From Ignavibacteria bacterium (GTDB lineage: Bacteria; Bacteroidota; Ignavibacteria; Kapaibacteriales; Kapaibacteriaceae), in assembly GCA_013204605.1 (NCBI GenBank), contig JABMNI010000071.1, positions 1 through 64,000 of the forward strand: 64,000 bases of DNA, given 5' to 3'. The position numbers were made by a program, and so were the translations under genes. Every line of letters begins with the position of its first letter. Position 1 is the first letter of the stretch. Below the pieces are notes generated by a model. The model worked only from the letters and a program-made list of their open reading frames with translations. It did no database searches and was not told the origin of the DNA. Shown here piece by piece: positions 1 to 64,000 of the stretch.

Positions 1-108
1 CCGCAGGTGATTCAGCAACCGCAGGTGATTCAGCAACCGCAGGTGATTCAGCAACCGCAGGTGATTCAGCAACCGCAGGTGATTCAGCAACCGCAGGTGT
101 TTCAGCAA
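1..108. repeat. 18-bp tandem repeat, six copies
   Basis: Six head-to-tail copies of an 18-bp unit (ccgcaggtgattcagcaa) run from the window edge; the first five are identical and the last has one change (gtgttt). The unit length is a multiple of three. On the minus strand it encodes a repeated hexapeptide (VAESPA) inside the partial gene annotated here, so it is a coding repeat and not a CRISPR array: there are no spacers. The array may continue beyond the window edge. Confidence 0.95.
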
Positions 109-187
109 CCGGGCTTACTTGTGGCGGGGTTTTCGTAGCATCAGAATTTGATTCTGGTTGGGCGTTTTCACTCTGAATGTCGGACAT
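1..187 (-). CDS. N-terminus of an unidentified protein with VAESPA hexapeptide repeats (partial)
   Basis: An open frame reads leftward from an ATG at 187 and leaves the window, so only the first 62 residues are visible. It begins MSDIQSENAQPESNSDATK, then a Pro/Thr-rich stretch, then six copies of a six-residue unit of the type A-E-S-P-A-V. There is no signal peptide or membrane segment, so a cytoplasmic protein with a disordered N-terminal extension is likely. The ORF track missed it because it is truncated. It is divergent from rpsF across 316 bp. The product cannot be named from this fragment. Confidence 0.7.
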   Translation of the reverse strand, partial: MSDIQSENAQPESNSDATKTPPQVSPVAETPAVAESPAVAESPAVAESPAVAESPAVAESPA

Positions 188-503
188 GACGTAATACTCT
201 AACAAGTTTGAAATAGACAACAAGCTCACCGTTCATCGGTGATGGCATTTCCCGTGTTTACTAACAATGAAAAACACAAGACTTCAAAGTTACGTCGAAA
301 AATTTGGTGGGCAATAGCCTCAATCTATACCATATGGGCTTCTATCGACGCCATTTACGCCCTCGATACCACACTTTAGGCAGCAAAGTATTTGCACAAA
401 ACAAACCACTGCCGTATTTTAGCAGGCTAGGATTAATTCTAACTACAATTACCCTGCCGTTGGCTGGTCGCTAACGGATGCTACAGCAACCAAAGGAACC
501 AAA
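188..503. other. Divergent intergenic region upstream of rpsF
   Basis: This 316-bp stretch lies between the minus-strand repeat protein and rpsF and must contain promoters for both directions. I see no ORF, tRNA or repeat in it. The only clear structure is a hairpin just before rpsF, annotated separately. No confident -33/-7 or -35/-10 pair could be assigned by eye. Confidence 0.6.
452..486 (+). promoter_or_regulatory. Leader hairpin before rpsF, possible S6:S18-binding element
   Basis: CCGTTGGC (457-464) can pair with GCTAACGG (470-477) around a five-base loop, including one G-U pair. An outer CTG/CAG pairing (454-456 with 484-486) is also possible. A CCG trinucleotide sits at the base of the hairpin, 27 nt before the rpsF start region. 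Known S6:S18 leader motifs carry a CCG in a bulge next to a hairpin before rpsF. The match here is by eye only, and the CCG could equally be base-paired. Confidence 0.4.
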
Positions 504-875
504 ATGACAATTCGTAGAGCGTACGAATCAACGTACGTTATTAATGCAGCGCTTGAAGACGCTGAAATTGAAGCAGTAAGTAAGCGCGTGAATGACTTTA
601 TCACCGAAAATGGTGGTCAAATAGTTGAAGAGAACAAGTGGGGACGCCGAAGGCTTGCCTATCCAATCAAGAAAAAGTACAATGGTTTTTACGTGTACAT
701 GGTAGTTGAACTACCAGTTGATACATTGACTGCCCTTGAGCGTTTCTATGTTTTGGAAGATGGAATTTTACGAGATCTGACCATCGTACTGGATCCGAAA
801 CTTCGCGAATTCCGTAAAGTCAGAGCGGAAGCTCAGGCTATTCGTGCTGCACAATTGGCCGAAGAATCGAAGTAA
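504..875 (+). CDS. rpsF: Small ribosomal subunit protein bS6
   Basis: Component of the 30S platform, where S6 binds 16S rRNA as a heterodimer with S18. The 123-aa length is typical. The protein shows the family pattern: an N-terminal strand (YESTYVINAAL), the conserved WGRRRLAYPIKKKYNGFYV segment in the middle, and a charged, Ala-rich tail. The ATG follows an AAAGGAA ribosome-binding site. rplI follows after 43 bp, so the two are probably co-transcribed. Unlike the usual rpsF-(ssb)-rpsR-rplI order, neither ssb nor rpsR lies between them. Confidence 0.97.
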   Translation: MTIRRAYESTYVINAALEDAEIEAVSKRVNDFITENGGQIVEENKWGRRRLAYPIKKKYNGFYVYMVVELPVDTLTALERFYVLEDGILRDLTIVLDPKLREFRKVRAEAQAIRAAQLAEESK

Positions 876-918
876 CGGTTCTGGGAACCCCCCTAAAAAA
901 TAACAAGGATATAATACC

Positions 919-1365
919 ATGAATGTAATACTCCGACAAAACGTAGAAAAATTAGGCGATATTGGCGATTTGGTATCGGTGAAAGCCGGTTACGGTCGAA
1001 ACTATCTAATTCCTATGCAACTTGCATATATCGCATCGCCTGGCGCAATTAAAGCGTTGGAGACTGAGAAAAAGCAGTACGATGTGAAAATGGAAAAAGC
1101 GAAGCATCAGTCGGAAATAGTTGCTACTCAACTTGCAGATTTGCAAATCTCTATTCCAATGCAGGTTGGAGAAGAAGGCAGATTGTTTGGAGCTGTTACG
1201 GCGCCTATGATTGCTCAAGAGCTTGAACTTAGAGGGTATAAAATTGATCGTCGGACAATTATTATTGACGAAGCAATTAAGACTCTTGGAATCTTTGAAG
1301 TAAAAATTAAACTTCACCCAGAAGTTATTGCCACGCTAAAAGTTTGGGTAATCTCTCAAGAATGA
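919..1365 (+). CDS. rplI: Large ribosomal subunit protein bL9
   Basis: Binds 23S rRNA at the base of the L1 stalk. The 148-aa protein has the N-terminal L9 signature (VILRQNVEKLGDIGDLVSVKAGYGRNYLIP), a long connecting helix rich in Lys/Glu/Gln, and the C-terminal rRNA-binding domain ending in a short beta segment. An AACAAGGA site precedes the ATG. It is the last gene of the short rpsF-rplI unit and is followed within 30 bp by a strong Rho-independent terminator. Confidence 0.97.
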   Translation: MNVILRQNVEKLGDIGDLVSVKAGYGRNYLIPMQLAYIASPGAIKALETEKKQYDVKMEKAKHQSEIVATQLADLQISIPMQVGEEGRLFGAVTAPMIAQELELRGYKIDRRTIIIDEAIKTLGIFEVKIKLHPEVIATLKVWVISQE

Positions 1366-1393
1366 TGGGCTGGAATAATTATTAGAAACTTAA

Positions 1394-1427
1394 GCGCACC
1401 TCGGGATTCTGGGGTGCGTTTTTTTTT
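1394..1427 (+). terminator. Rho-independent terminator after rplI
   Basis: CGCACC pairs with GGTGCG around a GC-containing loop and is followed directly by a run of nine T. It lies about 30 bp after the rplI stop codon and separates the ribosomal genes from the next ORF. Confidence 0.85.
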
Positions 1428-1443
1428 ATAGAAAGATCGAAGT

Positions 1444-2310
1444 ATGAATGTGCTGTTAGTTGGTGGAAGTGGTTTTATTGGAACGATGCTCGCTGCCAAG
1501 CTACAAATGCTTGGGCATGAGGTGACCGTTGTTTCTAGAAAAGCAGGAAGTGGCGGATCAGTCAAAACGGTTTCGTACAGCGAATTGAAGTCAAGTGTCG
1601 GCGCTGCGCAAGTGGTTGTCAACCTGGCCGGCGCTAACCTAGGTGGTCATCGTTGGACGGCGAAGTACCGCACCGAGATAGTTAACAGTCGGGTACTTAC
1701 TACCAGAAATGTGGTTAATGCCATCAACGCCTCTCTTTCAAAACCAAGACTGGTAAGCATTAGTGGAACAGGGTATTACGGCAACACGCAAACGCCATGC
1801 GGCGAATATTCTGGTGTGGGTAGTACATTTCTAGCTCAAGTGTGCGAGGCCTGGGAAGCAGAGGCAAATAAATCAAACTCAAGTGTCACCATAGCACGGA
1901 TGGGCGCAGTTTTGGATAAAAAGCAGGGGGCTTTACCAAAGCTTATGAAGCCAGTCAAATTGTTTGTTGGTGCGATACTTGGAAGTGGTAAACAATACCT
2001 ACCGTGGATTCAAATCGAGGATGCTGTTGGCGCGTTGGTTTACTTCATTGAAAACGAAGATTGTCATGGTGAATACAATGTGGTATCGCCACAGCCTATC
2101 ACTCATAAGCTATTCATGAAGACGCTGGGCAAAATATTGAATCGCCCTGTTCTACTTAAAATACCCGAATTATTTATCAGGCTGATATTGGGTAGAATGA
2201 CCGATGTTGTTGTTCACGGTCAGCGCGCTATTCCGACTAGAATTCAAGGAACGAGTTTCGAATTTTTGTATCCTAATTTAGAGTCTGCATTACGTCACAC
2301 TCTAAAATAA
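1444..2310 (+). CDS. TIGR01777-family NAD(P)-dependent epimerase/oxidoreductase (YfcH-like)
   Basis: A short-chain dehydrogenase-like protein of the extended, epimerase type. The N-terminus carries the Rossmann glycine motif (GGSGFIG), residues 30-130 hold the 'VVNLAGANLGGHRWT' core, and the last ~50 residues match the DUF1731 tail of the TIGR01777/YfcH group (LGRMTDVVVHGQRAIP). At 288 aa it is normal length for the family (about 290-300). The substrate is not known for this family. It stands alone between the rplI terminator and the E2 gene on the same strand. No clear Shine-Dalgarno sequence precedes the ATG. Confidence 0.85.
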   Translation: MNVLLVGGSGFIGTMLAAKLQMLGHEVTVVSRKAGSGGSVKTVSYSELKSSVGAAQVVVNLAGANLGGHRWTAKYRTEIVNSRVLTTRNVVNAINASLSKPRLVSISGTGYYGNTQTPCGEYSGVGSTFLAQVCEAWEAEANKSNSSVTIARMGAVLDKKQGALPKLMKPVKLFVGAILGSGKQYLPWIQIEDAVGALVYFIENEDCHGEYNVVSPQPITHKLFMKTLGKILNRPVLLKIPELFIRLILGRMTDVVVHGQRAIPTRIQGTSFEFLYPNLESALRHTLK

Positions 2311-2395
2311 CCGCCAGATCAGCTCGCAAAAAATGGTTAGTTTTGCGCTGCACTTTAAGTAATTGACGTAAAACCGAGACCGGACAATAACTACT

Positions 2396-4228
2396 ATGAA
2401 TGTTGAAGTTGTAATGCCCAAGATGGGCGAATCGATCCAAGAAGGCACTGTTCTGCGCTGGGTAAAAAAAGTTGGTGATAAAGTAGAACGCGACGAAGTC
2501 CTTTTGGAAATCTCGACAGATAAAGTCGACACTGAGGTCCCTTCGCCAGTGGCAGGTGTGATAACTCAGTTGTTAGCTAATGAAAACGACACGGTGGCAG
2601 TGGGCAGCGTTATTGCAATTCTCAACACTGATGTAAATGCTACTGTAACTGCTTCGCAGTCTGCCCCAACGCCAGCAGCAGCAGCAGCGGCAGCACCAGC
2701 TCCAGCAGCGGCAGCACCAACGCCAGCTCCAGCAGCGGCAGCACCAGCTCCAGCAGCGGCAGCACCTCCGGTGACGCCAACACAATCTGCAGCAGTGAAG
2801 CCTCCTGCGCAAGCAGCCTCATCGGCTTCCGGTACTAATGCGAATTCAGGCGCAGCAGTAGATGTAGTAATGCCTAAAATGGGCGAATCTATACAAGAAG
2901 GAACAGTACTGCGTTGGGTAAAGAACGTTGGAGACAAGGTTGAGCGTGACGAAGTATTGTTAGAAATTTCGACAGATAAAGTGGATACCGAGGTTCCGTC
3001 TCCAACAGCGGGGACGTTGATCGAAGTTTTGGCTGCTGAAGGTGACGTGGTGGAGGTTGGCGCCGTTATTGCACGACTCTCATCTGCAAGCGGTGCAACC
3101 GTAGCTTCGGCAGCACCGGCACCCGCACCAGCACCGGCGCCCACAGCAGCGCAAACAGCCTCACTTCCAGTCACAGCTCCTACAAATGGAGCAGCCACAA
3201 AAAATGGTTCGGGTGTAGCTGCATCGGCCATCGCCACGGCTTCTATTTCTGTAATTCCGCGAACTTCCAGCGGAAAATTCTACTCACCACTTGTACGATC
3301 TATCGCCTCGGCTGAGGGCATTGGCGTAGGGGAGTTAGATGCTATTTCGGGAACGGGCTTAGAGGGTCGTGTTACGAAGAATGATGTGCTTGGGTATTTG
3401 CAAAACCGAACTAGTGCGCCCGCAAAAGCTGCGGTGCCAGCTCCGGCTCCAGCACCCGCAGTTAGCAAAGTAGAATCAGCGAATACATTCCCTGCATTGA
3501 ATTTGCCGGATGACTCCGATGTTGAAGTGATCCCTATGGATAGGATAAGACAGTTGATAGCCGAGCATATGGTGAAGTCGAAATTCACCGCTCCTCACGT
3601 AACAAGTGTGGCCGAAGCAGATGTTACTGGAGTAGTGCGGTTGCGCGAAAAGAACAAGGTTGCATTTGAAAAGCGTGAAGGAATCAAACTAACGTATACG
3701 CCGTTTTTCGGAATTTCCATTGTTGATGGAGTAAAAAGTTTTCCGATGATAAACGTAAGTATCGATGGCAAGACAATTGTACGTCATAAGCGTGTGCACT
3801 TGGGGATGGCCGCGGCAACGCCCGACGGTAATTTGATTGTCCCTGTTGTGAAGAATGCCGATACCATGAACGTAACTGGAATGGCGCGAGTTATGAGCGA
3901 TCTTGCGGTTAGGGCAAAGTCTAAGAAATTATCGCCGGACGATATTTCAGGTGGAACAATAACGTTGACAAATGTTGGCTCGTTTGGATCGTTGTTTGGA
4001 AGTCCGGTTATCAACCAGCCTCAATCAGCAATTATTGGTATTGGTGCAATTCAAAAACGTCCGGTAGTTCGCACTTTGGATGGCGAAGATGTGATTGTTA
4101 TTCGAAGCATGGTGTATTTGTCCATTACCTATGATCACCGAGTAATTGATGGTGCCTTGGCTACGCAGGCATTGGCTGCCATGGTGAAGTCACTGGAAAA
4201 CATGAACGAAAACACGGTGACGTTGTAA
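2396..4228 (+). CDS. 2-oxoacid dehydrogenase complex E2 (dihydrolipoamide acyltransferase), two lipoyl domains
   Basis: Core acyltransferase of a pyruvate, 2-oxoglutarate or branched-chain oxoacid dehydrogenase. Residues 1-80 and about 155-230 are two nearly identical lipoyl domains, with the lipoylated Lys in TDKVD at about residues 43 and 195. They are joined by Ala/Pro linkers (about 85-150 and 235-290) whose DNA is low-complexity gcagca/ccagct repeats. A peripheral subunit-binding domain (SPLVRSIASAEGIGVGEL...GRVTKNDV) follows near 300-340, then the catalytic domain ending in the DHRVIDG active-site motif. No E1 or E3 gene is adjacent, so the substrate cannot be assigned. lipA, needed to make its cofactor, lies 22 kb away in the window. 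Confidence 0.92.
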   Translation: MNVEVVMPKMGESIQEGTVLRWVKKVGDKVERDEVLLEISTDKVDTEVPSPVAGVITQLLANENDTVAVGSVIAILNTDVNATVTASQSAPTPAAAAAAAPAPAAAAPTPAPAAAAPAPAAAAPPVTPTQSAAVKPPAQAASSASGTNANSGAAVDVVMPKMGESIQEGTVLRWVKNVGDKVERDEVLLEISTDKVDTEVPSPTAGTLIEVLAAEGDVVEVGAVIARLSSASGATVASAAPAPAPAPAPTAAQTASLPVTAPTNGAATKNGSGVAASAIATASISVIPRTSSGKFYSPLVRSIASAEGIGVGELDAISGTGLEGRVTKNDVLGYLQNRTSAPAKAAVPAPAPAPAVSKVESANTFPALNLPDDSDVEVIPMDRIRQLIAEHMVKSKFTAPHVTSVAEADVTGVVRLREKNKVAFEKREGIKLTYTPFFGISIVDGVKSFPMINVSIDGKTIVRHKRVHLGMAAATPDGNLIVPVVKNADTMNVTGMARVMSDLAVRAKSKKLSPDDISGGTITLTNVGSFGSLFGSPVINQPQSAIIGIGAIQKRPVVRTLDGEDVIVIRSMVYLSITYDHRVIDGALATQALAAMVKSLENMNENTVTL

Positions 4229-4233
4229 TAGAG

Positions 4234-4698
4234 TTACCGTTCTGCAATGATGGTAACGGGTCCATTATTAATGGATGCTACTTTCATCATAGCGCCGAAT
4301 TCTCCGGTTTCAATTCTTACTTTGTGATGTTCGTCCCGCAGTAGTTCGGCACGTGCTCGAGACAAATTCACAAATTCACGATACAGTTCAAGTGCAAGTT
4401 CGGGCGCAGCCGCACCTACAAAACTTGGCCGCGAGCCTTTGTTGATATCTCCATACAGCGTGAATTGCGAAACTATTAGCAGGTCACCCTTAGCCCCCTG
4501 CAAGTTGACATTCATTTTGTTTTCCGCATCTGGAAATACTCGAAGAGAATAGATTTTCTCGACCAGCCATTCGGCCTGTTTGACAGAATCGGTGTTAGAG
4601 ATTCCTAACAACACTAATAACCCATTACCGATTTGCCCGATGGTTCGATCGCCTACTAAAACGGTGGCTTCGTCTACGCGCTGAATTACGGTTCTCAA
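4234..4698 (-). CDS. dtd: D-aminoacyl-tRNA deacylase
   Basis: Hydrolyses D-amino acids, and Gly mischarged on tRNA-Ala, from tRNA in the cytoplasm. The 154-aa length is typical. Both active-site signatures are present: SQFTLYGD at residues 77-84, and the GPVT motif at 146-149 near the C-terminus, which forms the cross-subunit D-chirality pocket. The start MRTVIQRV is the standard family N-terminus. The gene is convergent with the E2 gene (5-bp gap) and divergent from the deaminase. Confidence 0.95.
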   Translation of the reverse strand: MRTVIQRVDEATVLVGDRTIGQIGNGLLVLLGISNTDSVKQAEWLVEKIYSLRVFPDAENKMNVNLQGAKGDLLIVSQFTLYGDINKGSRPSFVGAAAPELALELYREFVNLSRARAELLRDEHHKVRIETGEFGAMMKVASINNGPVTIIAER

Positions 4699-4781
4699 TG
4701 TAAATCCCTGAATAGTTTTGTGCGAATATGTAGATTAGTGTACAAAGTAACCGAAGTGTACTACGTAACCGAGAATAATTT

Positions 4782-5333
4782 ATGAATATCGAATTGCCGG
4801 ACTGGTGCTCGACTGTAAAATTGAACGTTAAACTGGATTCGGACAATGATGCCATGCAGTTTGCATTGGATTTAGTGGAGAAAAATATTGAGAATAAAAC
4901 GGGAGGTCCGTTTGCCGCAGTGATTGTAGATAGTCAAACACGCCTGCCAATTTCGTTTGGTGTAAACATTGTGGAGCATACAAACTGTTCGGTTTTCCAT
5001 GCAGAAATTGTGTCGATTATTCGTGCATCTTACGCTACCAAAACTTTTGATTTGGGTAGAACCCGTCCCGTCACGTTATACACCACCGCCGAGCCATGTG
5101 CAATGTGCATGGGTGCAATTCCGTGGGCAGGGATAGGGTGTGTAGTGACCGGCGCTACTGATAGTGACGTACGCGAGGTTGGATTTGACGAGGGGGCCAA
5201 ACCCGCTGATTGGCTAGAAAGTTATTATGCCAGAGGCATAGTTGTAAGAACACAGGTGCTACGACGTAAAGCCATAGCGTTACTACAGAGATACGTAAGC
5301 GAAGGCGGCAATAGGTATAATGGGAATCCCTAA
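4782..5333 (+). CDS. Cytidine/deoxycytidylate-deaminase family protein (nucleoside deaminase)
   Basis: Zinc-dependent deaminase of the CDA superfamily. The zinc/catalytic motifs are HAE (residues 73-75) and PCAMC (105-109), with GGPFAAVIVD before them. The Glu of HAE is the proton shuttle. At 183 aa, with an extra C-terminal helix (WLESYYARGIVVRTQVLRR), it resembles guanine-deaminase-like nucleoside deaminases more than the shorter TadA. The substrate remains uncertain. It is divergent from dtd across 83 bp and convergent with the broken peptidase gene. Confidence 0.85.
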   Translation: MNIELPDWCSTVKLNVKLDSDNDAMQFALDLVEKNIENKTGGPFAAVIVDSQTRLPISFGVNIVEHTNCSVFHAEIVSIIRASYATKTFDLGRTRPVTLYTTAEPCAMCMGAIPWAGIGCVVTGATDSDVREVGFDEGAKPADWLESYYARGIVVRTQVLRRKAIALLQRYVSEGGNRYNGNP

Positions 5334-5370
5334 AATACGATGCGACGTTAAACTACAATGACTTGTTGAA

Positions 5371-5622
5371 TCAAAATGACTCTGTTTTAACTGTGCATAG
5401 AACTGAACGAAGATCATTAAATAACAAGTCGTCCGGCTCGGAATCATAGAGTGGTAATTCCACGGTCAATTCTTTTCCCGTCATCATTAATCGAACTCTG
5501 GTTACGCGGTTGTTATCTAACGTAACTTTTACAGGTACTAGCATTTTAAAAGATTCCGGCACTTCCGATTGTTTTACACGCATTAAAACCTTCCACTTGC
5601 CATCTACCTGTTTCTCCTTTTT
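5371..5622 (-). pseudogene. C-terminal remnant of the M1-type peptidase, cut off by an in-frame TAG
   Basis: The frame of the upstream peptidase continues without a shift for 83 more codons after its TAG stop at 5623-5625: thirteen codons (KKEKQVDGKWKVL), then the 70-aa ORF of the track (MRVKQSEVPESF...). The composition and pattern (alternating hydrophobic strands, SEVPESFKMLVPVKV, ELPLYDSEPDDLLFNDLRSVL) look like the beta-sandwich that closes many Bacteroidota M1 peptidases. It is therefore more likely the detached tail of the same protein than an independent small gene. TAG is one transition from TGG (Trp). A sequencing error is a simple alternative. Confidence 0.8.
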
Positions 5623-7638
5623 CTACGCCACCGTGTACGTTGGAATTTCATTTCCATAAACCCATTGATCAAAGAACCATCGTAGGTCAACGCCGGTTAG
5701 CTTTTCAATTGTCAGTCGAAAATCGTTTGTAGTTGCACGCTTTCCTTTGAAGTCGGTGTAGAATGTTGACATCGAAGTCATAAATGGGGTTTCGCCCATC
5801 GTGTTCAGATCCAACATCATATTTCGTAACATGTGTAAAACCCAAGCACCCTTGAAGTACACAAACGTATTGTAACCACCATCCCTAGATCCCTCGTTAA
5901 CCCTGCGTCCGATCGCGATAGCTGGAGGAGGCAAGTTTTTGCCAATAGTCCTCTTGCCAAAGTCCCGGATTTCGGTACTGTACTCATCAAGTAATCTGAA
6001 AAATTTTGCACCGTCTTTAGCGGCAAGTTGCGAGTACAGTAAACAGGAATACTCAGCAAATCCCTCGCTCAACCACTGGTCGCGATAATTTGCAAAATCA
6101 ACGGCTACGCCCCACCACTGGTGGGCCGCCTCGTGCGAAGTAAATTGTTCGCCAAAAAAGTCATCGTACTTGGCATCTTCGTCTTTGAAAAATGCTGCCG
6201 ATGACAAATGTAGTAATCCGGGGAAGGCCTCGCCATGTGATCCAGGAAGTTCAGTTGCGTTCAAATGAGTGACGGGAAGTGGTCCATAGAGTTTGGCGAA
6301 AAACTCCAAACTCTGCACAACGTCCGTTGTAACTACATCGGCCTGATCCTTTGTAAGGTAGAGCATGGTTGCAGTTGGCGATTGACTCCCCGTTTTTAGC
6401 TTTCGCTCCTTAAACAAACCAATGTGGAACGACGCGTTTCTTAAAGCTACACCGGAAACCCACCTGCTTGACTTGTACAAATCCGTTTCAGGAAGCTCGG
6501 TTTGTTTGCCAATCGACACCAATGTCATACTCTCGGGATACGTAAACGTCATGTCAAAAAATGACTTATGCCCCCAATCGTGAGCGGCGTACCAAGTGAT
6601 TGAAGAATTCAGTACTGTGTAATCTTTAAAACGTTTGATCACGTCGCCGTGATATGAAATGTCGATGCTTATTTTTTGACCCTTAAGCATTGTTCTGGGC
6701 AGTTTTATCCAAGTGCTCCACCCATCTTTTGCCCGAAAATATTCAAGTTTAGTTGTACCGTACTCTCGCATGGAATCGATCTTCATTCTAGAATCCAAAT
6801 TGAGGGTCAACCAAACAAGTGAATCAGATAAGATCGACATATCAATTCTATCTCTACACCACATCACTAACGACCTGTCGATCGTACTTGAAATTGTGTG
6901 CTGATGAGTTTCCACCACGTCGATTGCAGACACACCGTCGTCTCGAACTACCATTGCCTCAGTTGTGGCAGGACAAGAACTGACATTCGTAAACGGCACC
7001 GTTGTGCCAGGAGCATTTTCAACACTCAAACGATATGAGTCTTCAGATAATGGATCGTGTATGAGATAAATTCTCTTTTTGTTTACATCAACCGCGCTGC
7101 AGTACAGCAACGGCAAATCAGCCCCGGTCAGAATGACGTGTGAAAATGTTGTATCTACCTCTTGACCTTCATTCTCTAACAGAAATTCACGTAACTCTCC
7201 ACCTAGTTTAGAGAAGTCGTGTTCAGGAATTAATGATATCGGATTCTCTTCAACTACTTCGGTGAATGAGTTATCGCCAAAGACAAAAAGGATTTTTCTA
7301 ACGTCGTTCTGATACACATTGGAGGAATAAAATCTTTGCATGTTTGTCTTCTCGGTCTGGATGTTCGGACTAAATGAAACTGAAGCCTTTCCCAAGAATA
7401 CTGCACCATATCTTTTACCGTTTATTGGCGTGTAATAGACTATCTCGCCCTTTTCAAGCACAATGGTCATTAGGTGGTCTTCAATAATCAAACCTTCCAC
7501 CGCTCTGACAGACTTTGTGTCGATACTGGTGCTTTTCACGGCCTTAACTAGGAAATCGTATTCGGTAGAATCGGCAGCGAAACAAACATTGAATGCGGTT
7601 GCTGCAAGTGCCAAACAAAAAAGTAGACGAATAACCAT
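5623..7638 (-). CDS. Secreted M1-family (gluzincin) metallopeptidase, apparently truncated at the C-terminus
   Basis: A zinc aminopeptidase-like enzyme. The zinc site is complete: HEAAH at residues 502-506 and the third ligand Glu in WLSEGFAEY at 525, the classic HEXXH-18-E spacing. I chose the ATG at 7638, codon 41 of the ORF-track entry, because it starts a clear signal peptide (MVIRLLFCLALAATAFNVCFA); the 40 residues before it look unlike an exported N-terminus. It is probably periplasmic or secreted. The visible protein is 671 aa and stops at TAG right after 'GNEIPTYTVA'; the frame then continues for 83 more codons that look like the usual C-terminal domain. Whether the truncated enzyme is active is unknown. 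It is divergent from thyX. Confidence 0.85.
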   Translation of the reverse strand: MVIRLLFCLALAATAFNVCFAADSTEYDFLVKAVKSTSIDTKSVRAVEGLIIEDHLMTIVLEKGEIVYYTPINGKRYGAVFLGKASVSFSPNIQTEKTNMQRFYSSNVYQNDVRKILFVFGDNSFTEVVEENPISLIPEHDFSKLGGELREFLLENEGQEVDTTFSHVILTGADLPLLYCSAVDVNKKRIYLIHDPLSEDSYRLSVENAPGTTVPFTNVSSCPATTEAMVVRDDGVSAIDVVETHQHTISSTIDRSLVMWCRDRIDMSILSDSLVWLTLNLDSRMKIDSMREYGTTKLEYFRAKDGWSTWIKLPRTMLKGQKISIDISYHGDVIKRFKDYTVLNSSITWYAAHDWGHKSFFDMTFTYPESMTLVSIGKQTELPETDLYKSSRWVSGVALRNASFHIGLFKERKLKTGSQSPTATMLYLTKDQADVVTTDVVQSLEFFAKLYGPLPVTHLNATELPGSHGEAFPGLLHLSSAAFFKDEDAKYDDFFGEQFTSHEAAHQWWGVAVDFANYRDQWLSEGFAEYSCLLYSQLAAKDGAKFFRLLDEYSTEIRDFGKRTIGKNLPPPAIAIGRRVNEGSRDGGYNTFVYFKGAWVLHMLRNMMLDLNTMGETPFMTSMSTFYTDFKGKRATTNDFRLTIEKLTGVDLRWFFDQWVYGNEIPTYTVA

Positions 7639-7737
7639 AATGTACCCCAATTTGTATCGTGCAAAATAGTAAAGGAGTTGGATGGTTAAAACTTTTTCAA
7701 CACTCCATATCTTTGTAGCCAAACCAATAGGAGATGT

Positions 7738-8586
7738 ATGTCGGACGAAATAAGCCAATTGCTCGGAAAAGAATTCAAATGCCTAGACAAAGGATTTGTG
7801 CGACTTGTGGATGTAATGGGTGACGATCACGCAATTGTGCAGGCAGCCAGGGTCAGCTATGGTTCGGGAACGAAAAAAGTTCATGAGGATAGGGGGCTTA
7901 TCCGGTATTTGCTTCGACACCTCCACACCACTCCCTTCGAAATGGTTGAATTTAAATTCCATGTTAAGCTTCCAATCTTTGTAGCTCGACAGTGGATCAG
8001 GCATCGTACAGCAAACGTGAATGAGTACAGTGGCCGATATAGCGAAATGAAGGACGAGTTTTACGTTCCGGATATTAGCCAAATCCGCGTGCAAAGCACA
8101 AGTAATAAACAAGGTCGAGCCGAACAAGCATTCCCCCCAGATGAGGCAGTAGCAATCGGCAAAATGATGGAGAATTCGCAATCGGCATCGTACGCTGAAT
8201 ATCAGCAGTTGCTTGAAAAAGATCTTGCTCGCGAAATCGCTCGTATTAACCTTCCTGTTTCGAATTATACAGAGTGGTACTGGAAAATAGATTTACACAA
8301 CCTCTTCCACTTTTTAAAGCTGCGTATCGATCCTCATGCTCAATACGAAATTCAAGTTTATGCACACGCCATGGGCGAGATTGCACGTGCAGTTGTGCCA
8401 CATGCATACGAAGCGTTTGAGGATTACATACTGCACTCTACAAAATTTTCACGGTTAGAGCTCAAAGCATTATCATCGATGTTACATAAGGTTGAATTGA
8501 CCGAAGAGTATTTGTCGCAATTTGGGTTAAAGGGTAGAGAAGCTCGAGAATTTATTGATAAGTACGATCTAAAGATCAAGGACTGA
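7738..8586 (+). CDS. thyX: Flavin-dependent thymidylate synthase
   Basis: Makes dTMP from dUMP using FAD, NADPH and methylene-tetrahydrofolate. The ThyX signature RHRTANVNEYSGRYS (RHR-x7-S type) is present near residue 90, along with the C-terminal substrate-binding helices (LHNLFHFLKLRIDPHAQYEIQVYA). The length of 282 aa is within the family range. A good GGAGAT site precedes the ATG. The next gene starts 1 bp after the TGA. No thyA is seen in the window. Confidence 0.96.
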   Translation: MSDEISQLLGKEFKCLDKGFVRLVDVMGDDHAIVQAARVSYGSGTKKVHEDRGLIRYLLRHLHTTPFEMVEFKFHVKLPIFVARQWIRHRTANVNEYSGRYSEMKDEFYVPDISQIRVQSTSNKQGRAEQAFPPDEAVAIGKMMENSQSASYAEYQQLLEKDLAREIARINLPVSNYTEWYWKIDLHNLFHFLKLRIDPHAQYEIQVYAHAMGEIARAVVPHAYEAFEDYILHSTKFSRLELKALSSMLHKVELTEEYLSQFGLKGREAREFIDKYDLKIKD

Positions 8587-8587
8587 A

Positions 8588-9616
8588 GTGTTAAAGGGCT
8601 ACATCATTGCCGGCTTAATATTGATTTCAATCTTGGGTTGCACAAACCCCATGGAGGAGCCCAAAGCCCCCTTCCCAGAAATTCCGGCGCATTTACCGCC
8701 TATGCCTTTTCCGGTTGACAACCCAATAACGCCTGAAAAAGTTGAGTTGGGACGGCACCTTTTTTATGAGAAACGATTGTCGGTAAATGGAACCATTGCC
8801 TGTGCATCATGTCACGCGCAGGAGAACGCATTTACTGATTCACCTAAGCAAGTGAGTTCCGGAGTGAATGGTTCCCAGGGACAACGAAACGCCCCAACTG
8901 TTGTGAATGCTGGGTACCGTAAAGAAATGTTTTGGGACGGGCGCGCCGGTTCACTTGAAGATCAAGCCATGGCTGCGTTCTTGAATTCGACCGAAATGGC
9001 TGCCGATACTTTCGAAGTTCATAAACTATTAGCATCGGCAGAATATCGAGTGATGTGGAAACGGGCTTTCCCAGACATGATAGTAACCATGCACCGAGCT
9101 ATGCAAGCAATAGGTTCATTTGAACGAACCATTGTTTCCGGAAACAGTAGATACGACCAGTATTTAAGTGGTCAGTTCAACGCATTAAGCGAGCAAGAAC
9201 GTAATGGGATGCAGTTGTTTTTTAGCAACAAAGCGATGTGCGGTGCTTGTCATGGTGGGCCGGATTTAACAGACGACCTGTTTCACAGTGTTGGTTTGTT
9301 TCATCATTACTTCGACCGGGGTAGGTATGAAGTGACGAGAAATCCAGGAGATGAAGGAAGATTTAAAACTCCAACGTTGCGAAACGTTGCCCTAACAGCT
9401 CCGTACATGGCCACAGGAGATAATGAGAAGCAGTTGTTGTTGGATTTGGAGTCGGTGGTGGAACACTACGATGAAGGTGGAACACCTTTTTCAAACAAGG
9501 ACAAACGAGTTAAGAAACTCAACCTAACGAAAGAGGAAAAAGCTTCGCTTGTGGCCTTCATGAAAACGCTAACGGACAGCTCGTTGATATTGAATCCAAA
9601 ATTCGGACCTCCATAG
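8588..9616 (+). CDS. Di-haem cytochrome c peroxidase (MauG/CcpA family) lipoprotein
   Basis: Two c-type haem sites are visible, CASCH (72-76) and CGACH (218-222), spaced as in bacterial di-haem peroxidases that reduce H2O2 in the periplasm. Conserved family segments include 'LGRHLFYEKRLSVNGTIACASCH', 'FWDGRAGSLEDQA' and 'FKTPTLRNVALTAPYMATG'. The N-terminus is a lipoprotein signal with lipobox ILGC (Cys18), so it should be membrane-anchored. It starts at GTG one base after the thyX stop, suggesting translational coupling. It ends at TAG. The electron donor and true substrate are not evident. Confidence 0.9.
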   Translation: MLKGYIIAGLILISILGCTNPMEEPKAPFPEIPAHLPPMPFPVDNPITPEKVELGRHLFYEKRLSVNGTIACASCHAQENAFTDSPKQVSSGVNGSQGQRNAPTVVNAGYRKEMFWDGRAGSLEDQAMAAFLNSTEMAADTFEVHKLLASAEYRVMWKRAFPDMIVTMHRAMQAIGSFERTIVSGNSRYDQYLSGQFNALSEQERNGMQLFFSNKAMCGACHGGPDLTDDLFHSVGLFHHYFDRGRYEVTRNPGDEGRFKTPTLRNVALTAPYMATGDNEKQLLLDLESVVEHYDEGGTPFSNKDKRVKKLNLTKEEKASLVAFMKTLTDSSLILNPKFGPP

Positions 9617-9737
9617 CCTACCAGTTGGGCTAACCGGGTGAATGGGGAAGTCCGGCTGTAATCGCGTTGGAAAGTGGCACGTAATCGTTTTTCGGGCATC
9701 TAACGCGATTGTTTCTTAGATTTTAGCGCAACGATGT

Positions 9738-9766
9738 GGGGGATGCACATAGGTGCCACATCCCCC
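9738..9766. terminator. GC-rich hairpin between the convergent peroxidase and secA genes
   Basis: GGGGGATG (9738-9745) pairs perfectly with CATCCCCC (9759-9766). It lies in the 176-bp gap between two converging genes, where a terminator is expected, but no T-run follows on either strand. A role in termination or mRNA 3'-end protection is a guess from position. Confidence 0.4.
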
Positions 9767-9792
9767 GGAGGCGTTATTAGATGGCGACTATG

Positions 9793-12700
9793 TTACTCGC
9801 GGTGCTTAGTGCAGGTTTTGTTACCCGTTGCACCGCAGCAATTTTTAAATTTCTTTGCTGGGTCCAATGGGCAAGGTTCATTCCGGCCGTACATCCTACC
9901 CGTATTTTTTATTGTTTGGGTAACCCCTTCGCCCCCTCCACTCGATGGTTGTTGGAAGGCACCGGCAGCTGTTGGGTGCGAAAAGCTTAACTGGCGCGAA
10001 GAAGTAACAGTTGAACGTAACGTTGGAAGTTCTTTTTCACCGTTAGAGTTTGTCTCAACCTGGTTTGCTTTTTCTTGCGCTGCGAGATTCTTCTTGTCTT
10101 GAGGAGAAAGTTGCGGAAAGTATTTGAAAGCAAAGTGTACTTGAGATTTGTTGATGTCCTTTAACAACTCAAGGAAAATCTTGTAGGCTTCCTGTTTGTA
10201 TTCAAGTAACGGGTCTTTCTGGCCATACGCGCGCAAGTAAATTCCCTCTTTCAAATCATCCATTCCTCGAAGATGGTCGCGCCACATTTCATCAATAGCT
10301 TGAAGCGCAGCATACCGTTCTAAGCGGCCCATGTAATCTGAACCCAGCATAGTTTCTTTTCTATTGTAGAACTCCAACGCAGCCTCAGCTATCGACTCAA
10401 CAACAGCTTCACGCGACATGTCCTTGAAGGCTTCGTCTTTGAATTTAGGGTCAGACAAAAGAGTAACACGAACAGAATTCTTTAGCCCCACAGCATCACC
10501 ACTTTCGTGAAACTCATCAAACCAGTCGTTCGCCATTTCGCTGATATATTCTACAATCTCAGATTTCAATCGTTCGCCCATTAACGCGTGACGACGTCGA
10601 TCGTAAATAACTTCACGCTGTTGATTCATAACATCGTCGTACTCAAGGAGTCTTTTTCTTGTTCCAAAGTTATTCGACTCAACTTTCTTTTGCGCGTTCT
10701 CTACGCTCTTGGTAACCAGACCGCTATCAATTGGCTCGCCTTCGGGAACCTTCATGCGCTGCATCGCCGAGGCAATTCTTTCACCGCCAAAAAGACGCAT
10801 TAAATCTTCTTCAAGGGAAATAAAGAATTGCGAAGAGCCAGGATCGCCTTGTCTTCCCGCGCGACCCCTTAGCTGGCGATCAATTCTTCGCGATTCGTGA
10901 CGTTCTGTTCCTACAATAGCTAGACCGCCATTTGCTTTAACTTCAGAGTCCAACTTAATATCTGTACCGCGACCAGCCATGTTCGTGGCGATGGTGACAG
11001 ATCCTTTTCGTCCTGCATTGGAGACAATCTCAGCTTCACGTTGGTGTTGCTTTGCGTTTAACACGTTGTGTTTAATATTCGCACGCTTCAACATCTTGCT
11101 CAACAACTCAGATACCTCTACTGAGGTGGTACCAACTAGAACTGCTCTTCCTTTATCAAGCTCAGCCTGAGTAGCTTCTACAACCGCATTATACTTCTCG
11201 CGTTTCGTTCGATAAATTAGATCGTTTTTATCGGCTCTAACTATGTCTCGATTAGTTGGAATTACAACCACATCTAATTTGTAAATCTGCCAGAATTCAG
11301 CAGCCTCGGTTTCGGCAGTTCCCGTCATACCCGCTAGCTTGTGATAAAGGCGAAAGTAGTTTTGCAGAGTTACAGTGGCAAAAGTCTGCGTGTCTTGTTC
11401 TACCGTAACGCCTTCTTTTGCCTCGATAGCTTGATGTAGTCCATCCGAATACCGTCTGCCTTCAAGGATACGTCCAGTAAACTCATCCACGATTTTAATT
11501 TTCCCATCCTGCACCACGTACTCGTCATCGCGTACGTATAATGTGTAGGCCCGAAGCAGTTGATTTACGATATGAATGCGGTCAGATCTTTCCGCAAAAA
11601 CCAACATCATGGAATCTTTTCGCTTTGTCTTTTCTTCGGCTGTAAGTGATTCATCTCCTTCAACCGCACTGTACTCAGAGGCAATGTCAGGCAGAACAAA
11701 CATGTTTGGATCTTCTTGTGCAGAGCAGATCAGCTCTCGCCCTTGATCTGAAAGATCAATCTGATGATTTCGTTCATCGACAGAGAAGTACAGACCTTCG
11801 TCGATAATTTGCATCCGCTGACCCTGCTCTTTTAAGTAATCGAGCTCAGTCTCCTTCATCAATTTCATATTGTCCGGGTCTTGCAAAATCTTCATCAATC
11901 TTGCGTGCTTGGGCATTCCGCGATGCGACCTAAGTATTGCAACCCCGGCTTCAATTCTATCTTCTTTTTTTCCAGAAGCCAATCCTTTTTCTGCCTCACC
12001 AATGAGAGAGTTTACGAGTCGGTTCTGCACTTCAATTAATCTCTTCACTCGCGGATTCATATCATCAAACGATTGCTCGGTGCTGCCAGATGTAACAGGA
12101 CCAGATATAATCAATGGGGTCCTAGCTTCGTCGACAAGCACACTGTCTACCTCATCCACAATGGCATACCAATGCGGGCGTTGAACCATGTCAACAGGAT
12201 CGTTAACCATGTTGTCGCGCAAATAATCAAAACCAAATTCATTATTCGTGCCGTAGGTAATATCGGCGGAATATTCTCGCTGCCTCAATGCAGGTTGCAT
12301 ATTGCTCTGAATACAACCAGTCGTAATGCCAAACATGTCAAAAATTGGCTTCATCCACTCACGATCTCGTCCGGCCAAATAGTCGTTAACAGTTACAAGA
12401 TGTACGCCGCGTCCGGCCATTGAATTTAGTACCAGCGGTAGAGTGGCAACCAACGTCTTACCCTCACCAGTTGCCATTTCTGCAATTTTACCTTGGTGAA
12501 GAACGATGCCACCAATCAGCTGAACATCGTACGGAACCATATCCCAAACTGATTCCTGGCCGGCCACCAAGTATTTATGTCCTACCAGTCTGCGGCAAAC
12601 GTCTTTTACCATAGCAAACACTTCAGGTAGAATCGAATTCAATTCATCCTGAATTGTGGTAAACTCTTCGCGATCAATTTCAGATAGTCTTGCATACAAG

Positions 12701-12951
12701 TCAGACCGCTCGCTGTGGGTAAGTTCGCTGTCCTCCCTTAATCGTTCTCGAATCTCCTGCGTTTCCTGAATCAAATCGGAAACTGTGGCTCCAATCTGCG
12801 TCTTCAGCTCATCCACTCGATTTTTAAAATACTCGTCTGGTTTTTCCGCTAGTGGAGCAAAGATCTCATTTATCTCTTCCACAATCGGTCGAACTATTTT
12901 GATGTCTTTGTCGTGTTTCGAACCGACTATCGAGCGTATGAATTTTAACAT
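9793..12951 (-). CDS. secA: Preprotein translocase ATPase SecA
   Basis: Motor that drives secretory proteins through SecYEG. The 1052-aa length is the long form common in the Bacteroidota group, with an insertion between the two halves of the nucleotide-binding fold. Visible motifs are the Walker A MATGEGKT, DEVDSVLVDEARTPLIISG, the preprotein-binding domain, TNMAGRGTDIKL and the RGRAGRQGDPGSS arginine-finger region. The C-terminal tail ends with a zinc-finger-like NEPCPLDPAKKFKNCCG that lacks the usual CxC start (C-P-L replaces C-x-C). It is transcribed alone and is divergent from the small gene at 13125. No Shine-Dalgarno sequence is obvious. Confidence 0.97.
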   Translation of the reverse strand: MLKFIRSIVGSKHDKDIKIVRPIVEEINEIFAPLAEKPDEYFKNRVDELKTQIGATVSDLIQETQEIRERLREDSELTHSERSDLYARLSEIDREEFTTIQDELNSILPEVFAMVKDVCRRLVGHKYLVAGQESVWDMVPYDVQLIGGIVLHQGKIAEMATGEGKTLVATLPLVLNSMAGRGVHLVTVNDYLAGRDREWMKPIFDMFGITTGCIQSNMQPALRQREYSADITYGTNNEFGFDYLRDNMVNDPVDMVQRPHWYAIVDEVDSVLVDEARTPLIISGPVTSGSTEQSFDDMNPRVKRLIEVQNRLVNSLIGEAEKGLASGKKEDRIEAGVAILRSHRGMPKHARLMKILQDPDNMKLMKETELDYLKEQGQRMQIIDEGLYFSVDERNHQIDLSDQGRELICSAQEDPNMFVLPDIASEYSAVEGDESLTAEEKTKRKDSMMLVFAERSDRIHIVNQLLRAYTLYVRDDEYVVQDGKIKIVDEFTGRILEGRRYSDGLHQAIEAKEGVTVEQDTQTFATVTLQNYFRLYHKLAGMTGTAETEAAEFWQIYKLDVVVIPTNRDIVRADKNDLIYRTKREKYNAVVEATQAELDKGRAVLVGTTSVEVSELLSKMLKRANIKHNVLNAKQHQREAEIVSNAGRKGSVTIATNMAGRGTDIKLDSEVKANGGLAIVGTERHESRRIDRQLRGRAGRQGDPGSSQFFISLEEDLMRLFGGERIASAMQRMKVPEGEPIDSGLVTKSVENAQKKVESNNFGTRKRLLEYDDVMNQQREVIYDRRRHALMGERLKSEIVEYISEMANDWFDEFHESGDAVGLKNSVRVTLLSDPKFKDEAFKDMSREAVVESIAEAALEFYNRKETMLGSDYMGRLERYAALQAIDEMWRDHLRGMDDLKEGIYLRAYGQKDPLLEYKQEAYKIFLELLKDINKSQVHFAFKYFPQLSPQDKKNLAAQEKANQVETNSNGEKELPTLRSTVTSSRQLSFSHPTAAGAFQQPSSGGGEGVTQTIKNTGRMYGRNEPCPLDPAKKFKNCCGATGNKTCTKHRE

Positions 12952-13124
12952 GATTGACTAATTGTGGGTAAGAAATTGGCGGTCGACGATAAGAAGTAGG
13001 CTTTTGACGAATTTCACGTAGGCACATTGCCTAGAATTCCTAGTTGTGCTCAGACCTTGTCTAAACCGATATAACCCGCAAAATTATCGTAATTTACTGG
13101 CTTCACCAACCTGATTCGTATTCA

Positions 13125-13379
13125 ATGAGTAAAGAACTAGATTTCCACGTATATAATCCCGACAATTTGCTGTTACAGTCAGAAAAGGCAGAAGTGTACC
13201 TCGGCTATAAAATTCTAAAATTTTACGTCAATGAAGCGGGAGCTATCGCTACAGAAATTACTCCTCAGTTGGCAACGTTCTTTCTGTCTCCGTCGGGTGG
13301 AACGCTGAGAGATTCCGAGCTAAACATCGTTTTGTACAGTGCTAAATTCGATAAGTTTAAGGGGCTAGGTAGACTGTGA
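13125..13379 (+). CDS. Small protein of unknown function coupled to a cysteine desulfurase
   Basis: An 84-aa protein with no Cys, no signal peptide and no membrane segment. It is a mix of short beta-like stretches (EVYLGYKILKFYV, ELNIVLYSAKF). I do not recognise the family. Its TGA overlaps the GTG start of the cysteine desulfurase (GTGA), so the two are translated together. This hints at a role with sulfur transfer, but nothing in the sequence proves it. It is divergent from secA across 173 bp. Confidence 0.65.
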   Translation: MSKELDFHVYNPDNLLLQSEKAEVYLGYKILKFYVNEAGAIATEITPQLATFFLSPSGGTLRDSELNIVLYSAKFDKFKGLGRL

Positions 13380-14518
13380 TATACCTTGATAACAGTGCAA
13401 CTACTCGCATAGACGAAGGCGTGTTGGAGTCGATGTTGCCTTGGATGACCGAGAAATATGGGAATGCGTCGAGTATTCATGGACTCGGTCGGGCAGCGCG
13501 CGTTGCCATTGAGGACTCAAGAACCGAGATAGCCCATTATATAAACGCGCATCCCGCGGAACTGATTTTTACCAGTGGTGGAACTGAGAGTAACAACACC
13601 GTCCTTAAAAGCTGCATTTTTGAATCTGAGCTATGCACCGAGCTGGCAAGCCCCCTAACAGAGCATCATTCTGTTTTGAACCCAAATGAAGCAATGGAAG
13701 CTTTGGGTATACCTTGGCATAAAATAGGAGTGGATGCAAGCGGTGCTGTAAGTGGGGCAGATTTGGCCATCGTGAACAGGAAATCGGTGTTGGTTTCAGT
13801 AATGCATGGAAATAACGAAACTGGCATTGTGCAGCCGATTGGCGATCTCCGGAAAAGCGCTGCTAACGCATATTTCCACACAGATGCAGTGCAGTCATTT
13901 GGCAAGATCCCGATAGATGTCCAAGACCTGAACGTAGATTTTGCCACTATTTCAGCTCACAAAATTCACGGGCCAAAGGGAATTGGGGCAATGTTTATCA
14001 AAAAGGGAATTGATTTTAAGGCGCATCAGCAAGGTGGAGGTCAAGAGCGCAATCGGAGAGCTGGAACTGAAGCGGTTGCCTTGATAGTCGGATTTGCTGC
14101 AGCGGCGCGAAAAGCTGTGAGGGATCTTGAAGAAAATTGTCAAAAAATTGTAACTCTTAGAGACAAATTAAATTATTTATTGCGGAATTCGATTTTGGAC
14201 ATCCGCGTTAATACACCACTCGAGAATACTCTCCCACACATCCTGAATGTTTCATTCAAAGATGCCGAGTTTTTAGACGGGGAGGCAATTATTCAGTCGA
14301 TGGACATTTCAGGTGTAGCGGTTTCAAACGGAAGTGCCTGTGTTTCGGGCAGTGCGCAACCCAGCCACGTGTTACTAGGCATGGGTCTGCCGCCCGCCGA
14401 AACGAAGGCCGCTGTCCGATTTTCACTGAGTAAATACACAACTGAAAGTGAAATTGAACAATCTGTTGCAATACTTAGTGAGATAATACGTAAATTGCGT
14501 GTTATAACATGCAATTAA
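13376..14518 (+). CDS. Cysteine desulfurase (NifS/IscS family)
   Basis: PLP enzyme that takes sulfur from cysteine for Fe-S clusters or tRNA thiolation. The family pattern runs through the protein: the MIYLDNSATT start, TSGGTESNN near 67-75, HGNNETG, HTDAVQSFGK, the PLP-binding Lys196 in SAHKIHGPKG, and the active-site Cys322 in SNGSACVSGSAQPSHVL. The Cys loop with SGSxxPSHVL is the NifS/IscS (group I) type. The 380-aa length is normal. It starts at GTG overlapping the previous stop. No iscU or mnmA is adjacent, so the acceptor is unknown. Confidence 0.93.
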   Translation: MIYLDNSATTRIDEGVLESMLPWMTEKYGNASSIHGLGRAARVAIEDSRTEIAHYINAHPAELIFTSGGTESNNTVLKSCIFESELCTELASPLTEHHSVLNPNEAMEALGIPWHKIGVDASGAVSGADLAIVNRKSVLVSVMHGNNETGIVQPIGDLRKSAANAYFHTDAVQSFGKIPIDVQDLNVDFATISAHKIHGPKGIGAMFIKKGIDFKAHQQGGGQERNRRAGTEAVALIVGFAAAARKAVRDLEENCQKIVTLRDKLNYLLRNSILDIRVNTPLENTLPHILNVSFKDAEFLDGEAIIQSMDISGVAVSNGSACVSGSAQPSHVLLGMGLPPAETKAAVRFSLSKYTTESEIEQSVAILSEIIRKLRVITCN

Positions 14519-14540
14519 ATATTAAATGAGGAAGACGGTA

Positions 14541-15188
14541 ATGATTAGAACAGTAATAGCAATAGTGGCAATAGTTGGAAGCACATTGGCAATGAATGCC
14601 GGCACAGGCATATCCGATCTGCCGGTTGGAAAGAAAAATTTCCGATTAAATAATGACATTGCACAGAATAGCCTGAAATTTATTAGCGACGCGCCCATGG
14701 AGAAAATTCATGGAACAGCGGACGAACTTAGTGGACATTTTGATCTCAACCCAGGGGACCTAGAGGCAACAACTGGAAACCTTGTGGTTAACGTTAAGTC
14801 AATGAAGACCGCGATTTCTAAACGTGACGAACATATGTGCAGTCCAACTTGGCTGGATGCGGAAAAGTACTCCACTATTTCATTCAAAGTGGAAAATCTA
14901 AGTCAGGTCTCCGTAACTAAAGCAAATGGCAAGACCGTGATTACTGCCAAAGCTAACGGCAAATTCACTTGTCATGGCGTAACCAATCCATTAGTAGCGG
15001 ACATTTCAATTATATATTTACCAGAGAGCTCGGAAACTAAAAAACGTGCATCGGGTGACTTGGCAATGATCACAGCGAAGTTTTTAGTGGCCTTGAAAGA
15101 CTACAAGATTACCGGTAGGGGAGACATCGTAGGCTCGAAAGTTGGAGAAGAAATTCAAATCGAAGCCAGTTTGTTTGCGAATTCTTAA
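14541..15188 (+). CDS. YceI-family periplasmic protein
   Basis: A lipocalin-like YceI-fold protein; some members bind polyisoprenoids. After a signal peptide (MIRTVIAIVAIVGSTLAMNA), family features follow: LKFISDAPMEKIHGTADELSGHFDLNPGD, the MKTAISKRDEHM segment, SPTWLDAEKYSTISFKVE, and a closing strand. I prefer the ATG at 14541 over the track's 14526 because GAGGAAG sits 6 nt before it. Located 22 bp after the cysteine desulfurase on the same strand, so it may share its transcript. The ligand is unknown. Confidence 0.88.
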   Translation: MIRTVIAIVAIVGSTLAMNAGTGISDLPVGKKNFRLNNDIAQNSLKFISDAPMEKIHGTADELSGHFDLNPGDLEATTGNLVVNVKSMKTAISKRDEHMCSPTWLDAEKYSTISFKVENLSQVSVTKANGKTVITAKANGKFTCHGVTNPLVADISIIYLPESSETKKRASGDLAMITAKFLVALKDYKITGRGDIVGSKVGEEIQIEASLFANS

Positions 15189-15240
15189 CAATAGTTTCGT
15201 AAAATAGATTCAGCATGCCGTATAGAGTGCGAAATTTTAG

Positions 15241-15275
15241 GCGAGCTTTGAAAGTGCGAAATTTTTGAAGCTCGC
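15241..15275 (+). terminator. Hairpin downstream of the YceI gene
   Basis: GCGAGCTT (15241-15248) pairs with AAGCTCGC (15268-15275) about 50 bp after the YceI stop, with a short T-rich segment shortly after. The word GTGCGAAATTTT occurs twice around it, once before the left arm and once in the loop, which is unusual for a plain terminator. Confidence 0.45.
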
Positions 15276-15448
15276 TGTGATTTTACGTGAAACAACAGTT
15301 TCTAACGACAACTTTCCTCTCAATGGTCGTGTTACGTTCAGCCCAACATCTTTTGTTGTTTAAGGGGCTTAATGTAACAGTTTCGCGTTTTTTGTGTTAT
15401 TATATTCATTGGACTTGAAAAATTTTTAATAAAAAGGAAAGTAAACTC

Positions 15449-17893
15449 GTGAATTTTAAGATACTTAGACTTGTCGTATTGTTTTTAATGATTTCGACTG
15501 GCGTAATAACCATGTCAGCCAATCGCGCTGGCAAGTACGGCAGCTATCAAGCTGGATGCACCAATTGCCACGGAAACAACGCCTCTGGCAACACTGCTGT
15601 GTCTTTGACCGGACCGCTCACGGTTAAAACGGGTAGCACTAATAATTACTCCTTCAATGTTGGCCATGGCGTTAACAATTATGCGGGAATGAATGCATCA
15701 ATTCGCAATAGCCAAGGGGGTGCTGCAGGTACACTCATAGCAGGCGTAGGTAGTATGAGCGTAAATGGTGAGTTGACACATAGTAACGGGCCAATAGCAA
15801 TGGTTGGTGGAGTTGCAAATTATCAGTTCCAATGGACAGCACCTGACCAGCATGGATCGTATGTTTTTTATGGCGCGGGGAACGCTGTGAACAATAACAA
15901 CAACGAAGCCGGAGATTTCTGGAACGTAACCGGTGCGGTAAACATTACCGTTCAGGGGGCCACAATTACTGCTCCTGCAAACGGTACTCAATTGTGCGCC
16001 GGAAGTAATTTGACTATAACATGGACTCAGACCGGACTGGGTAATCTAAGAATTGAGCTTTCATCAAACAATTTTGCCAACCTAGAAATCATTTCTACGT
16101 CGGTTGCAGCAACAGCTGGAACGTTAACGTATACCGTACCCACAACCCAAGCAGGTGCTACTTCGTATCAAGTAAGATTGGTTGAATCATCCACGGGAAC
16201 TGTACTTTCCACTTCTCCGGGGTTCACCATTTCTGCCGGACCAAGCATCGTTACCCAACCTGCTTCTATTGGTGTATGTGAAGGTCGTGCAATGACATTA
16301 ACTATTGGTGCTACTGGATCGAGTTTGATTTACCGCTGGCGCAAGAACGGGAACGACTTTGCTGGAGGAACCACCGCCACATTGAATCTTCCAGTGTCAA
16401 CGCTTGCCGATGCAGGTACATATGATTGCGTTATTACAGGGTGCAATGTAAATGTGACTTCAAATCAAGCTGTTGTTACCATCACCACAAAGCCCTCCAT
16501 CACCACTCAACCTCTTGGAATCGAACTTTGCGAGGGAGACTCGGGTTCTATCTCGATTGCAGCAACTGGAGCAGGCATATCATATCAATGGCTTAGGAAC
16601 GGCGAACCCGTGATCGGCGCAGTTTCAACAACTTTGAAGTTTCCAAGTGCAACTATTGTTGACGAAGGTGAATACACATGTAGAGTGCTAGGTTCGTGCC
16701 CACCCGAAGCGGTATCAGCGAAAGCAGTCGTAAAAATGGTTGAGCGACCTGCTGTAACAACGCATCCATCAAATAAAAACCTTACCGAGGGTGATTCGTT
16801 GGTTCTCAATATTGTCTCAGCCGGAAACTTACTGTCGTATCAATGGCAAAAAGATGGGAAAGATATTTCAGGCGCTACCGATAAGTCTTACAAAAAATTG
16901 AACGTCCTGCGAGCAGATTCAGGATCATACAAGTGCATCGTAACCAACAAATGCTCGGTTGCACAATCAAATGCAGCTGTGGTAAAAGTTGCGCCTAAAT
17001 CTGGCGGTGGTCAACTTAAGCTTTCCGTTTCAGATTTGAACTTTGGAAACCGAATACTCTGCGCGGATGCAGATTCGGTAGTAACCGGACTCTTGATGAA
17101 TGAAGGCGGTTCACCTATAACACTTACTTCAGTTTCGGCCGAACCACCATCCAGTTTAACTGCGCTGGGTTTAACCTTACCTCTGAGTATTCCAGCTGGC
17201 GCAAAAGTAAACGTTACTGTTAAGATTTCTCCAACACAATTGGGTGCTTTTGCCGGGACGATTCAGTTCGTTTCGAATGGTGGAAACCCCACTCTAAGTG
17301 TAGATGCAAACATTACCAGCCCAGTTTCATTTCAGACGGATACTGTTGTGGTGCCAAGTGGACTGAATGGTGTGGCAAGGTGTAACTTGACCAATCCATT
17401 GGCTTGTCCAACGTTGGTTGTCAACGCTATTACTCTTACTGGACCAGGGGCTTCTACCTACAAAATCTCGCCAACGCCTACTATGCCCCTTACAATAATG
17501 CAAGGCACCACGATTGACATTTGCGTTGAGGCTTTGGACACAACGGGAGGAAACGCAGTTGTGACACTTGAAGGGGCTGGATACAAATCTACTTTTGTCG
17601 TTGTAAGACGCGTAGTTTCTTCTGTTGATGAAGATGTTCATACAACACTTTCTGATGTTACGGTTAGCCCTAATCCGATGAAAGAAGAACTAAATATCCG
17701 TGGAGAAGGAACTCAAAATATTCGAGTTCGCATTGTTGATATTACGGGTAGTGATGTTGTCTCGCTTCAGGGTCTTGGTGAAGTGCGCTGGGATGGACGC
17801 AATGCCACTGGATCTAGAGTTGCGCCAGGATTATATGTGGCAGTAGTTGAACGTGGATTCTCATCTAAATTCTTTAAGGTAATCGTTCAATAA
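15449..17893 (+). CDS. Secreted CXXCH/Ig-repeat protein with type IX secretion-like sorting domain
   Basis: An 814-aa exported protein starting at GTG after an AAAAGGAAAG site. A signal peptide is followed by CTNCHGN (Cys37, Cys40, His41), a haem c-like site at the head of a roughly 150-residue domain resembling the 'choice-of-anchor V' type. Three or more Ig-like repeats follow (ITTQPLGIELCEGDSG, ISYQWLRNGEPV, EGEYTCRV), each with paired Cys. Then comes an ASPM/HYDIN-like 'LNFGNRILCADAD' domain and finally a C-terminal domain starting SPNPMKEELNI and ending in a FlgD-like strand. It is probably displayed on the cell surface through type IX secretion. Whether haem is actually attached is uncertain. 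Confidence 0.85.
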   Translation: MNFKILRLVVLFLMISTGVITMSANRAGKYGSYQAGCTNCHGNNASGNTAVSLTGPLTVKTGSTNNYSFNVGHGVNNYAGMNASIRNSQGGAAGTLIAGVGSMSVNGELTHSNGPIAMVGGVANYQFQWTAPDQHGSYVFYGAGNAVNNNNNEAGDFWNVTGAVNITVQGATITAPANGTQLCAGSNLTITWTQTGLGNLRIELSSNNFANLEIISTSVAATAGTLTYTVPTTQAGATSYQVRLVESSTGTVLSTSPGFTISAGPSIVTQPASIGVCEGRAMTLTIGATGSSLIYRWRKNGNDFAGGTTATLNLPVSTLADAGTYDCVITGCNVNVTSNQAVVTITTKPSITTQPLGIELCEGDSGSISIAATGAGISYQWLRNGEPVIGAVSTTLKFPSATIVDEGEYTCRVLGSCPPEAVSAKAVVKMVERPAVTTHPSNKNLTEGDSLVLNIVSAGNLLSYQWQKDGKDISGATDKSYKKLNVLRADSGSYKCIVTNKCSVAQSNAAVVKVAPKSGGGQLKLSVSDLNFGNRILCADADSVVTGLLMNEGGSPITLTSVSAEPPSSLTALGLTLPLSIPAGAKVNVTVKISPTQLGAFAGTIQFVSNGGNPTLSVDANITSPVSFQTDTVVVPSGLNGVARCNLTNPLACPTLVVNAITLTGPGASTYKISPTPTMPLTIMQGTTIDICVEALDTTGGNAVVTLEGAGYKSTFVVVRRVVSSVDEDVHTTLSDVTVSPNPMKEELNIRGEGTQNIRVRIVDITGSDVVSLQGLGEVRWDGRNATGSRVAPGLYVAVVERGFSSKFFKVIVQ

Positions 17894-17967
17894 CAAGTTG
17901 TCACTTAGCAACTGCAAATGAAGTGATTCGAGCAATTTCTTCGATTGACAGTTGGCATTAAAAATAG

Positions 17968-18002
17968 AAAAAAGGCGAGTCGTAAAACGACTCGCCTTTT
18001 TT
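17968..18002. terminator. Bidirectional terminator
   Basis: GGCGAGTCG (17974-17982) pairs with CGACTCGCC (17988-17996) around TAAAA. It is flanked by six A on the left and six T on the right, so it can stop transcription from both converging genes (15449 plus-strand and gdhA minus-strand). Confidence 0.95.
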
Positions 18003-18024
18003 AATTTTATAAATAATCGAACAC

Positions 18025-19482
18025 TTATGGGAAAATCCCCAATGACAAATACGACTGAGCAATTTTATCAACGGAGTTGATAAATGCGGCAGTTCTCATG
18101 TCCTGAATTTTCTTGTTACTTGCATACGTTTGCATTATTGAATGATAGGCCGAGATCATGGTGTCTTCTAATCCAGAATTCACGATGTCTTCTTCGTCTG
18201 CACCGCGCCCAATAAACACTCGCTCAGAAGTAGTCAGTGATTTACCGGTAAGCCCTTCAACCATATTAATCAGTCGAGTATTAGTTCCTTCTTCAAATCG
18301 CTTGTCCATTCTACCAAAGCGCACGTGCGAAATGTTCTTCAACCATTCGAAGTAAGAGACCACTACACCGCCGGCATTCACGAACATGTCTGGCATTATC
18401 AAAACACCTTTCTTCAATAAAATTTCTTCTGCTACCGATGTAATAGGACCATTCGCGCCTTCAGAAATAATCTTAGCCTTGATTCTCTTTGCATTACCTT
18501 GGAAGATCTGCGACTCCAAAGCAGCTGGAACTAAAATTTCGCACTCATATTCTAAAACACTATTTCCATCCTTAATGGTTTTAGCCCCGGGAAATTTAGT
18601 TATCGATCCTGTACGATTTCGATGTGAGTTTAACTCTTCGACGTCGATTCCCTTGGGATTGAATACAGCTCCATCCCACTCGATTATTCCAATGATTGTT
18701 GTTCCACCTTCTTGCAGGAATTTGGCAGCGTGATAACCAACGTTACCAAATCCCTGAACAATCACTCGCTTGTCATCAAAACCAGTATTCAGTTTCAATT
18801 TTTTCATTAAGCTCGTATCCATAACTGCTTCTCGAACGGCAAAGTAGAGTCCACGTCCCGTTGCAGCAGTGCGTCCGCGAACTCCCCCTTGACCTACAGG
18901 TTTTCCCGTAACGCAAGCAAGGGCATTGATGTCGTCCTTTTCAAACGCTTGATACGTGTCGGCAATCCATGCCATTTCTCGCGATCCAGTGCCATAGTCA
19001 GGCGCCGGCACGTCCACAGAAGGACCGATAAAACTTTTCTTGATCAATTCAACGGTATATCTACGAGTAATTCGTTCAAGTTCTTCAACACTGTAACTCT
19101 TAGGGTTAATGCGAATTCCACCCTTCCCTCCGCCAAATGGTACATCTACAACCGCACATTTATACGTCATCAGCGCAGCCAATGCTTCTACTTCACCTTG
19201 ATCCACAGATTCTGCGTAACGAATGCCACCCTTACAGGGCAATTTATGATGACTGTGTTCTGCCCGCCAAGCCTTCACTACCTTGATGTCCCCTTTTATC
19301 CGAACGGGGAACTGCATGTAGTACACCGAGTTGCATACTTTTATTTGATCGATCAACCCTTTTGGGTGATGCGATATTGCTGCTGCTTTGTCAAAATAGT
19401 AATTGACAGATTGAAGAAAAGGTTGCGAACCATGTGGTATCACGTCCACTTTTCCCTGACTCTTTGTTTTTGTTGAAGCCAT
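18025..19482 (-). CDS. gdhA: Glutamate dehydrogenase (Glu/Leu/Phe/Val dehydrogenase family)
   Basis: Interconverts glutamate and 2-oxoglutarate plus ammonia. The substrate-binding and catalytic region is clear ([46 protein letters not shown], with the catalytic Lys in K-C-A-V-V-D), followed by the Rossmann part [13 protein letters not shown]. The 485-aa length resembles NAD-linked enzymes with a short N-terminal extension. GGAAG precedes the ATG. It lies 53 bp after hppD on the same strand, in a group with an aminotransferase, which fits a role in regenerating 2-oxoglutarate. Confidence 0.93.
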
Positions 19483-19535
19483 AAAACTTCCGCTGTGAAA
19501 AAAGGTGTTTGTTAATGTTTCTGATTTTAATGCGA

Positions 19536-20669
19536 TTAGAGGTTTCCGCGACTTGCTTGCTCGCGTTCAATCGACTCAAATAATGCTTTGAAATTACCCT
19601 TGCCAAATGACTTAGCGCCCTTACGTTGAATTATCTCATAAAACAGGGTAGGTCGATCTTCGACTGGTTTGGTGAAAATTTGTAGCAGATATCCTTCGTC
19701 GTCTCTGTCTACTAAGATATTGAGTTTACGTAAATCTTCAATTTCTTCGTCAATACCGCCTACGCGGTCCAACAAATCCTCGTAGTACGTTTCAGGTACA
19801 ACCAAAAATTCTACGCCTCTTTTGCGCAATTCTGAAACTGTTTGAATAATATCATGAGTAGCAACAGCAATATGTTGGACTCCGGCACCATGGTAAAAAT
19901 CTAAATACTCTTCAATTTGACTTTTCTTTTTCCCCGCAGCCGGTTCATTGATAGGAAATTTAACGTAGCCTGTCCCGTTCGATACCACCTTCGACATTAA
20001 TGCGGAATACTCCGTGGAAATGTCCTTGTCATCGAAAGTCAGCAACAGTTTGAATCCCATTACATTCTCATAAAATTCAACCCAGGTATCCATTTTCCCT
20101 AATTCAACATTGCCAACGCAGTGATCAACGTGTAACAGTCCAACTGGCTCAACACGTAATAGATCTTCGGCTGCTTCATATCCTGGCAAAAACACCCCGT
20201 TATAATCTTTCCGTTCTACAAAAGTGTGGATGGTATCGCCATAAGTTTTAATCGAAGAAACAACACATTCACCATTCTGGTCAGTAAGTGTGGTAGGGGG
20301 CTGAGTGCTTATAGCGCCCCGTTGCGTGGTCTCGGTCCAAGAATGAGTTGCATCGTCAACCCACAAGGCCAACACTTTCACGCCATCTCCATGCTTCCGA
20401 ACGTGCTCGCTAATCTCTGAATCCGGATGCAATGGAGTTGTTAGCACAATCCGAATTTTACCTTGTTGCAGAACATACGAAGCTCGATCTCTCACACCCG
20501 TTTCTGGGCCGGCATAAGCAATCAACTTGTATCCGAAGGCGGACCTATAATAGTATGAAGCTTGTTTTGCATTGCCCACGTAAAATTCTACGTAGTCTGT
20601 TCCTAACAATGGCAGAAAGTCTTTAGTTTCTACATTAATTTCTTCGAGGGGTTCAACAGTTGTACTCAT
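19536..20669 (-). CDS. hppD: 4-hydroxyphenylpyruvate dioxygenase
   Basis: Non-haem iron enzyme turning 4-hydroxyphenylpyruvate into homogentisate in tyrosine breakdown. Two vicinal-oxygen-chelate halves are visible. Iron ligands can be placed in [14 protein letters not shown] (His), [12 protein letters not shown] (His) and FYEIIQRKG (Glu). The C-terminal [18 protein letters not shown] is the conserved gate helix. The 377-aa length is typical. It follows the aminotransferase by 18 bp. No homogentisate dioxygenase is in the window. Confidence 0.96.
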
Positions 20670-20687
20670 AATTTTCTTTTAGTATGA

Positions 20688-21821
20688 TCAGACACCAATA
20701 TTTTCGTTGGCTAAGTTTAAAAGGGTTTGGGTCAGGTTCTTTGTTTGTTCAATTGTACCCGTGCTAATCCTAATGCAATTTGGCAGACCAAACGCGCCAA
20801 GAGATCGGGTTATAAAACCATTCTGTAAAAGATTATAGTGCAACGCTTTCATCGATTCTGCGGACCCACAATCTATCATAATGAAATTTGCTATACTGTC
20901 CGAGGTGGTATAACGCGTAGTTACTTCCTTTAAAATTTTTAGGCACTCAGAATTTGTTTGCACCGATTGTGCTACAAATTCTTGGTCTCCTAGCGCAGCC
21001 ACAGCCGCAGCACACGCCGGACCATTAGGGCTGAATGGAAGTTTTGTCCGTAACAAGTGCTGAATAACCGATTCGTGCCCAATTGCATAACCAACGCGCA
21101 TGGAAGCTAATCCGTATGCCTTGGAAAAAGTTCGAAGTGTTACAACATTCTCAAATGGGCATAAAGCAGTTGAGGGGAAATCAGACAAACCACCTAGAGT
21201 GGCGTATTCATAATAGGCCTCATCCATAACCACCACAATATCCGATGGAATTGAATTCATCAATCTCTTGAATTCATCGGCGGTAATGTAGGTCCCCGTA
21301 GGGTTGTTTGGATTCGGAATGTAAATGACTTTCGTGTTTGATTTCACACTCTTTACAATAGCGTCGACATCAAATCGAAACTCAGTTGTCATTGGTGTTA
21401 AAATCGCTTCTGCACCAACAGCGGCCACGGCAATTGGAAAGCTCACAAATCCGCCTTCGGAACTGATTGCTGAATCTTCACAAGATAAAAAGGTTCTCAT
21501 TATCTGATGAATAATTGCATCGCTACCAGAATTCACCGTAATGTTTCCAATCTCACAATTGTAATGTTTTGCCAGTGCCTTTCGTAATTCTAAGCCGCCA
21601 TCGTTATACACGTTGGCTTCGGAAATAGCGAGTTGTGCGGCTTCCAACGCAAACTGAGAAAACCCCAAAGGATTCTCGTTGGAAGAAAGTTTCTCCACGT
21701 GATTGAGCCCGTATTCTGTTTGGACATCTGTAATAGAAGCACCAGGTTGGTATATGGGAAGGATACGTATGTGCGAAAGCGGGATTACCATGAAGGGCAA
21801 AATTACGAATTGCTGAGGCAT
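20688..21821 (-). CDS. Class I/II aminotransferase of the HisC type, likely aromatic amino acid aminotransferase
   Basis: PLP aminotransferase with the HisC pattern: SSNENPLGFS, NSGSDAIIHQIMRTF, PNPNNPTGTYI, DEAYYEYA, FSKAYGLASMRVGYAIG (PLP Lys) and the C-terminal IRISTGT Arg. By sequence alone it would be called histidinol-phosphate aminotransferase. Its position directly before hppD (18 bp) and gdhA suggests it acts on tyrosine or phenylalanine instead. No his genes are nearby. The start is uncertain: ATG at 21821 or ATG ten codons later (MVIPLSHIRILPIYQPG). Neither has a good ribosome-binding site. Confidence 0.85.
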   Translation of the reverse strand: MPQQFVILPFMVIPLSHIRILPIYQPGASITDVQTEYGLNHVEKLSSNENPLGFSQFALEAAQLAISEANVYNDGGLELRKALAKHYNCEIGNITVNSGSDAIIHQIMRTFLSCEDSAISSEGGFVSFPIAVAAVGAEAILTPMTTEFRFDVDAIVKSVKSNTKVIYIPNPNNPTGTYITADEFKRLMNSIPSDIVVVMDEAYYEYATLGGLSDFPSTALCPFENVVTLRTFSKAYGLASMRVGYAIGHESVIQHLLRTKLPFSPNGPACAAAVAALGDQEFVAQSVQTNSECLKILKEVTTRYTTSDSIANFIMIDCGSAESMKALHYNLLQNGFITRSLGAFGLPNCIRISTGTIEQTKNLTQTLLNLANENIGV

Positions 21822-21865
21822 CTCTATTTTTGTTCAGGTGCTCTTAAACAACATGAAATAAAACA

Positions 21866-22873
21866 ATGCCCACTCTGCCTAAAGTAGTAATAGTTTTCAC
21901 AGGCGGAACGATCGCTTCAAAACTCGATAAAGAGTGGGGCGGAATCGTTCCCAGCCTTTCTGGTGGTGAGATTCTAGCTAGGATTCCTGGTATTTCCCAA
22001 ATGGCAGAAATCGTAGTTCATGAGTACGGAACTTTCCCCGGACCGCATATAACTCCAGATAGGATGGTAGAGATATCGAGTATTGTTCAGAGTTATTTGG
22101 ACGACGAATCTGTGAGTGGGGTAGTGGTAACGCATGGCACTGATACATTGGAAGAAACGGCATTTTTTCTTGATTGCTCGGTAATGTCTGACAAGCCTGT
22201 GATAATCATCGGCGCTATGAGGAATTCAAGTGAATTGGACTGGGACGGGCCACGGAATATGCGCGATGCGGTTACCGTAGCCTCGCACCCAAGTTCAGCC
22301 CGACTCGGAGTTTTAGTTTGCCTAGGCGGCGAGATAACAGCGGCATCTGAAGCTTCAAAGACTGATACCGAAGATATTTCCACCTTTACCAGCTTAAATT
22401 TTGGACCGATTGGCCGCATTACCAACGGTCACCTCATATTTCATAGAAAACCCCTTCATCGCGAAACTTTTCGCGTGGGTCAAATTCCCGGCTTCGTCCC
22501 ACTACTGAAGTGTTTTGCTGGTATGGATGATACTATTATTAACCATTGCATCGAAAGGGACTGTCCCGGTATGGTGATAGAAGCGTTTGGAGCCGGTAAT
22601 GTCACACCATCAGTGTTTTACGCACTAAAACGGGCAGTAGAACTCGGCATAGCGGTTGTTTTGGTATCGCGATGCCCAATTGGACGAATCGAGCACCTTT
22701 ACGCATACGAGGGCGCTGGTAAGCATTTACACGAAGCTGGTGTAATCTTTGCCGATTACATGAATGGCCAAAAAGCTCGTATAAAATTGTTGTGCGCCCT
22801 AGGAGCAGGGTGTAGTGTAGAACAAATCCGCACAAGCTTCGAGTGGATTGATGCCTCTGAAAGGGGCTTGTAG
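21866..22873 (+). CDS. ansA: Asparaginase (type I-like)
   Basis: Hydrolyses asparagine to aspartate and ammonia. Both catalytic Thr motifs are present: FTGGTIAS at the N-terminus and VVTHGTDTLEETAFFLD near residue 90. The 335-aa length and lack of a signal peptide fit the cytoplasmic type I enzyme. It is the first gene of a plus-strand run of overlapping genes: its TAG shares one base with the GTG start of alr. It is divergent from the aminotransferase across 44 bp. Confidence 0.92.
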   Translation: MPTLPKVVIVFTGGTIASKLDKEWGGIVPSLSGGEILARIPGISQMAEIVVHEYGTFPGPHITPDRMVEISSIVQSYLDDESVSGVVVTHGTDTLEETAFFLDCSVMSDKPVIIIGAMRNSSELDWDGPRNMRDAVTVASHPSSARLGVLVCLGGEITAASEASKTDTEDISTFTSLNFGPIGRITNGHLIFHRKPLHRETFRVGQIPGFVPLLKCFAGMDDTIINHCIERDCPGMVIEAFGAGNVTPSVFYALKRAVELGIAVVLVSRCPIGRIEHLYAYEGAGKHLHEAGVIFADYMNGQKARIKLLCALGAGCSVEQIRTSFEWIDASERGL

Positions 22874-24018
22874 TGCGCGCTACGAGAGCAATAATCAATC
22901 TGGACTTATTGAAGGCAAATTATCAAGTAATTCGGCGCCAAATAGGTACTGCGCAAATGCTAGCTATGGTGAAGGCAAATGCCTATGGACATGGTATGAT
23001 TACCATCAGCCGCGCCATGCAAATGCTTGGTGTTGATATGCTGGGCGTAGCATACGTTGATGAGGCAATTGTACTCCGAAATTCCGGTATTGTTGTGCCA
23101 ATTGTAGTACTTACTCCAAATGAACCTCACGAGGCAGATTCAATTGTAGAACATAGTTGCACAGCCGTCGCGTGTACTATTAATCAAGCACGCTACCTTC
23201 AAGAAGCTGCAAGCAAAGCACATGCGTTTGTAGATGTACATATGTATGTCGACACTGGAATGCATCGCGAAGGATTCTTGGCAGACGAGGTAATTAGCGC
23301 AGCCACTGAGATTTCGAAAATGAGCAACTTGAGATTTACGGGCGCCTGTACTCACTTTGCCACGTCAGACGAACCAGATAGCCCCTTTTTCAGGAAACAA
23401 CTAGCATTGTTTGAAAATGCCGTTCGTCAGATCTCAGCATTGGGAATAACATTGAAGCACATTCATGCTGCAAATACTGATGCAGTTTTTCAGGAAGTGC
23501 AATCGCACTTCACATTGATTCGACCCGGTTTATCGCTTTATGGATATTCAGCGGCTCAAAGTTCAGAAGCTTTGGAGCTTCGGCCCGTGATGTCGATGAT
23601 TACCAAGGTAATTGCCCTTCGAGCAATTGGTATTGGAGAATCTGTAAGTTATGGTAGGAAGTTTGTCGCGAAGCGAGAGTCGCAGATTGCTACTATTCCG
23701 GTGGGCTATGGAGATGGTTACACGAGGCGCCAGTATGGTAAAAAGCAGTGTATTATTGGAGGAAGATTAGTGCCAATTGTGGGTGCGATTTGTATGGATG
23801 AGTGCATGGTTGACGTGACCGGAATGGGCGTAGCAATAGGCGATCCCGTGGTTTTATTGGGTACGCAAGCTGGAAGCACGGTTAGTGCAAATGATCTTGC
23901 AGATTGGTCCGACACGATACCGTATGAGATAATTACTGCTGTCTCTGGGCGGATACCTCGTATTTTTGAAGGTCAAGTGTGGAACGACTTGCAATCTTAC
24001 ATGGACGTTAATGTATAA
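22873..24018 (+). CDS. alr: Alanine racemase
   Basis: Makes D-alanine for peptidoglycan. PLP binds Lys34 in AMVKANAYGHG. Other family segments are VDTGMHREGF, HAANTDAVF, RPGLSLYGY, the phosphate-binding IPVGYGDGYTRR and ICMDECMVDVTG. The 381-aa length is normal. Starts at GTG overlapping the ansA stop by one base and overlaps scpA at its end, so expression is tied to both neighbours. Confidence 0.95.
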   Translation: MRATRAIINLDLLKANYQVIRRQIGTAQMLAMVKANAYGHGMITISRAMQMLGVDMLGVAYVDEAIVLRNSGIVVPIVVLTPNEPHEADSIVEHSCTAVACTINQARYLQEAASKAHAFVDVHMYVDTGMHREGFLADEVISAATEISKMSNLRFTGACTHFATSDEPDSPFFRKQLALFENAVRQISALGITLKHIHAANTDAVFQEVQSHFTLIRPGLSLYGYSAAQSSEALELRPVMSMITKVIALRAIGIGESVSYGRKFVAKRESQIATIPVGYGDGYTRRQYGKKQCIIGGRLVPIVGAICMDECMVDVTGMGVAIGDPVVLLGTQAGSTVSANDLADWSDTIPYEIITAVSGRIPRIFEGQVWNDLQSYMDVNV

Positions 24019-24811
24019 TATTCGGTTGTCAAATTTTGAAGGTCCCTTAGACCTATTGTTATTCTTCATAAAGCGAGATGAGTTGGATATTTATGATATT
24101 CCAATTGCCTCGATTACGAAAGAATTTCTCGAATACGTGCAGGTAATGGAGTTGCTCGATTTGGAATTGGCCGGCGAATTTGTAGTAATGGCCTCGGTAT
24201 TAGTGCAGATTAAAGCACAGATGCTTTTGCCTCGGGATGAAAATGTTGGTCCTGGTGGGGAGGTGATTGATGAAGATGATCCACGAGCAGAATTGGTACG
24301 AAGGCTAATTGAATACAAGCGATACAAAGAGGCTGCCGATACAATGTCAGTGCAAGCAGAGGAGCAACGGTACATTCTTTATCGACAAGTTTTTGAAGCC
24401 GAAGAAATCCACGCCGCACAAACTGGCGCGTATAAAAATGCGACACTATTTGATTTACTGAAGGCTTTAAAACGTGCTGTTGAAAAGGTTCCGATTGTAT
24501 CGGATCCGCATATTGTTGCAGTGTTTCCCATTTCGGTGGAAGAAAAGGCAGCCGAGCTGATGCACATTCTGCGTGTTCGAAAGACAATACGTTTTTTCGA
24601 ACTGGTAACGGGACAAGTGCGAATTCATATTGTAGTAACGTTTTTGGCCTTGCTGGAGCTTGCAAAGAACCATCTTATTCGAGTGCAGCAAGATGAATTG
24701 TTTGACGACATTATTATTGTTGAATGGAATGAAGTTGATGTACCGGAAGAAATTCTAAACGAACAAAACGACCTTGATGAGGTACGAGAGCAAATAAATG
24801 ACAACGATTGA
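24011..24811 (+). CDS. scpA: Segregation and condensation protein A
   Basis: Kleisin subunit of the SMC-ScpAB condensin that organises and segregates the chromosome. I chose the ATG at 24011 (MYNIRLSNFEGPLDLLLFF, the family N-terminus) and not the track's 23966; it overlaps the end of alr by 8 nt. This gives 266 aa. The N-terminal helical SMC-binding part and the C-terminal winged helix (IHIVVTFLALLELAKNHLIRVQQ) are both visible. scpB overlaps its end by 14 nt. Confidence 0.95.
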   Translation: MYNIRLSNFEGPLDLLLFFIKRDELDIYDIPIASITKEFLEYVQVMELLDLELAGEFVVMASVLVQIKAQMLLPRDENVGPGGEVIDEDDPRAELVRRLIEYKRYKEAADTMSVQAEEQRYILYRQVFEAEEIHAAQTGAYKNATLFDLLKALKRAVEKVPIVSDPHIVAVFPISVEEKAAELMHILRVRKTIRFFELVTGQVRIHIVVTFLALLELAKNHLIRVQQDELFDDIIIVEWNEVDVPEEILNEQNDLDEVREQINDND

Positions 24812-25748
24812 ATATAGCAGAACTGACGATGGGGTAGTAATACCTTATTTTTTCTCGCTCGAGAGATACGACCAATTGCGGGCACTTGAATCATTACTGT
24901 TTGCAAGCGATGAGCCCCTTACAGTTAAAATGCTGGACAGACTGCTAGTCCAGGAAGATCCATCGCAATCGTTTGAGGGTCAGCAAACACTTCCACTGGA
25001 CGAAAACGTTGCCACTCCGTTGGTGGAAGTTGCCAGATTCGAAATTCCGAATGGATTTTTCGACACCATGATTGATGAAGTGAATTTGGATCTTGAAAAG
25101 AGTGACCGCCCATACAGAGTTGTCAAGGTTGCCGGCGGATTTCAATTTGCCACAACTCCCCAACATGGCCAATTAGTTCAACGTTTGTTGAAAGCAAAGA
25201 ACCGCCGCAGGCTTACACAGGCTGCACTGGAAACCTTGGCAATTGTTGCATATCGTCAGCCAATCACCAAACCGGAAGTTGATGCGATTAGAGGTGTGAA
25301 CGCGAGTGAGGTAGTTAACTCACTTGTGGAAAAAGAATTGCTTATGATGGTAGGTCGGTCCGAGACTCCAGGTAAGCCCCTTCTATATGGAACTACTGCG
25401 GAGTTCCTGCGTGTTTTTGGACTTAACACACTTTCAGATTTGCCAAAGCTTCGCGAAATTGATGATTTAATTTCTACAACAACTACGATGATAGAAATGG
25501 ATGATTCGATCTCAATTACTACAGATCGAAAGGAACTACGAAGACAGTTAGCAATTCTATTGGATGACGGCACGCAAGTGGTCGAATCCGTGTACGAGTC
25601 AGAAGTTCAAACAGACGAGGTTGGGCAAGAACCGGAGATTATTGAAGTGCAGGATGCATCCGACGATCAGATTCAAGCGCCGAGTGAACCGATGACAGAA
25701 GCAAACGAATACGGAGAACCACCGGAATCGAATTCTGAACTAGATTGA
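24798..25748 (+). CDS. scpB: Segregation and condensation protein B
   Basis: Winged-helix partner of ScpA in the SMC complex. The core is recognisable (LRALESLLFASDEPLT, GGFQFATTPQHGQLVQRLL, LTQAALETLAIVAYRQPITKPEVDAIRGV, PGKPLLYGTTAEFL). At 316 aa it is long for the family (about 180-250): there is a spacer between the first helices and the core, and a Glu/Asp-rich disordered tail of about 90 residues. Its end overlaps the end of lipA on the other strand by 9 bp. Confidence 0.93.
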   Translation: MTTIEYSRTDDGVVIPYFFSLERYDQLRALESLLFASDEPLTVKMLDRLLVQEDPSQSFEGQQTLPLDENVATPLVEVARFEIPNGFFDTMIDEVNLDLEKSDRPYRVVKVAGGFQFATTPQHGQLVQRLLKAKNRRRLTQAALETLAIVAYRQPITKPEVDAIRGVNASEVVNSLVEKELLMMVGRSETPGKPLLYGTTAEFLRVFGLNTLSDLPKLREIDDLISTTTTMIEMDDSISITTDRKELRRQLAILLDDGTQVVESVYESEVQTDEVGQEPEIIEVQDASDDQIQAPSEPMTEANEYGEPPESNSELD

Positions 25749-26624
25749 TTTTTTGACGTGACGTTCAGCGTGATACGAACTGCGCACTAAGGGTCCAGAC
25801 TCTACTATGTCGAATCCCATTTCTAGTCCAACAGTTTCATAATGTTTGAATTCATCCGGATGCACAAACCTGTCTACAGGTAAATGGTTCTTAGTCGGCT
25901 GTAAATATTGTCCAAGTGTAAGCACGTCTACTCCTATGTCAACCAAATCTCGCATCACACTTTCCACCTCTGTCGACGCCTCACCTAGACCAAGCATTAC
26001 TCCGGTTTTTGTGCGCATCCCTTGCCGCTTCGACTCCCGTAGCACTTCCAAACTCCACACGTAACGACCCTGTGGTCGCACCCTTTTGTACAAACGCGGT
26101 ACGGTCTCGGTATTATGATTCAGGATGTCGGGTTTTGCATCAATAATGCGCTGCAAATTTTGTGCGTTCCCCTTAAAGTCGGGTACTAACACTTCAATGG
26201 TAGTGTTTGGAGCGCTTTCACGCACAGCATGAATTGTCTCCGCCCAAATAGTAGAGCCCCCATCACTCAACTCATCCCTATTTACAGATGTAATTACCGC
26301 GTGAACCAATTTCATCGAAGCTATAGCTTCAGCAACTCTTCTTGGTTCGTCCAAATCTATTGGAAGGGGGCGACCTGTTTTAACCGCGCAGAATCCACAT
26401 GAACGCGTACAAGTATCACCATGAATCATAAACGTAGCAGTTCCCGCATTCCAACATTCGGAGATGTTAGGACAACGAGCTTCTTCGCAAACAGAGTGTA
26501 AAGCTTTTGACCTCATCATCGTCTTGATACGCGCAAAATCTTCACCTCCTGGTGCACGGACTTTTAACCACTCTGGGCGTCGGGGTGAACCGTGTTCAAT
26601 TACGTCTAAAACAGGAAGGTCCAT
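25740..26624 (-). CDS. lipA: Lipoyl synthase
   Basis: Radical SAM enzyme that inserts two sulfurs into octanoyl groups on lipoyl domains. Both iron-sulfur clusters are visible: the auxiliary CxxxxCxxxxxC (Cys46, 51, 57) and the SAM-cluster CxxxCxxC (Cys72, 76, 79). The C-terminal RSSYHAE holds the serine that ligates the auxiliary cluster. The 294-aa length is normal. Its ATG overlaps the TAA of the preceding gene (TAATG). It would serve the E2 protein at 2396. No lipB is nearby. Confidence 0.96.
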   Translation of the reverse strand: MDLPVLDVIEHGSPRRPEWLKVRAPGGEDFARIKTMMRSKALHSVCEEARCPNISECWNAGTATFMIHGDTCTRSCGFCAVKTGRPLPIDLDEPRRVAEAIASMKLVHAVITSVNRDELSDGGSTIWAETIHAVRESAPNTTIEVLVPDFKGNAQNLQRIIDAKPDILNHNTETVPRLYKRVRPQGRYVWSLEVLRESKRQGMRTKTGVMLGLGEASTEVESVMRDLVDIGVDVLTLGQYLQPTKNHLPVDRFVHPDEFKHYETVGLEMGFDIVESGPLVRSSYHAERHVKKSI

Positions 26625-27118
26625 TATTTCAATCCCGGATACAATTTTTTAACCATTATTCTAACTGATTCGAGGTAGGTTGTAGGAGTTTTGTACAAAT
26701 CTTTTGCCAGGTTCTCTGGATCTGACATCTTATACTCCACGCTATATACATATGCGTTGAGAAGGACACGCTCACCGCGCAAGAAAAAATTTCCTTGAAC
26801 AACTTTATCTGCGTGAAGATTTTCAACGGCGGTCCAAACATCCGATTGATATTGTGCGTTTGTTGGATCTAAATTCAATTCGCTGATTGCCAAATCCACT
26901 GAATCAGGATCTACAATCACAAATTCTTTTTGATCTGGGTTTACTGAGAGTAATCCTTTGCGCAATGAATCAGCTAATTCAAAACACCAAATATTATACT
27001 TAATGGCTCCATCCATGTTCCTAAATGGCAACACCACTACACGCTGCTGAGCAAAAGAGACGTCTGCGAAGAAGCCGTATAACAGACCAATAATTGCAAA
27101 TGTTATTCTTGTTTTCAT
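26624..27118 (-). CDS. Exported protein of unknown function (CsgG/TolB-N-like pattern)
   Basis: A 164-aa protein with a signal peptide (MKTRITFAIIGLLYGFFADVSFA). The mature part starts QQRVVVLPFRNMDG, then 'ELADSLRKGLL', then ADKVVQGNFFLRGERVLLNAYVY. This order (a 'VxVLPF.n' strand, a helix selecting low-copy 'DSL', then 'VxGxf...l.i.a.v') resembles the fold shared by CsgG, FlgO and TolB N-terminal domains. I cannot assign a function. It is translationally coupled to lipA (TAATG) and follows the HPt gene by 2 bp. Confidence 0.6.
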   Translation of the reverse strand: MKTRITFAIIGLLYGFFADVSFAQQRVVVLPFRNMDGAIKYNIWCFELADSLRKGLLSVNPDQKEFVIVDPDSVDLAISELNLDPTNAQYQSDVWTAVENLHADKVVQGNFFLRGERVLLNAYVYSVEYKMSDPENLAKDLYKTPTTYLESVRIMVKKLYPGLK

Positions 27119-27120
27119 AA

Positions 27121-27436
27121 TTATCTATGTAGTCGTTTTTTCAACTCATACATTGCTTCAAGTATTCCCTGTATACGTTTCGAAGCTGTTTCCCAATCAC
27201 TGTTGGCTGCATCAGACATTAGTGCAGCTCCTGCTTTAGAAAGATCTTTAAAGCCAAATTGCATAAAGGAACCCTTAACAGTATGGCCAAATCGATACAA
27301 CTCTTCTGTATCCATCGATTTTGTTATGGAGGTCCATGTTACGGTTAAATCACTAACCCAAGAATCCACAAACTCCGGAAGTAATTCTACCATTACCTGT
27401 TCTGTTGGTAAGGATATTGGCAGCTCATATGTAAAC

Positions 27437-27453
<17 letters not shown>
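27121..27453 (-). CDS. Histidine phosphotransfer (HPt) domain protein
   Basis: Single-domain HPt protein of 110 aa. The phospho-accepting His57 lies in RFGHTVKGSFMQFGF, the usual HxxKG helix, with a second amphipathic helix pair following. Such proteins relay phosphate between hybrid kinases and response regulators; no kinase or regulator is nearby. The start is uncertain: GTG at 27453 lies inside the RNase P RNA P1 helix, while ATG at 27393 (codon 21) would avoid it and still keep the domain. CAGGAAT, part of rnpB, could act as ribosome-binding site for the GTG. Confidence 0.75.
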
Positions 27454-27882
<429 letters not shown>

Positions 27883-27904
27883 GACGAAATATTTTTACTA
27901 TCTG

Positions 27905-28642
27905 CTATGCGTCTAACAATTCATCGACGCTATTTTGAATTTCTTCTGTGTACAATATCCGTCCACAATTTTCACAGGCATACAGTTTTTCCCGATTGTA
28001 TTTCATTTCCATTATTTTTTGTGATGGCACGGCTGAGAAGCAACCACTGCATGAATTTCGACGAATGCCAACGGCAGCTTCCTTATGAAACGTCCGAATA
28101 CGCTCGTATTCAGCTTCCAACGTGTCATCTAGTTCAGCGATTATTTTGAGTCTCAGCTTGATGTACTTTTTCAGTTCATCGTTTTGGTCGCCACTCAATT
28201 CTTCGAGTTCCTTTTCCTTATCATCTAATTTCTCACGAGCCTCACTCAAGACACTAGTTTCAATCTCTAAGGTTGCGCGCAGATTTTCTTCCTTCACATG
28301 CGACGTACGCAAATTGTCTTCCAATTCGGCCACTTCAGTTTTGATGTGTTGGATTTCCTTAGTAATCGCATCGAATTCTCGATTGTTTTTTACCTTGAAT
28401 TGTTGTTTAGCAAGTTTCTGTTCTTTATCGTGCAATTCCTGTGTAGTTACGTGTGCGGTGCCGCGTAAGTGGTCAATTTCATCAAGCTTTTGTTGAGTGG
28501 CTTCAACCAGCAAGGAGCATTCCTTTACTCTCTCTTCGAGCCCCTTCACAGTTATGGGAAGGTCGCCCAATTCGTCCCGCAGCTCATCAAGATGAGTGTC
28601 AACGGTAGCAAGTTTTGCAATGAGAGTAATGTGTTCAGTCAT
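27905..28642 (-). CDS. Coiled-coil protein with C4-type zinc ribbon
   Basis: A 245-aa protein whose first ~170 residues are a long Lys/Glu-rich coiled coil (heptads such as LEERVKECSLLVEATQQKL). It ends in a C4 zinc ribbon (CSGCFSAVPSQ...CENCGRILY), the PF02591 pattern. The family is widespread, and its gene commonly sits next to a Nif3-like gene, as here (28 bp). Its exact function is unsettled; a role in nucleic acid or protein binding is often suggested. rnpB begins 22 bp after its stop. Confidence 0.88.
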   Translation of the reverse strand: MTEHITLIAKLATVDTHLDELRDELGDLPITVKGLEERVKECSLLVEATQQKLDEIDHLRGTAHVTTQELHDKEQKLAKQQFKVKNNREFDAITKEIQHIKTEVAELEDNLRTSHVKEENLRATLEIETSVLSEAREKLDDKEKELEELSGDQNDELKKYIKLRLKIIAELDDTLEAEYERIRTFHKEAAVGIRRNSCSGCFSAVPSQKIMEMKYNREKLYACENCGRILYTEEIQNSVDELLDA

Positions 28643-28670
28643 TATTTATCCTAGAGTTTTTACAATTCTA

Positions 28671-29465
28671 CTATGTTGACGCGGTGCAATACTGCACAGG
28701 GTTCGTATTGATTTCCGAAAGAATGAGTTGGCAATCAGCCGACAGCAAAGGGCGCAATTCTTGAATAATTCCGGCCGGAACAAATTGCTCCATCTCGTAG
28801 TGTCCTGGATCAACCAATCCAATCAAATTGCTCGCAGCATGAAACGCATGGTACTTTACGTCGGCAGTTACAAATACATCAACTTTAGACGCTACAGCTT
28901 TGTCAAACCATGCAATTCCACTACCGGCTACAATTGCTACAGTTGTGACTGAATTCGTAACACACGGAACATGTCGCACCACGCTGCCACATACTTCGGC
29001 CACTTTGTGTACAAAAGTACGGTAATCGGTGGTGTGTGGGTATCGGGCAATTACTCCGAGACCCGAGCCGTTATTGGTCGAGATTGGATCTAGCACTTCC
29101 ACTGTTTCTAATCCCAGCTTGGAAGCAAGAAGAAAATTAGTGCCTTGGGGAAAAACATCAAATGCGGTATGCACACAAACCACAGCAATTCCATTCGTTA
29201 CCAGCCGAAGCACAAGCTTTGAAACTCGGTCGCTACCGCTGAGCGTTTTCAACGGAGTGTAAATCAACGGGTGGAAAGTTAAAACTGTATCGGCAGACAC
29301 ATGAATTGCTTCGTCAATTACAGAATCGGTTATCTCCAAGCAAATCAACACTCGCTCAGTGGTACCTGAATTCGAAGCTATATGCAATCCCACGTTGTCG
29401 CCACTGACGGCTGCGGAGAACGGAAAGATAGAATTAACTGATTGGACGAAATCCGACAATAGCAT
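28671..29465 (-). CDS. Nif3-like dinuclear metal centre protein
   Basis: NIF3/YbgI-YqfO family protein, a toroidal hexamer with two metals per subunit. Metal-binding segments are visible: 'TFHPLIYTPLKTL' (a divergent HHPLIF), 'CVHTAFDVFPQGTN' (His and Asp) and 'GLVDPGHYEMEQF' (His, Glu). The first segment has only one His where many members have two, so metal binding may be partial. At 264 aa it lacks the CutA-like insertion of longer members. First gene of the Nif3-zinc ribbon-rnpB block. Function unresolved. Confidence 0.9.
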   Translation of the reverse strand: MLLSDFVQSVNSIFPFSAAVSGDNVGLHIASNSGTTERVLICLEITDSVIDEAIHVSADTVLTFHPLIYTPLKTLSGSDRVSKLVLRLVTNGIAVVCVHTAFDVFPQGTNFLLASKLGLETVEVLDPISTNNGSGLGVIARYPHTTDYRTFVHKVAEVCGSVVRHVPCVTNSVTTVAIVAGSGIAWFDKAVASKVDVFVTADVKYHAFHAASNLIGLVDPGHYEMEQFVPAGIIQELRPLLSADCQLILSEINTNPVQYCTAST

Positions 29466-29558
29466 AAGGCTACGAAGCTACGGAACACCAGCGGATTGCC
29501 AATGTAGAAGTGGTAAAGCCTGTAACTTTGCTATACATCCTGTATCTTGTTGCACGTC

Positions 29559-30320
29559 ATGAATCAAATGGAAAATCAGAAGAAAAACAAAGTTCAATCT
29601 AGCCTCGTTATGGTGGCGATTTTCGCCTTGACGGTTGGGCTTGGTTTTTGTCCTCCATTGTTGGCACAGGTCACTGGTGGAGATGCTCCACCTCCAGATT
29701 CTGTTATGATTTTCACGCCGGCAGTTCCCTTACTAACTGACTACCTCGCAATATCCAATGCCAAGAATGGCTTTGGATTGGATCTTTTGTTCTCTGCATC
29801 AGGATGGGGCGCGGGAGCATTTATACACAGAAAAATTGCTTCAAATACAACGCTGTTTCTTAACACGGGTATATCCGGCAGAAGAAACACGGATGAATTT
29901 GAAAACGTTTGGTTGGGGCAGATTCCGGTTGTTGCGGGAAAAGTAAATCGACTTTTTATGATTCCAACAACAGTTGGGGTTCAGTACCGCCTGTTTTCGG
30001 GAACGTTGCAGGAGTCGTTCCGACCCTATGTAAGTGCCGGTGTCACACCTACGTACATACTTTCAACTCCATACATCCGCGGCGGACAGTATTACGAGTT
30101 TTTCAATTCGTTTGGGTACGGAACTTCGTATCTCCGTGTGGGTGCAGCCTTTGGCGTAGGAGCAATGTTCGGCGATCCGGCCTCTGGTAGTCTGGTTGGG
30201 GTCCAACTACGGTACTACACGATACCATTTGGCGGCGACGGCCTGGAAAGCATGAAGGGCAGTCCAATAAAAAACTTTGGCGGAGTTTTTATAACGCTTT
30301 CCGTTGGATCATCATATTAA
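29559..30320 (+). CDS. Probable outer membrane beta-barrel protein of unknown function
   Basis: A 253-aa exported protein. After a signal peptide (SLVMVAIFALTVGLGFCPPLLA) come alternating strands rich in aromatic and Gly residues (GLDLLFSASGWGAGAFI, TTVGVQYRLF, RPYVSAGVTPTYIL, GVQLRYYTIPFGG), a pattern of small barrels. It ends in 'VFITLSVGSSY' with an aromatic last residue, as OMPs do. The track start is TTG; ATG at 29559 is more natural, and a further ATG lies at 29568. It is divergent from Nif3. No specific family recognised. Confidence 0.65.
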   Translation: MNQMENQKKNKVQSSLVMVAIFALTVGLGFCPPLLAQVTGGDAPPPDSVMIFTPAVPLLTDYLAISNAKNGFGLDLLFSASGWGAGAFIHRKIASNTTLFLNTGISGRRNTDEFENVWLGQIPVVAGKVNRLFMIPTTVGVQYRLFSGTLQESFRPYVSAGVTPTYILSTPYIRGGQYYEFFNSFGYGTSYLRVGAAFGVGAMFGDPASGSLVGVQLRYYTIPFGGDGLESMKGSPIKNFGGVFITLSVGSSY

Positions 30321-30330
30321 CAGGCGCTTA

Positions 30331-30405
30331 GATACCCTATGCGTTGATACCCCATACTTTAACATCCTGTTCTCTAGTACCCTTCGTTTTAAATACCCCC
30401 TCAAT
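30331..30405. repeat. Degenerate 15-bp tandem repeat before trmO
   Basis: Five consecutive 15-bp units share the pattern nnTACCCnnnnnTTT: gataccctatgcgtt, gataccccatacttt, aacatcctgttctct, agtacccttcgtttt, aaataccccctcaat. The units are imperfect, so this is an eye-based alignment. They fill the gap between the barrel gene and the trmO ATG. A binding-site array or a decayed repeat are both possible. Confidence 0.5.
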
Positions 30406-31087
30406 GAAGAAAAATGACGAAAGCCTGTCAATCTCGCCAATAGGTTTTGTTCGTACCCCATATGCTCAACCTTCAGATGCACCCCACCAGCCCAGCGTTG
30501 ATGATAGGGTAGACAGCGCCGTGGTTGAGCTCTTGCCGCACAAAAATTTCGAGCAGGCGCTGGCGGATTTCGACGGTATTGATAGGATTTGGCTAATTAC
30601 CTGGCTTCACCTTGTAGAGTCGTGGAAACCAATGGTGTTAACTCCAAGGGATCGAAAAAAAAGGGGCGTGTTTGCCACCCGGTCGCCGCACCGCCCCAAC
30701 CCCATTGGTATGTCCGTGGTAGAATTGCAAAAGATTGAAGGATTGCAGCTATTCGTTCGTGGTACTGATTTGCTTGATGGTACTCCTGTGCTTGATATCA
30801 AGCCTTACATTCCGTATGCTGATTCGCATCCCACAAGCGGTACAGGCTGGATTCCCGCGCTAACAGAAAGCCCCTTTACCGTAACATGGCCGGTCGAAAA
30901 TGTTGATCCGCACGTGAAAGCCTATGCGGAAAGGGTTCTCGCGTTCGACCCTCTGCCGCATCCCTATAAGCGCATTGCGGTTAATGGTGAAGGGGGCTAT
31001 GTGTTGGCGTATAAGTGGTTCCGAGTTTTCTTTTGCTTGGAGAAACAAAGCGTGGTGGTTACGCACATCGAGATTGAAAATCATTAG
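30404..31087 (+). CDS. trmO: tRNA (N6-threonylcarbamoyladenosine37-N6)-methyltransferase TrmO
   Basis: SAM-dependent enzyme that methylates t6A37 of some tRNAs (TsaA/VirR fold). The conserved blocks are ISPIGFVRTPY, the 'ALADFDGIDRIWLITWLH' helix, GVFATRSPHRPNPIGMS (the SAM-binding loop) and LDGTPVLDIKPYIPYADS. A C-terminal domain of about 80 residues follows, as in E. coli TrmO. I chose ATG at 30404 (227 aa); the track start is an upstream TTG inside the 15-bp repeats. No ribosome-binding site is obvious. Confidence 0.92.
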   Translation: MKKNDESLSISPIGFVRTPYAQPSDAPHQPSVDDRVDSAVVELLPHKNFEQALADFDGIDRIWLITWLHLVESWKPMVLTPRDRKKRGVFATRSPHRPNPIGMSVVELQKIEGLQLFVRGTDLLDGTPVLDIKPYIPYADSHPTSGTGWIPALTESPFTVTWPVENVDPHVKAYAERVLAFDPLPHPYKRIAVNGEGGYVLAYKWFRVFFCLEKQSVVVTHIEIENH

Positions 31088-31135
31088 TTGTTTAGTTGTT
31101 CGCCGTAGTTTTGTGCTGTATTTACAGGAAAGTTG

Positions 31136-34100
31136 ATGTCAAAAATTGCCGAGATTCTTTCACGCCGAATAATGATTCTAGATGGTGCGATGGGCACCAT
31201 GATTCAAAGATTAGGGCTAGAAGAAGTAGATTTTCGTGGTGAGAGGTTTGCTAATCATTCGCATCCACAACAGGGAAATAATGACCTGTTGGCGTTGACC
31301 CAGCCCGAGGCACTAAAAAGAATTCACTTTGAGTATCTGAAGGCAGGTTCAGATATTATTGAAACGAACACCTTCAGCAGTACCACTGTTGCCCAGGCCG
31401 ATTATGGAATGGAAGATGTGGTGTTTGAAATGAATGTACGAGCTGCCCAGATAGCCTGCGAAGCTGCAGATGAAATGACGGCTTTAACACCTAACAAACC
31501 TAGGTTTGTGGCAGGCGCTGTGGGACCAACAAACAAGGCCTTGTCGATGTCGCCGGATGTATCCGATCCGTCATTTCGAGCCATCGATTTCAACACCTTA
31601 AAAAATGTATACAAGCAACAAATTGAGGGACTTATTGAAGGTGGAATTGATTTGCTGTTAATCGAGACAATTTTCGATACACTTAACGCCAAGGCTGCGA
31701 TTAAGGCGTATGCGGAGTTGGAAGCTTCTGGACTGGCGCTAAGCAGAACCGCCAAGAAGGATGATTCGGGCGAACAAGTTCCTGTGATGATTTCAGGAAC
31801 TATTGTAGATGCGTCGGGCAGAACATTGTCTGGGCAAACACCATCTGCCATGTGGATCTCCCTCCGCCACACACCAAATTTGATTAGCCTAGGCTTGAAT
31901 TGCGCTTTGGGCAGCGCAATGATGCGCCCCTTTATCGAAGAAATTAGTCAGGTTGCTGAGTGCTACGTTTCGCTGTATCCAAATGCTGGCCTGCCAAATA
32001 CCATGGGTGGTTACGATGAGACGCCTGATTTCATGGCAGAGCAGGCCTTAGAGTATGCAAAAGCTGGCTTTTTAAATGTGGTTGGAGGATGTTGCGGAAC
32101 AACTCCTGATCACATTAGGGCTATTGCAGACGCGGTGGCAGACAGCGAGCCGCGCACACTGCCTGAGGGCAATCCGTATATGCAATTGAGTGGTTTGGAG
32201 CCATTGGTTGTCCGACCCGATTCAAATTTTGTGAACGTGGGTGAGCGAACGAACGTCACCGGCTCTCGAGCTTTTGCAAAATTGATTTTGTCTGGCAACA
32301 TGGAGAAGGCTCTTGATGTTGCACGACAACAGGTTGAAAACGGTGCGCAGATTATTGATATCAACATGGACGAAGGATTGCTGGATTCTGAGGAGGCCAT
32401 GGGGATGTTCCTTAGGCTAATTGGATCAGAGCCGGATATCTCTCGCGTGCCAGTCATGATTGATTCATCCAAGTGGAGTGTTTTGGAGCGGGGTCTTGAG
32501 CACATTCAAGGCAAAGGAATTGCGAACTCAATTTCACTTAAAGATGGGGAGCAAGAGTTTATTCGTCGAGCGAAAATTTGTTTGCAGTTTGGGGCCGCTG
32601 TAGTGGTAATGGCCTTCGATGAAAAGGGCCAGGCAGACACGTTTGAACGCCGAATCGAAATTTGCGAAAGAGCGTATCGCATTTTGACATCCGAGGTGGG
32701 ATTTGCACCTACTGACATAATCTTCGATCCGAACATTCTGACAATCGGAACCGGAATGGACGAACACAACGATTACGCTGTCGATTTTTTGCGGGCAACA
32801 CATTGGATAAAACAAAACCTTCCCGGTGTGAAAATTAGCGGCGGAGTGAGTAATCTTTCGTTTTCATTTAGAAGCAGTGAGCCTGTGCGGCGGGCAATGC
32901 ACACTGCATTCTTATACCACGCAATTCAAGCTGGTATGGACATGGGCATTGTCAACGCTGGTCAAATTGATGTTTACGATCAGATATCGCCAGATTTGTT
33001 GGAAGCCGTCGAAGACGTAATATTCAACCGCCGAGCAGATTCAACTGAACGCTTGCTTACCATGGCGGAATCACTGCAGGTAGATGGAAAGACAGAGGCA
33101 AAAACCGAAGAGTGGAGATTGCTTCCAGTCAAAGACAGGCTAGCATATTCATTAGTAAGGGGCATTACAGAGCACATTGACGTTGATACTGAGGAGGCAA
33201 GGCAACTTCTGGGTCGTCCGATATTGGTAATTGAGGGTCCGCTGATGGACGGAATGAACCAGGTGGGTGATCTTTTCGGGGCTGGCAAAATGTTTCTTCC
33301 ACAGGTTGTAAAGAGTGCTCGCGTAATGAAGAAAGCGGTGGCATACTTACAACCCTTCATGGAAGCTGAAAAACTTGCAACAGGTCAGCAACACGACTTT
33401 GCCGGCACCATATTGATGGCGACGGTTAAAGGAGATGTGCACGACATTGGAAAAAACATTGTAGGTGTTGTGCTGGGCTGCAACAATTATAAAGTGATCG
33501 ACCTTGGCGTGATGGTGTCGGCGGAGAAAATTATCGATACCGCAATAGCGGAGAATGTTGACGTGATTGGTCTATCCGGATTGATTACCCCATCGTTAGA
33601 TGAAATGATACACGTGGCAAAGGAAATGCAACGCAGAGGTGTAGAGTTGCCGTTGTTGATTGGCGGAGCAACCACATCACGGACTCATACAGCAGTTCGA
33701 GTTGCCCCTGCCCGAACCGGCCCTGTCATACACGTAATAGATGCATCTAAAGCCGTTCCCATTGTTGGCGATTTGATAAGCACCGAGCGTAGGCACCATT
33801 TGATGGCTTCGGTGGTGAGCGAATATGAGTCAGTGCGCACCGAGTATGCGAAGAGGTCCGACGCAAAAACTATGGTATCGATTAAAGCTGCTAGAGACTT
33901 GAAGTCAACTTTTAACGAAGAGGGAATAGCCTCTAAACCAAGGTTTCTTGGTGTGAAAGTTTATGACAATATTGCACTGACCGTACTTCGGGAGTACATT
34001 GATTGGTCGCCGTTCTTCCTATCATGGGAATTGAGAGGCAAGTACCCCGCAATTTTGACAGATCCAAAGTATGGAACCGAAGCGCAAAAACTATACAATG

Positions 34101-34819
34101 ATGCCCAATCCATTTTAGATAAAATCATTCAAGAAAACCTGATTCAGGCAAGGGCAGTGTGCGGATTATTCGAAGCTAATTCCGTGGACGACGATGTAGT
34201 ATTAAAAGATGGTCCTACCTTGCACTTCTTGCGTCAGCAAAGTGCGAAAGCCGCGGGTGTTCCACAAAAGTGTTTGGCTGACTACATAGCCCCCGTATCA
34301 AGTGGACTTCAAGATCACGTTGGGGCATTTATAGTAAATACCGGTATTGGTGTGGATGCTTTATGCGCACAATACGAAAAAGATCACGACGATTATTCCT
34401 CAATTATGGTCAAGTCAGTAGCAGACCGATTTGCTGAAGCTGCTGCGGAGTGGCTGCACGAAACTGTGAGAAGAGAAGTGTGGGGTTACGCGGCGGATGA
34501 GAGGATAGATGTTTCGGACTTGATAGATGAGAAGTATCAGGGTATCCGTCCGGCACCGGGTTACCCGGCATGTCCAGACCACACAGAAAAAGCTACTTTA
34601 TTCAGCCTTTTGAACGGAGAGGAAAACGCTGGAGTGAAGCTGACAGAAAATTTTGCAATGCATCCAGCCTCCGCTGTGAGCGGCTGGTTTTTTGGACATG
34701 CAGATGCCAAGTATTTTGCTGTCAACAAAATTTCAACCGATCAAGTTGAGGACTATGCTATTCGCAAAAATATTTCGGTAAAAGAGTGTGAAAAATGGTT
34801 AGCCCCCTTGCTTTTTTAA
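31136..34819 (+). CDS. metH: Cobalamin-dependent methionine synthase
   Basis: Transfers a methyl group from methyl-tetrahydrofolate to homocysteine via cobalamin. All four modules are visible: the homocysteine domain with zinc Cys319/320 in VGGCCGTTP; the pterin domain ([27 protein letters not shown]); the B12 domain with His769 in [11 protein letters not shown]; and the activation domain ([15 protein letters not shown]). The ATG at 31136 follows an ACAGGAAAG site, giving 1227 aa, close to E. coli MetH. The gap to the previous gene is only 48 bp and holds no cobalamin riboswitch. It converges with a TonB-dependent receptor gene, 6 bp away. Confidence 0.97.
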
Positions 34820-34825
34820 ACGGTT

Positions 34826-37159
34826 TTAGAATGCAACGTTGATTCCGATTGATGGCAGAATTCCAATGCTTTCTTGTGTGCGAATTGAAAGTGTTTGTTG
34901 ATTCCATTGATAACCGCTTACGTTTTTTCGACCGGTTAGATTTTGAATGTCAATGTATGTTATGATTTGAACGCCGGAAAGAAACCAACGTTTGTCGATC
35001 CTAATGTCGAGGGCATAGAAAAAGGGAAGTCTACCACCTTGATTGTAGAGCGAAAAATCTCGGGAGCCAACTGGGAATCCGGTTTCGTTTGCCCGTTGTT
35101 CGTTTGTGATAAATGGAGTGTAGGTCAGACCTTCAGATGCTCGGAACTTTGTGCTAAATTCCCATTCGCCATTTGGGCGCCAGCCAATCGCTGTGGTAGA
35201 AATGAAAGGGGTATCAAATGCGCCTAGTCTGTTTATTGAGTCAGAAGCTACAAACTGTGTTCTGTTCAACGTGAGACTAATCAGACCATAGAAAGGGGAA
35301 TTCTGGCTCAGCTTTTTCTGAATGAAAAATTCTATCCCATACGAGTTGCCAGTGCCGGTACTCGACAGTGGCTCTAACCCAAAGGGAATGTCGGAGTATA
35401 CATCGTCGAAACCAAACGGCGACAAAACGGCCTGCGGGCGGAACTGCCGCACCGGATAGTTTGCGTACGACTTGTAATACCCTTCAACTTGAATGCGCAG
35501 ATCGGGCATAGCAATCCATTCCAAACTTCCAACAATTTGGTCGGCAGATAAGGGTTTTAGTGCAGCAGCATTTGCTTTGCTACCTACCAACCAGATATAC
35601 TGCGGCGCTTGAAAGTACCTGCCGGCACTTACTGTAAAATTGGTGTTGGAAGAGAGTTCGAGTAGAGCGGAAAAACGAGGCGAAAAATTAGTTGATTGGT
35701 TTACAAAGCTGAAATAATCTAAACGTCCACCAGCAGTCAGCTTTAAAAATTCTAAAGCTCTAAATGTAATTTGTGTATAAACAGCAGCCTTTGTTGCGGT
35801 AAACGAAGTGTCTATTGTAAGCGGACTAGGAACACCCACACTGTTCAGCCTGGCATATCCTGGAATAATCACATCATACTTTAGTGTGCTAGCAAACTTT
35901 CCAATCAGTCCGCCTGTAAGTTCGACGTTTGAAGATAGATTCAAAACAATATCTGCTCGTAAAGAATTTTCACCTTCGGCAGAATTTGTTTGAAAAATAT
36001 TTGTCCCTAAACTGTCTTGTTGGATAGTGCTAAAATCGCTATACCACCGTCCGAACGTAACGTTCGAGTATCCGGCAGAAAACAAATGTCGCCAGGTAAT
36101 TCCGGTGAAATATTGATTTTGTGAGGGGGCTACAACCCTACTGTTTTTGTACAGATTTTCAGCAGTGTTGTTGAACTTCACTTTGTCCAAGGCTCCAATA
36201 CCTACAAACGAAATCTTGTTAAAATCATCCACTTCATGAGTAACTTTCGTATTGAAATCCCAGTATTCAGGTATGAAACCCAATCCCGCCAACGAAAAAA
36301 TGAAGTCGAGGTAACTCCTTCTAACCGAGGCAAAAAATGTTGTGGATTTACCAATTGGACCATCGGCCATAACCCCAAAGCCCGTTGCCGAAAGATTAAT
36401 CTCACCAGCAATTCGTACAGAGTTTCCATCCTTGAGTGTCAAGTTCGTTACTGACGACAGCCTGTCCCCAAACTTTGGTCCAAAACCACCCGTAGACACG
36501 CTGACACCGTTCACGAGAGCCACATTAATAAGTGAAAGCGGACCACCACTAGAACCTTGGGAACCGAAGTGATTGATGTTGGGTATCTCAATGTTGTCAA
36601 CTATGAACAAATTTTCAAAAGGGGCTCCCCCCCGAACTGCCAAATCGTTTCGACCTGCGGTTGTAACTGCCACACCTGGCACCAGCGCAATGGCACGGAT
36701 TACATCTTCCTGAACTCCTGGGGCTCTACGAACTTCTTCAGCCGTGAAATACGTTGTGGAAGTGATTGACTCCGTTTCGCGTTGGAAAGCATTTGCTGTC
36801 ACAACAGTTCCGTTGGATTCCAATGTCGATTCTTCTAACTCAACGACTATTTGGGACGGTTTGCCGGAACTTATCACAACGTCTGGGATGATACGTTCAG
36901 TATATCCAATAGAAGTCACACGCAGAATTACAACACCAAGCGGGACCCCTTTGATATTGAATTTACCGGCTGAGTTTGTAATGGCTCCAATAGTAGTATT
37001 TTGAATTCTAATCGTGACGCCTGGAATTCGCGCCTTGTTAGCCTTATCTACTACCAATCCACTTAGCGTACCAACTTCTGCCGAATCTGCATAGTATGCC
37101 GTCGCGGTTGAACAATCTAGCAGAAGAAATATAAAAAATGTAACGATTGCGATTTTCAT
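34826..37159 (-). CDS. TonB-dependent outer membrane receptor
   Basis: Outer membrane transporter powered by TonB. I start it at ATG 37159, where a signal peptide begins (MKIAIVTFFIFLLL); the track's 50 extra residues overlap the divergent purN gene. Domains in order of the 777 aa: a carboxypeptidase-regulatory-like beta-sandwich (TLSGLVVDKANKARIPGVTI), the plug (VAVTTAGRNDLAVRGGAPFENLFIVDNIEIP), then the 22-strand barrel ending in 'GINVAF' with terminal Phe. No SusD gene adjoins, so it is not a polysaccharide locus. The substrate is unknown; proximity to metH is convergent and does not prove cobalamin uptake. Confidence 0.92.
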   Translation of the reverse strand: MKIAIVTFFIFLLLDCSTATAYYADSAEVGTLSGLVVDKANKARIPGVTIRIQNTTIGAITNSAGKFNIKGVPLGVVILRVTSIGYTERIIPDVVISSGKPSQIVVELEESTLESNGTVVTANAFQRETESITSTTYFTAEEVRRAPGVQEDVIRAIALVPGVAVTTAGRNDLAVRGGAPFENLFIVDNIEIPNINHFGSQGSSGGPLSLINVALVNGVSVSTGGFGPKFGDRLSSVTNLTLKDGNSVRIAGEINLSATGFGVMADGPIGKSTTFFASVRRSYLDFIFSLAGLGFIPEYWDFNTKVTHEVDDFNKISFVGIGALDKVKFNNTAENLYKNSRVVAPSQNQYFTGITWRHLFSAGYSNVTFGRWYSDFSTIQQDSLGTNIFQTNSAEGENSLRADIVLNLSSNVELTGGLIGKFASTLKYDVIIPGYARLNSVGVPSPLTIDTSFTATKAAVYTQITFRALEFLKLTAGGRLDYFSFVNQSTNFSPRFSALLELSSNTNFTVSAGRYFQAPQYIWLVGSKANAAALKPLSADQIVGSLEWIAMPDLRIQVEGYYKSYANYPVRQFRPQAVLSPFGFDDVYSDIPFGLEPLSSTGTGNSYGIEFFIQKKLSQNSPFYGLISLTLNRTQFVASDSINRLGAFDTPFISTTAIGWRPNGEWEFSTKFRASEGLTYTPFITNEQRANETGFPVGSRDFSLYNQGGRLPFFYALDIRIDKRWFLSGVQIITYIDIQNLTGRKNVSGYQWNQQTLSIRTQESIGILPSIGINVAF

Positions 37160-37263
37160 GTCTTGTGTTGTTAGTATTTTGAAAGTGGCGGAACGCGAGA
37201 TAGTTGTTAATAACAATCCCTTGAATATACCCCGTTGGCGTTTTAGATTGAGCATATAGAACA

Positions 37264-37866
37264 ATGCAAAAAATCCAAATCGCAATTTTAGGATCAGGCA
37301 GCGGCACAAATGCTCAATCGATAATTGAATATTCGTATGATGAGGCCTGTGGTTACAGTGTTGGACTGATAGTAGCGTCGAAACCTGGCATCGGAATCAT
37401 TTCTGTGGCAAATGTACATTCAATTCCGGTGTATGTTTTGGACGGAATCCCTGAAAACAGGGTATTGGAAATTACTAGACAACTTCAACTTCATTCGGTT
37501 AAAGTGATTGTTCTGGCTGGTTATCTACTCCTTTTGGAAAAAGAAACCATCGGGGCAGTGAAAGGTAATGTTTTAAACGTACACCCAGCTTTACTTCCAA
37601 AATACGGAGGAGTGGGCATGTACGGTAACAGGGTTCACGAGGCAGTACTTGCCAACGGGGATCAAGTTACAGGTGTCACAGTACATTTAGTCGATGAAGA
37701 ATACGATAAGGGTCCAATTGTTGAACAAGACTCCGTAATTATACCTGAAGGCATCACTGTAGAAGGTTTACGAGAACTAGTTTTGAAAATTGAGCACAAA
37801 GTTTATCCGCGTTCTATAGACAAATTTGTTAAGACAAGGTTCAGTTTTGGGTCTATTGTTAGATGA
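37264..37866 (+). CDS. purN: Phosphoribosylglycinamide formyltransferase
   Basis: Third step of purine synthesis, transferring formyl from 10-formyl-THF to GAR. The phosphate-binding ILGSGSGTNAQSII start and the catalytic Asn-His of NVHPALLPKYGG are clear; VTGVTVHLVDEEYDKGPIVEQ contains the catalytic Asp. The 200-aa length is typical. It is divergent from the TonB receptor. purM lies 11 kb away, so purine genes are scattered. Confidence 0.95.
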   Translation: MQKIQIAILGSGSGTNAQSIIEYSYDEACGYSVGLIVASKPGIGIISVANVHSIPVYVLDGIPENRVLEITRQLQLHSVKVIVLAGYLLLLEKETIGAVKGNVLNVHPALLPKYGGVGMYGNRVHEAVLANGDQVTGVTVHLVDEEYDKGPIVEQDSVIIPEGITVEGLRELVLKIEHKVYPRSIDKFVKTRFSFGSIVR

Positions 37867-38032
37867 AATTCATTCGAATTGATTCAAGAAATTTGAGTAT
37901 TTTGATGAGAAGCAGAGCGTAACGTATTGGGGCAGCTTCAGTCAGACAAGCTACTTGAAAGGTACAGCAAATCGAAAATGTTGAAAATTATTCTTGCCTA
38001 TGACAAATGATTTGGCCATTTTAGGGGCTTAC

Positions 38033-38059
38033 AACCCTTCCTACGTGAAGGCAAGGGTG
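38033..38059 (+). terminator. Hairpin between purN and the large secreted-protein gene
   Basis: AACCCTT (38033-38039) can pair with AAGGGT (38053-38058), with an inner CCT/AGG pairing, followed by GGGTTTTG. It lies about 165 bp after purN, so it may end a purN read-through transcript. The T-tract is short. The rest of the 256-bp gap shows nothing clear other than AT-rich promoter-like sequence near 38070-38100. Confidence 0.4.
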
Positions 38060-38122
38060 GGTTTTGCATGGAGTTTACATAGATAATTACATATACTTAT
38101 TCACTGTTAAATTGAGGTTTTC

Positions 38123-41100
38123 ATGAGCAGAAGACTCTTACTTCTCGCTGTATTGACTGGTCTATTGGGCGTTTCGATCGCCTGGGCTGGCGATGGCAAT
38201 GATGGAGAGGATGTATTGCGAAAGAGTGGTCCTAGGACGCCTGTGGCTTCTTATCCATTGCCTTTTACAATTACTTCCGCGAACTCCCGGACTTCTCCGG
38301 CGATTTCAACAGGGTACTATTTTGTGGATTCGGATGACGAGGCGCCAGATTTTTGGCGTCCCGATCCTTCACAATTTATTGATACCCTTACCGAGCCAGG
38401 AACATGGCGTCGAATTGTTTCAGGAGCGAAGCAATTGCCTTCGAACTACTGGACCGATCCAACGTTAAACACGTATGGTGGTCATGCATATTTCCGTAAT
38501 CCGGGTGCAGCCACTGACAGTACGGATAATGCATTTGCGGGGCCAATTTCAATTGGTTTCCCATTCTTTTTCAATGGGGTTCGCTACGATAGTTTTTACG
38601 TCTCTACAAACGGTATTATAGCGTTAACGAATCGCAGATACTTTTACGAGTACGATAATAACGGATTCCCAACTGTACGGTCGCTTACCGAGCTTTCGCC
38701 AGGATTGTTTTCAATGTATGATCCAATGTCGGATGATACGAGAACCAGAACTGGAACAGGAAGTACTGATTTAACGACAGATGACTGGGGATATCAGAAG
38801 GATGCTTGTGGTGTTTCACCAACAAATGCAACTTCCGGAATTAGAACAACGGTTAACACTCAGTTGGACGAGGTGAGCCTTTTCAGTGGTGGTGCTTGGT
38901 CTCAGGGAACACGCCCTGCATTGATTGCTCCATGTTGGGATGACCTTCAAGTTTCTGTATTCAATAACAATGAAAGCGCTGTCGACAACTTTGGTCGTGT
39001 TTACTATAAGCGAGCACCATCAAATGACAAGCTAATTGTGTATTACGTGAACCTTACTCCTCGCGGTGCGAAAACTGCAGTTGTGGGTGGAGTTACACAC
39101 AACGTTACGTTTGCCGCCGATAACCGTCCGGGTGTTGGTGAGCACTACAGCTTTAGCTGCCAGGTAACTCTGAATCGTAACGATAGTTCAGTAGTTGTTC
39201 AGTACGAGAGATTCTTTGGTATCGCACCACGTAATGCTCTTCAGCCGCACGCTGCTACCGTATGGATGCGTTGTAACTCAACTGTTGGAGTTACCGGTCC
39301 TTCAAGAAGGCTAAACTGGAGCGGTTATCCTGCTACTATGCCTACAGTAACATTACTGGATTATAATGCTCCAAAGTATACTCAATCAACCGAGTATTTG
39401 TTTGATCATTTGCGTCCAGGTTGTAATGTTTGCGGTATACGCGCTACTTCGAACCGTAACGATGATAACACAACGCCTAAGGACTTCTTAGCGATTAAAT
39501 TCAAGCAGTACAAGAATGTCCTGCGCGTTATTAGCGTGTTCTACCGTGTTCGTGCACTAAACGCTAATGCAAACTTGGCATTTTCCGTTACAATCCCTAC
39601 ACAAACTGCAAATAACTACGAGATGCTTGCAGGTGATGTTCGATTGGGAGCAATTCAGCCGGTAGCGATTGTACAAAACTTGACAAATGATATTCAAGGC
39701 CCGCAGGGCGTGAACTTTACTCGTCAAGGCATTAACTTTAAAGTTCGTTTTAGAATTATAAACGAGGCGACTGGCAAGATTGTTTACAATACATCAAAGG
39801 CTGTCACAGATGCTACGATTCGTGACTCCCTGTTAACCGGTGTGGTACTTTGTGACTATAACGGAAATTACCGGGCATACACAGCACCGCATTTTGTTAA
39901 GCCTTACGAGTTTGTAAGGGTAACGTTCCCTGCATTTGAGCCGAATGAATTTATCGAGGACAACATTGGTAGGATGATTTCTTCAGTGATTGCTGAACCA
40001 AAGGACTCTGCCAACTTTGCAATCGGTGACCAATGGCCGTTTGATGATACAACTGGATTGCGCGTGTTTGTAATGCGTCGCCTTACTGATTTCAACGATG
40101 ATGTTCGTGAATTCCACTTGGTAGGCGGAGCAGCAATGCCTTCCGTACTTAAGTGGGTAAACATCGAAGCTGACGTTGTTGACGGTGATGAAGTAACAAA
40201 CAACCCTCCTCCTCCACGTGGAACTTTCAAAGCAGCAAACTCAAACATCTTTAGTTTGAAGTCGCCGGTTATTCGTTTGAACCGTGTTAACTCAAGTAAT
40301 CAAGATATTCCTCCTGCTGGACAGTATGGTGGAGATGAAATTCGTTCATTCCCGATTAACTTGGTGAATAAGCAACGCGCCGTTCTTTCCGTATCATATC
40401 AGCGTACTGGTAAGCTTACAACTTTTGCCCGTGGATTCTCAGACAACCGATTGATCGGTCCTGAGCATCAGGTAAATATGAGAAGCGTAAACGGATTTAC
40501 TCCCGGTTACAGGAACCCAGACAGATTGTTTATTGAGTTCGCTACACCATCGAATGATGGTATTAATGGAATCACTAACATTGCTACTTGGGTGTTTGAC
40601 CCGCAAAAAGTTGGCGGCTCGTATTTGCAACCATTCCAGGTTTGGGGTGGTGGTGGATATGCCCGTGGATTTGATATCGTGTCGTACAACAACCAGTTGA
40701 CGAATTCTTACATCCCGCCTGCTGGTGGTATGCGTGAAGATTTGTATGATGATGGTAAGGACATGGAGTACTACAAGGTCACTGTTCCAATTCCAGATAC
40801 TGTGTTCAACTGGGCAAATGAAGGTGCACGTAACTTCCGTTTCAGAATCCGTGCCCGTTGTTTGAACAACTCAACTCCTCCACAGCCATCTGATGATGAG
40901 GATAACTTCTTCGTGGACAACGTTAAGATTTTGTTCCCGAATGAGGTAACTGATGTTGAGTTCTCAAATATTCAATTGATTTGGCCATACACAATGGCTC
41001 CGGCTTCGCAGGCAACAAGAATTCCTGTTAGGGTAAAACTTGGCAATAACACAAACATTGCTGCCCCTGCATTCTCCGTGAGGATTCAGATTAAGCCAGA

Positions 41101-42856
41101 GGGAAATGAGGATCAACAAATCTATTGCCGTACAATTACGGTACCTACTCTTGCTGGAAATCGTGAAGTTCTTCTTCCTTTCCCAGACGCTAACTTCCGG
41201 GTTACAACACCGGGACGTTACAAGGTTACAGGTAAGATCTTCTTCCCAGGAAATGACTTGGATACTTTGAATGACACAACATTCACAATGTTCACGATGA
41301 CTTTCGGTCCTTCGTTCGCTTATGAAGTGAATCCTTTAAACCCTACGAATGACGTTCCAAAACTTCAATTCTCAGGGGTAACAGGTAAGGGTCTTAGCCA
41401 CAAAGGTTATTCAAGCGGGTCAGTAACTTCGGGATGGCAGTCTCCTTTAGTTGGACCTGGAGCTCAGTACACAGCGGGTGCACAGTGGGGAACTTTCCCG
41501 GGTGGCTTGACTGCTGACGAGATGTTTGGTGCCGACGCAGGTAACTCATCTGGTCAAATGGCTATGAGATTTACTCTCTTCTCGCAAGATACTGTTCGTG
41601 GATACCAGGCTTTCTGGGCTGAATTGAACCAGGATGTTCTTAACATTTCGTTTGCACTTTACCTTGATCAAGGTGGGGTACCTGGAGCTCAGAAAATTGC
41701 CAACTCACAAATCTTCCGCCGTCGTGGTGAAGATGAGACTGACAATACTCCAGATCCAGTGTTTGGCAAGTATGTAACGTACTTGTTAGCCGATCAGGTT
41801 GTATTGGCACCAGGTGAATACTGGGCTTCAGTTGGACAAAGAGGTACTGAGGGTTACGAACTTGGTGCATCTGAGTCACGCATGGGTATGGTAACTACAT
41901 TGTACTCTGATATTCCAACGTTTGGTGTTGGTAACAGAACACTAATGGTTGATAAGAACTTCCGAGTTCTGTCACGTAACAATGCGTTGCTTAACGACAA
42001 CAAATTTGCGTATGAGTTGACGCTAGGTAGCGGTGACTGGGTGCCATTCATGCCTACGATTGGTAATCCTGGATACGCTCACCTTAACGCTATGGGTACA
42101 AGTCTTGGATACGCCACGTTTACACGTGGATCATGGATTCCATTGCTACGTCCATTCTTTGGCGATCGTTCATTTGCAAATCCGCCGATCTTCGTACCAT
42201 GTATCGTTCCGGTTGAGCTGACCTACTTTGATGGTCGTGCTAGAACTTCAGGTGTTGACTTATTCTGGGAAACAGCTTCCGAGAAAGACAACTACGGATT
42301 CTATGTAGAACGCCGTTCTATCAAAGAGACTACTGACCTTACAACAGGTAAAACTGGTCTGTCTTGTCAGGACTTGGCTTATTCACCGAATGCTCCATGG
42401 TCTATACTAGGCTTCGTTCCGGGAACAGGAAACTCTTCTCAGGCCGTTAACTATAAGTATTACGACAAGGATGTTAACTCTGGTATGAATTATGAGTATC
42501 GCTTGCGTCAGAAAGACCGCGACGGTCGTGAGTCTTTCTCGAATGTAATTAACGTTGTATTCGGTGACGATAACTCAGTATCTCTGCACAATAACTATCC
42601 AAACCCTGTAAATGAAAAAACAACCTTTATGTTCCGCGTGCCTTACCGCACGAACGTGAAGCTAGAAGTGTTTGACATGATGGGTAACATGGTTAATACT
42701 TTGTACAATCAAGACGTTGCGGGCTCAAATGGTGACTACGCAATCGAGTGGAACCTTAGAAACTCTGCAGGTGTGGAAGTTTCTTCAGGAACGTACTTGT
42801 ACAAACTAACAGCCGGTGAAGTTGTTCTTTCTAAGAACTTGACAATCGTTCGATAA
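38123..42856 (+). CDS. Very large secreted surface protein with type IX secretion-like sorting domain
   Basis: A 1577-aa exported protein with signal peptide MSRRLLLLAVLTGLLGVSIAWA. Residues 120-200 contain 'IGFPFFFNGVRYDSFYVSTNG', a nidogen-like/surface-protein pattern. A long beta-rich middle follows with no family I recognise. Near 1370-1400 is VELTYFDGRARTSGVDLFWETASEKDNYGFYVERR, typical of type IX cargo. The last ~85 residues (NNYPNPVNEKTTFMFRVPY...FDMMGNMV...GTYLYKL) form a FlgD-like sorting domain. Codon use is distinct from neighbours (many CGT, AAC, GGT; no AGCCCC word), which suggests very high expression, as for a surface-layer-like protein. It is monocistronic, with its own terminator. 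Confidence 0.85.
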   Translation: MSRRLLLLAVLTGLLGVSIAWAGDGNDGEDVLRKSGPRTPVASYPLPFTITSANSRTSPAISTGYYFVDSDDEAPDFWRPDPSQFIDTLTEPGTWRRIVSGAKQLPSNYWTDPTLNTYGGHAYFRNPGAATDSTDNAFAGPISIGFPFFFNGVRYDSFYVSTNGIIALTNRRYFYEYDNNGFPTVRSLTELSPGLFSMYDPMSDDTRTRTGTGSTDLTTDDWGYQKDACGVSPTNATSGIRTTVNTQLDEVSLFSGGAWSQGTRPALIAPCWDDLQVSVFNNNESAVDNFGRVYYKRAPSNDKLIVYYVNLTPRGAKTAVVGGVTHNVTFAADNRPGVGEHYSFSCQVTLNRNDSSVVVQYERFFGIAPRNALQPHAATVWMRCNSTVGVTGPSRRLNWSGYPATMPTVTLLDYNAPKYTQSTEYLFDHLRPGCNVCGIRATSNRNDDNTTPKDFLAIKFKQYKNVLRVISVFYRVRALNANANLAFSVTIPTQTANNYEMLAGDVRLGAIQPVAIVQNLTNDIQGPQGVNFTRQGINFKVRFRIINEATGKIVYNTSKAVTDATIRDSLLTGVVLCDYNGNYRAYTAPHFVKPYEFVRVTFPAFEPNEFIEDNIGRMISSVIAEPKDSANFAIGDQWPFDDTTGLRVFVMRRLTDFNDDVREFHLVGGAAMPSVLKWVNIEADVVDGDEVTNNPPPPRGTFKAANSNIFSLKSPVIRLNRVNSSNQDIPPAGQYGGDEIRSFPINLVNKQRAVLSVSYQRTGKLTTFARGFSDNRLIGPEHQVNMRSVNGFTPGYRNPDRLFIEFATPSNDGINGITNIATWVFDPQKVGGSYLQPFQVWGGGGYARGFDIVSYNNQLTNSYIPPAGGMREDLYDDGKDMEYYKVTVPIPDTVFNWANEGARNFRFRIRARCLNNSTPPQPSDDEDNFFVDNVKILFPNEVTDVEFSNIQLIWPYTMAPASQATRIPVRVKLGNNTNIAAPAFSVRIQIKPEGNEDQQIYCRTITVPTLAGNREVLLPFPDANFRVTTPGRYKVTGKIFFPGNDLDTLNDTTFTMFTMTFGPSFAYEVNPLNPTNDVPKLQFSGVTGKGLSHKGYSSGSVTSGWQSPLVGPGAQYTAGAQWGTFPGGLTADEMFGADAGNSSGQMAMRFTLFSQDTVRGYQAFWAELNQDVLNISFALYLDQGGVPGAQKIANSQIFRRRGEDETDNTPDPVFGKYVTYLLADQVVLAPGEYWASVGQRGTEGYELGASESRMGMVTTLYSDIPTFGVGNRTLMVDKNFRVLSRNNALLNDNKFAYELTLGSGDWVPFMPTIGNPGYAHLNAMGTSLGYATFTRGSWIPLLRPFFGDRSFANPPIFVPCIVPVELTYFDGRARTSGVDLFWETASEKDNYGFYVERRSIKETTDLTTGKTGLSCQDLAYSPNAPWSILGFVPGTGNSSQAVNYKYYDKDVNSGMNYEYRLRQKDRDGRESFSNVINVVFGDDNSVSLHNNYPNPVNEKTTFMFRVPYRTNVKLEVFDMMGNMVNTLYNQDVAGSNGDYAIEWNLRNSAGVEVSSGTYLYKLTAGEVVLSKNLTIVR

Positions 42857-42878
42857 ATCGAACACGACTGAATAATTT

Positions 42879-42918
42879 CAAGCCCCCATTGGCAATGCTG
42901 ATGGGGGCTTGTCGTTTT
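42879..42918 (+). terminator. Strong Rho-independent terminator after the 1577-aa gene
   Basis: CAAGCCCCCAT (42879-42889) pairs perfectly with ATGGGGGCTTG (42901-42911), followed by TCGTTTTT. It sits 23 bp after the stop codon. Both arms happen to contain the AGCCCC word that is iterated across the window. Confidence 0.93.
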
Positions 42919-42933
42919 TAAAAATACTTTAGT

Positions 42934-43908
42934 ATGATTGCATCTGTGAAAAACGTACTTACTACCGCGCTTGAAGCGATTGCCAAACAAAAAGATTCCC
43001 TCGATCTCTTAAAGCAGAGTTTAACTCTCGATCTTGAAGGGGCTGTTTCAATCTTGAAAACTGCCAACAAGGTGATTACGACTGGTATTGGTAAATCTGG
43101 TTTTGTGGCTCGAAAAATGGCAGCCACGCTTACCAGTATGAAAATCCCATCCGTCTACGTTCATCCCGTTGACGCCCTTCATGGAGACTCTGGAATTCTG
43201 GAGTTAAATGATGTAGTTGTGAGTTTTTCCAAAAGTGGAGAAACCTATGAAGTGCTCCGGTTCTGCGAACTGGCAATCGAAATGAGCTTGCAAGTTTTGA
43301 GCGTTACTTCTCGCTCAAATAGTTCACTAGCCACACTCTCTACAGCGCATATCTTAGCCCCTTACATAAAGGAGTATGATTCCGCCAATATTCTGCCTAC
43401 TACGTCCAGTACGTCCGCCTTGGTAGTCGCCGATATACTTGCTGTAGTAGCAGCTGAGGTGCGAGTAGATATCGAGGCCGCTTTGCGGGAGTCTCATCCT
43501 CAGGGAATGATCGGACAGCTGATTATGCAGTCCGTGGAGGACGTAATGCATACGGCCGACCAGATTCCTCGAGTTCAACCGAACGATCGACTTATCGACT
43601 GCATAGGTGTAATGACTGCAAAGTCGCTCGGCTTGGTGTGTGTGTGCGATGCGGCAGGGGGCTTGGTGGGCGTGTTAACCGATGGGGACCTGCGCCGACT
43701 CATAGAAACGGGAATCGATATTCAGAATTCAATTGTGAGTTCGGTTTGCAACACTAGCCCTGTAACCGTTCAGCCCTCCGATACCCTCCATACCGCTCTA
43801 ACTCTTATGGAGAATAGAGAGAAGCAGATATCAGTTATTCCCGTTGTTAGGGATGGGAAGTGTGTTGGGGTGATTAGAGTTCATGATATTATTCGTGCAA
43901 ATATCTGA
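42934..43908 (+). CDS. kdsD: Arabinose-5-phosphate isomerase (SIS + CBS)
   Basis: Converts ribulose-5-phosphate to arabinose-5-phosphate, the precursor of Kdo in lipopolysaccharide. The N-terminal SIS domain (TTGIGKSGFVARKMAATLTSM, HPVDALHGDSG, FSKSGETYEVLRF) is followed by a pair of CBS domains from about residue 200. The 324-aa length is standard for KdsD/KpsF. It implies a Gram-negative envelope with Kdo. It is convergent with the RodZ-like gene. Confidence 0.94.
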   Translation: MIASVKNVLTTALEAIAKQKDSLDLLKQSLTLDLEGAVSILKTANKVITTGIGKSGFVARKMAATLTSMKIPSVYVHPVDALHGDSGILELNDVVVSFSKSGETYEVLRFCELAIEMSLQVLSVTSRSNSSLATLSTAHILAPYIKEYDSANILPTTSSTSALVVADILAVVAAEVRVDIEAALRESHPQGMIGQLIMQSVEDVMHTADQIPRVQPNDRLIDCIGVMTAKSLGLVCVCDAAGGLVGVLTDGDLRRLIETGIDIQNSIVSSVCNTSPVTVQPSDTLHTALTLMENREKQISVIPVVRDGKCVGVIRVHDIIRANI

Positions 43909-43944
43909 GCTCACCGGATGCTTTACACATCCTCTTTTTCGTGA

Positions 43945-45132
43945 CTATCGAGGATCTCTGTTCGGCACCACCGGAACGCTTTGCTTTGGAGCGGGCGTGA
44001 TTATAGGGATGGAATTTCGACGTGTACTTCGATTTACCGGCGGCGCTTTAGCCCTTTGCTGCGCCCTTCTATAGGTCTGTTGTTGAACTCTTTTTGGCTC
44101 AGCAACTTTTTTTATGACTACAGGCTTTGATTGTGGTGCTGCCGATGTGCGAGGTGCTGTGGTTGTGCGAGGTGCTGCCGACGTGCGAGGTGCTGCCGTT
44201 GGATTAGGCGCTCTACTAGTACTAGTTGATGTAGTAGCAGGCGCAGCTACCGAAGTGGGCATTGTAGGCGATTTGAATGCATGAGCCGATGTTATGGCCT
44301 CCTTCTGCGTTATCTGTATCAGTCTTACCGCTTCTCCCGGTCTGCCGAACATAGGCAATGCACTTCCGTTCCGGGAAAATTCTACTCCGCCGGCATTGGA
44401 TAATGAAATCTGAAAATTGTCTTTAGCGCTCCATCTTGGCTTGTCGCCCGGCATAAACACAGATTGGTTGGTCGTTTTTCCGTCCATGGTGATAGTCAAC
44501 CACACGGTATCAATTACCCGTGCCGTTAGTATTATGCTGTCTGCTTCTATAGAATTCCCCGAAATTGCATCAGATACATTCAACTCAGGAATAGAATTTG
44601 GGTCGGTAGTATTTGTAGACAAAGTTTCATCTCCGCTCAATAGCTTCCACAAACCAACTCCAGCAACTAGCAATACGGCTATCCCAATAACAATCAACAA
44701 CCGCCTGCTAATAAAGCTATTAGCTCCCCCAGCTATCGTCTTAAGCCCATCAACAGACGCATTGACCGCTGTTGTCGTCAATTTTGTTACTTCTTTAAGG
44801 GGGCTAATGTGGCTACTCGCAGGACTGGCTGCGTTTGTAGCACGCAGTCTGTCAGAACTCTCGTTGTGGGAATCAAAAACGTCATCCATCAAGGCGTTGA
44901 TTTCAACCGAGGAAATTCCTAACGAAAGAGCCACGGTACGTATGAACGACTTCACGTACACGGCAGGTAGAACATCGTATCGCCCATTTTCTATGGCTTC
45001 AATGTACGGTTCGCGTATTTTGGTGGCTATAGCCAACTCCCGCAAAGTTCTGCCCTGATCCTCTCGTGCGGATTTTATTCGTTCGGCTATTGGGTCCATG
45101 GTGGGAGCGTTCTTAAGAATCGTGTTTTGCAA
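43945..45132 (-). CDS. RodZ-like membrane protein with N-terminal helix-turn-helix
   Basis: A 395-aa bitopic protein. The N-terminal HTH_25 domain (IAERIKSAREDQGRTLRELAIATKIREPYIEAIENGRY), one transmembrane helix near residue 150 (LLIVIGIAVLLVAGVGLWKLL) and a periplasmic DUF4115 domain (VWLTITMDGKTTNQSVFMPGDKPRW) match the RodZ layout, a morphogenesis factor that links MreB to the membrane. It then has a Pro/Ala/Thr tail with hexapeptide repeats. Start may be ATG at 45099 (MDPIAERIKS), as the first 11 residues look like extra sequence. Confidence 0.85.
   Translation of the reverse strand: MQNTILKNAPTMDPIAERIKSAREDQGRTLRELAIATKIREPYIEAIENGRYDVLPAVYVKSFIRTVALSLGISSVEINALMDDVFDSHNESSDRLRATNAASPASSHISPLKEVTKLTTTAVNASVDGLKTIAGGANSFISRRLLIVIGIAVLLVAGVGLWKLLSGDETLSTNTTDPNSIPELNVSDAISGNSIEADSIILTARVIDTVWLTITMDGKTTNQSVFMPGDKPRWSAKDNFQISLSNAGGVEFSRNGSALPMFGRPGEAVRLIQITQKEAITSAHAFKSPTMPTSVAAPATTSTSTSRAPNPTAAPRTSAAPRTTTAPRTSAAPQSKPVVIKKVAEPKRVQQQTYRRAQQRAKAPPVNRSTRRNSIPIITPAPKQSVPVVPNRDPR
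44135..44206. repeat. 18-bp tandem repeat encoding the RodZ-like tail
   Basis: Four imperfect 18-bp units (ggtgctgccgatgtgcga type) encode, on the minus strand, the hexapeptide TSAAPR in the periplasmic tail. It is a coding repeat and likely varies in copy number between strains. Confidence 0.85.
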
Positions 45133-45272
45133 ACTTCAGGTTTTTTACAACCATCAGCAACGGAATTTAACTGAAAATTGACGGAACGATATTAATTCAC
45201 GCGATTTACGTTGCATTCACCTTCAATTGCCTCTTTTTCGGTGCTCTTGTTTTTAGACAAATTTCCGATAGT

Positions 45273-45776
45273 ATGAAGCTTCGGGAGTACGCTCTTGGCG
45301 AAGATCGAATTTTACTTTTCGACCCCCGTGCACTGGCCGTGGTTGCCTGCGTAATGGTCGTTGCCGTTATATCGTGCATGCTCTTTTTGCAAATTGACAA
45401 ACCTGCAGTGTTCCACTACGCATTCCCTTTAGTTATTGCTTCGCAGGCCGTTCAAATGGGCTTGAGGGTTATGTTTCAACGAACTCGCATAAAGACAGAT
45501 GCCGTGATGGTTAGATCGGTCCTTTCCGAGCGCGTCTACATAGCCCCCTACAAGAATTTAGTGGCTGTTGTGATTGGCGATCAAAATTTATGGTTGAGAG
45601 TTTCGCTGTTACTCCCCTCGGAGGAAATTACGTTTCGTATTTTTCGGTCTTCTAAGAAAAATCTCATTCATATTCTCGAAGCTTCATGTTCGGTGCCAGT
45701 GATGATTTCAAAGCAAAATCAACCAAATGAGGGCTCGCGTAAAACGGATAAAAAAATAGATGAAAAAAACGATTAG
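45273..45776 (+). CDS. Small membrane protein, possibly bacterial PH-like
   Basis: A 167-aa protein with two adjacent transmembrane helices (about residues 20-40 and 47-63) after a short N-terminus (MKLREYALGEDRILLFDPRA). A soluble beta-rich part follows (VYIAPYKNLVAVVIGDQNLWLRVSLLLPSEEITFRIF), which resembles the membrane-linked PH-like YdbS/YdbT style, but I cannot place it in a family. The tail is Lys/Asp-rich. Its last 17 bases overlap the start of the AtuA-family gene. Confidence 0.55.
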   Translation: MKLREYALGEDRILLFDPRALAVVACVMVVAVISCMLFLQIDKPAVFHYAFPLVIASQAVQMGLRVMFQRTRIKTDAVMVRSVLSERVYIAPYKNLVAVVIGDQNLWLRVSLLLPSEEITFRIFRSSKKNLIHILEASCSVPVMISKQNQPNEGSRKTDKKIDEKND

Positions 45777-47118
45777 AATTGCATCAGGTCAAGGATTTTG
45801 GGGTGATTTACAGAGTGCGCCGCTTCAGCAGGTTTCTAGGGGACCCATAGATTACTTAATGATGGATTACTTAGCTGAAGTAACCATGTCTATCATGCAA
45901 AAGCAACGTATGAAAAATCCGAATTTAGGCTACGCCAAGGATCTCATTGAAGTTTGTGAAGAAATTCTGCCGTATTTAGTTGAGCGAGGCATTAAACTTA
46001 TTACGAACGGCGGAGGAGTTAATCCCTTGGCGGCGCGCGATAAAATTTTTGAAGTTGCTAACAAACTTGGAATAAAGGGTCTAAAGGTTGGAGTGGTGCT
46101 TGGCGATGATATTCTGCCGGACATCGACGAATTGATTAAAGCAGGCCACCCGCTGAAGCATATGGAGACCGGAGAAGGAATTGAGGATGTGCGAGAACGA
46201 TTGTTGAGTGCTAACGTATACACGGGTGCTTGGCCAATTGTAGAGGCACTACGGCAAGGGGCTCAGATAATCGTAACCGGGCGGACAACCGATACGGGTT
46301 TAACGCTGGCTCCTATGATTCATGAGTTTGGTTGGAAAGAAGATGATTGGAACCTAATGTCAGCAGGCACAGTGGCTGGGCATATCAACGAATGTGGTGC
46401 CCAAGCGTCGGGCGGTAACTTTTTGGGGGATTGGCGTTCGCTGCCCAACATGCACGACGTGGGATTCCCAATTATTGAAGCAAGTTCCGATGGAACGTTT
46501 GTGGTAACAAAACATGAAGGAACGGGTGGCCTTGTTTCGCGGGAGACCGTAAGCGAACAGCTGTTGTATGAAATTGGCGATCCTCAGGAATATATTACGC
46601 CGGATTGTGTGGCAGACTTTACGTCTATTCAGCTGGAGGACTTCGGACCCAACCGCGTACGAGTGTTTGGTATTACGGGTCGGCCCAATACACCGTTTTT
46701 CAAGGTCAGCGCCAGTTACTTAGATGGTTTTGTCTCTTTTGGCGCTTTAACGTACTCAGCTCCTGATGCGTACGAAAAAGCTAAGGCAGCCGATGCGATA
46801 CTGCGGGCAAGACTGGAAGCGCTAGGCTTGACGTTTGATGAAATTCGAACAGAATTTGTTGGAATGAATGCTTGCCATGGTCCGCTTGCAGCACCGATCG
46901 AGCCGAACGAAGTCACCATGCGAATTGGCGTTCGCGATAAAAACAGAGCAAACATTGAGCGTTTCGGTAAAGAAATCGCACCATTGATTTTAACCGGTCC
47001 TCCAAGTGCTACGGGGTTTTCGGGTGGCAGACCCAAGCCTAGTGATGTTGTGGCCTATTTTCCAGCCCTGCTTGACAAACGGGTGGTAAAAATGCGCGTG
47101 GAGGTAAGTGAAAACTAA
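45760..47118 (+). CDS. AtuA-family protein (DUF1446)
   Basis: A 452-aa protein matching the acyclic terpene utilisation AtuA/DUF1446 pattern: IRIASGQGFWGDLQSAPLQQV at the start, 'GPIDYLMMDYLAEVTMSIM', LITNGGGVNPLAARD, VTGRTTDTGLTLAPM and 'AGTVAGHINECGAQASGG'. AtuA is required for citronellol/geraniol breakdown in Pseudomonas, but its biochemical activity is not known, and no acyl-CoA carboxylase or terpene genes are nearby here. It overlaps genes on both sides. Confidence 0.85.
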   Translation: MKKTIRIASGQGFWGDLQSAPLQQVSRGPIDYLMMDYLAEVTMSIMQKQRMKNPNLGYAKDLIEVCEEILPYLVERGIKLITNGGGVNPLAARDKIFEVANKLGIKGLKVGVVLGDDILPDIDELIKAGHPLKHMETGEGIEDVRERLLSANVYTGAWPIVEALRQGAQIIVTGRTTDTGLTLAPMIHEFGWKEDDWNLMSAGTVAGHINECGAQASGGNFLGDWRSLPNMHDVGFPIIEASSDGTFVVTKHEGTGGLVSRETVSEQLLYEIGDPQEYITPDCVADFTSIQLEDFGPNRVRVFGITGRPNTPFFKVSASYLDGFVSFGALTYSAPDAYEKAKAADAILRARLEALGLTFDEIRTEFVGMNACHGPLAAPIEPNEVTMRIGVRDKNRANIERFGKEIAPLILTGPPSATGFSGGRPKPSDVVAYFPALLDKRVVKMRVEVSEN

Positions 47119-48253
47119 TTTGTGGTTCATCACATTCTGTTTGTTATCTGCTCAGATACCAATGTTGTGCCTTGAAAATTTGACCACCTATAATGGTGTC
47201 TCAGTTTTTGAAAATGTAACTGTTGGTGACAATTTGAACACTCGTAACAATACTACCGCAAGTGATTATGTAACGGCTGGCGAACAAGTGTGGGCCGGTG
47301 AACACAATGCTTGGGAAGATCTGGCACCTGACACTGTCGAAACAGACACCTCTCGCATAGCTCAGGGCGATTTTATGTATGCCGACAACCCAAGGTATAC
47401 CTTCCTCGGAAAAACTCCTTACAGGGAGTCTGAGTTCCAATTGGCACCCACTATAGCCTTAACCGCGGCTTATGCCACGGTGGTGATTGCACTGCATATC
47501 AATCAATCGAACGCATGGTGGAAAGATCCGGCAGGTGGTTGGAGCATAAAGGAAGACTTGCAATATGCTAGGGGGCTTGACAAGTTCGGTCACATTTTCA
47601 GTAGTTACTTTGCATCTTCCATCAGTAGTGATGTTCTTTTTGACTGTGGCGTTGAAAGAAAAACGGCCGTCATGATAGGTACTGGGATGGGAATTGCGTA
47701 CACGTTATATGTTGAAATGGAAGATGGCTTTGCTGCCAATTGGGGGTTCTCTCCCAGCGATGCTGTTGCCAACTTTGCCGGTGCGTATTTCTATTTAGCT
47801 CAACAACACATTCCATTCCTGCAGAATTTTTCTCCAAGATGGGGCTACGTCCCAGTGCAGTGGGTGGGCGGTAATGACATAAATGAAAGACCCAAAACTT
47901 TTATTGATGACTATAATAGTACAACGTTTTGGTTGGCATGCAACGTAAACAATATTCTTCCAACATCTATGGATAATTACTGGCCTGATTGGCTGCAAAT
48001 ATCCCTTGGGTATGGAATTTCAAATTATGCTGTGAATGATGCGGCGGGAATCCCGTTGCAAGTAAAAAGGAAATTCTTAATCGGATTGGATTACGATTGG
48101 GTAAAAATTATTCCTGAGTCGTCCATTGGTTTATTGAACTATTTGAGGCAAAGTTTAAACCTACTAAGATTGCCTGGACCAACACTTGAATTTGGTGATA
48201 ATGGGGTGAAATTTGGGATCTTTTATCCTTTTGCAATAGTTGTGCGAATGTAA
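47108..48253 (+). CDS. DUF2279 exported protein (YfiM-like)
   Basis: A 381-aa protein starting at GTG within the end of the AtuA gene (11-nt overlap). A signal peptide (LWFITFCLLSAQIPMLC) is followed by a Thr/Asn-rich stretch with short VTxG/VxAGE repeats. The DUF2279 core comes next, with LDKFGHIFSSYFASSISSDV, MEDGFAANWGFSPSDAVANFAGA and several hydrophobic helices. It probably sits in the envelope. Function is unknown; conserved Asp/Lys/His positions suggest an enzyme, but I cannot say which. Confidence 0.75.
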   Translation: MKTNLWFITFCLLSAQIPMLCLENLTTYNGVSVFENVTVGDNLNTRNNTTASDYVTAGEQVWAGEHNAWEDLAPDTVETDTSRIAQGDFMYADNPRYTFLGKTPYRESEFQLAPTIALTAAYATVVIALHINQSNAWWKDPAGGWSIKEDLQYARGLDKFGHIFSSYFASSISSDVLFDCGVERKTAVMIGTGMGIAYTLYVEMEDGFAANWGFSPSDAVANFAGAYFYLAQQHIPFLQNFSPRWGYVPVQWVGGNDINERPKTFIDDYNSTTFWLACNVNNILPTSMDNYWPDWLQISLGYGISNYAVNDAAGIPLQVKRKFLIGLDYDWVKIIPESSIGLLNYLRQSLNLLRLPGPTLEFGDNGVKFGIFYPFAIVVRM

Positions 48254-48255
48254 GT

Positions 48256-49011
48256 ATGACTCCCAATTCAAAGCCAATCATAAGCCTTATCATACCTGTC
48301 CTTAACGAAGAAAAATTGCTCGAAGCCACACTTGGTTTTTACACGTCCGAATTGAAATCGGCGTTTGGAGTTGAGATTGTGGTGAGCGATGGTGGCAGTA
48401 CGGACGAATCGATGGGCATTGCTGAACGTTTAGCGGATGTAGTAGTAAGGCACAGCTCCGGTAAAAAACAAACCATTGCAGAAGGCAGAAATCTAGGCGC
48501 GGAACGAGCATCGGGGTCTGTTTTAGCGTTTATCAACGCAGATACATATCCATATAATCCACACGATTTTTTTACACAGATATCGAAGTTTGCGGAAAGA
48601 CAAGGCAAGTATTCAAAAGCTTCGGCCTTGGCTTGTCCGGTGCGATTTGCGCCGGATCAGCAGAAGTTCAAAGACGTTTTGTTCCATGGTTTTTACAACA
48701 ACTATGTTTGGCTTCTTAGCCTGTTCCGCATTGGAGCAGGGCGAGGGGAGTGTCAGATAGTTCGTACTGATGTATTTAAAGCCGTCGGCGGCTACCGTAG
48801 CAATCTAGCCGCCGGTGAAGACTTTGATCTGTTTGCGCGCATTGGTATGCGGGCACGCGTAAGATTTGCACGAGAACTTCTGGTGGTGGAGTCTCCAAGG
48901 CGGTTCAGGAAGTTTGGATATTTTCGTGTTGTACTTTGGTGGACCCTAAACGCTTTGAGCGTGATGTTTAGGGGGAAGTCCTCCTCTGACGAGTGGGAAC
49001 CAGTACGTTAG
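48256..49011 (+). CDS. Family 2 glycosyltransferase
   Basis: GT-A fold glycosyltransferase: IISLIIPVLNEEKLLEATL at the N-terminus, EIVVSDGGSTDES, EGRNLGAERASGSVLAFINADT with the metal-binding DxD-like NADT near residue 95, and a later GAGRGECQIVRTDVFKAVGGY acceptor loop. The 251-aa length has one weak hydrophobic segment near the end (VVLWWTLNALSVMF). It begins 2 bp after the DUF2279 gene. Donor and acceptor are unknown. Confidence 0.87.
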   Translation: MTPNSKPIISLIIPVLNEEKLLEATLGFYTSELKSAFGVEIVVSDGGSTDESMGIAERLADVVVRHSSGKKQTIAEGRNLGAERASGSVLAFINADTYPYNPHDFFTQISKFAERQGKYSKASALACPVRFAPDQQKFKDVLFHGFYNNYVWLLSLFRIGAGRGECQIVRTDVFKAVGGYRSNLAAGEDFDLFARIGMRARVRFARELLVVESPRRFRKFGYFRVVLWWTLNALSVMFRGKSSSDEWEPVR

Positions 49012-49036
49012 TTTAGCCCCCTTACCGAAAGAAAAA

Positions 49037-50029
49037 ATGGACTATAAATCATCGGGTGTTGATATCAGTGCCGGCGAGGCGTTGGTGGATGCAATTAAAC
49101 CGTTCGTGAAAAAAACTCGTACCGCCGGTGTTATGTCTGAAATAGGTCTGTTCGGGGGCTTCTTCGACGCACGATTCCCCGGTTATGAACATCCAATTCT
49201 TGTTGCTAGCACGGATGGTGTGGGCACCAAATTGAATGTTGCTATTATGGCTAATAAGCACTACACGGTGGGGCAGTGTCTGGTTAATCATTGCACCAAT
49301 GATATTCTAGCCTGTGGGGCCAAACCGTTATTCTTTCTAGACTATTACGCCACGGGCAAGCTAAATGTAAATTCTGCTGTGGATGTGGTAAAGGGGCTTG
49401 CCAAAGCGTGTGAAGAGAACGGTTGCGCGCTTCTTGGTGGTGAAACTGCCGAGATGCCATCGTTGTATGCCGAGGGAGATTACGACATTGCCGGAACGAT
49501 TGTAGGAGTGGTTGACAAACCAAATATTATTGACGGTAAGAAAATCGCTCACGGAGATGTGCTGATTGCGTTGCCTTCTACCGGACTTCACACCAATGGG
49601 TTTTCACTGGCGCGCGCGGCGTTGTTCCCGAAATACAAAATCGATCAGTACGTTGAAGAGCTTGGAACTACAATTGGAGAAGCTCTCTTAGCTGTGCACA
49701 AGTCCTATGCTATGCCGTTGCTCCCCATTATTGAACGTAGGATAATTTCCGGACTTTCTCATATCACAGGCGGCGGAATTGTAGGTAATACAAGTCGGAT
49801 TTTGCCAAAAGGATACAAGCTGAATATTGATTGGGAAGGTTGGGATATACCCGCAATTTTCAAGTTGATCCAATCTGCTGGGTCAATTCACCACGACGAA
49901 ATGAGACACGTTTTTAACCTAGGAATTGGAATGCTGGTAATTGCGAACGAGGAAAACGCTCAAACGATCATTAGTGAGCTGAGTTCTTTGAATCCGTTCG
50001 TAGTTGGGAATATTAAAAAGGCTTCGTAA
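49037..50029 (+). CDS. purM: Phosphoribosylformylglycinamidine cyclo-ligase
   Basis: ATP-dependent fifth step of purine synthesis, making AIR. The conserved start 'MDYKSSGVDISAGEALVDAIKP', GTDGVGTKL-like ASTDGVGTKLNVA, VNHCTNDILACGAKPLFFLDYYA, LGGETAEMP and ITGGGIVGN segments are all present. The 330-aa length is normal. An AAGAAAAA sequence precedes the ATG. An iterated AGCCCC word lies in the 25-bp gap before it. Confidence 0.96.
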   Translation: MDYKSSGVDISAGEALVDAIKPFVKKTRTAGVMSEIGLFGGFFDARFPGYEHPILVASTDGVGTKLNVAIMANKHYTVGQCLVNHCTNDILACGAKPLFFLDYYATGKLNVNSAVDVVKGLAKACEENGCALLGGETAEMPSLYAEGDYDIAGTIVGVVDKPNIIDGKKIAHGDVLIALPSTGLHTNGFSLARAALFPKYKIDQYVEELGTTIGEALLAVHKSYAMPLLPIIERRIISGLSHITGGGIVGNTSRILPKGYKLNIDWEGWDIPAIFKLIQSAGSIHHDEMRHVFNLGIGMLVIANEENAQTIISELSSLNPFVVGNIKKAS

Positions 50030-50033
50030 CCAA

Positions 50034-51062
50034 GTGAATTGGCGTATCAATATTGCATTGCTAGTTTCTGTCTTCGTTCTTCAATTTGTAGGAGCGAGCG
50101 CACAGTTGAGTTTTTCCTTCTCCGCCGATTCCTTAAATCTTGGTGATGTATTTCCGTGTTCTGCTGCCCGAGATTCATTTTGGGTGACAAATGCTGGAGT
50201 GTATATAATTCCCTCGCCGGCAGTCAGTAACGTTTCAGGATTTACTGTCACCGCAGATTCGCCGGCAAACATCGTGCCTGGAGAGCGACGAAAATTGTAC
50301 GTCGAATTCAACGGAAACATATCACGGCCGTTTTACCGCACGCCGTACATAATGACGATTAGGGTAAGCAATCAGACCGCTTCCGACACTATATGGTTAA
50401 TTGCGCGGAGGCTTCCGGGAAATTGTTGTGTGTTTGTTATTGATACAGTTAAAGGTGCAGCGGGCGAGCCGGCATCCATCGTAGTTCGCCAAGACAGAAC
50501 TTCCCCTGGTGTTAATATTACCGGAATTGAATTGGCGATGGAGTTGCTTTACAATCCTACAGTATTAGTGCCCCGCAGTTATCCTAGTCAAGTCACGATG
50601 AAAAATGTCGGTTCAGTTTCGTTTCGTGTACCACTGCTGAATTCCGATGGAATTCTTTTTGAAATGCCATGTACGATAACGTTGGGTAACGAAGACTCTA
50701 GCAGACTGGGTCCAAAGTGGTTTGGCGTTACCGATGGTAACGTAACTCATGAAACCTATTCTTCAAAGTGCATCGTGACCGGAGTCTGCCTAAAACCAAT
50801 TGCCCGCTTGTTCGATCCCACCAAGGCTCTGCAACGAGTTAGCGTTTCGGCAAACAGCCACAGCATCAACGTAAGGTTCACAGGCAATTCTTATAGTCCC
50901 TCTGTTGTGGCAATTTATTCGGTGACTGGCGGTAAGGTTGATGAAGCTGTTGTGAATTCACCCGGAAATTCCGCAGAGTACTCAACTCGCGATCTTCCTT
51001 CGGGATTGTACCTTGTAATGATAGATGGTTATTCCTCCGATCCCGTTGTAGTACTACCATGA
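50034..51062 (+). CDS. Small secreted protein with type IX-like sorting domain
   Basis: An exported protein of 342 aa if started at GTG 50034, which begins directly with a signal peptide (NWRINIALLVSVFVLQFVGASA). The track's TTG start lies inside purM. The N-terminal half has a HYDIN/ASPM-like 'LNLGDVFPCSAARDSF' beta domain, the middle a cohesin-like stretch (GAAGEPASIVVRQDRTSPGVNITGIELAMELLYNP). The end (VVAIYSVTGGKVDE...LPSGLYLVMI) is a sorting domain. Its stop overlaps the recQ start (ATGA). Confidence 0.75.
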   Translation: MNWRINIALLVSVFVLQFVGASAQLSFSFSADSLNLGDVFPCSAARDSFWVTNAGVYIIPSPAVSNVSGFTVTADSPANIVPGERRKLYVEFNGNISRPFYRTPYIMTIRVSNQTASDTIWLIARRLPGNCCVFVIDTVKGAAGEPASIVVRQDRTSPGVNITGIELAMELLYNPTVLVPRSYPSQVTMKNVGSVSFRVPLLNSDGILFEMPCTITLGNEDSSRLGPKWFGVTDGNVTHETYSSKCIVTGVCLKPIARLFDPTKALQRVSVSANSHSINVRFTGNSYSPSVVAIYSVTGGKVDEAVVNSPGNSAEYSTRDLPSGLYLVMIDGYSSDPVVVLP

Positions 51063-53701
51063 CGTCAGTCGAGTACGCCAAGAAACTTCTGAAAGAAAGA
51101 TTCAACTACGACGCTTTCCGTCCGGGGCAAGAAGAAATAATAGGTGCCATACTTGCCGGTAACAATGTTCTAGGGGTACTTCCAACCGGTGCCGGAAAAT
51201 CGGTTTGTTATCAAATTCCCGCATTAATTGTCGAGCACACCACACTTGTGGTTTCGCCACTTATAGCTTTAATGAAGGATCAGGCCGACGCATTAAACCA
51301 AAAAAATATTTCTGCTCGTGTATTGCATTCAGGAGTAAACTCTGGCGATTCCAATAACATTTTGTACGAAGCAAGTCGCGGGCAGATACGAGTGCTCTTT
51401 GTGGCTCCCGAACGACTCGAGAATAAATCATTTCGTCAAACATTACGCGACATACCAATTAGCCTTGTTGTTGTTGATGAAGCTCATTGCATCTCCGAAT
51501 GGGGACACGATTTCCGTCCCGCATATCAAAACATCTCTACAATTTTCGAACACATTCCACTAACTCCCATACTAGCACTCACGGCTACCGCTACACCCGA
51601 TGTTAGGACGGACATTCGGAAAAGGTTGCTCTTAGAGAAGTGTGTTGAAATTGTAAGGGGCTTCGACAGACCCAACCTAGCGTTTCAAGTAGTCAATACG
51701 TCCCACAAATCCGAATTTGTAGCCCGTTCTTATTACAATCAGGCTTCGGGTGCTGTGATTGTGTACTGCGGCTCACGTCGCAAGGTTGATACCATGTACG
51801 AGGAACTTAAAAAGCGAAAGTTGCCGGTGCTTGCGTATCACGCCGGCATGCCCTCAGATAAGCGAGCCAGTGTACAGGAAGAGTTTATTTCAGCAGCAAG
51901 CCCAATACTCATTGCTACAAATGCATTTGGTATGGGTATCGACAAATCGGATGTTCGCCATGTAATTCATGCCGACCTGACACTAACACTTGAAGCTTAT
52001 TACCAAGAAGCCGGCCGTGCTGGCAGAGACGGCCAGAAAGCTATCTGCACGTTATTGTTTGAAAAGCGTGATCAGCAGCTGATGAATTTCTTCATTGATT
52101 GTGCCAACCCGGATATTTCCAAAATCAACCAAGTATACTCCTACTTGTACGATCGGTTGCGTGTTGCCGTGGGCGGTGGTAGTCCCGAGCCGATACAAGC
52201 TGACGACGCTTCTATTGCCAGCGATCTCGACACACCGGTACAACTTGTGCGAACTTGCTTAACCCTACTCGCGAAGTACGGAATTCTCATTCAACAAAGT
52301 GAAAGGGGTTATGCACAAATTGAAATTCGAACTTCGCGTGAGCGAATGGCGGAGTATGAATCGAATTCCCCGTTAAGCAGACAGAAGTTAATTCAGTCGC
52401 TACTAAGGTCACTTTCTAACCAGGCGTATTCGCGTGCTGTGGATTTTTCTGTGCAATCGTTTTTAATGGAGAATGGTTTTTCCAACAAGGAATTTGCCGA
52501 CGCTATTGGAGCACTGCAGGTTGCAAGGTTAATCCGTTTCAAACCTCCGGCACTAGGGTCAAGTATAATTCTTTTAAAGAACCGAATGCAAAGCGTTGCG
52601 AGCCTATTGGATGTGGATTTATTGGTAGAGAAGCGGAAAAATTCCATTGAGAAATTACATGCTGTATTGCGCTACGTTGAAACAAATCAGTGCAAGCGAA
52701 ACTTCATTCTTGGATACTTCGCCGATCCAGAAATTCATGGAGACTGTGGCAGATGTTCGTCTTGCCTAGCTCGAAATTCAAAGCATGTAAAAGTGCATTC
52801 AGCAAGATCTAAACCTATAGTTGAAAGTCTGATTAATACCGCAGCCGAGCTGGGAGGCGCATACGGTAGAAATGTAATTGTGGATGTACTGATCGGTACA
52901 CCTTCGGCAAAGGTTGTTGCGAATAGTCTTGATCAGTGTTCAGCGTGGAGTAAGCATTCGTCCTCAAGCAGAAGTGAACTCCTGCGCGAACTCGATGGAG
53001 CTGTTTCGCGGAATGAACTTATCAAAACGTCCGACAGGTATCCTGTAATAAAAATCGGACCCAAGGGGAAAGATTTGATAGGCGTGCTACCAAGCCCCTT
53101 ACAGTTTAGAAAGAAATTTACTCGTGTGTCTGATGATGTAGAAATTAGGTTGCAACAACTGAGCGTATTGCGAAGAGAAATTGCGACGGAAGCCAGTGGC
53201 ACCGGATCGGCGGTGCTGACGGATCTTCAGTTGTTGCGCATTGCTAAGGATCATCCAAGTTCGCTGAGTGATTTGAAAGCCGGAATTCATGGAAGTGGGC
53301 TTACCCTAGCGCGATACGGAGAGAGAATTGTTCATGCCATTTCTTCGACGTCATCTATGGTTCAGGCCGACGCTCCAGTTGCTTCGATGGATACTGATAT
53401 TCGAAAGTTGATTGAATTGGTGCGTCCAAAGCGTACATTGGATGACGTGGCAAAACTTGCCGGTGTTACTAAGGCTACGGCGTCACAGCTACTGCAGCGA
53501 GCGTTAGAAGCCGGAGTTGAACTTGATATGGGCGCGATGGTCGACGAAATTCTTTTTTCAAATGTGTTAGAGTTTATGCGTTACAATAGATATGCGAAGC
53601 TGAGAAATGTTAGAGAGCATATCGATGCAGATGTTGAATTGCCAGAGTTACGATTGGCTGTGGCCTTTGTAAGACGTTTGTTAATGAATGAGGTGCAGTA
53701 A
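51059..53701 (+). CDS. recQ: ATP-dependent DNA helicase RecQ
   Basis: 3'-5' DNA helicase of repair and recombination. The helicase core carries TGAGKS (43-48), the DEAH box (140-143), LTATATPDVR and the QEAGRAGRDG motif VI. A zinc-binding subdomain with four Cys follows (QCKRNFILGYFADPEIHGDCGRCSSC), then an RQC winged helix and an HRDC-like region. At 880 aa it is clearly longer than E. coli RecQ (about 610). The extra ~150 C-terminal residues include a helical segment (RPKRTLDDVAKLAGVTKATASQLLQRAL) resembling a helix-turn-helix. Start ATG overlaps the previous stop. Confidence 0.94.
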   Translation: MTSVEYAKKLLKERFNYDAFRPGQEEIIGAILAGNNVLGVLPTGAGKSVCYQIPALIVEHTTLVVSPLIALMKDQADALNQKNISARVLHSGVNSGDSNNILYEASRGQIRVLFVAPERLENKSFRQTLRDIPISLVVVDEAHCISEWGHDFRPAYQNISTIFEHIPLTPILALTATATPDVRTDIRKRLLLEKCVEIVRGFDRPNLAFQVVNTSHKSEFVARSYYNQASGAVIVYCGSRRKVDTMYEELKKRKLPVLAYHAGMPSDKRASVQEEFISAASPILIATNAFGMGIDKSDVRHVIHADLTLTLEAYYQEAGRAGRDGQKAICTLLFEKRDQQLMNFFIDCANPDISKINQVYSYLYDRLRVAVGGGSPEPIQADDASIASDLDTPVQLVRTCLTLLAKYGILIQQSERGYAQIEIRTSRERMAEYESNSPLSRQKLIQSLLRSLSNQAYSRAVDFSVQSFLMENGFSNKEFADAIGALQVARLIRFKPPALGSSIILLKNRMQSVASLLDVDLLVEKRKNSIEKLHAVLRYVETNQCKRNFILGYFADPEIHGDCGRCSSCLARNSKHVKVHSARSKPIVESLINTAAELGGAYGRNVIVDVLIGTPSAKVVANSLDQCSAWSKHSSSSRSELLRELDGAVSRNELIKTSDRYPVIKIGPKGKDLIGVLPSPLQFRKKFTRVSDDVEIRLQQLSVLRREIATEASGTGSAVLTDLQLLRIAKDHPSSLSDLKAGIHGSGLTLARYGERIVHAISSTSSMVQADAPVASMDTDIRKLIELVRPKRTLDDVAKLAGVTKATASQLLQRALEAGVELDMGAMVDEILFSNVLEFMRYNRYAKLRNVREHIDADVELPELRLAVAFVRRLLMNEVQ

Positions 53702-53702
53702 A

Positions 53703-56700
53703 ATGAAAAGAATATTTGTCATTGTTTTTTTATTCTTGATCTGCACTACACAAAGAAATTTAGCTACGGAAACACTCATTGTTACGTTGAAGTCGAGTAA
53801 CTCAGTAGCTGCATTTGTAAAAAACGGAGCTCAGGCGGTAATAGCTCCCGAAGCAATTTCTAATAGCAAATTACCCACAGTGCAGACGGTTCAGTTAACG
53901 GCCGCACTTTCTAAACTTAAGCGCCACGTTGTGATCGATTGCTCAAACAATGTGAACCAGCAAATCGTTGACTTGCTTACCGATTCAAGAGTAGAGTCAG
54001 TGAAAAGAAATCACAAATTCAAAATTGATGCAGATGAAATCACCAACGATTCTTTATCAGTGAAACAGTATGGATTAAGAATTGTAAACGCAGCTAAGGC
54101 TTGGAAAATAGCCACGGGAGTAGGGTCGGTTGTTGGGGTGTTAGATACCGGTTTCGATTGGGATCATCCAGATTTGGTCTCGCAGGTGAGGGTCGGCATG
54201 GCAGAAGATGTGAATAAGAATGGCACCTTCGAAGCTTGGCCAAGCACCGTTCAAATCGGTGGTAAAGATGGTGATCTGGATGGAATTGATAACGACGGCA
54301 ATGGATTTGTAGACGATGTGATTGGATATGATTTTGTTGATCAATCTGTGCGCAATTTAGGTGACGATCGAGACCGCGATCCGATTCCATTTGATGAACA
54401 GGGTCACGGAACGTCTGTTGCCGGAGTAATTGCAGCAACTGCAAACAATACAATTGGAATGGCCGGTTTAGCATACAATGCAAGACTAGTTGCACTGCGT
54501 GCCTTTGATGCAACTGGAAATGGTGAAGAGGATGATATTGCCACTGCTTTAGTTTATGCAGCCATGAACGGAGTTCAGATAATTAACATGAGCTTCGGCG
54601 ATGGTGTAGATTCGCCGGTGTTGCGCGATGCCGTAGAATTCGCACGCCAGATGGGCTGTGTGTTAATAGCTTCGGCTGGAAATACCGGAGTAGTATCAAG
54701 GCAATTCCCAGCCGGTTACGATGGCGTACTAGTTGTTGCGTCCACGAACGAAGATGATGTTCGATCTCCATTTTCATCAACCGGTTCCATTGTGAATATG
54801 TGCGCTCCTGGTGAACGCATAGTTACGACCGCTATCAATTCACGATACAGAACCGTGAGTGGAACCTCATTCTCAGCACCACTTACTGCGGCAGTAGCGG
54901 CGTTGTTGCTAGAAAAATTTCCGGCGGCAACAGCGTCTGAAATTACCTCAACGATTCTAGAGAACACAGTCGATCTTGGTGTGGTTGGTTGGGACAGTGA
55001 TTACGGTGTAGGAAGACTGGATGCGTTTAACTTAGTTTCTGCCATCGGCCTATCAGATGTGTTCCTTTCACGCCCAATCAACGAGGAGCAAGTCAACGTC
55101 AAGAAAAATAGCATACTCCAAGTTGAAGGTTCTACACTTTCCACAATGTCGGTTGGATACGAATTGTTCTGGGGGCGCGGATTGGAACCTGTCCAGTGGA
55201 ATAAATTTGGCGAAGGTGGAACGAAATATAAATCAACATTGGGTAGTGTTGATTTGTCGGCATTTAATTCCGGCGTCTACGTTATCAGATTAGTTGTTCG
55301 TCGTTTGGATAGTCGCACAATAGAGATTCGAAAGCGCATTAATGTTTCCAACGACGATACACTAAGAATTCTAGAATCAAAAATCGAGACTGCGTGGATT
55401 GATGATTTGAAAACCGGCGTACTTACCATTGAAACAAATCAAAATACGTATTGCAGTGTTGAAATGAGGAGCAAGGGCGATTCAACACAACTGCACGTGA
55501 CAGACATAAAGCGTTTTACACGCCTTCACTCACTTCCACTGGATGGTGTAACCGCTGGTGATTCAGTGTTTGCAACTGTTACCTGTGTAAGTGGTAGCGC
55601 AGACACTGTTCGCACGACCATCTCATTCTACTTGCAAGCAATAGCAAGCCCCCTAACCACTTTCAATGTAACGCAAACAGTTCCACTGGCCGGATACGTG
55701 CTGAATGACGTGCGAGATTTTTATTCCGATGGCAAGTCGACCTTTGTGATGAACGATGTTTCAAGCGGCTCCTTTGGATCGATAGTCACAAAGCAGAGAG
55801 ATGTTCTTGGATTCAAAAGCAAGGATTCACTTTCGAAGGTGTGGATACCGCGTGGCGTGGGCGATACCGATGGTAACGGCCGCCTAGAAGTATTCGCTCA
55901 CGTTGTTGGAAGTGCGATTTTATTTGAGTCGAGCACGGTAAACGGAAATCCATTTGAAGTGATACGGTTTGCAGATTCTACAGGAAAACTGAACGCAACA
56001 GCAATGGCCGACGTAGATGGCGACGGTCGCGAGGACCTCATTATGCTATCGGATTCCGGCTGCGTGGTGTACTCGTGGAAGGATGGGAAATATGCGCTCC
56101 TTGCCACTGCGCTAAATGTGTCGACACCGCCAATCGGAAATTTTGCCAACAGAATCGACGAGGTAAGTGTTGGCGTAGGAGATTTTAATGGTAATGGTCA
56201 AACCGAGATTGCGTTTTCAGATACCGACGGTGATCTGTTAATTTATGAGTTCGACGGATCGAAGTTCGTGATGATGTTTATGCAGGAAAATAGTGGGGCA
56301 GGGGGCTCTGGGTATGTAGCTAGTGGAGATATAGATGGTGATGGAAAACCGGACATTGTACTGGGTATTCCGGATTCTGTTCAGGCCAGACCCGACGGTG
56401 AATACGGAAGACAGATGTGGACGTACAGATTTTTCCGTAGCACCAACTTGAATGCGTACGAAGAGTTTTGGACAGAAAGAATATACGGTGTCAGGTACGG
56501 AATTGGATTTCGCAATGGTGTTGAAATTGGGCAGCTTGATATGCGTAATGGCAGCGAGGTAGTGATTTGTGCCTTCCCACGGCTGTACATTTTTACTTGG
56601 GATAAAATTTCATCCACAATGTTGCCCTTCTGGTACAAACCAGACGTGGTGTCGCCGAGATTTTTAGTACACGATTTCAATAGTAACGGTGTGAACGAAA

Positions 56701-57971
56701 TAGGCTATGGCACAACCAGTGCAGAGTTGGGTTATATGACTCAGTTTGCATTTGCCGAGGCGGACACAACCACGTCCGGATTAAACTCACCCGCGGGGCT
56801 TAGGGCAACGCTCCAGAGCGACACAACAGCGGTCATCAGCTGGATGCCAGTAACGGGCGCTCAGGAATATGAGGTACAGAGAGCCACGTCCAATAATCCG
56901 ATTTTCAAAACTTTCATTACAGTTTCTAGTGTGACGATTAGAACAGACTCGTTAGAAAAAAACAAGTTGTATAAATTTCGTGTTGTTGCGATAGCTAGCA
57001 ACGCAGCTCAAAACAGCCGACCCTCTGCGGCGGTGGAGGTTTTTACGGGCCAGCAAATAATTGCACAAGCAGCAGTGCCCGACACTAACGTTGCTACAAA
57101 CAATTCAAATTCTGTTCAGATTCGCGTGCGATACAGTGGTGCGATAAACCAACACATCACGCAGCCATCGGCGTTTGTACTAATGACGTCGGCAGACTCA
57201 ATATTGGCCGTTGGTTCATCGGCCGTTGCCGCGACCGACAATGAGATAATTGTCGGGTTCAGACTAGCATCATTATTTCAAGGGAAGGCAGACCTTTTTT
57301 GCGGCGCCATCCTTGATGCGAACGAAGTTCCCACTTTAACTTCTAGACTTCCACTCACCATAAAAACTGAGCGCGCTGAAAAGCCCCTTATCATAAATAA
57401 TTTTACGTTGAACGGATCGAATGCTGCAACACTGAGTTTTTCGGAACCGATGGATGTGAATGGACTAACGGATGCTGCGAATTATTTACTAGCACCTACG
57501 GGCAAGATTAGTTCGGTTTCAATACTTGATGATTCAACCGTGCAAGCAACGTTCGGGACGGATCCTCCATTAGCTGCACTTGGCCTGACATATTCACTAA
57601 CCGTGAGCAGCGTTCGTAGTAGCGGGGGGGTGCCGATAACTACGGGTGCGGGGAATACCGTGCAATTTGTTTTAGCGTCGACTTCGGCGAATGACGTGTT
57701 TGTGTATCCGCATCCAATCACATTGTCTACCGACAATTCCGTTACGTTTGCTAATCTTCCACCCAAGGCCGTGGTGGAAATAATTGACCAAAGATTCTCA
57801 CCGTTACAGTCGTTACATGAAACAGATGGAAATGGGGGAGTGGAATGGAACCTACGTACATCTAAGGGTGAGGCTCTAGTTCCTGGCGTATACTTTTATC
57901 GCGTGACCGGTACAACGTCTTCTGGTGCCGCGGTAGACAGTGGGTTGCAAAAGTTCTGGGTGAAACGATAA
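53703..57971 (+). CDS. Secreted subtilisin-family protease with FG-GAP-like repeats and sorting domain
   Basis: A 1422-aa exported serine protease. I use ATG 53703, with AGGTG 8 nt upstream and a clean signal peptide (MKRIFVIVFLFLICTTQRN). The catalytic triad is Asp148 (GVLDTGFDWDHP), His235 (GHGTSVAGVI) and Ser389 (GTSFSAP). The insert between Asp and His contains a Ca-binding-like DGDLDGIDNDGNGFVDD. Then come FG-GAP/VCBS-like repeats with DxDxDG loops (DVDGDGREDL, DIDGDGKPDI), a fibronectin-like domain near 1030-1100 and a FlgD-like C-terminus. An S8 protease exported by type IX secretion is likely. It begins 1 bp after the recQ stop. Confidence 0.9.
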   Translation: MKRIFVIVFLFLICTTQRNLATETLIVTLKSSNSVAAFVKNGAQAVIAPEAISNSKLPTVQTVQLTAALSKLKRHVVIDCSNNVNQQIVDLLTDSRVESVKRNHKFKIDADEITNDSLSVKQYGLRIVNAAKAWKIATGVGSVVGVLDTGFDWDHPDLVSQVRVGMAEDVNKNGTFEAWPSTVQIGGKDGDLDGIDNDGNGFVDDVIGYDFVDQSVRNLGDDRDRDPIPFDEQGHGTSVAGVIAATANNTIGMAGLAYNARLVALRAFDATGNGEEDDIATALVYAAMNGVQIINMSFGDGVDSPVLRDAVEFARQMGCVLIASAGNTGVVSRQFPAGYDGVLVVASTNEDDVRSPFSSTGSIVNMCAPGERIVTTAINSRYRTVSGTSFSAPLTAAVAALLLEKFPAATASEITSTILENTVDLGVVGWDSDYGVGRLDAFNLVSAIGLSDVFLSRPINEEQVNVKKNSILQVEGSTLSTMSVGYELFWGRGLEPVQWNKFGEGGTKYKSTLGSVDLSAFNSGVYVIRLVVRRLDSRTIEIRKRINVSNDDTLRILESKIETAWIDDLKTGVLTIETNQNTYCSVEMRSKGDSTQLHVTDIKRFTRLHSLPLDGVTAGDSVFATVTCVSGSADTVRTTISFYLQAIASPLTTFNVTQTVPLAGYVLNDVRDFYSDGKSTFVMNDVSSGSFGSIVTKQRDVLGFKSKDSLSKVWIPRGVGDTDGNGRLEVFAHVVGSAILFESSTVNGNPFEVIRFADSTGKLNATAMADVDGDGREDLIMLSDSGCVVYSWKDGKYALLATALNVSTPPIGNFANRIDEVSVGVGDFNGNGQTEIAFSDTDGDLLIYEFDGSKFVMMFMQENSGAGGSGYVASGDIDGDGKPDIVLGIPDSVQARPDGEYGRQMWTYRFFRSTNLNAYEEFWTERIYGVRYGIGFRNGVEIGQLDMRNGSEVVICAFPRLYIFTWDKISSTMLPFWYKPDVVSPRFLVHDFNSNGVNEIGYGTTSAELGYMTQFAFAEADTTTSGLNSPAGLRATLQSDTTAVISWMPVTGAQEYEVQRATSNNPIFKTFITVSSVTIRTDSLEKNKLYKFRVVAIASNAAQNSRPSAAVEVFTGQQIIAQAAVPDTNVATNNSNSVQIRVRYSGAINQHITQPSAFVLMTSADSILAVGSSAVAATDNEIIVGFRLASLFQGKADLFCGAILDANEVPTLTSRLPLTIKTERAEKPLIINNFTLNGSNAATLSFSEPMDVNGLTDAANYLLAPTGKISSVSILDDSTVQATFGTDPPLAALGLTYSLTVSSVRSSGGVPITTGAGNTVQFVLASTSANDVFVYPHPITLSTDNSVTFANLPPKAVVEIIDQRFSPLQSLHETDGNGGVEWNLRTSKGEALVPGVYFYRVTGTTSSGAAVDSGLQKFWVKR

Positions 57972-57972
57972 A

Positions 57973-59406
57973 CTATTTTCCGATTGATGTAACAGCATCC
58001 CTAAAGCCACCAATATTACCGTTGCTCAACAACAGAATTATATCAGTTGCTTGCACCTTTCCCGACAGAAATTCTTCAACATGAGCTCCCCACGGAGTTT
58101 CGGCAAATGAAGAATCAATTTGCGTTGCATTTATCCCGCTGCTGATGAGTGCCGATATTATAGCCTTGGTATCAAGGCGGTCTTCCACTGCGTATCGCTC
58201 TGGTCTGTTGATAGGACCAACGCAGACAGTGTCTGCTCCATCAAAACACTCAGACAATTCCTTCTGGAAAAAATTTCTCGTGGTAGTGTTGGAACGTGGT
58301 TCAAACACTGCATGAATTTTGTTGTTTGGATACATATTGCGAACCGCCTTTACCGTAGCGGCAATTGCCGTGGGATGATGTGCAAAGTCATCAATGACTA
58401 ATGCGCCGTTCCAAGTTCCAATTGCTTCTAGTCTTCGTTTGGGGGCGATAAATGATTTGAAGGCAGTCTGTTGTTCTTGAGCGTTAACACCAACAAAGTG
58501 AGTTGCTGCTATTGCCATTACTGCATTCCGAACAGAATGTTCGCCAGGCATGTTAATTGTAAAGTTGCCATAGTGTAATCCGTCTCGATCGAGATCAAAA
58601 CTCATTTCTCGAGAGCTCTGTAGCAAATTCGATGCTCTCCAAAAAGCATCTTCCGCTAGCCCCACACTTTGAATTGGCGCAAAGCTGTTGGTACTCGCAG
58701 CAGCTACGTTAGCATCGTCGGAGTTGATTAGTACAATTCCATTGTCGGGCACGAGCCGCAGCATGTGCTTGAACGATGTAACAATAGCTCCGAGGTCATT
58801 AAAAATGTCGGCATGATCAAATTCAATGTTGTTAACAATTGCCACTGTGGGGCGGTAGTGAACGAACTTGCTACGTTTGTCGAAAAACGCCGTATCGTAT
58901 TCGTCACCTTCCGAAACAAAAACCCCTGCTCGCGAATTGTTAACGTCCTTCTGTAACGCCCTACATCCCACCGGAAAGTTTAGCGGAACTCCCCCCATCA
59001 TAAAGCCCGGTTGAAACCCTGCACTTTCTAAAATCCAGGCGGTCATAGAAGTTGTGGTGGTTTTGCCATGAGTGCCGCTCACAACGATCGACGTGTTTTT
59101 GTCGATCAGTACCTGCCCAACCAACGCTGCCATGCTAGTCATGGAAAGTCGGTTGCGAAGTACGTATTCCAGCTCAGGATTCCCTCTGCTAAGCGCATTA
59201 CCTACTACGAAGAGGTCTATTGGAAGTGATTCAAGCCTGGCCGAGCTGTAGCCTTCGTACCACACTATTCCAGACCCACTCAGAACTGTGCTCATCGGCG
59301 GGTACACATTTGAGTCAGAACCAGTTACATTATGTCCCAATTCCGAGCATGCAAGCGCTACCGAGCCCATTGCGCTGCCCCCAATACCAATAAAGTGTAT
59401 GTTCAT
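57973..59406 (-). CDS. mpl: UDP-N-acetylmuramate:L-alanyl-gamma-D-glutamyl-meso-diaminopimelate ligase
   Basis: Mur ligase that recycles the murein tripeptide onto UDP-MurNAc. It starts MNIHFIGIGGSAMGSVAL. Mpl-type signatures separate it from MurC: VTGSDSNVYPPMSTVL, 'VVGNALSRGNPELEYVL', and 'GFQPGFMMGGVPLNFPVGCRAL'. The ATP site is GTHGKTTTTSM, and the C-terminal domain has FEPRSNTTTRNFFQKEL. The 477-aa length is normal. It indicates a meso-DAP peptidoglycan with recycling. It converges with the subtilase gene (1-bp gap). Confidence 0.93.
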   Translation of the reverse strand: MNIHFIGIGGSAMGSVALACSELGHNVTGSDSNVYPPMSTVLSGSGIVWYEGYSSARLESLPIDLFVVGNALSRGNPELEYVLRNRLSMTSMAALVGQVLIDKNTSIVVSGTHGKTTTTSMTAWILESAGFQPGFMMGGVPLNFPVGCRALQKDVNNSRAGVFVSEGDEYDTAFFDKRSKFVHYRPTVAIVNNIEFDHADIFNDLGAIVTSFKHMLRLVPDNGIVLINSDDANVAAASTNSFAPIQSVGLAEDAFWRASNLLQSSREMSFDLDRDGLHYGNFTINMPGEHSVRNAVMAIAATHFVGVNAQEQQTAFKSFIAPKRRLEAIGTWNGALVIDDFAHHPTAIAATVKAVRNMYPNNKIHAVFEPRSNTTTRNFFQKELSECFDGADTVCVGPINRPERYAVEDRLDTKAIISALISSGINATQIDSSFAETPWGAHVEEFLSGKVQATDIILLLSNGNIGGFRDAVTSIGK

Positions 59407-59489
59407 ATTGCTAACTAACTTCGAGAGAAAGTGGTATCTTTAAACTTGCTCAAAAATACTCATCGAGAATTCATCATCTAAGGAAAGTA

Positions 59490-60833
59490 ATGTCGAAATT
59501 GATTTTAGTGGTGTTATGCACTATCGTTTTAAGTTTTTCTGCCGAAGCACAATTTTGGAAAGAGACCACTCCTTTTGGAACGGTTACTGAATGTTTAGCC
59601 TCGAATTCAAAGGGCTGGGTTTTTGCCGGCGCGGAAAACAGTTCTGTGTATAGGACAAAGAACCTAGGAGCAACTTGGGAACGTTTTAATAACGGCTTGG
59701 AGGATGGCGGGCCTAACTTTTTCACCGTTAGCTCACTCAGTGTAGGCGTGAACGACGAACTGTACGCAACAATGAATGGAAAGGGGCTTTACAAATCCAC
59801 AGATGATGGTGAGAATTGGGCTGCGCTACCAATCAATATTACGATAAATCCTGCTGCGAGAATTGTTGCTAGTACTAAGGTTGTTGAAGGAAAAACAAAA
59901 ATATTTTTGTGTTATGATGGCGGACCGAAATTCTTGTTTCTAAGATTGTCATACGATGGCGGGGCAACATTTTCTACTATTCCAACTTCTGGACTGCCGG
60001 GCCTAATGTCGAGCTTGTTCTTTACGTTTCAGAGTCCAAATTCAAACCGGATTTTTGTGTCTGTTGCGTATAACAAAGGGTTGTACAAATCCACTAACGA
60101 CGGTATTAATTGGACCAGAATTGATTCCGACCCGAATTCGGGCGAAAGTGACGATAATTTTATAACCATGGCAGCGGCTCCGAACGGAGATCTTTTTGTT
60201 GGAAGGAACTCACTTCCGGCCTCTACGAAATCACAAAATGCCTGCATCTTCCGCTCTAAGGATGATGGCCTTACTTGGACGTATTTGATAGAGGGTTGGG
60301 ACAAAAGCAACATCACAACAAACAAAATTACCGGCATAGCCTTCGGTAGTAATAACATGGTTTATGCTACCACAGAGAAAACTTCAGGTACGTTTATTAG
60401 TACAAACAATGGAGATTCATGGGTAAGTGAAAACACCGGAATAAGTGGCGATGGTAGCGCCCGCGCAGTAATAGTAACGAATAGAAATCACGTTTTTCTT
60501 TCTGAAAAGGGGCCTTCGGTTTATAGCCACATTGATCCTACAATGTCTGTAAACGACAATGAGAACCGTTCTGCTTATCTGCATTACGCAAGCCCCCTAC
60601 CTGCTAATTCAGATGTAGCAATTGTAGTTTCGACTGTTAGTAGTGCAACCTTGCGTTTGCACGTTTATTCTGCGCAAGGGTTGGTTGTTCGTCCCGAAGT
60701 TAAGAGGGAAGTAAGTGCCGGAATGCACAGAATGTCACTAGATGTAAGCGGATTGGCTAACGGACTGTACGCCTATCAACTATTTGTTGATGGTGTACCA
60801 AGCGTAGGAACGTTTATTGTTTCGCACGACTAG
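59490..60833 (+). CDS. Secreted BNR/sortilin-like repeat protein with sorting domain
   Basis: A 447-aa protein with signal peptide (MSKLILVVLCTIVLSFSAEA). The middle is a beta-propeller of repeated 'GLYKSTDDGENW', 'SYDGGATF', 'GLYKSTNDGINW', 'IFRSKDDGLTW' and 'FISTNNGDSW' Asp-box motifs, as in sialidase/sortilin-type propellers. The final ~80 residues (YASPLPANSDVAIVV...VYSAQGLVV...GLANGLYAYQLFV) form a type IX-like sorting domain. No catalytic residues of a sialidase are evident, so the role is unknown. Confidence 0.85.
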   Translation: MSKLILVVLCTIVLSFSAEAQFWKETTPFGTVTECLASNSKGWVFAGAENSSVYRTKNLGATWERFNNGLEDGGPNFFTVSSLSVGVNDELYATMNGKGLYKSTDDGENWAALPINITINPAARIVASTKVVEGKTKIFLCYDGGPKFLFLRLSYDGGATFSTIPTSGLPGLMSSLFFTFQSPNSNRIFVSVAYNKGLYKSTNDGINWTRIDSDPNSGESDDNFITMAAAPNGDLFVGRNSLPASTKSQNACIFRSKDDGLTWTYLIEGWDKSNITTNKITGIAFGSNNMVYATTEKTSGTFISTNNGDSWVSENTGISGDGSARAVIVTNRNHVFLSEKGPSVYSHIDPTMSVNDNENRSAYLHYASPLPANSDVAIVVSTVSSATLRLHVYSAQGLVVRPEVKREVSAGMHRMSLDVSGLANGLYAYQLFVDGVPSVGTFIVSHD

Positions 60834-60834
60834 T

Positions 60835-61254
60835 CTATTGTTTTACGCGACTAATAAACCACAAATTGTTTTGTCTTTTCGTGTTGAAATATAGCTTGCG
60901 ATAGTAGTCTAGCACGATGGTTACGCTGTGTTCTGAATCGGACGTAGTATCAACTTGAGCACCTGTTATTGGAAAGTCTACCGCCTTTTCCCAACGCTGC
61001 AGGTCGTCAGCTAATTCATACTTCTCAACAGCTAGTAGCTGTCTGCCTGATGAGTGAACCATTAGCTCTGCGGCTGCCCGGAGGTTATTGGAATCGAGCT
61101 CAGCCTTCCATAGACGGATTACACTAACAGAGGAACGTTGGCTGAGTTCAACAATTTCCGGACCTGAACTTGTAGAGCCAATCTTGAAAAGAGCACAAGA
61201 ACTTGTGCTAATGGCTATCAGTAAAATTAGAACCGTATTTGAGGTTGATATCAT
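60835..61254 (-). CDS. Small lipoprotein of unknown function
   Basis: A 139-aa protein with a lipoprotein signal (NTVLILLIAISTSSC, Cys20). The mature domain (VSVIRLWKAELDSNNLRAAAELMV...SVTIVLDYYRKLYFNTKRQNNLWFISRV) has the helix-then-strands pattern of NTF2/DUF4878-like folds, with the 'W.I..v' end. I do not assign a function. Its ATG overlaps the TGA of the hydrolase gene upstream (ATGA), so the two are translated together. Confidence 0.6.
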   Translation of the reverse strand: MISTSNTVLILLIAISTSSCALFKIGSTSSGPEIVELSQRSSVSVIRLWKAELDSNNLRAAAELMVHSSGRQLLAVEKYELADDLQRWEKAVDFPITGAQVDTTSDSEHSVTIVLDYYRKLYFNTKRQNNLWFISRVKQ

Positions 61255-62120
61255 GAATCCAAAAAGTGAAGTGTCTCAGAAAGTACCTGATTGAATGCGG
61301 GAGTAGTTCCAACAAACGGGTGTGTAATTCCAAACGTGTGCGTGGACCCCGGTATTATGTGCAGAGCCCCCGCGTTTCCCGAGGTTGCAACAAGATTCTG
61401 AATCTCTTTGATGTTAACGGTAATGTCGCCATCGGCATGAATGTACCTAACACTATTCTTCAGTTCGCGCGCCGCGCGAACTAGGTCGAACCGCTCAAGG
61501 TTGTCATAAAGGTCTTGCACAGCTACAAAGTCTAGGCGCAACTCCTGACCTGTTCTGGTGTTTTCCATTCTAATTGAACCTGCTTCTTTCCATTGTTCTA
61601 TTTGTCTTTTCGACCACCTATTCCACTTGCCAACGGAATTCCAACAGACGCATTTACCAAGTTTGTTTTTGTCGGCGTTAAACATATCACGCATTGCTAA
61701 TTGGGCTATCCCACCGCCACGAGAATGACCGATAATATGAATTGTTCCGTTCCACAAACGCAGCAGCTCACCGTTGATTTGCAAGTTCTTGAGTCCGCTG
61801 ATTACAGAATGTACGTCTGCTAGTTCCTGAGATATGGTGTTATTCGCAAAGTCATCAACCGATACCACACGTTCATCTGTGCCATTCATTCCGTTCATCG
61901 ATGTATCAATCCTTGCGGCAATAAAACCAGCCTCAGATATTTTCCGAGCTGCATACGGAAAGAAACCCCAACTCCGAAACCCCTTGAATCCGTGTATTAA
62001 AATAACCAACGGTAACCGTGCAGATTCAAATGTAGAATCATCAGGAACGGTAATTGTGGTATAGATCGGCTTTTCGGCATTTGATTCGAATTGAAGTTCG
62101 TATTCCATCTTGTTATTCAC
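61251..62120 (-). CDS. Alpha/beta hydrolase (dienelactone hydrolase-like)
   Basis: A 289-aa serine hydrolase: oxyanion loop LVILIHGFKGFRSWGFFPYAA, nucleophile elbow GHSRGG (Ser), and a late GSTHTFGITHPF with the likely catalytic His. The Asp partner is in the HADGDIT loop. No signal peptide, so cytoplasmic. The substrate is unknown. It overlaps trmD by 8 nt upstream and the lipoprotein by 4 nt downstream, placing it in the rimM-trmD transcript. Confidence 0.88.
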   Translation of the reverse strand: MNNKMEYELQFESNAEKPIYTTITVPDDSTFESARLPLVILIHGFKGFRSWGFFPYAARKISEAGFIAARIDTSMNGMNGTDERVVSVDDFANNTISQELADVHSVISGLKNLQINGELLRLWNGTIHIIGHSRGGGIAQLAMRDMFNADKNKLGKCVCWNSVGKWNRWSKRQIEQWKEAGSIRMENTRTGQELRLDFVAVQDLYDNLERFDLVRAARELKNSVRYIHADGDITVNIKEIQNLVATSGNAGALHIIPGSTHTFGITHPFVGTTPAFNQVLSETLHFLDS

Positions 62121-62820
62121 CGGTTTCGATATTGTCCAACAAATCTGGACGACGTTCCTTGGTCTTCAGTTCAGACTGCTCGGTTCGCCACTTTTTAATC
62201 AGAGCATGATTTCCACCTACCAACACATCAGGAACAGAAAGCCCCCTAAACAAAACTGGTTTAGTGTAATGTGGTGAGTCTAACATTCCCTCCATAAAGG
62301 AATCGTCAAGGACAGACTCCGCATCGCCTACCACGCCTGGAATGAGCCTAACAACGGCATCCGTTAGCACGGCAGCAGCAAGTTCACCGCCGGTCAGCAC
62401 GTAATCACCAACTGAAATTTCGCGCGTAATGAGTAGGTCTCGAATTCTTTGATCAATGCCCTTGTAGTGTCCGGCAAGCAGAATAATATTCCGCAATGTT
62501 GAAAGTTCGTTGCAAACATGCTGCTTTAACGGTATACCATCTGGCGTGAGATAAATTATCTCATCATATTCACGCTCACTTTTCAACCTATCAATACAGG
62601 CAAACACCGGTTCGCACATGATAATCATTCCGGCACCACCACCGTATGGAGTGTCATCGATATGCTTGTACTTGTCAGAGGCGTAATCGTGCAGATTGTG
62701 CACAACAATCTCAACTTGACCGCTCTTTTGCGCCCGACCAACAATACTCGTCGAGATAAACGAATCGAGTGATTGTGGAACAGCACAAACAATGTCGATC
62801 CGAAGTTTAACCTTACTCAT
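62113..62820 (-). CDS. trmD: tRNA (guanine37-N1)-methyltransferase
   Basis: SPOUT methyltransferase that makes m1G37 and prevents frameshifting. The trefoil-knot motifs are present: PYGGGAGMIIM, LLAGHYKGIDQRI, SVGDYVLTGGELAA, and the C-terminal DSFMEGMLDSPHYTKPVLFRG. The 235-aa length is normal. It overlaps rimM by 8 nt. The usual rpsP-rimM-trmD-rplS order is broken: rpsP does not precede rimM and rplS does not follow. Confidence 0.96.
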   Translation of the reverse strand: MSKVKLRIDIVCAVPQSLDSFISTSIVGRAQKSGQVEIVVHNLHDYASDKYKHIDDTPYGGGAGMIIMCEPVFACIDRLKSEREYDEIIYLTPDGIPLKQHVCNELSTLRNIILLAGHYKGIDQRIRDLLITREISVGDYVLTGGELAAAVLTDAVVRLIPGVVGDAESVLDDSFMEGMLDSPHYTKPVLFRGLSVPDVLVGGNHALIKKWRTEQSELKTKERRPDLLDNIETGE

Positions 62821-63364
62821 CCATGTCCTCGGGCGGAGAATTTTTAGCTAGTTCCGATAGCCCATCCATCATATCAATCACGATGGTCTTTGTGGCAACA
62901 TTCACAGATTTCACAACCTGATCTATCACCGGCAGGGGAATCTCATCTCCATCGGCAGTTAACAAAACCCAAACGTCGTTTGCCGGCAATAACCAGACTT
63001 CCTTAATCTCACCAAGCTTAACATCCTGCCTGTCGTACACCACGCAGCCTTCAATATCAGCCACGGTATATCTGTTGTCTGTGTCGGCCTTTATGTGTGA
63101 GGGGGCTACGTAGAGCGCATGATCGACTAAACTCGTCGCAGTTTCGGGGGTAGTAATCTCTTGGAACCGGACAATACATCGTTGAAGCGTTTGTTTGAAA
63201 CTTGCAATGGTGTAAACGCGACTGAATTCCATGGAATAACCAATGGCTACTGGGTCGCCGGCTTTGAGTTCCACGGTTACCGAAGGAGTATCACTAAGAA
63301 GCACCGACCCGTCAACTCCATGAGTTCGAGAAATTACACCAATGTATTCGGTTAACTGAGTCAT
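62813..63364 (-). CDS. rimM: Ribosome maturation factor RimM
   Basis: Assists 30S head assembly with S19. The 183-aa length is typical. The N-terminal barrel (YIGVISRTHGVDGSVLLSD) and the PRC-barrel (GCVVYDRQDVKLGEIKEV...DEIPLPVIDQVVKSV) are both clear. It overlaps trmD. Upstream is the sigma factor gene, separated by a strong terminator, so rimM must have its own promoter in a gap of only about 60 bp. Confidence 0.95.
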   Translation of the reverse strand: MTQLTEYIGVISRTHGVDGSVLLSDTPSVTVELKAGDPVAIGYSMEFSRVYTIASFKQTLQRCIVRFQEITTPETATSLVDHALYVAPSHIKADTDNRYTVADIEGCVVYDRQDVKLGEIKEVWLLPANDVWVLLTADGDEIPLPVIDQVVKSVNVATKTIVIDMMDGLSELAKNSPPEDMDE

Positions 63365-63373
63365 AAAATTCTC

Positions 63374-63402
63374 AAAAAAAAAGGCCGGGTAAACCGGCCT
63401 TT
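63374..63402 (-). terminator. Rho-independent terminator after the sigma factor gene
   Basis: On the minus strand, AAAGGCCGG pairs with CCGGCCTTT around a GTTTAC-type loop and is followed by a run of nine T. It stops transcription of the sigma factor gene just before rimM. Confidence 0.92.
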
Positions 63403-63423
63403 ACATATCTTGCTCCGTTAATG

Positions 63424-64000
63424 CTACCCTAGGTACGAGCGTAAGCTTTTCGATCGGGAAGCGTGTCGTAAACGTCGAATAGCTTTTTCTTTGATCTGAC
63501 GTACACGTTCTCGAGTCAGATTAAACATCTCGCCAATTTCTTCCAAGGTAAGTGCTTGCTGATCATTCAAACCGAAGTACAACCTAATTACCTCAGCCTC
63601 GCGTTCGCTAAGTGTGTTAAGCACTTGTTGAACTTCAACTCGAAGTGATTCTTGCATTAGCTCGCTATCAGGCGGCGGTTGCTGATCGTTTGGTAGAATG
63701 TCCAGTAGTCGGTTGTCCTCACCTTGAACAAATGGAGCATCAACAGAAAGGTGGCGACCAGAAATCTTAATTGTTTCTGAAATCTCAGCGATCGACATTT
63801 CAAGTTGTTCTGCTAATTCAGCGGCGGTTGGTTCACGCTCGTATTGTTGCTCAAGTTCTGAAAATTTCTTTCCAATCTTGTTAAGTGCACCAACACGATT
63901 TAATGGAAGGCGAACAATTCTTGACTGCTCGGCTAGTGCCTGCAAAATTGACTGCCTAATCCACCAAACGGCGTACGAGATAAATTTAAATCCACGAGTT
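63424..64000 (-). CDS. rpoD: Primary sigma factor RpoD/SigA, C-terminal part (truncated by window edge)
   Basis: Only regions 2.3 to 4.2 are visible. The frame enters the window within [18 protein letters not shown], the region 2.3-2.4 motif that melts and recognises the -10 element; the track's TTG start (MQALAE) is internal. Region 3 follows ([20 protein letters not shown]), then region 4.2 ([28 protein letters not shown]), which contacts the -35 element. It ends [11 protein letters not shown]. The start lies beyond 64000. A terminator follows the gene. Confidence 0.95.

Follow-up and report, generated by a model that had tools for sequence, protein, structure and literature searches.

A probable recent nonsense mutation in an apparently dispensable secreted M1-type peptidase gene of an Ignavibacteria bacterium

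Within the 64,000-nucleotide stretch of Ignavibacteria bacterium DNA analysed here (the window), the frame of a secreted M1-type metallopeptidase is interrupted by a single TAG and then stays open. The question raised by this locus is whether the codon marks a gene that has recently been broken, a stop that is read through in a programmed manner or an error in the determined sequence, the three causes offered in a preliminary description of this DNA. The evidence set out below makes the first of these the probable one, and it is favoured by the apparent dispensability of the gene in its bacterial family.

Results

The interrupted frame and its predicted product

Minus-strand translation of positions 5300–7650 runs from the initiator methionine (7638) to PTYTVA, meets a stop, resumes in the same frame with KKEKQVDGKWKVLMRVKQSEVPESFK and ends with VKTESF and a second stop. 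This reproduces the TAG at 5623–5625 after PTYTVA and the 83 same-frame open codons behind it that had been described, and the thirteen bridging codons read as they were first written. The joined frame of 755 codons (5374..7638, minus strand) starts with the ATG at 7638, matches Pfam PF01433 (E 7e-17), contains one internal TAG and begins with a signal-peptide-like N-terminus, MVIRLLFCLALAATAFNVCFA. The internal TAG is codon 672 (5623..5625, minus strand), which is Trp in family orthologues. Upstream of it the zinc site is intact, with HEAAH (502–506) followed by E525 in an HEXXH-18-E arrangement (minus strand, approximately 6060..6144). The 83 codons 3' of the TAG (5374..5622, minus strand) correspond to the C-terminal beta-sandwich domain, would be untranslated if the TAG is obeyed, and are closed by a natural TAA stop (5371..5373, minus strand) at the position where the orthologues end. 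A separately called 70-residue open reading frame at 5371–5583 lies inside the peptidase frame, as proposed, and is the distal portion of this open tail.

By simple arithmetic, 83 stop-free codons have a chance of ∼1% of arising at 45% G+C. Any doubt that the tail is coding is removed by its homology to the tails of the family orthologues, with which it is 47–60% identical and shares its last position. Its codon usage score is 0.092, compared with a mean of 0.092 over 44 window genes. The M1 frame is the only gene-sized open reading frame in the window with a long extension of normal, coding-like codon usage, and a survey of the window revealed no internal-stop extension in other genes. No second lesion was found in the 755 codons.

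The front of the protein scores 62.2 bits against Pfam Peptidase_M1 (PF01433; cut-off 27.7), and the tail alone gives no significant Pfam match. H502, E503, H506 and E525, which constitute the HEXXH motif and the Glu 18 residues further on, are invariant in the alignment of relatives. For searches of the joined frame the TAG was read as Trp, for comparison only. When the joined frame was modelled (pLDDT 82.9, pTM 0.83), the best PDB matches of the structure were M1 aminopeptidases (E 1e-31), in keeping with an M1 fold. The modelled tail is a confident domain (84–94) whose seven strands span residues 667–752, which bears out the earlier view of it as the closing beta-sandwich of an M1 peptidase, and the first of these strands (667–676) has codon 672 at its middle. 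According to this model, obeying the TAG would remove nearly the whole beta-sandwich and leave a torn strand behind.

Locus and orthologues

The M1 gene is flanked by a convergent gene for a TadA-like deaminase (4782..5333, plus strand) and a divergent thyX gene (7738..8586, plus strand), both conserved neighbours, and next to thyX lies a gene for an MbnH/MauG-like dihaem peroxidase (8588–9616). The full order deaminase–M1–thyX–dihaem peroxidase recurs in the family genomes G002, G003, G021 and G022, and thyX and the peroxidase gene also flank the M1 gene in G013 and G019. This synteny is common to relatives and the M1 gene of the window is therefore a true orthologue in the position it held ancestrally. 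Elsewhere in this genome, M1 genes are only 25–29% identical to it, over parts of their length; there is thus no spare recent copy, and the idea that a recent duplicate had freed the window copy was rejected on the same grounds. The deaminase, conserved beside the M1 gene, scores 44.3 against 150 bits, far under the TadA equivalog cut-off, and the dihaem peroxidase, likewise conserved as a neighbour across the family, scores 262.6 bits against TIGR04039, below the cut-off of 362.85. A tandem arrangement of M1 genes occurs in one relative (L092/L108, G008:C95:5900-9165), in which a divergent, shorter M1-like gene directly precedes the orthologue.

An orthologue is present in 14 of the 22 other genomes of the family, a count that includes two contig-end fragments and one frameshifted gene. 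Codon 672 is Trp in every one of these 14 genomes, and all of them run on past it, nearly all of them with a common end point to within six codons. The alignment that the preliminary description had proposed as a check thus places Trp at the position of the TAG, as expected if the stop arose from TGG by a single change. Homologues ending at the TAG and a separate start for the tail in relatives, either of which would have spoken against that origin, were both looked for: no orthologue ends there (0/14 in the family, and none among those checked in the order or beyond), and the tail is not separately initiated in any relative. Beyond the family, in the order and more widely, the site of codon 672 is mostly aromatic, with Tyr most often.

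The nearest orthologues are 45–48% identical over their full length, a distance at which synonymous sites are expected to be saturated. Among the bacterial genomes searched, Ignavibacteria assemblies are the nearest named relatives, with 45% identity across residues 1–755; partial matches of the joined frame reach 62%. Order-wide, the C-terminal third finds a match at E 1e-20 in 34 of 123 genomes. Compared at the columns that are invariant in the other eleven full-length orthologues, the window's protein has changed at 4 of 36 N-terminal columns, at 1 of 69 catalytic ones and at none of the 16 in the tail, figures that lie inside, or only just outside, the spread seen among intact orthologues. 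Constraint is unrelaxed in the tail and in the rest of the protein, which fits a very young mutation and would also fit an error or occasional useful read-through.

Loss and breakage of the gene in relatives

The orthologue is absent from 8 of the 22 other family genomes, one of which (G004) is a single contig rated 100% complete. In at least six family genomes the gene is missing beside conserved neighbours: thyX adjoins dtd in G004, G007, G020 and G018, and the deaminase gene in G014 and G017, and in neither arrangement is there an intervening M1 match at E 0.001. Elsewhere the gene has been relocated away from the thyX locus (G015) or is frameshifted (G010), in the latter case with an intact counterpart, 92–96% identical, in G019. 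A further genome (G005) carries an intact M1 gene plus a decayed extra copy with a frameshift and two TAGs. Judged from these genome comparisons, the M1 gene is dispensable in the family.

The decayed copy in G005 (L106, G005:C11:64485-65560) has lost a conserved Trp and a conserved Pro and is 87% identical to the intact gene L097 of another species; a past duplication or transfer may have left it behind. Its two TAGs were rejected as a recurrence of the window's mutation since they are at other positions, the copy is frameshifted and degraded, and codon 672 is Trp there.

The meaning of TAG in this genome

TAG terminates 13 of the 44 window genes of at least 150 residues, the M1 gene itself counted, and release factor 1 (RF1) is intact, scoring 484.8 bits against an NCBIfam cut-off of 423.25 with its GGQ motif present. 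The statement in the preliminary description that TAG is a normal stop here therefore stands. A change of the code at TAG was rejected because RF1 is present, its own gene ends on TAG and TAG is an ordinary stop. The RF1 gene, prfA (L143, G000:C29:31658-32719), has a second in-frame stop four codons after its TAG (RALQ and stop), and one TAG that was flagged inside the RF1 match proved to be at the very end of the match, four codons before that next stop.

No CUA anticodon was found among the 30 tRNA matches of the genome (27 by ARAGORN and three read by eye, Thr TGT, Thr GGT and Trp CCA), a set in which some amino acids, such as Ala, Gly, Ile and Asp, are not represented. When a CUA anticodon arm combined with a T-arm was searched for as a pattern, 16 matches were obtained against 11 in a reversed control, and just one of the 16 coincided with a known tRNA, tRNA-Arg(TCT). 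The same search with a CCA anticodon recovers tRNA-Trp, which indicates that the pattern search works. On the strength of the 30 tRNA matches and the pattern search a suppressor tRNA was rejected, and so was read-through driven by RNA structure, since the fold across and after the TAG (5500–5640) is no better than that of shuffled sequences (z −1.15).

Discussion

We consider it probable that this dispensable gene for a secreted peptidase has recently acquired a Trp-to-amber nonsense mutation and that pseudogenisation is in progress. A point mutation would have turned the conserved Trp codon into an amber stop, so that translation would end after residue 671. What remained would be a signal peptide, the N-terminal part, the zinc-binding catalytic domain and half of strand one of the beta-sandwich, a product that would probably be misfolded or impaired, with the gene at the beginning of its decay. 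Termination at the TAG, the impairment of the product and the recent date of the mutation are all three inferred, and the TAG is known from one assembled genome, the sole representative of its species and genus in the comparison. Two properties of nonsense pseudogenes are evident, an in-frame stop at a site that is a sense codon in relatives (Trp in 14 of 14) and tolerated loss of the gene (eight of 22 genomes without it, with neighbours in place in six). A third, relaxed constraint or further lesions, is not, the invariant residues being kept. The absence of further decay is expected if the mutation is very young; hence we refer to a pseudogene in the making.

Were the TAG a sequencing, assembly or strain-mixing error, the true codon would be TGG and the gene whole. 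The TAG is indeed the sole lesion in an otherwise well-conserved gene and the genome is a fragmented, metagenome-type draft of 86 contigs. However, single substitution errors are rare in a consensus sequence and this gene is one of a set repeatedly lost or broken in the family, and we regard an error as unlikely. It is still less likely that the TAG yields a shorter, active enzyme without the third domain, like M1dr of Deinococcus radiodurans, which the titles of references 83 and 84 in PMC10343166 describe as a two-domain M1 peptidase without the C-terminal domain. The TAG is inside a strand (667–676) rather than in a linker, no family or order orthologue ends at its position, and the abandoned tail is without decay. 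Such an enzyme would nevertheless retain the intact zinc site, and the best PDB sequence match is 6a8z (474 residues), whose residue 465 aligns with query residue 667, so that the match ends about where the truncated product would.

Read-through, in which some ribosomes would pass the TAG, incorporate an amino acid there and complete the peptidase, would account for the intact tail with all 16 of its invariant residues, and in-frame stops in otherwise constrained bacterial genes are reported to be frequent (Belinky et al. 2021, PMC7918605). The same authors accept in-frame stops that are shared by two or more species, and by that criterion the present stop, conserved in no relative, does not qualify. 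With no CUA tRNA among the 30 matches or by pattern search, a normal RF1 and no significant structure across or after the stop, programmed read-through, one of the causes proposed at the outset, has found no support and seems highly improbable. The same small chance attaches to amber read-through at a useful level by an unrecognised context or tRNA, with the peptidase made mainly in a two-domain form and to a lesser extent at full length. Production of the tail as a separate small protein from the internal ATG (5583) can be virtually dismissed. This ATG is 39 bases behind the TAG and has GGAAGG a few bases upstream, but the same residues are within one long frame in all orthologues, a small protein begun there would have no signal peptide, and relatives have no separate start.

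A nonsense mutation in the M1 gene would make it another pseudogene at an early stage, in a draft genome, and of little significance by itself. The case is of modest use as a warning for annotation, two open reading frame calls here belonging to a single gene, and it illustrates the repeated loss of a secreted peptidase within a bacterial family. What the locus resembles is an ordinary dispensable gene that broke recently, not a new mode of reading DNA.

Compared with known systems, the window's protein has the HEXXH-18-E zinc site in common with the three-domain bacterial secreted M1 metallopeptidases (PF01433); the C-terminal beta-sandwich is complete in unbroken relatives, whereas the frame of the window copy breaks off within its first strand. 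Deinococcus radiodurans M1dr (PDB 6a8z) terminates roughly where the truncated window product would. It is naturally a two-domain enzyme, however, while the window gene still encodes the third domain, which is present in every orthologue. The read-through cases of PMC7918605 resemble the window's gene in having an internal stop in a frame conserved on both sides, but they are shared by at least two species and the window's TAG is in one genome only. The closest likeness is to bacterial nonsense pseudogenes of single-copy, dispensable genes, in which one in-frame stop replaces a sense codon of the relatives and the gene is repeatedly lost or broken in the family, both as seen here; the only difference is that the window's gene would be a very young example, without a further lesion.
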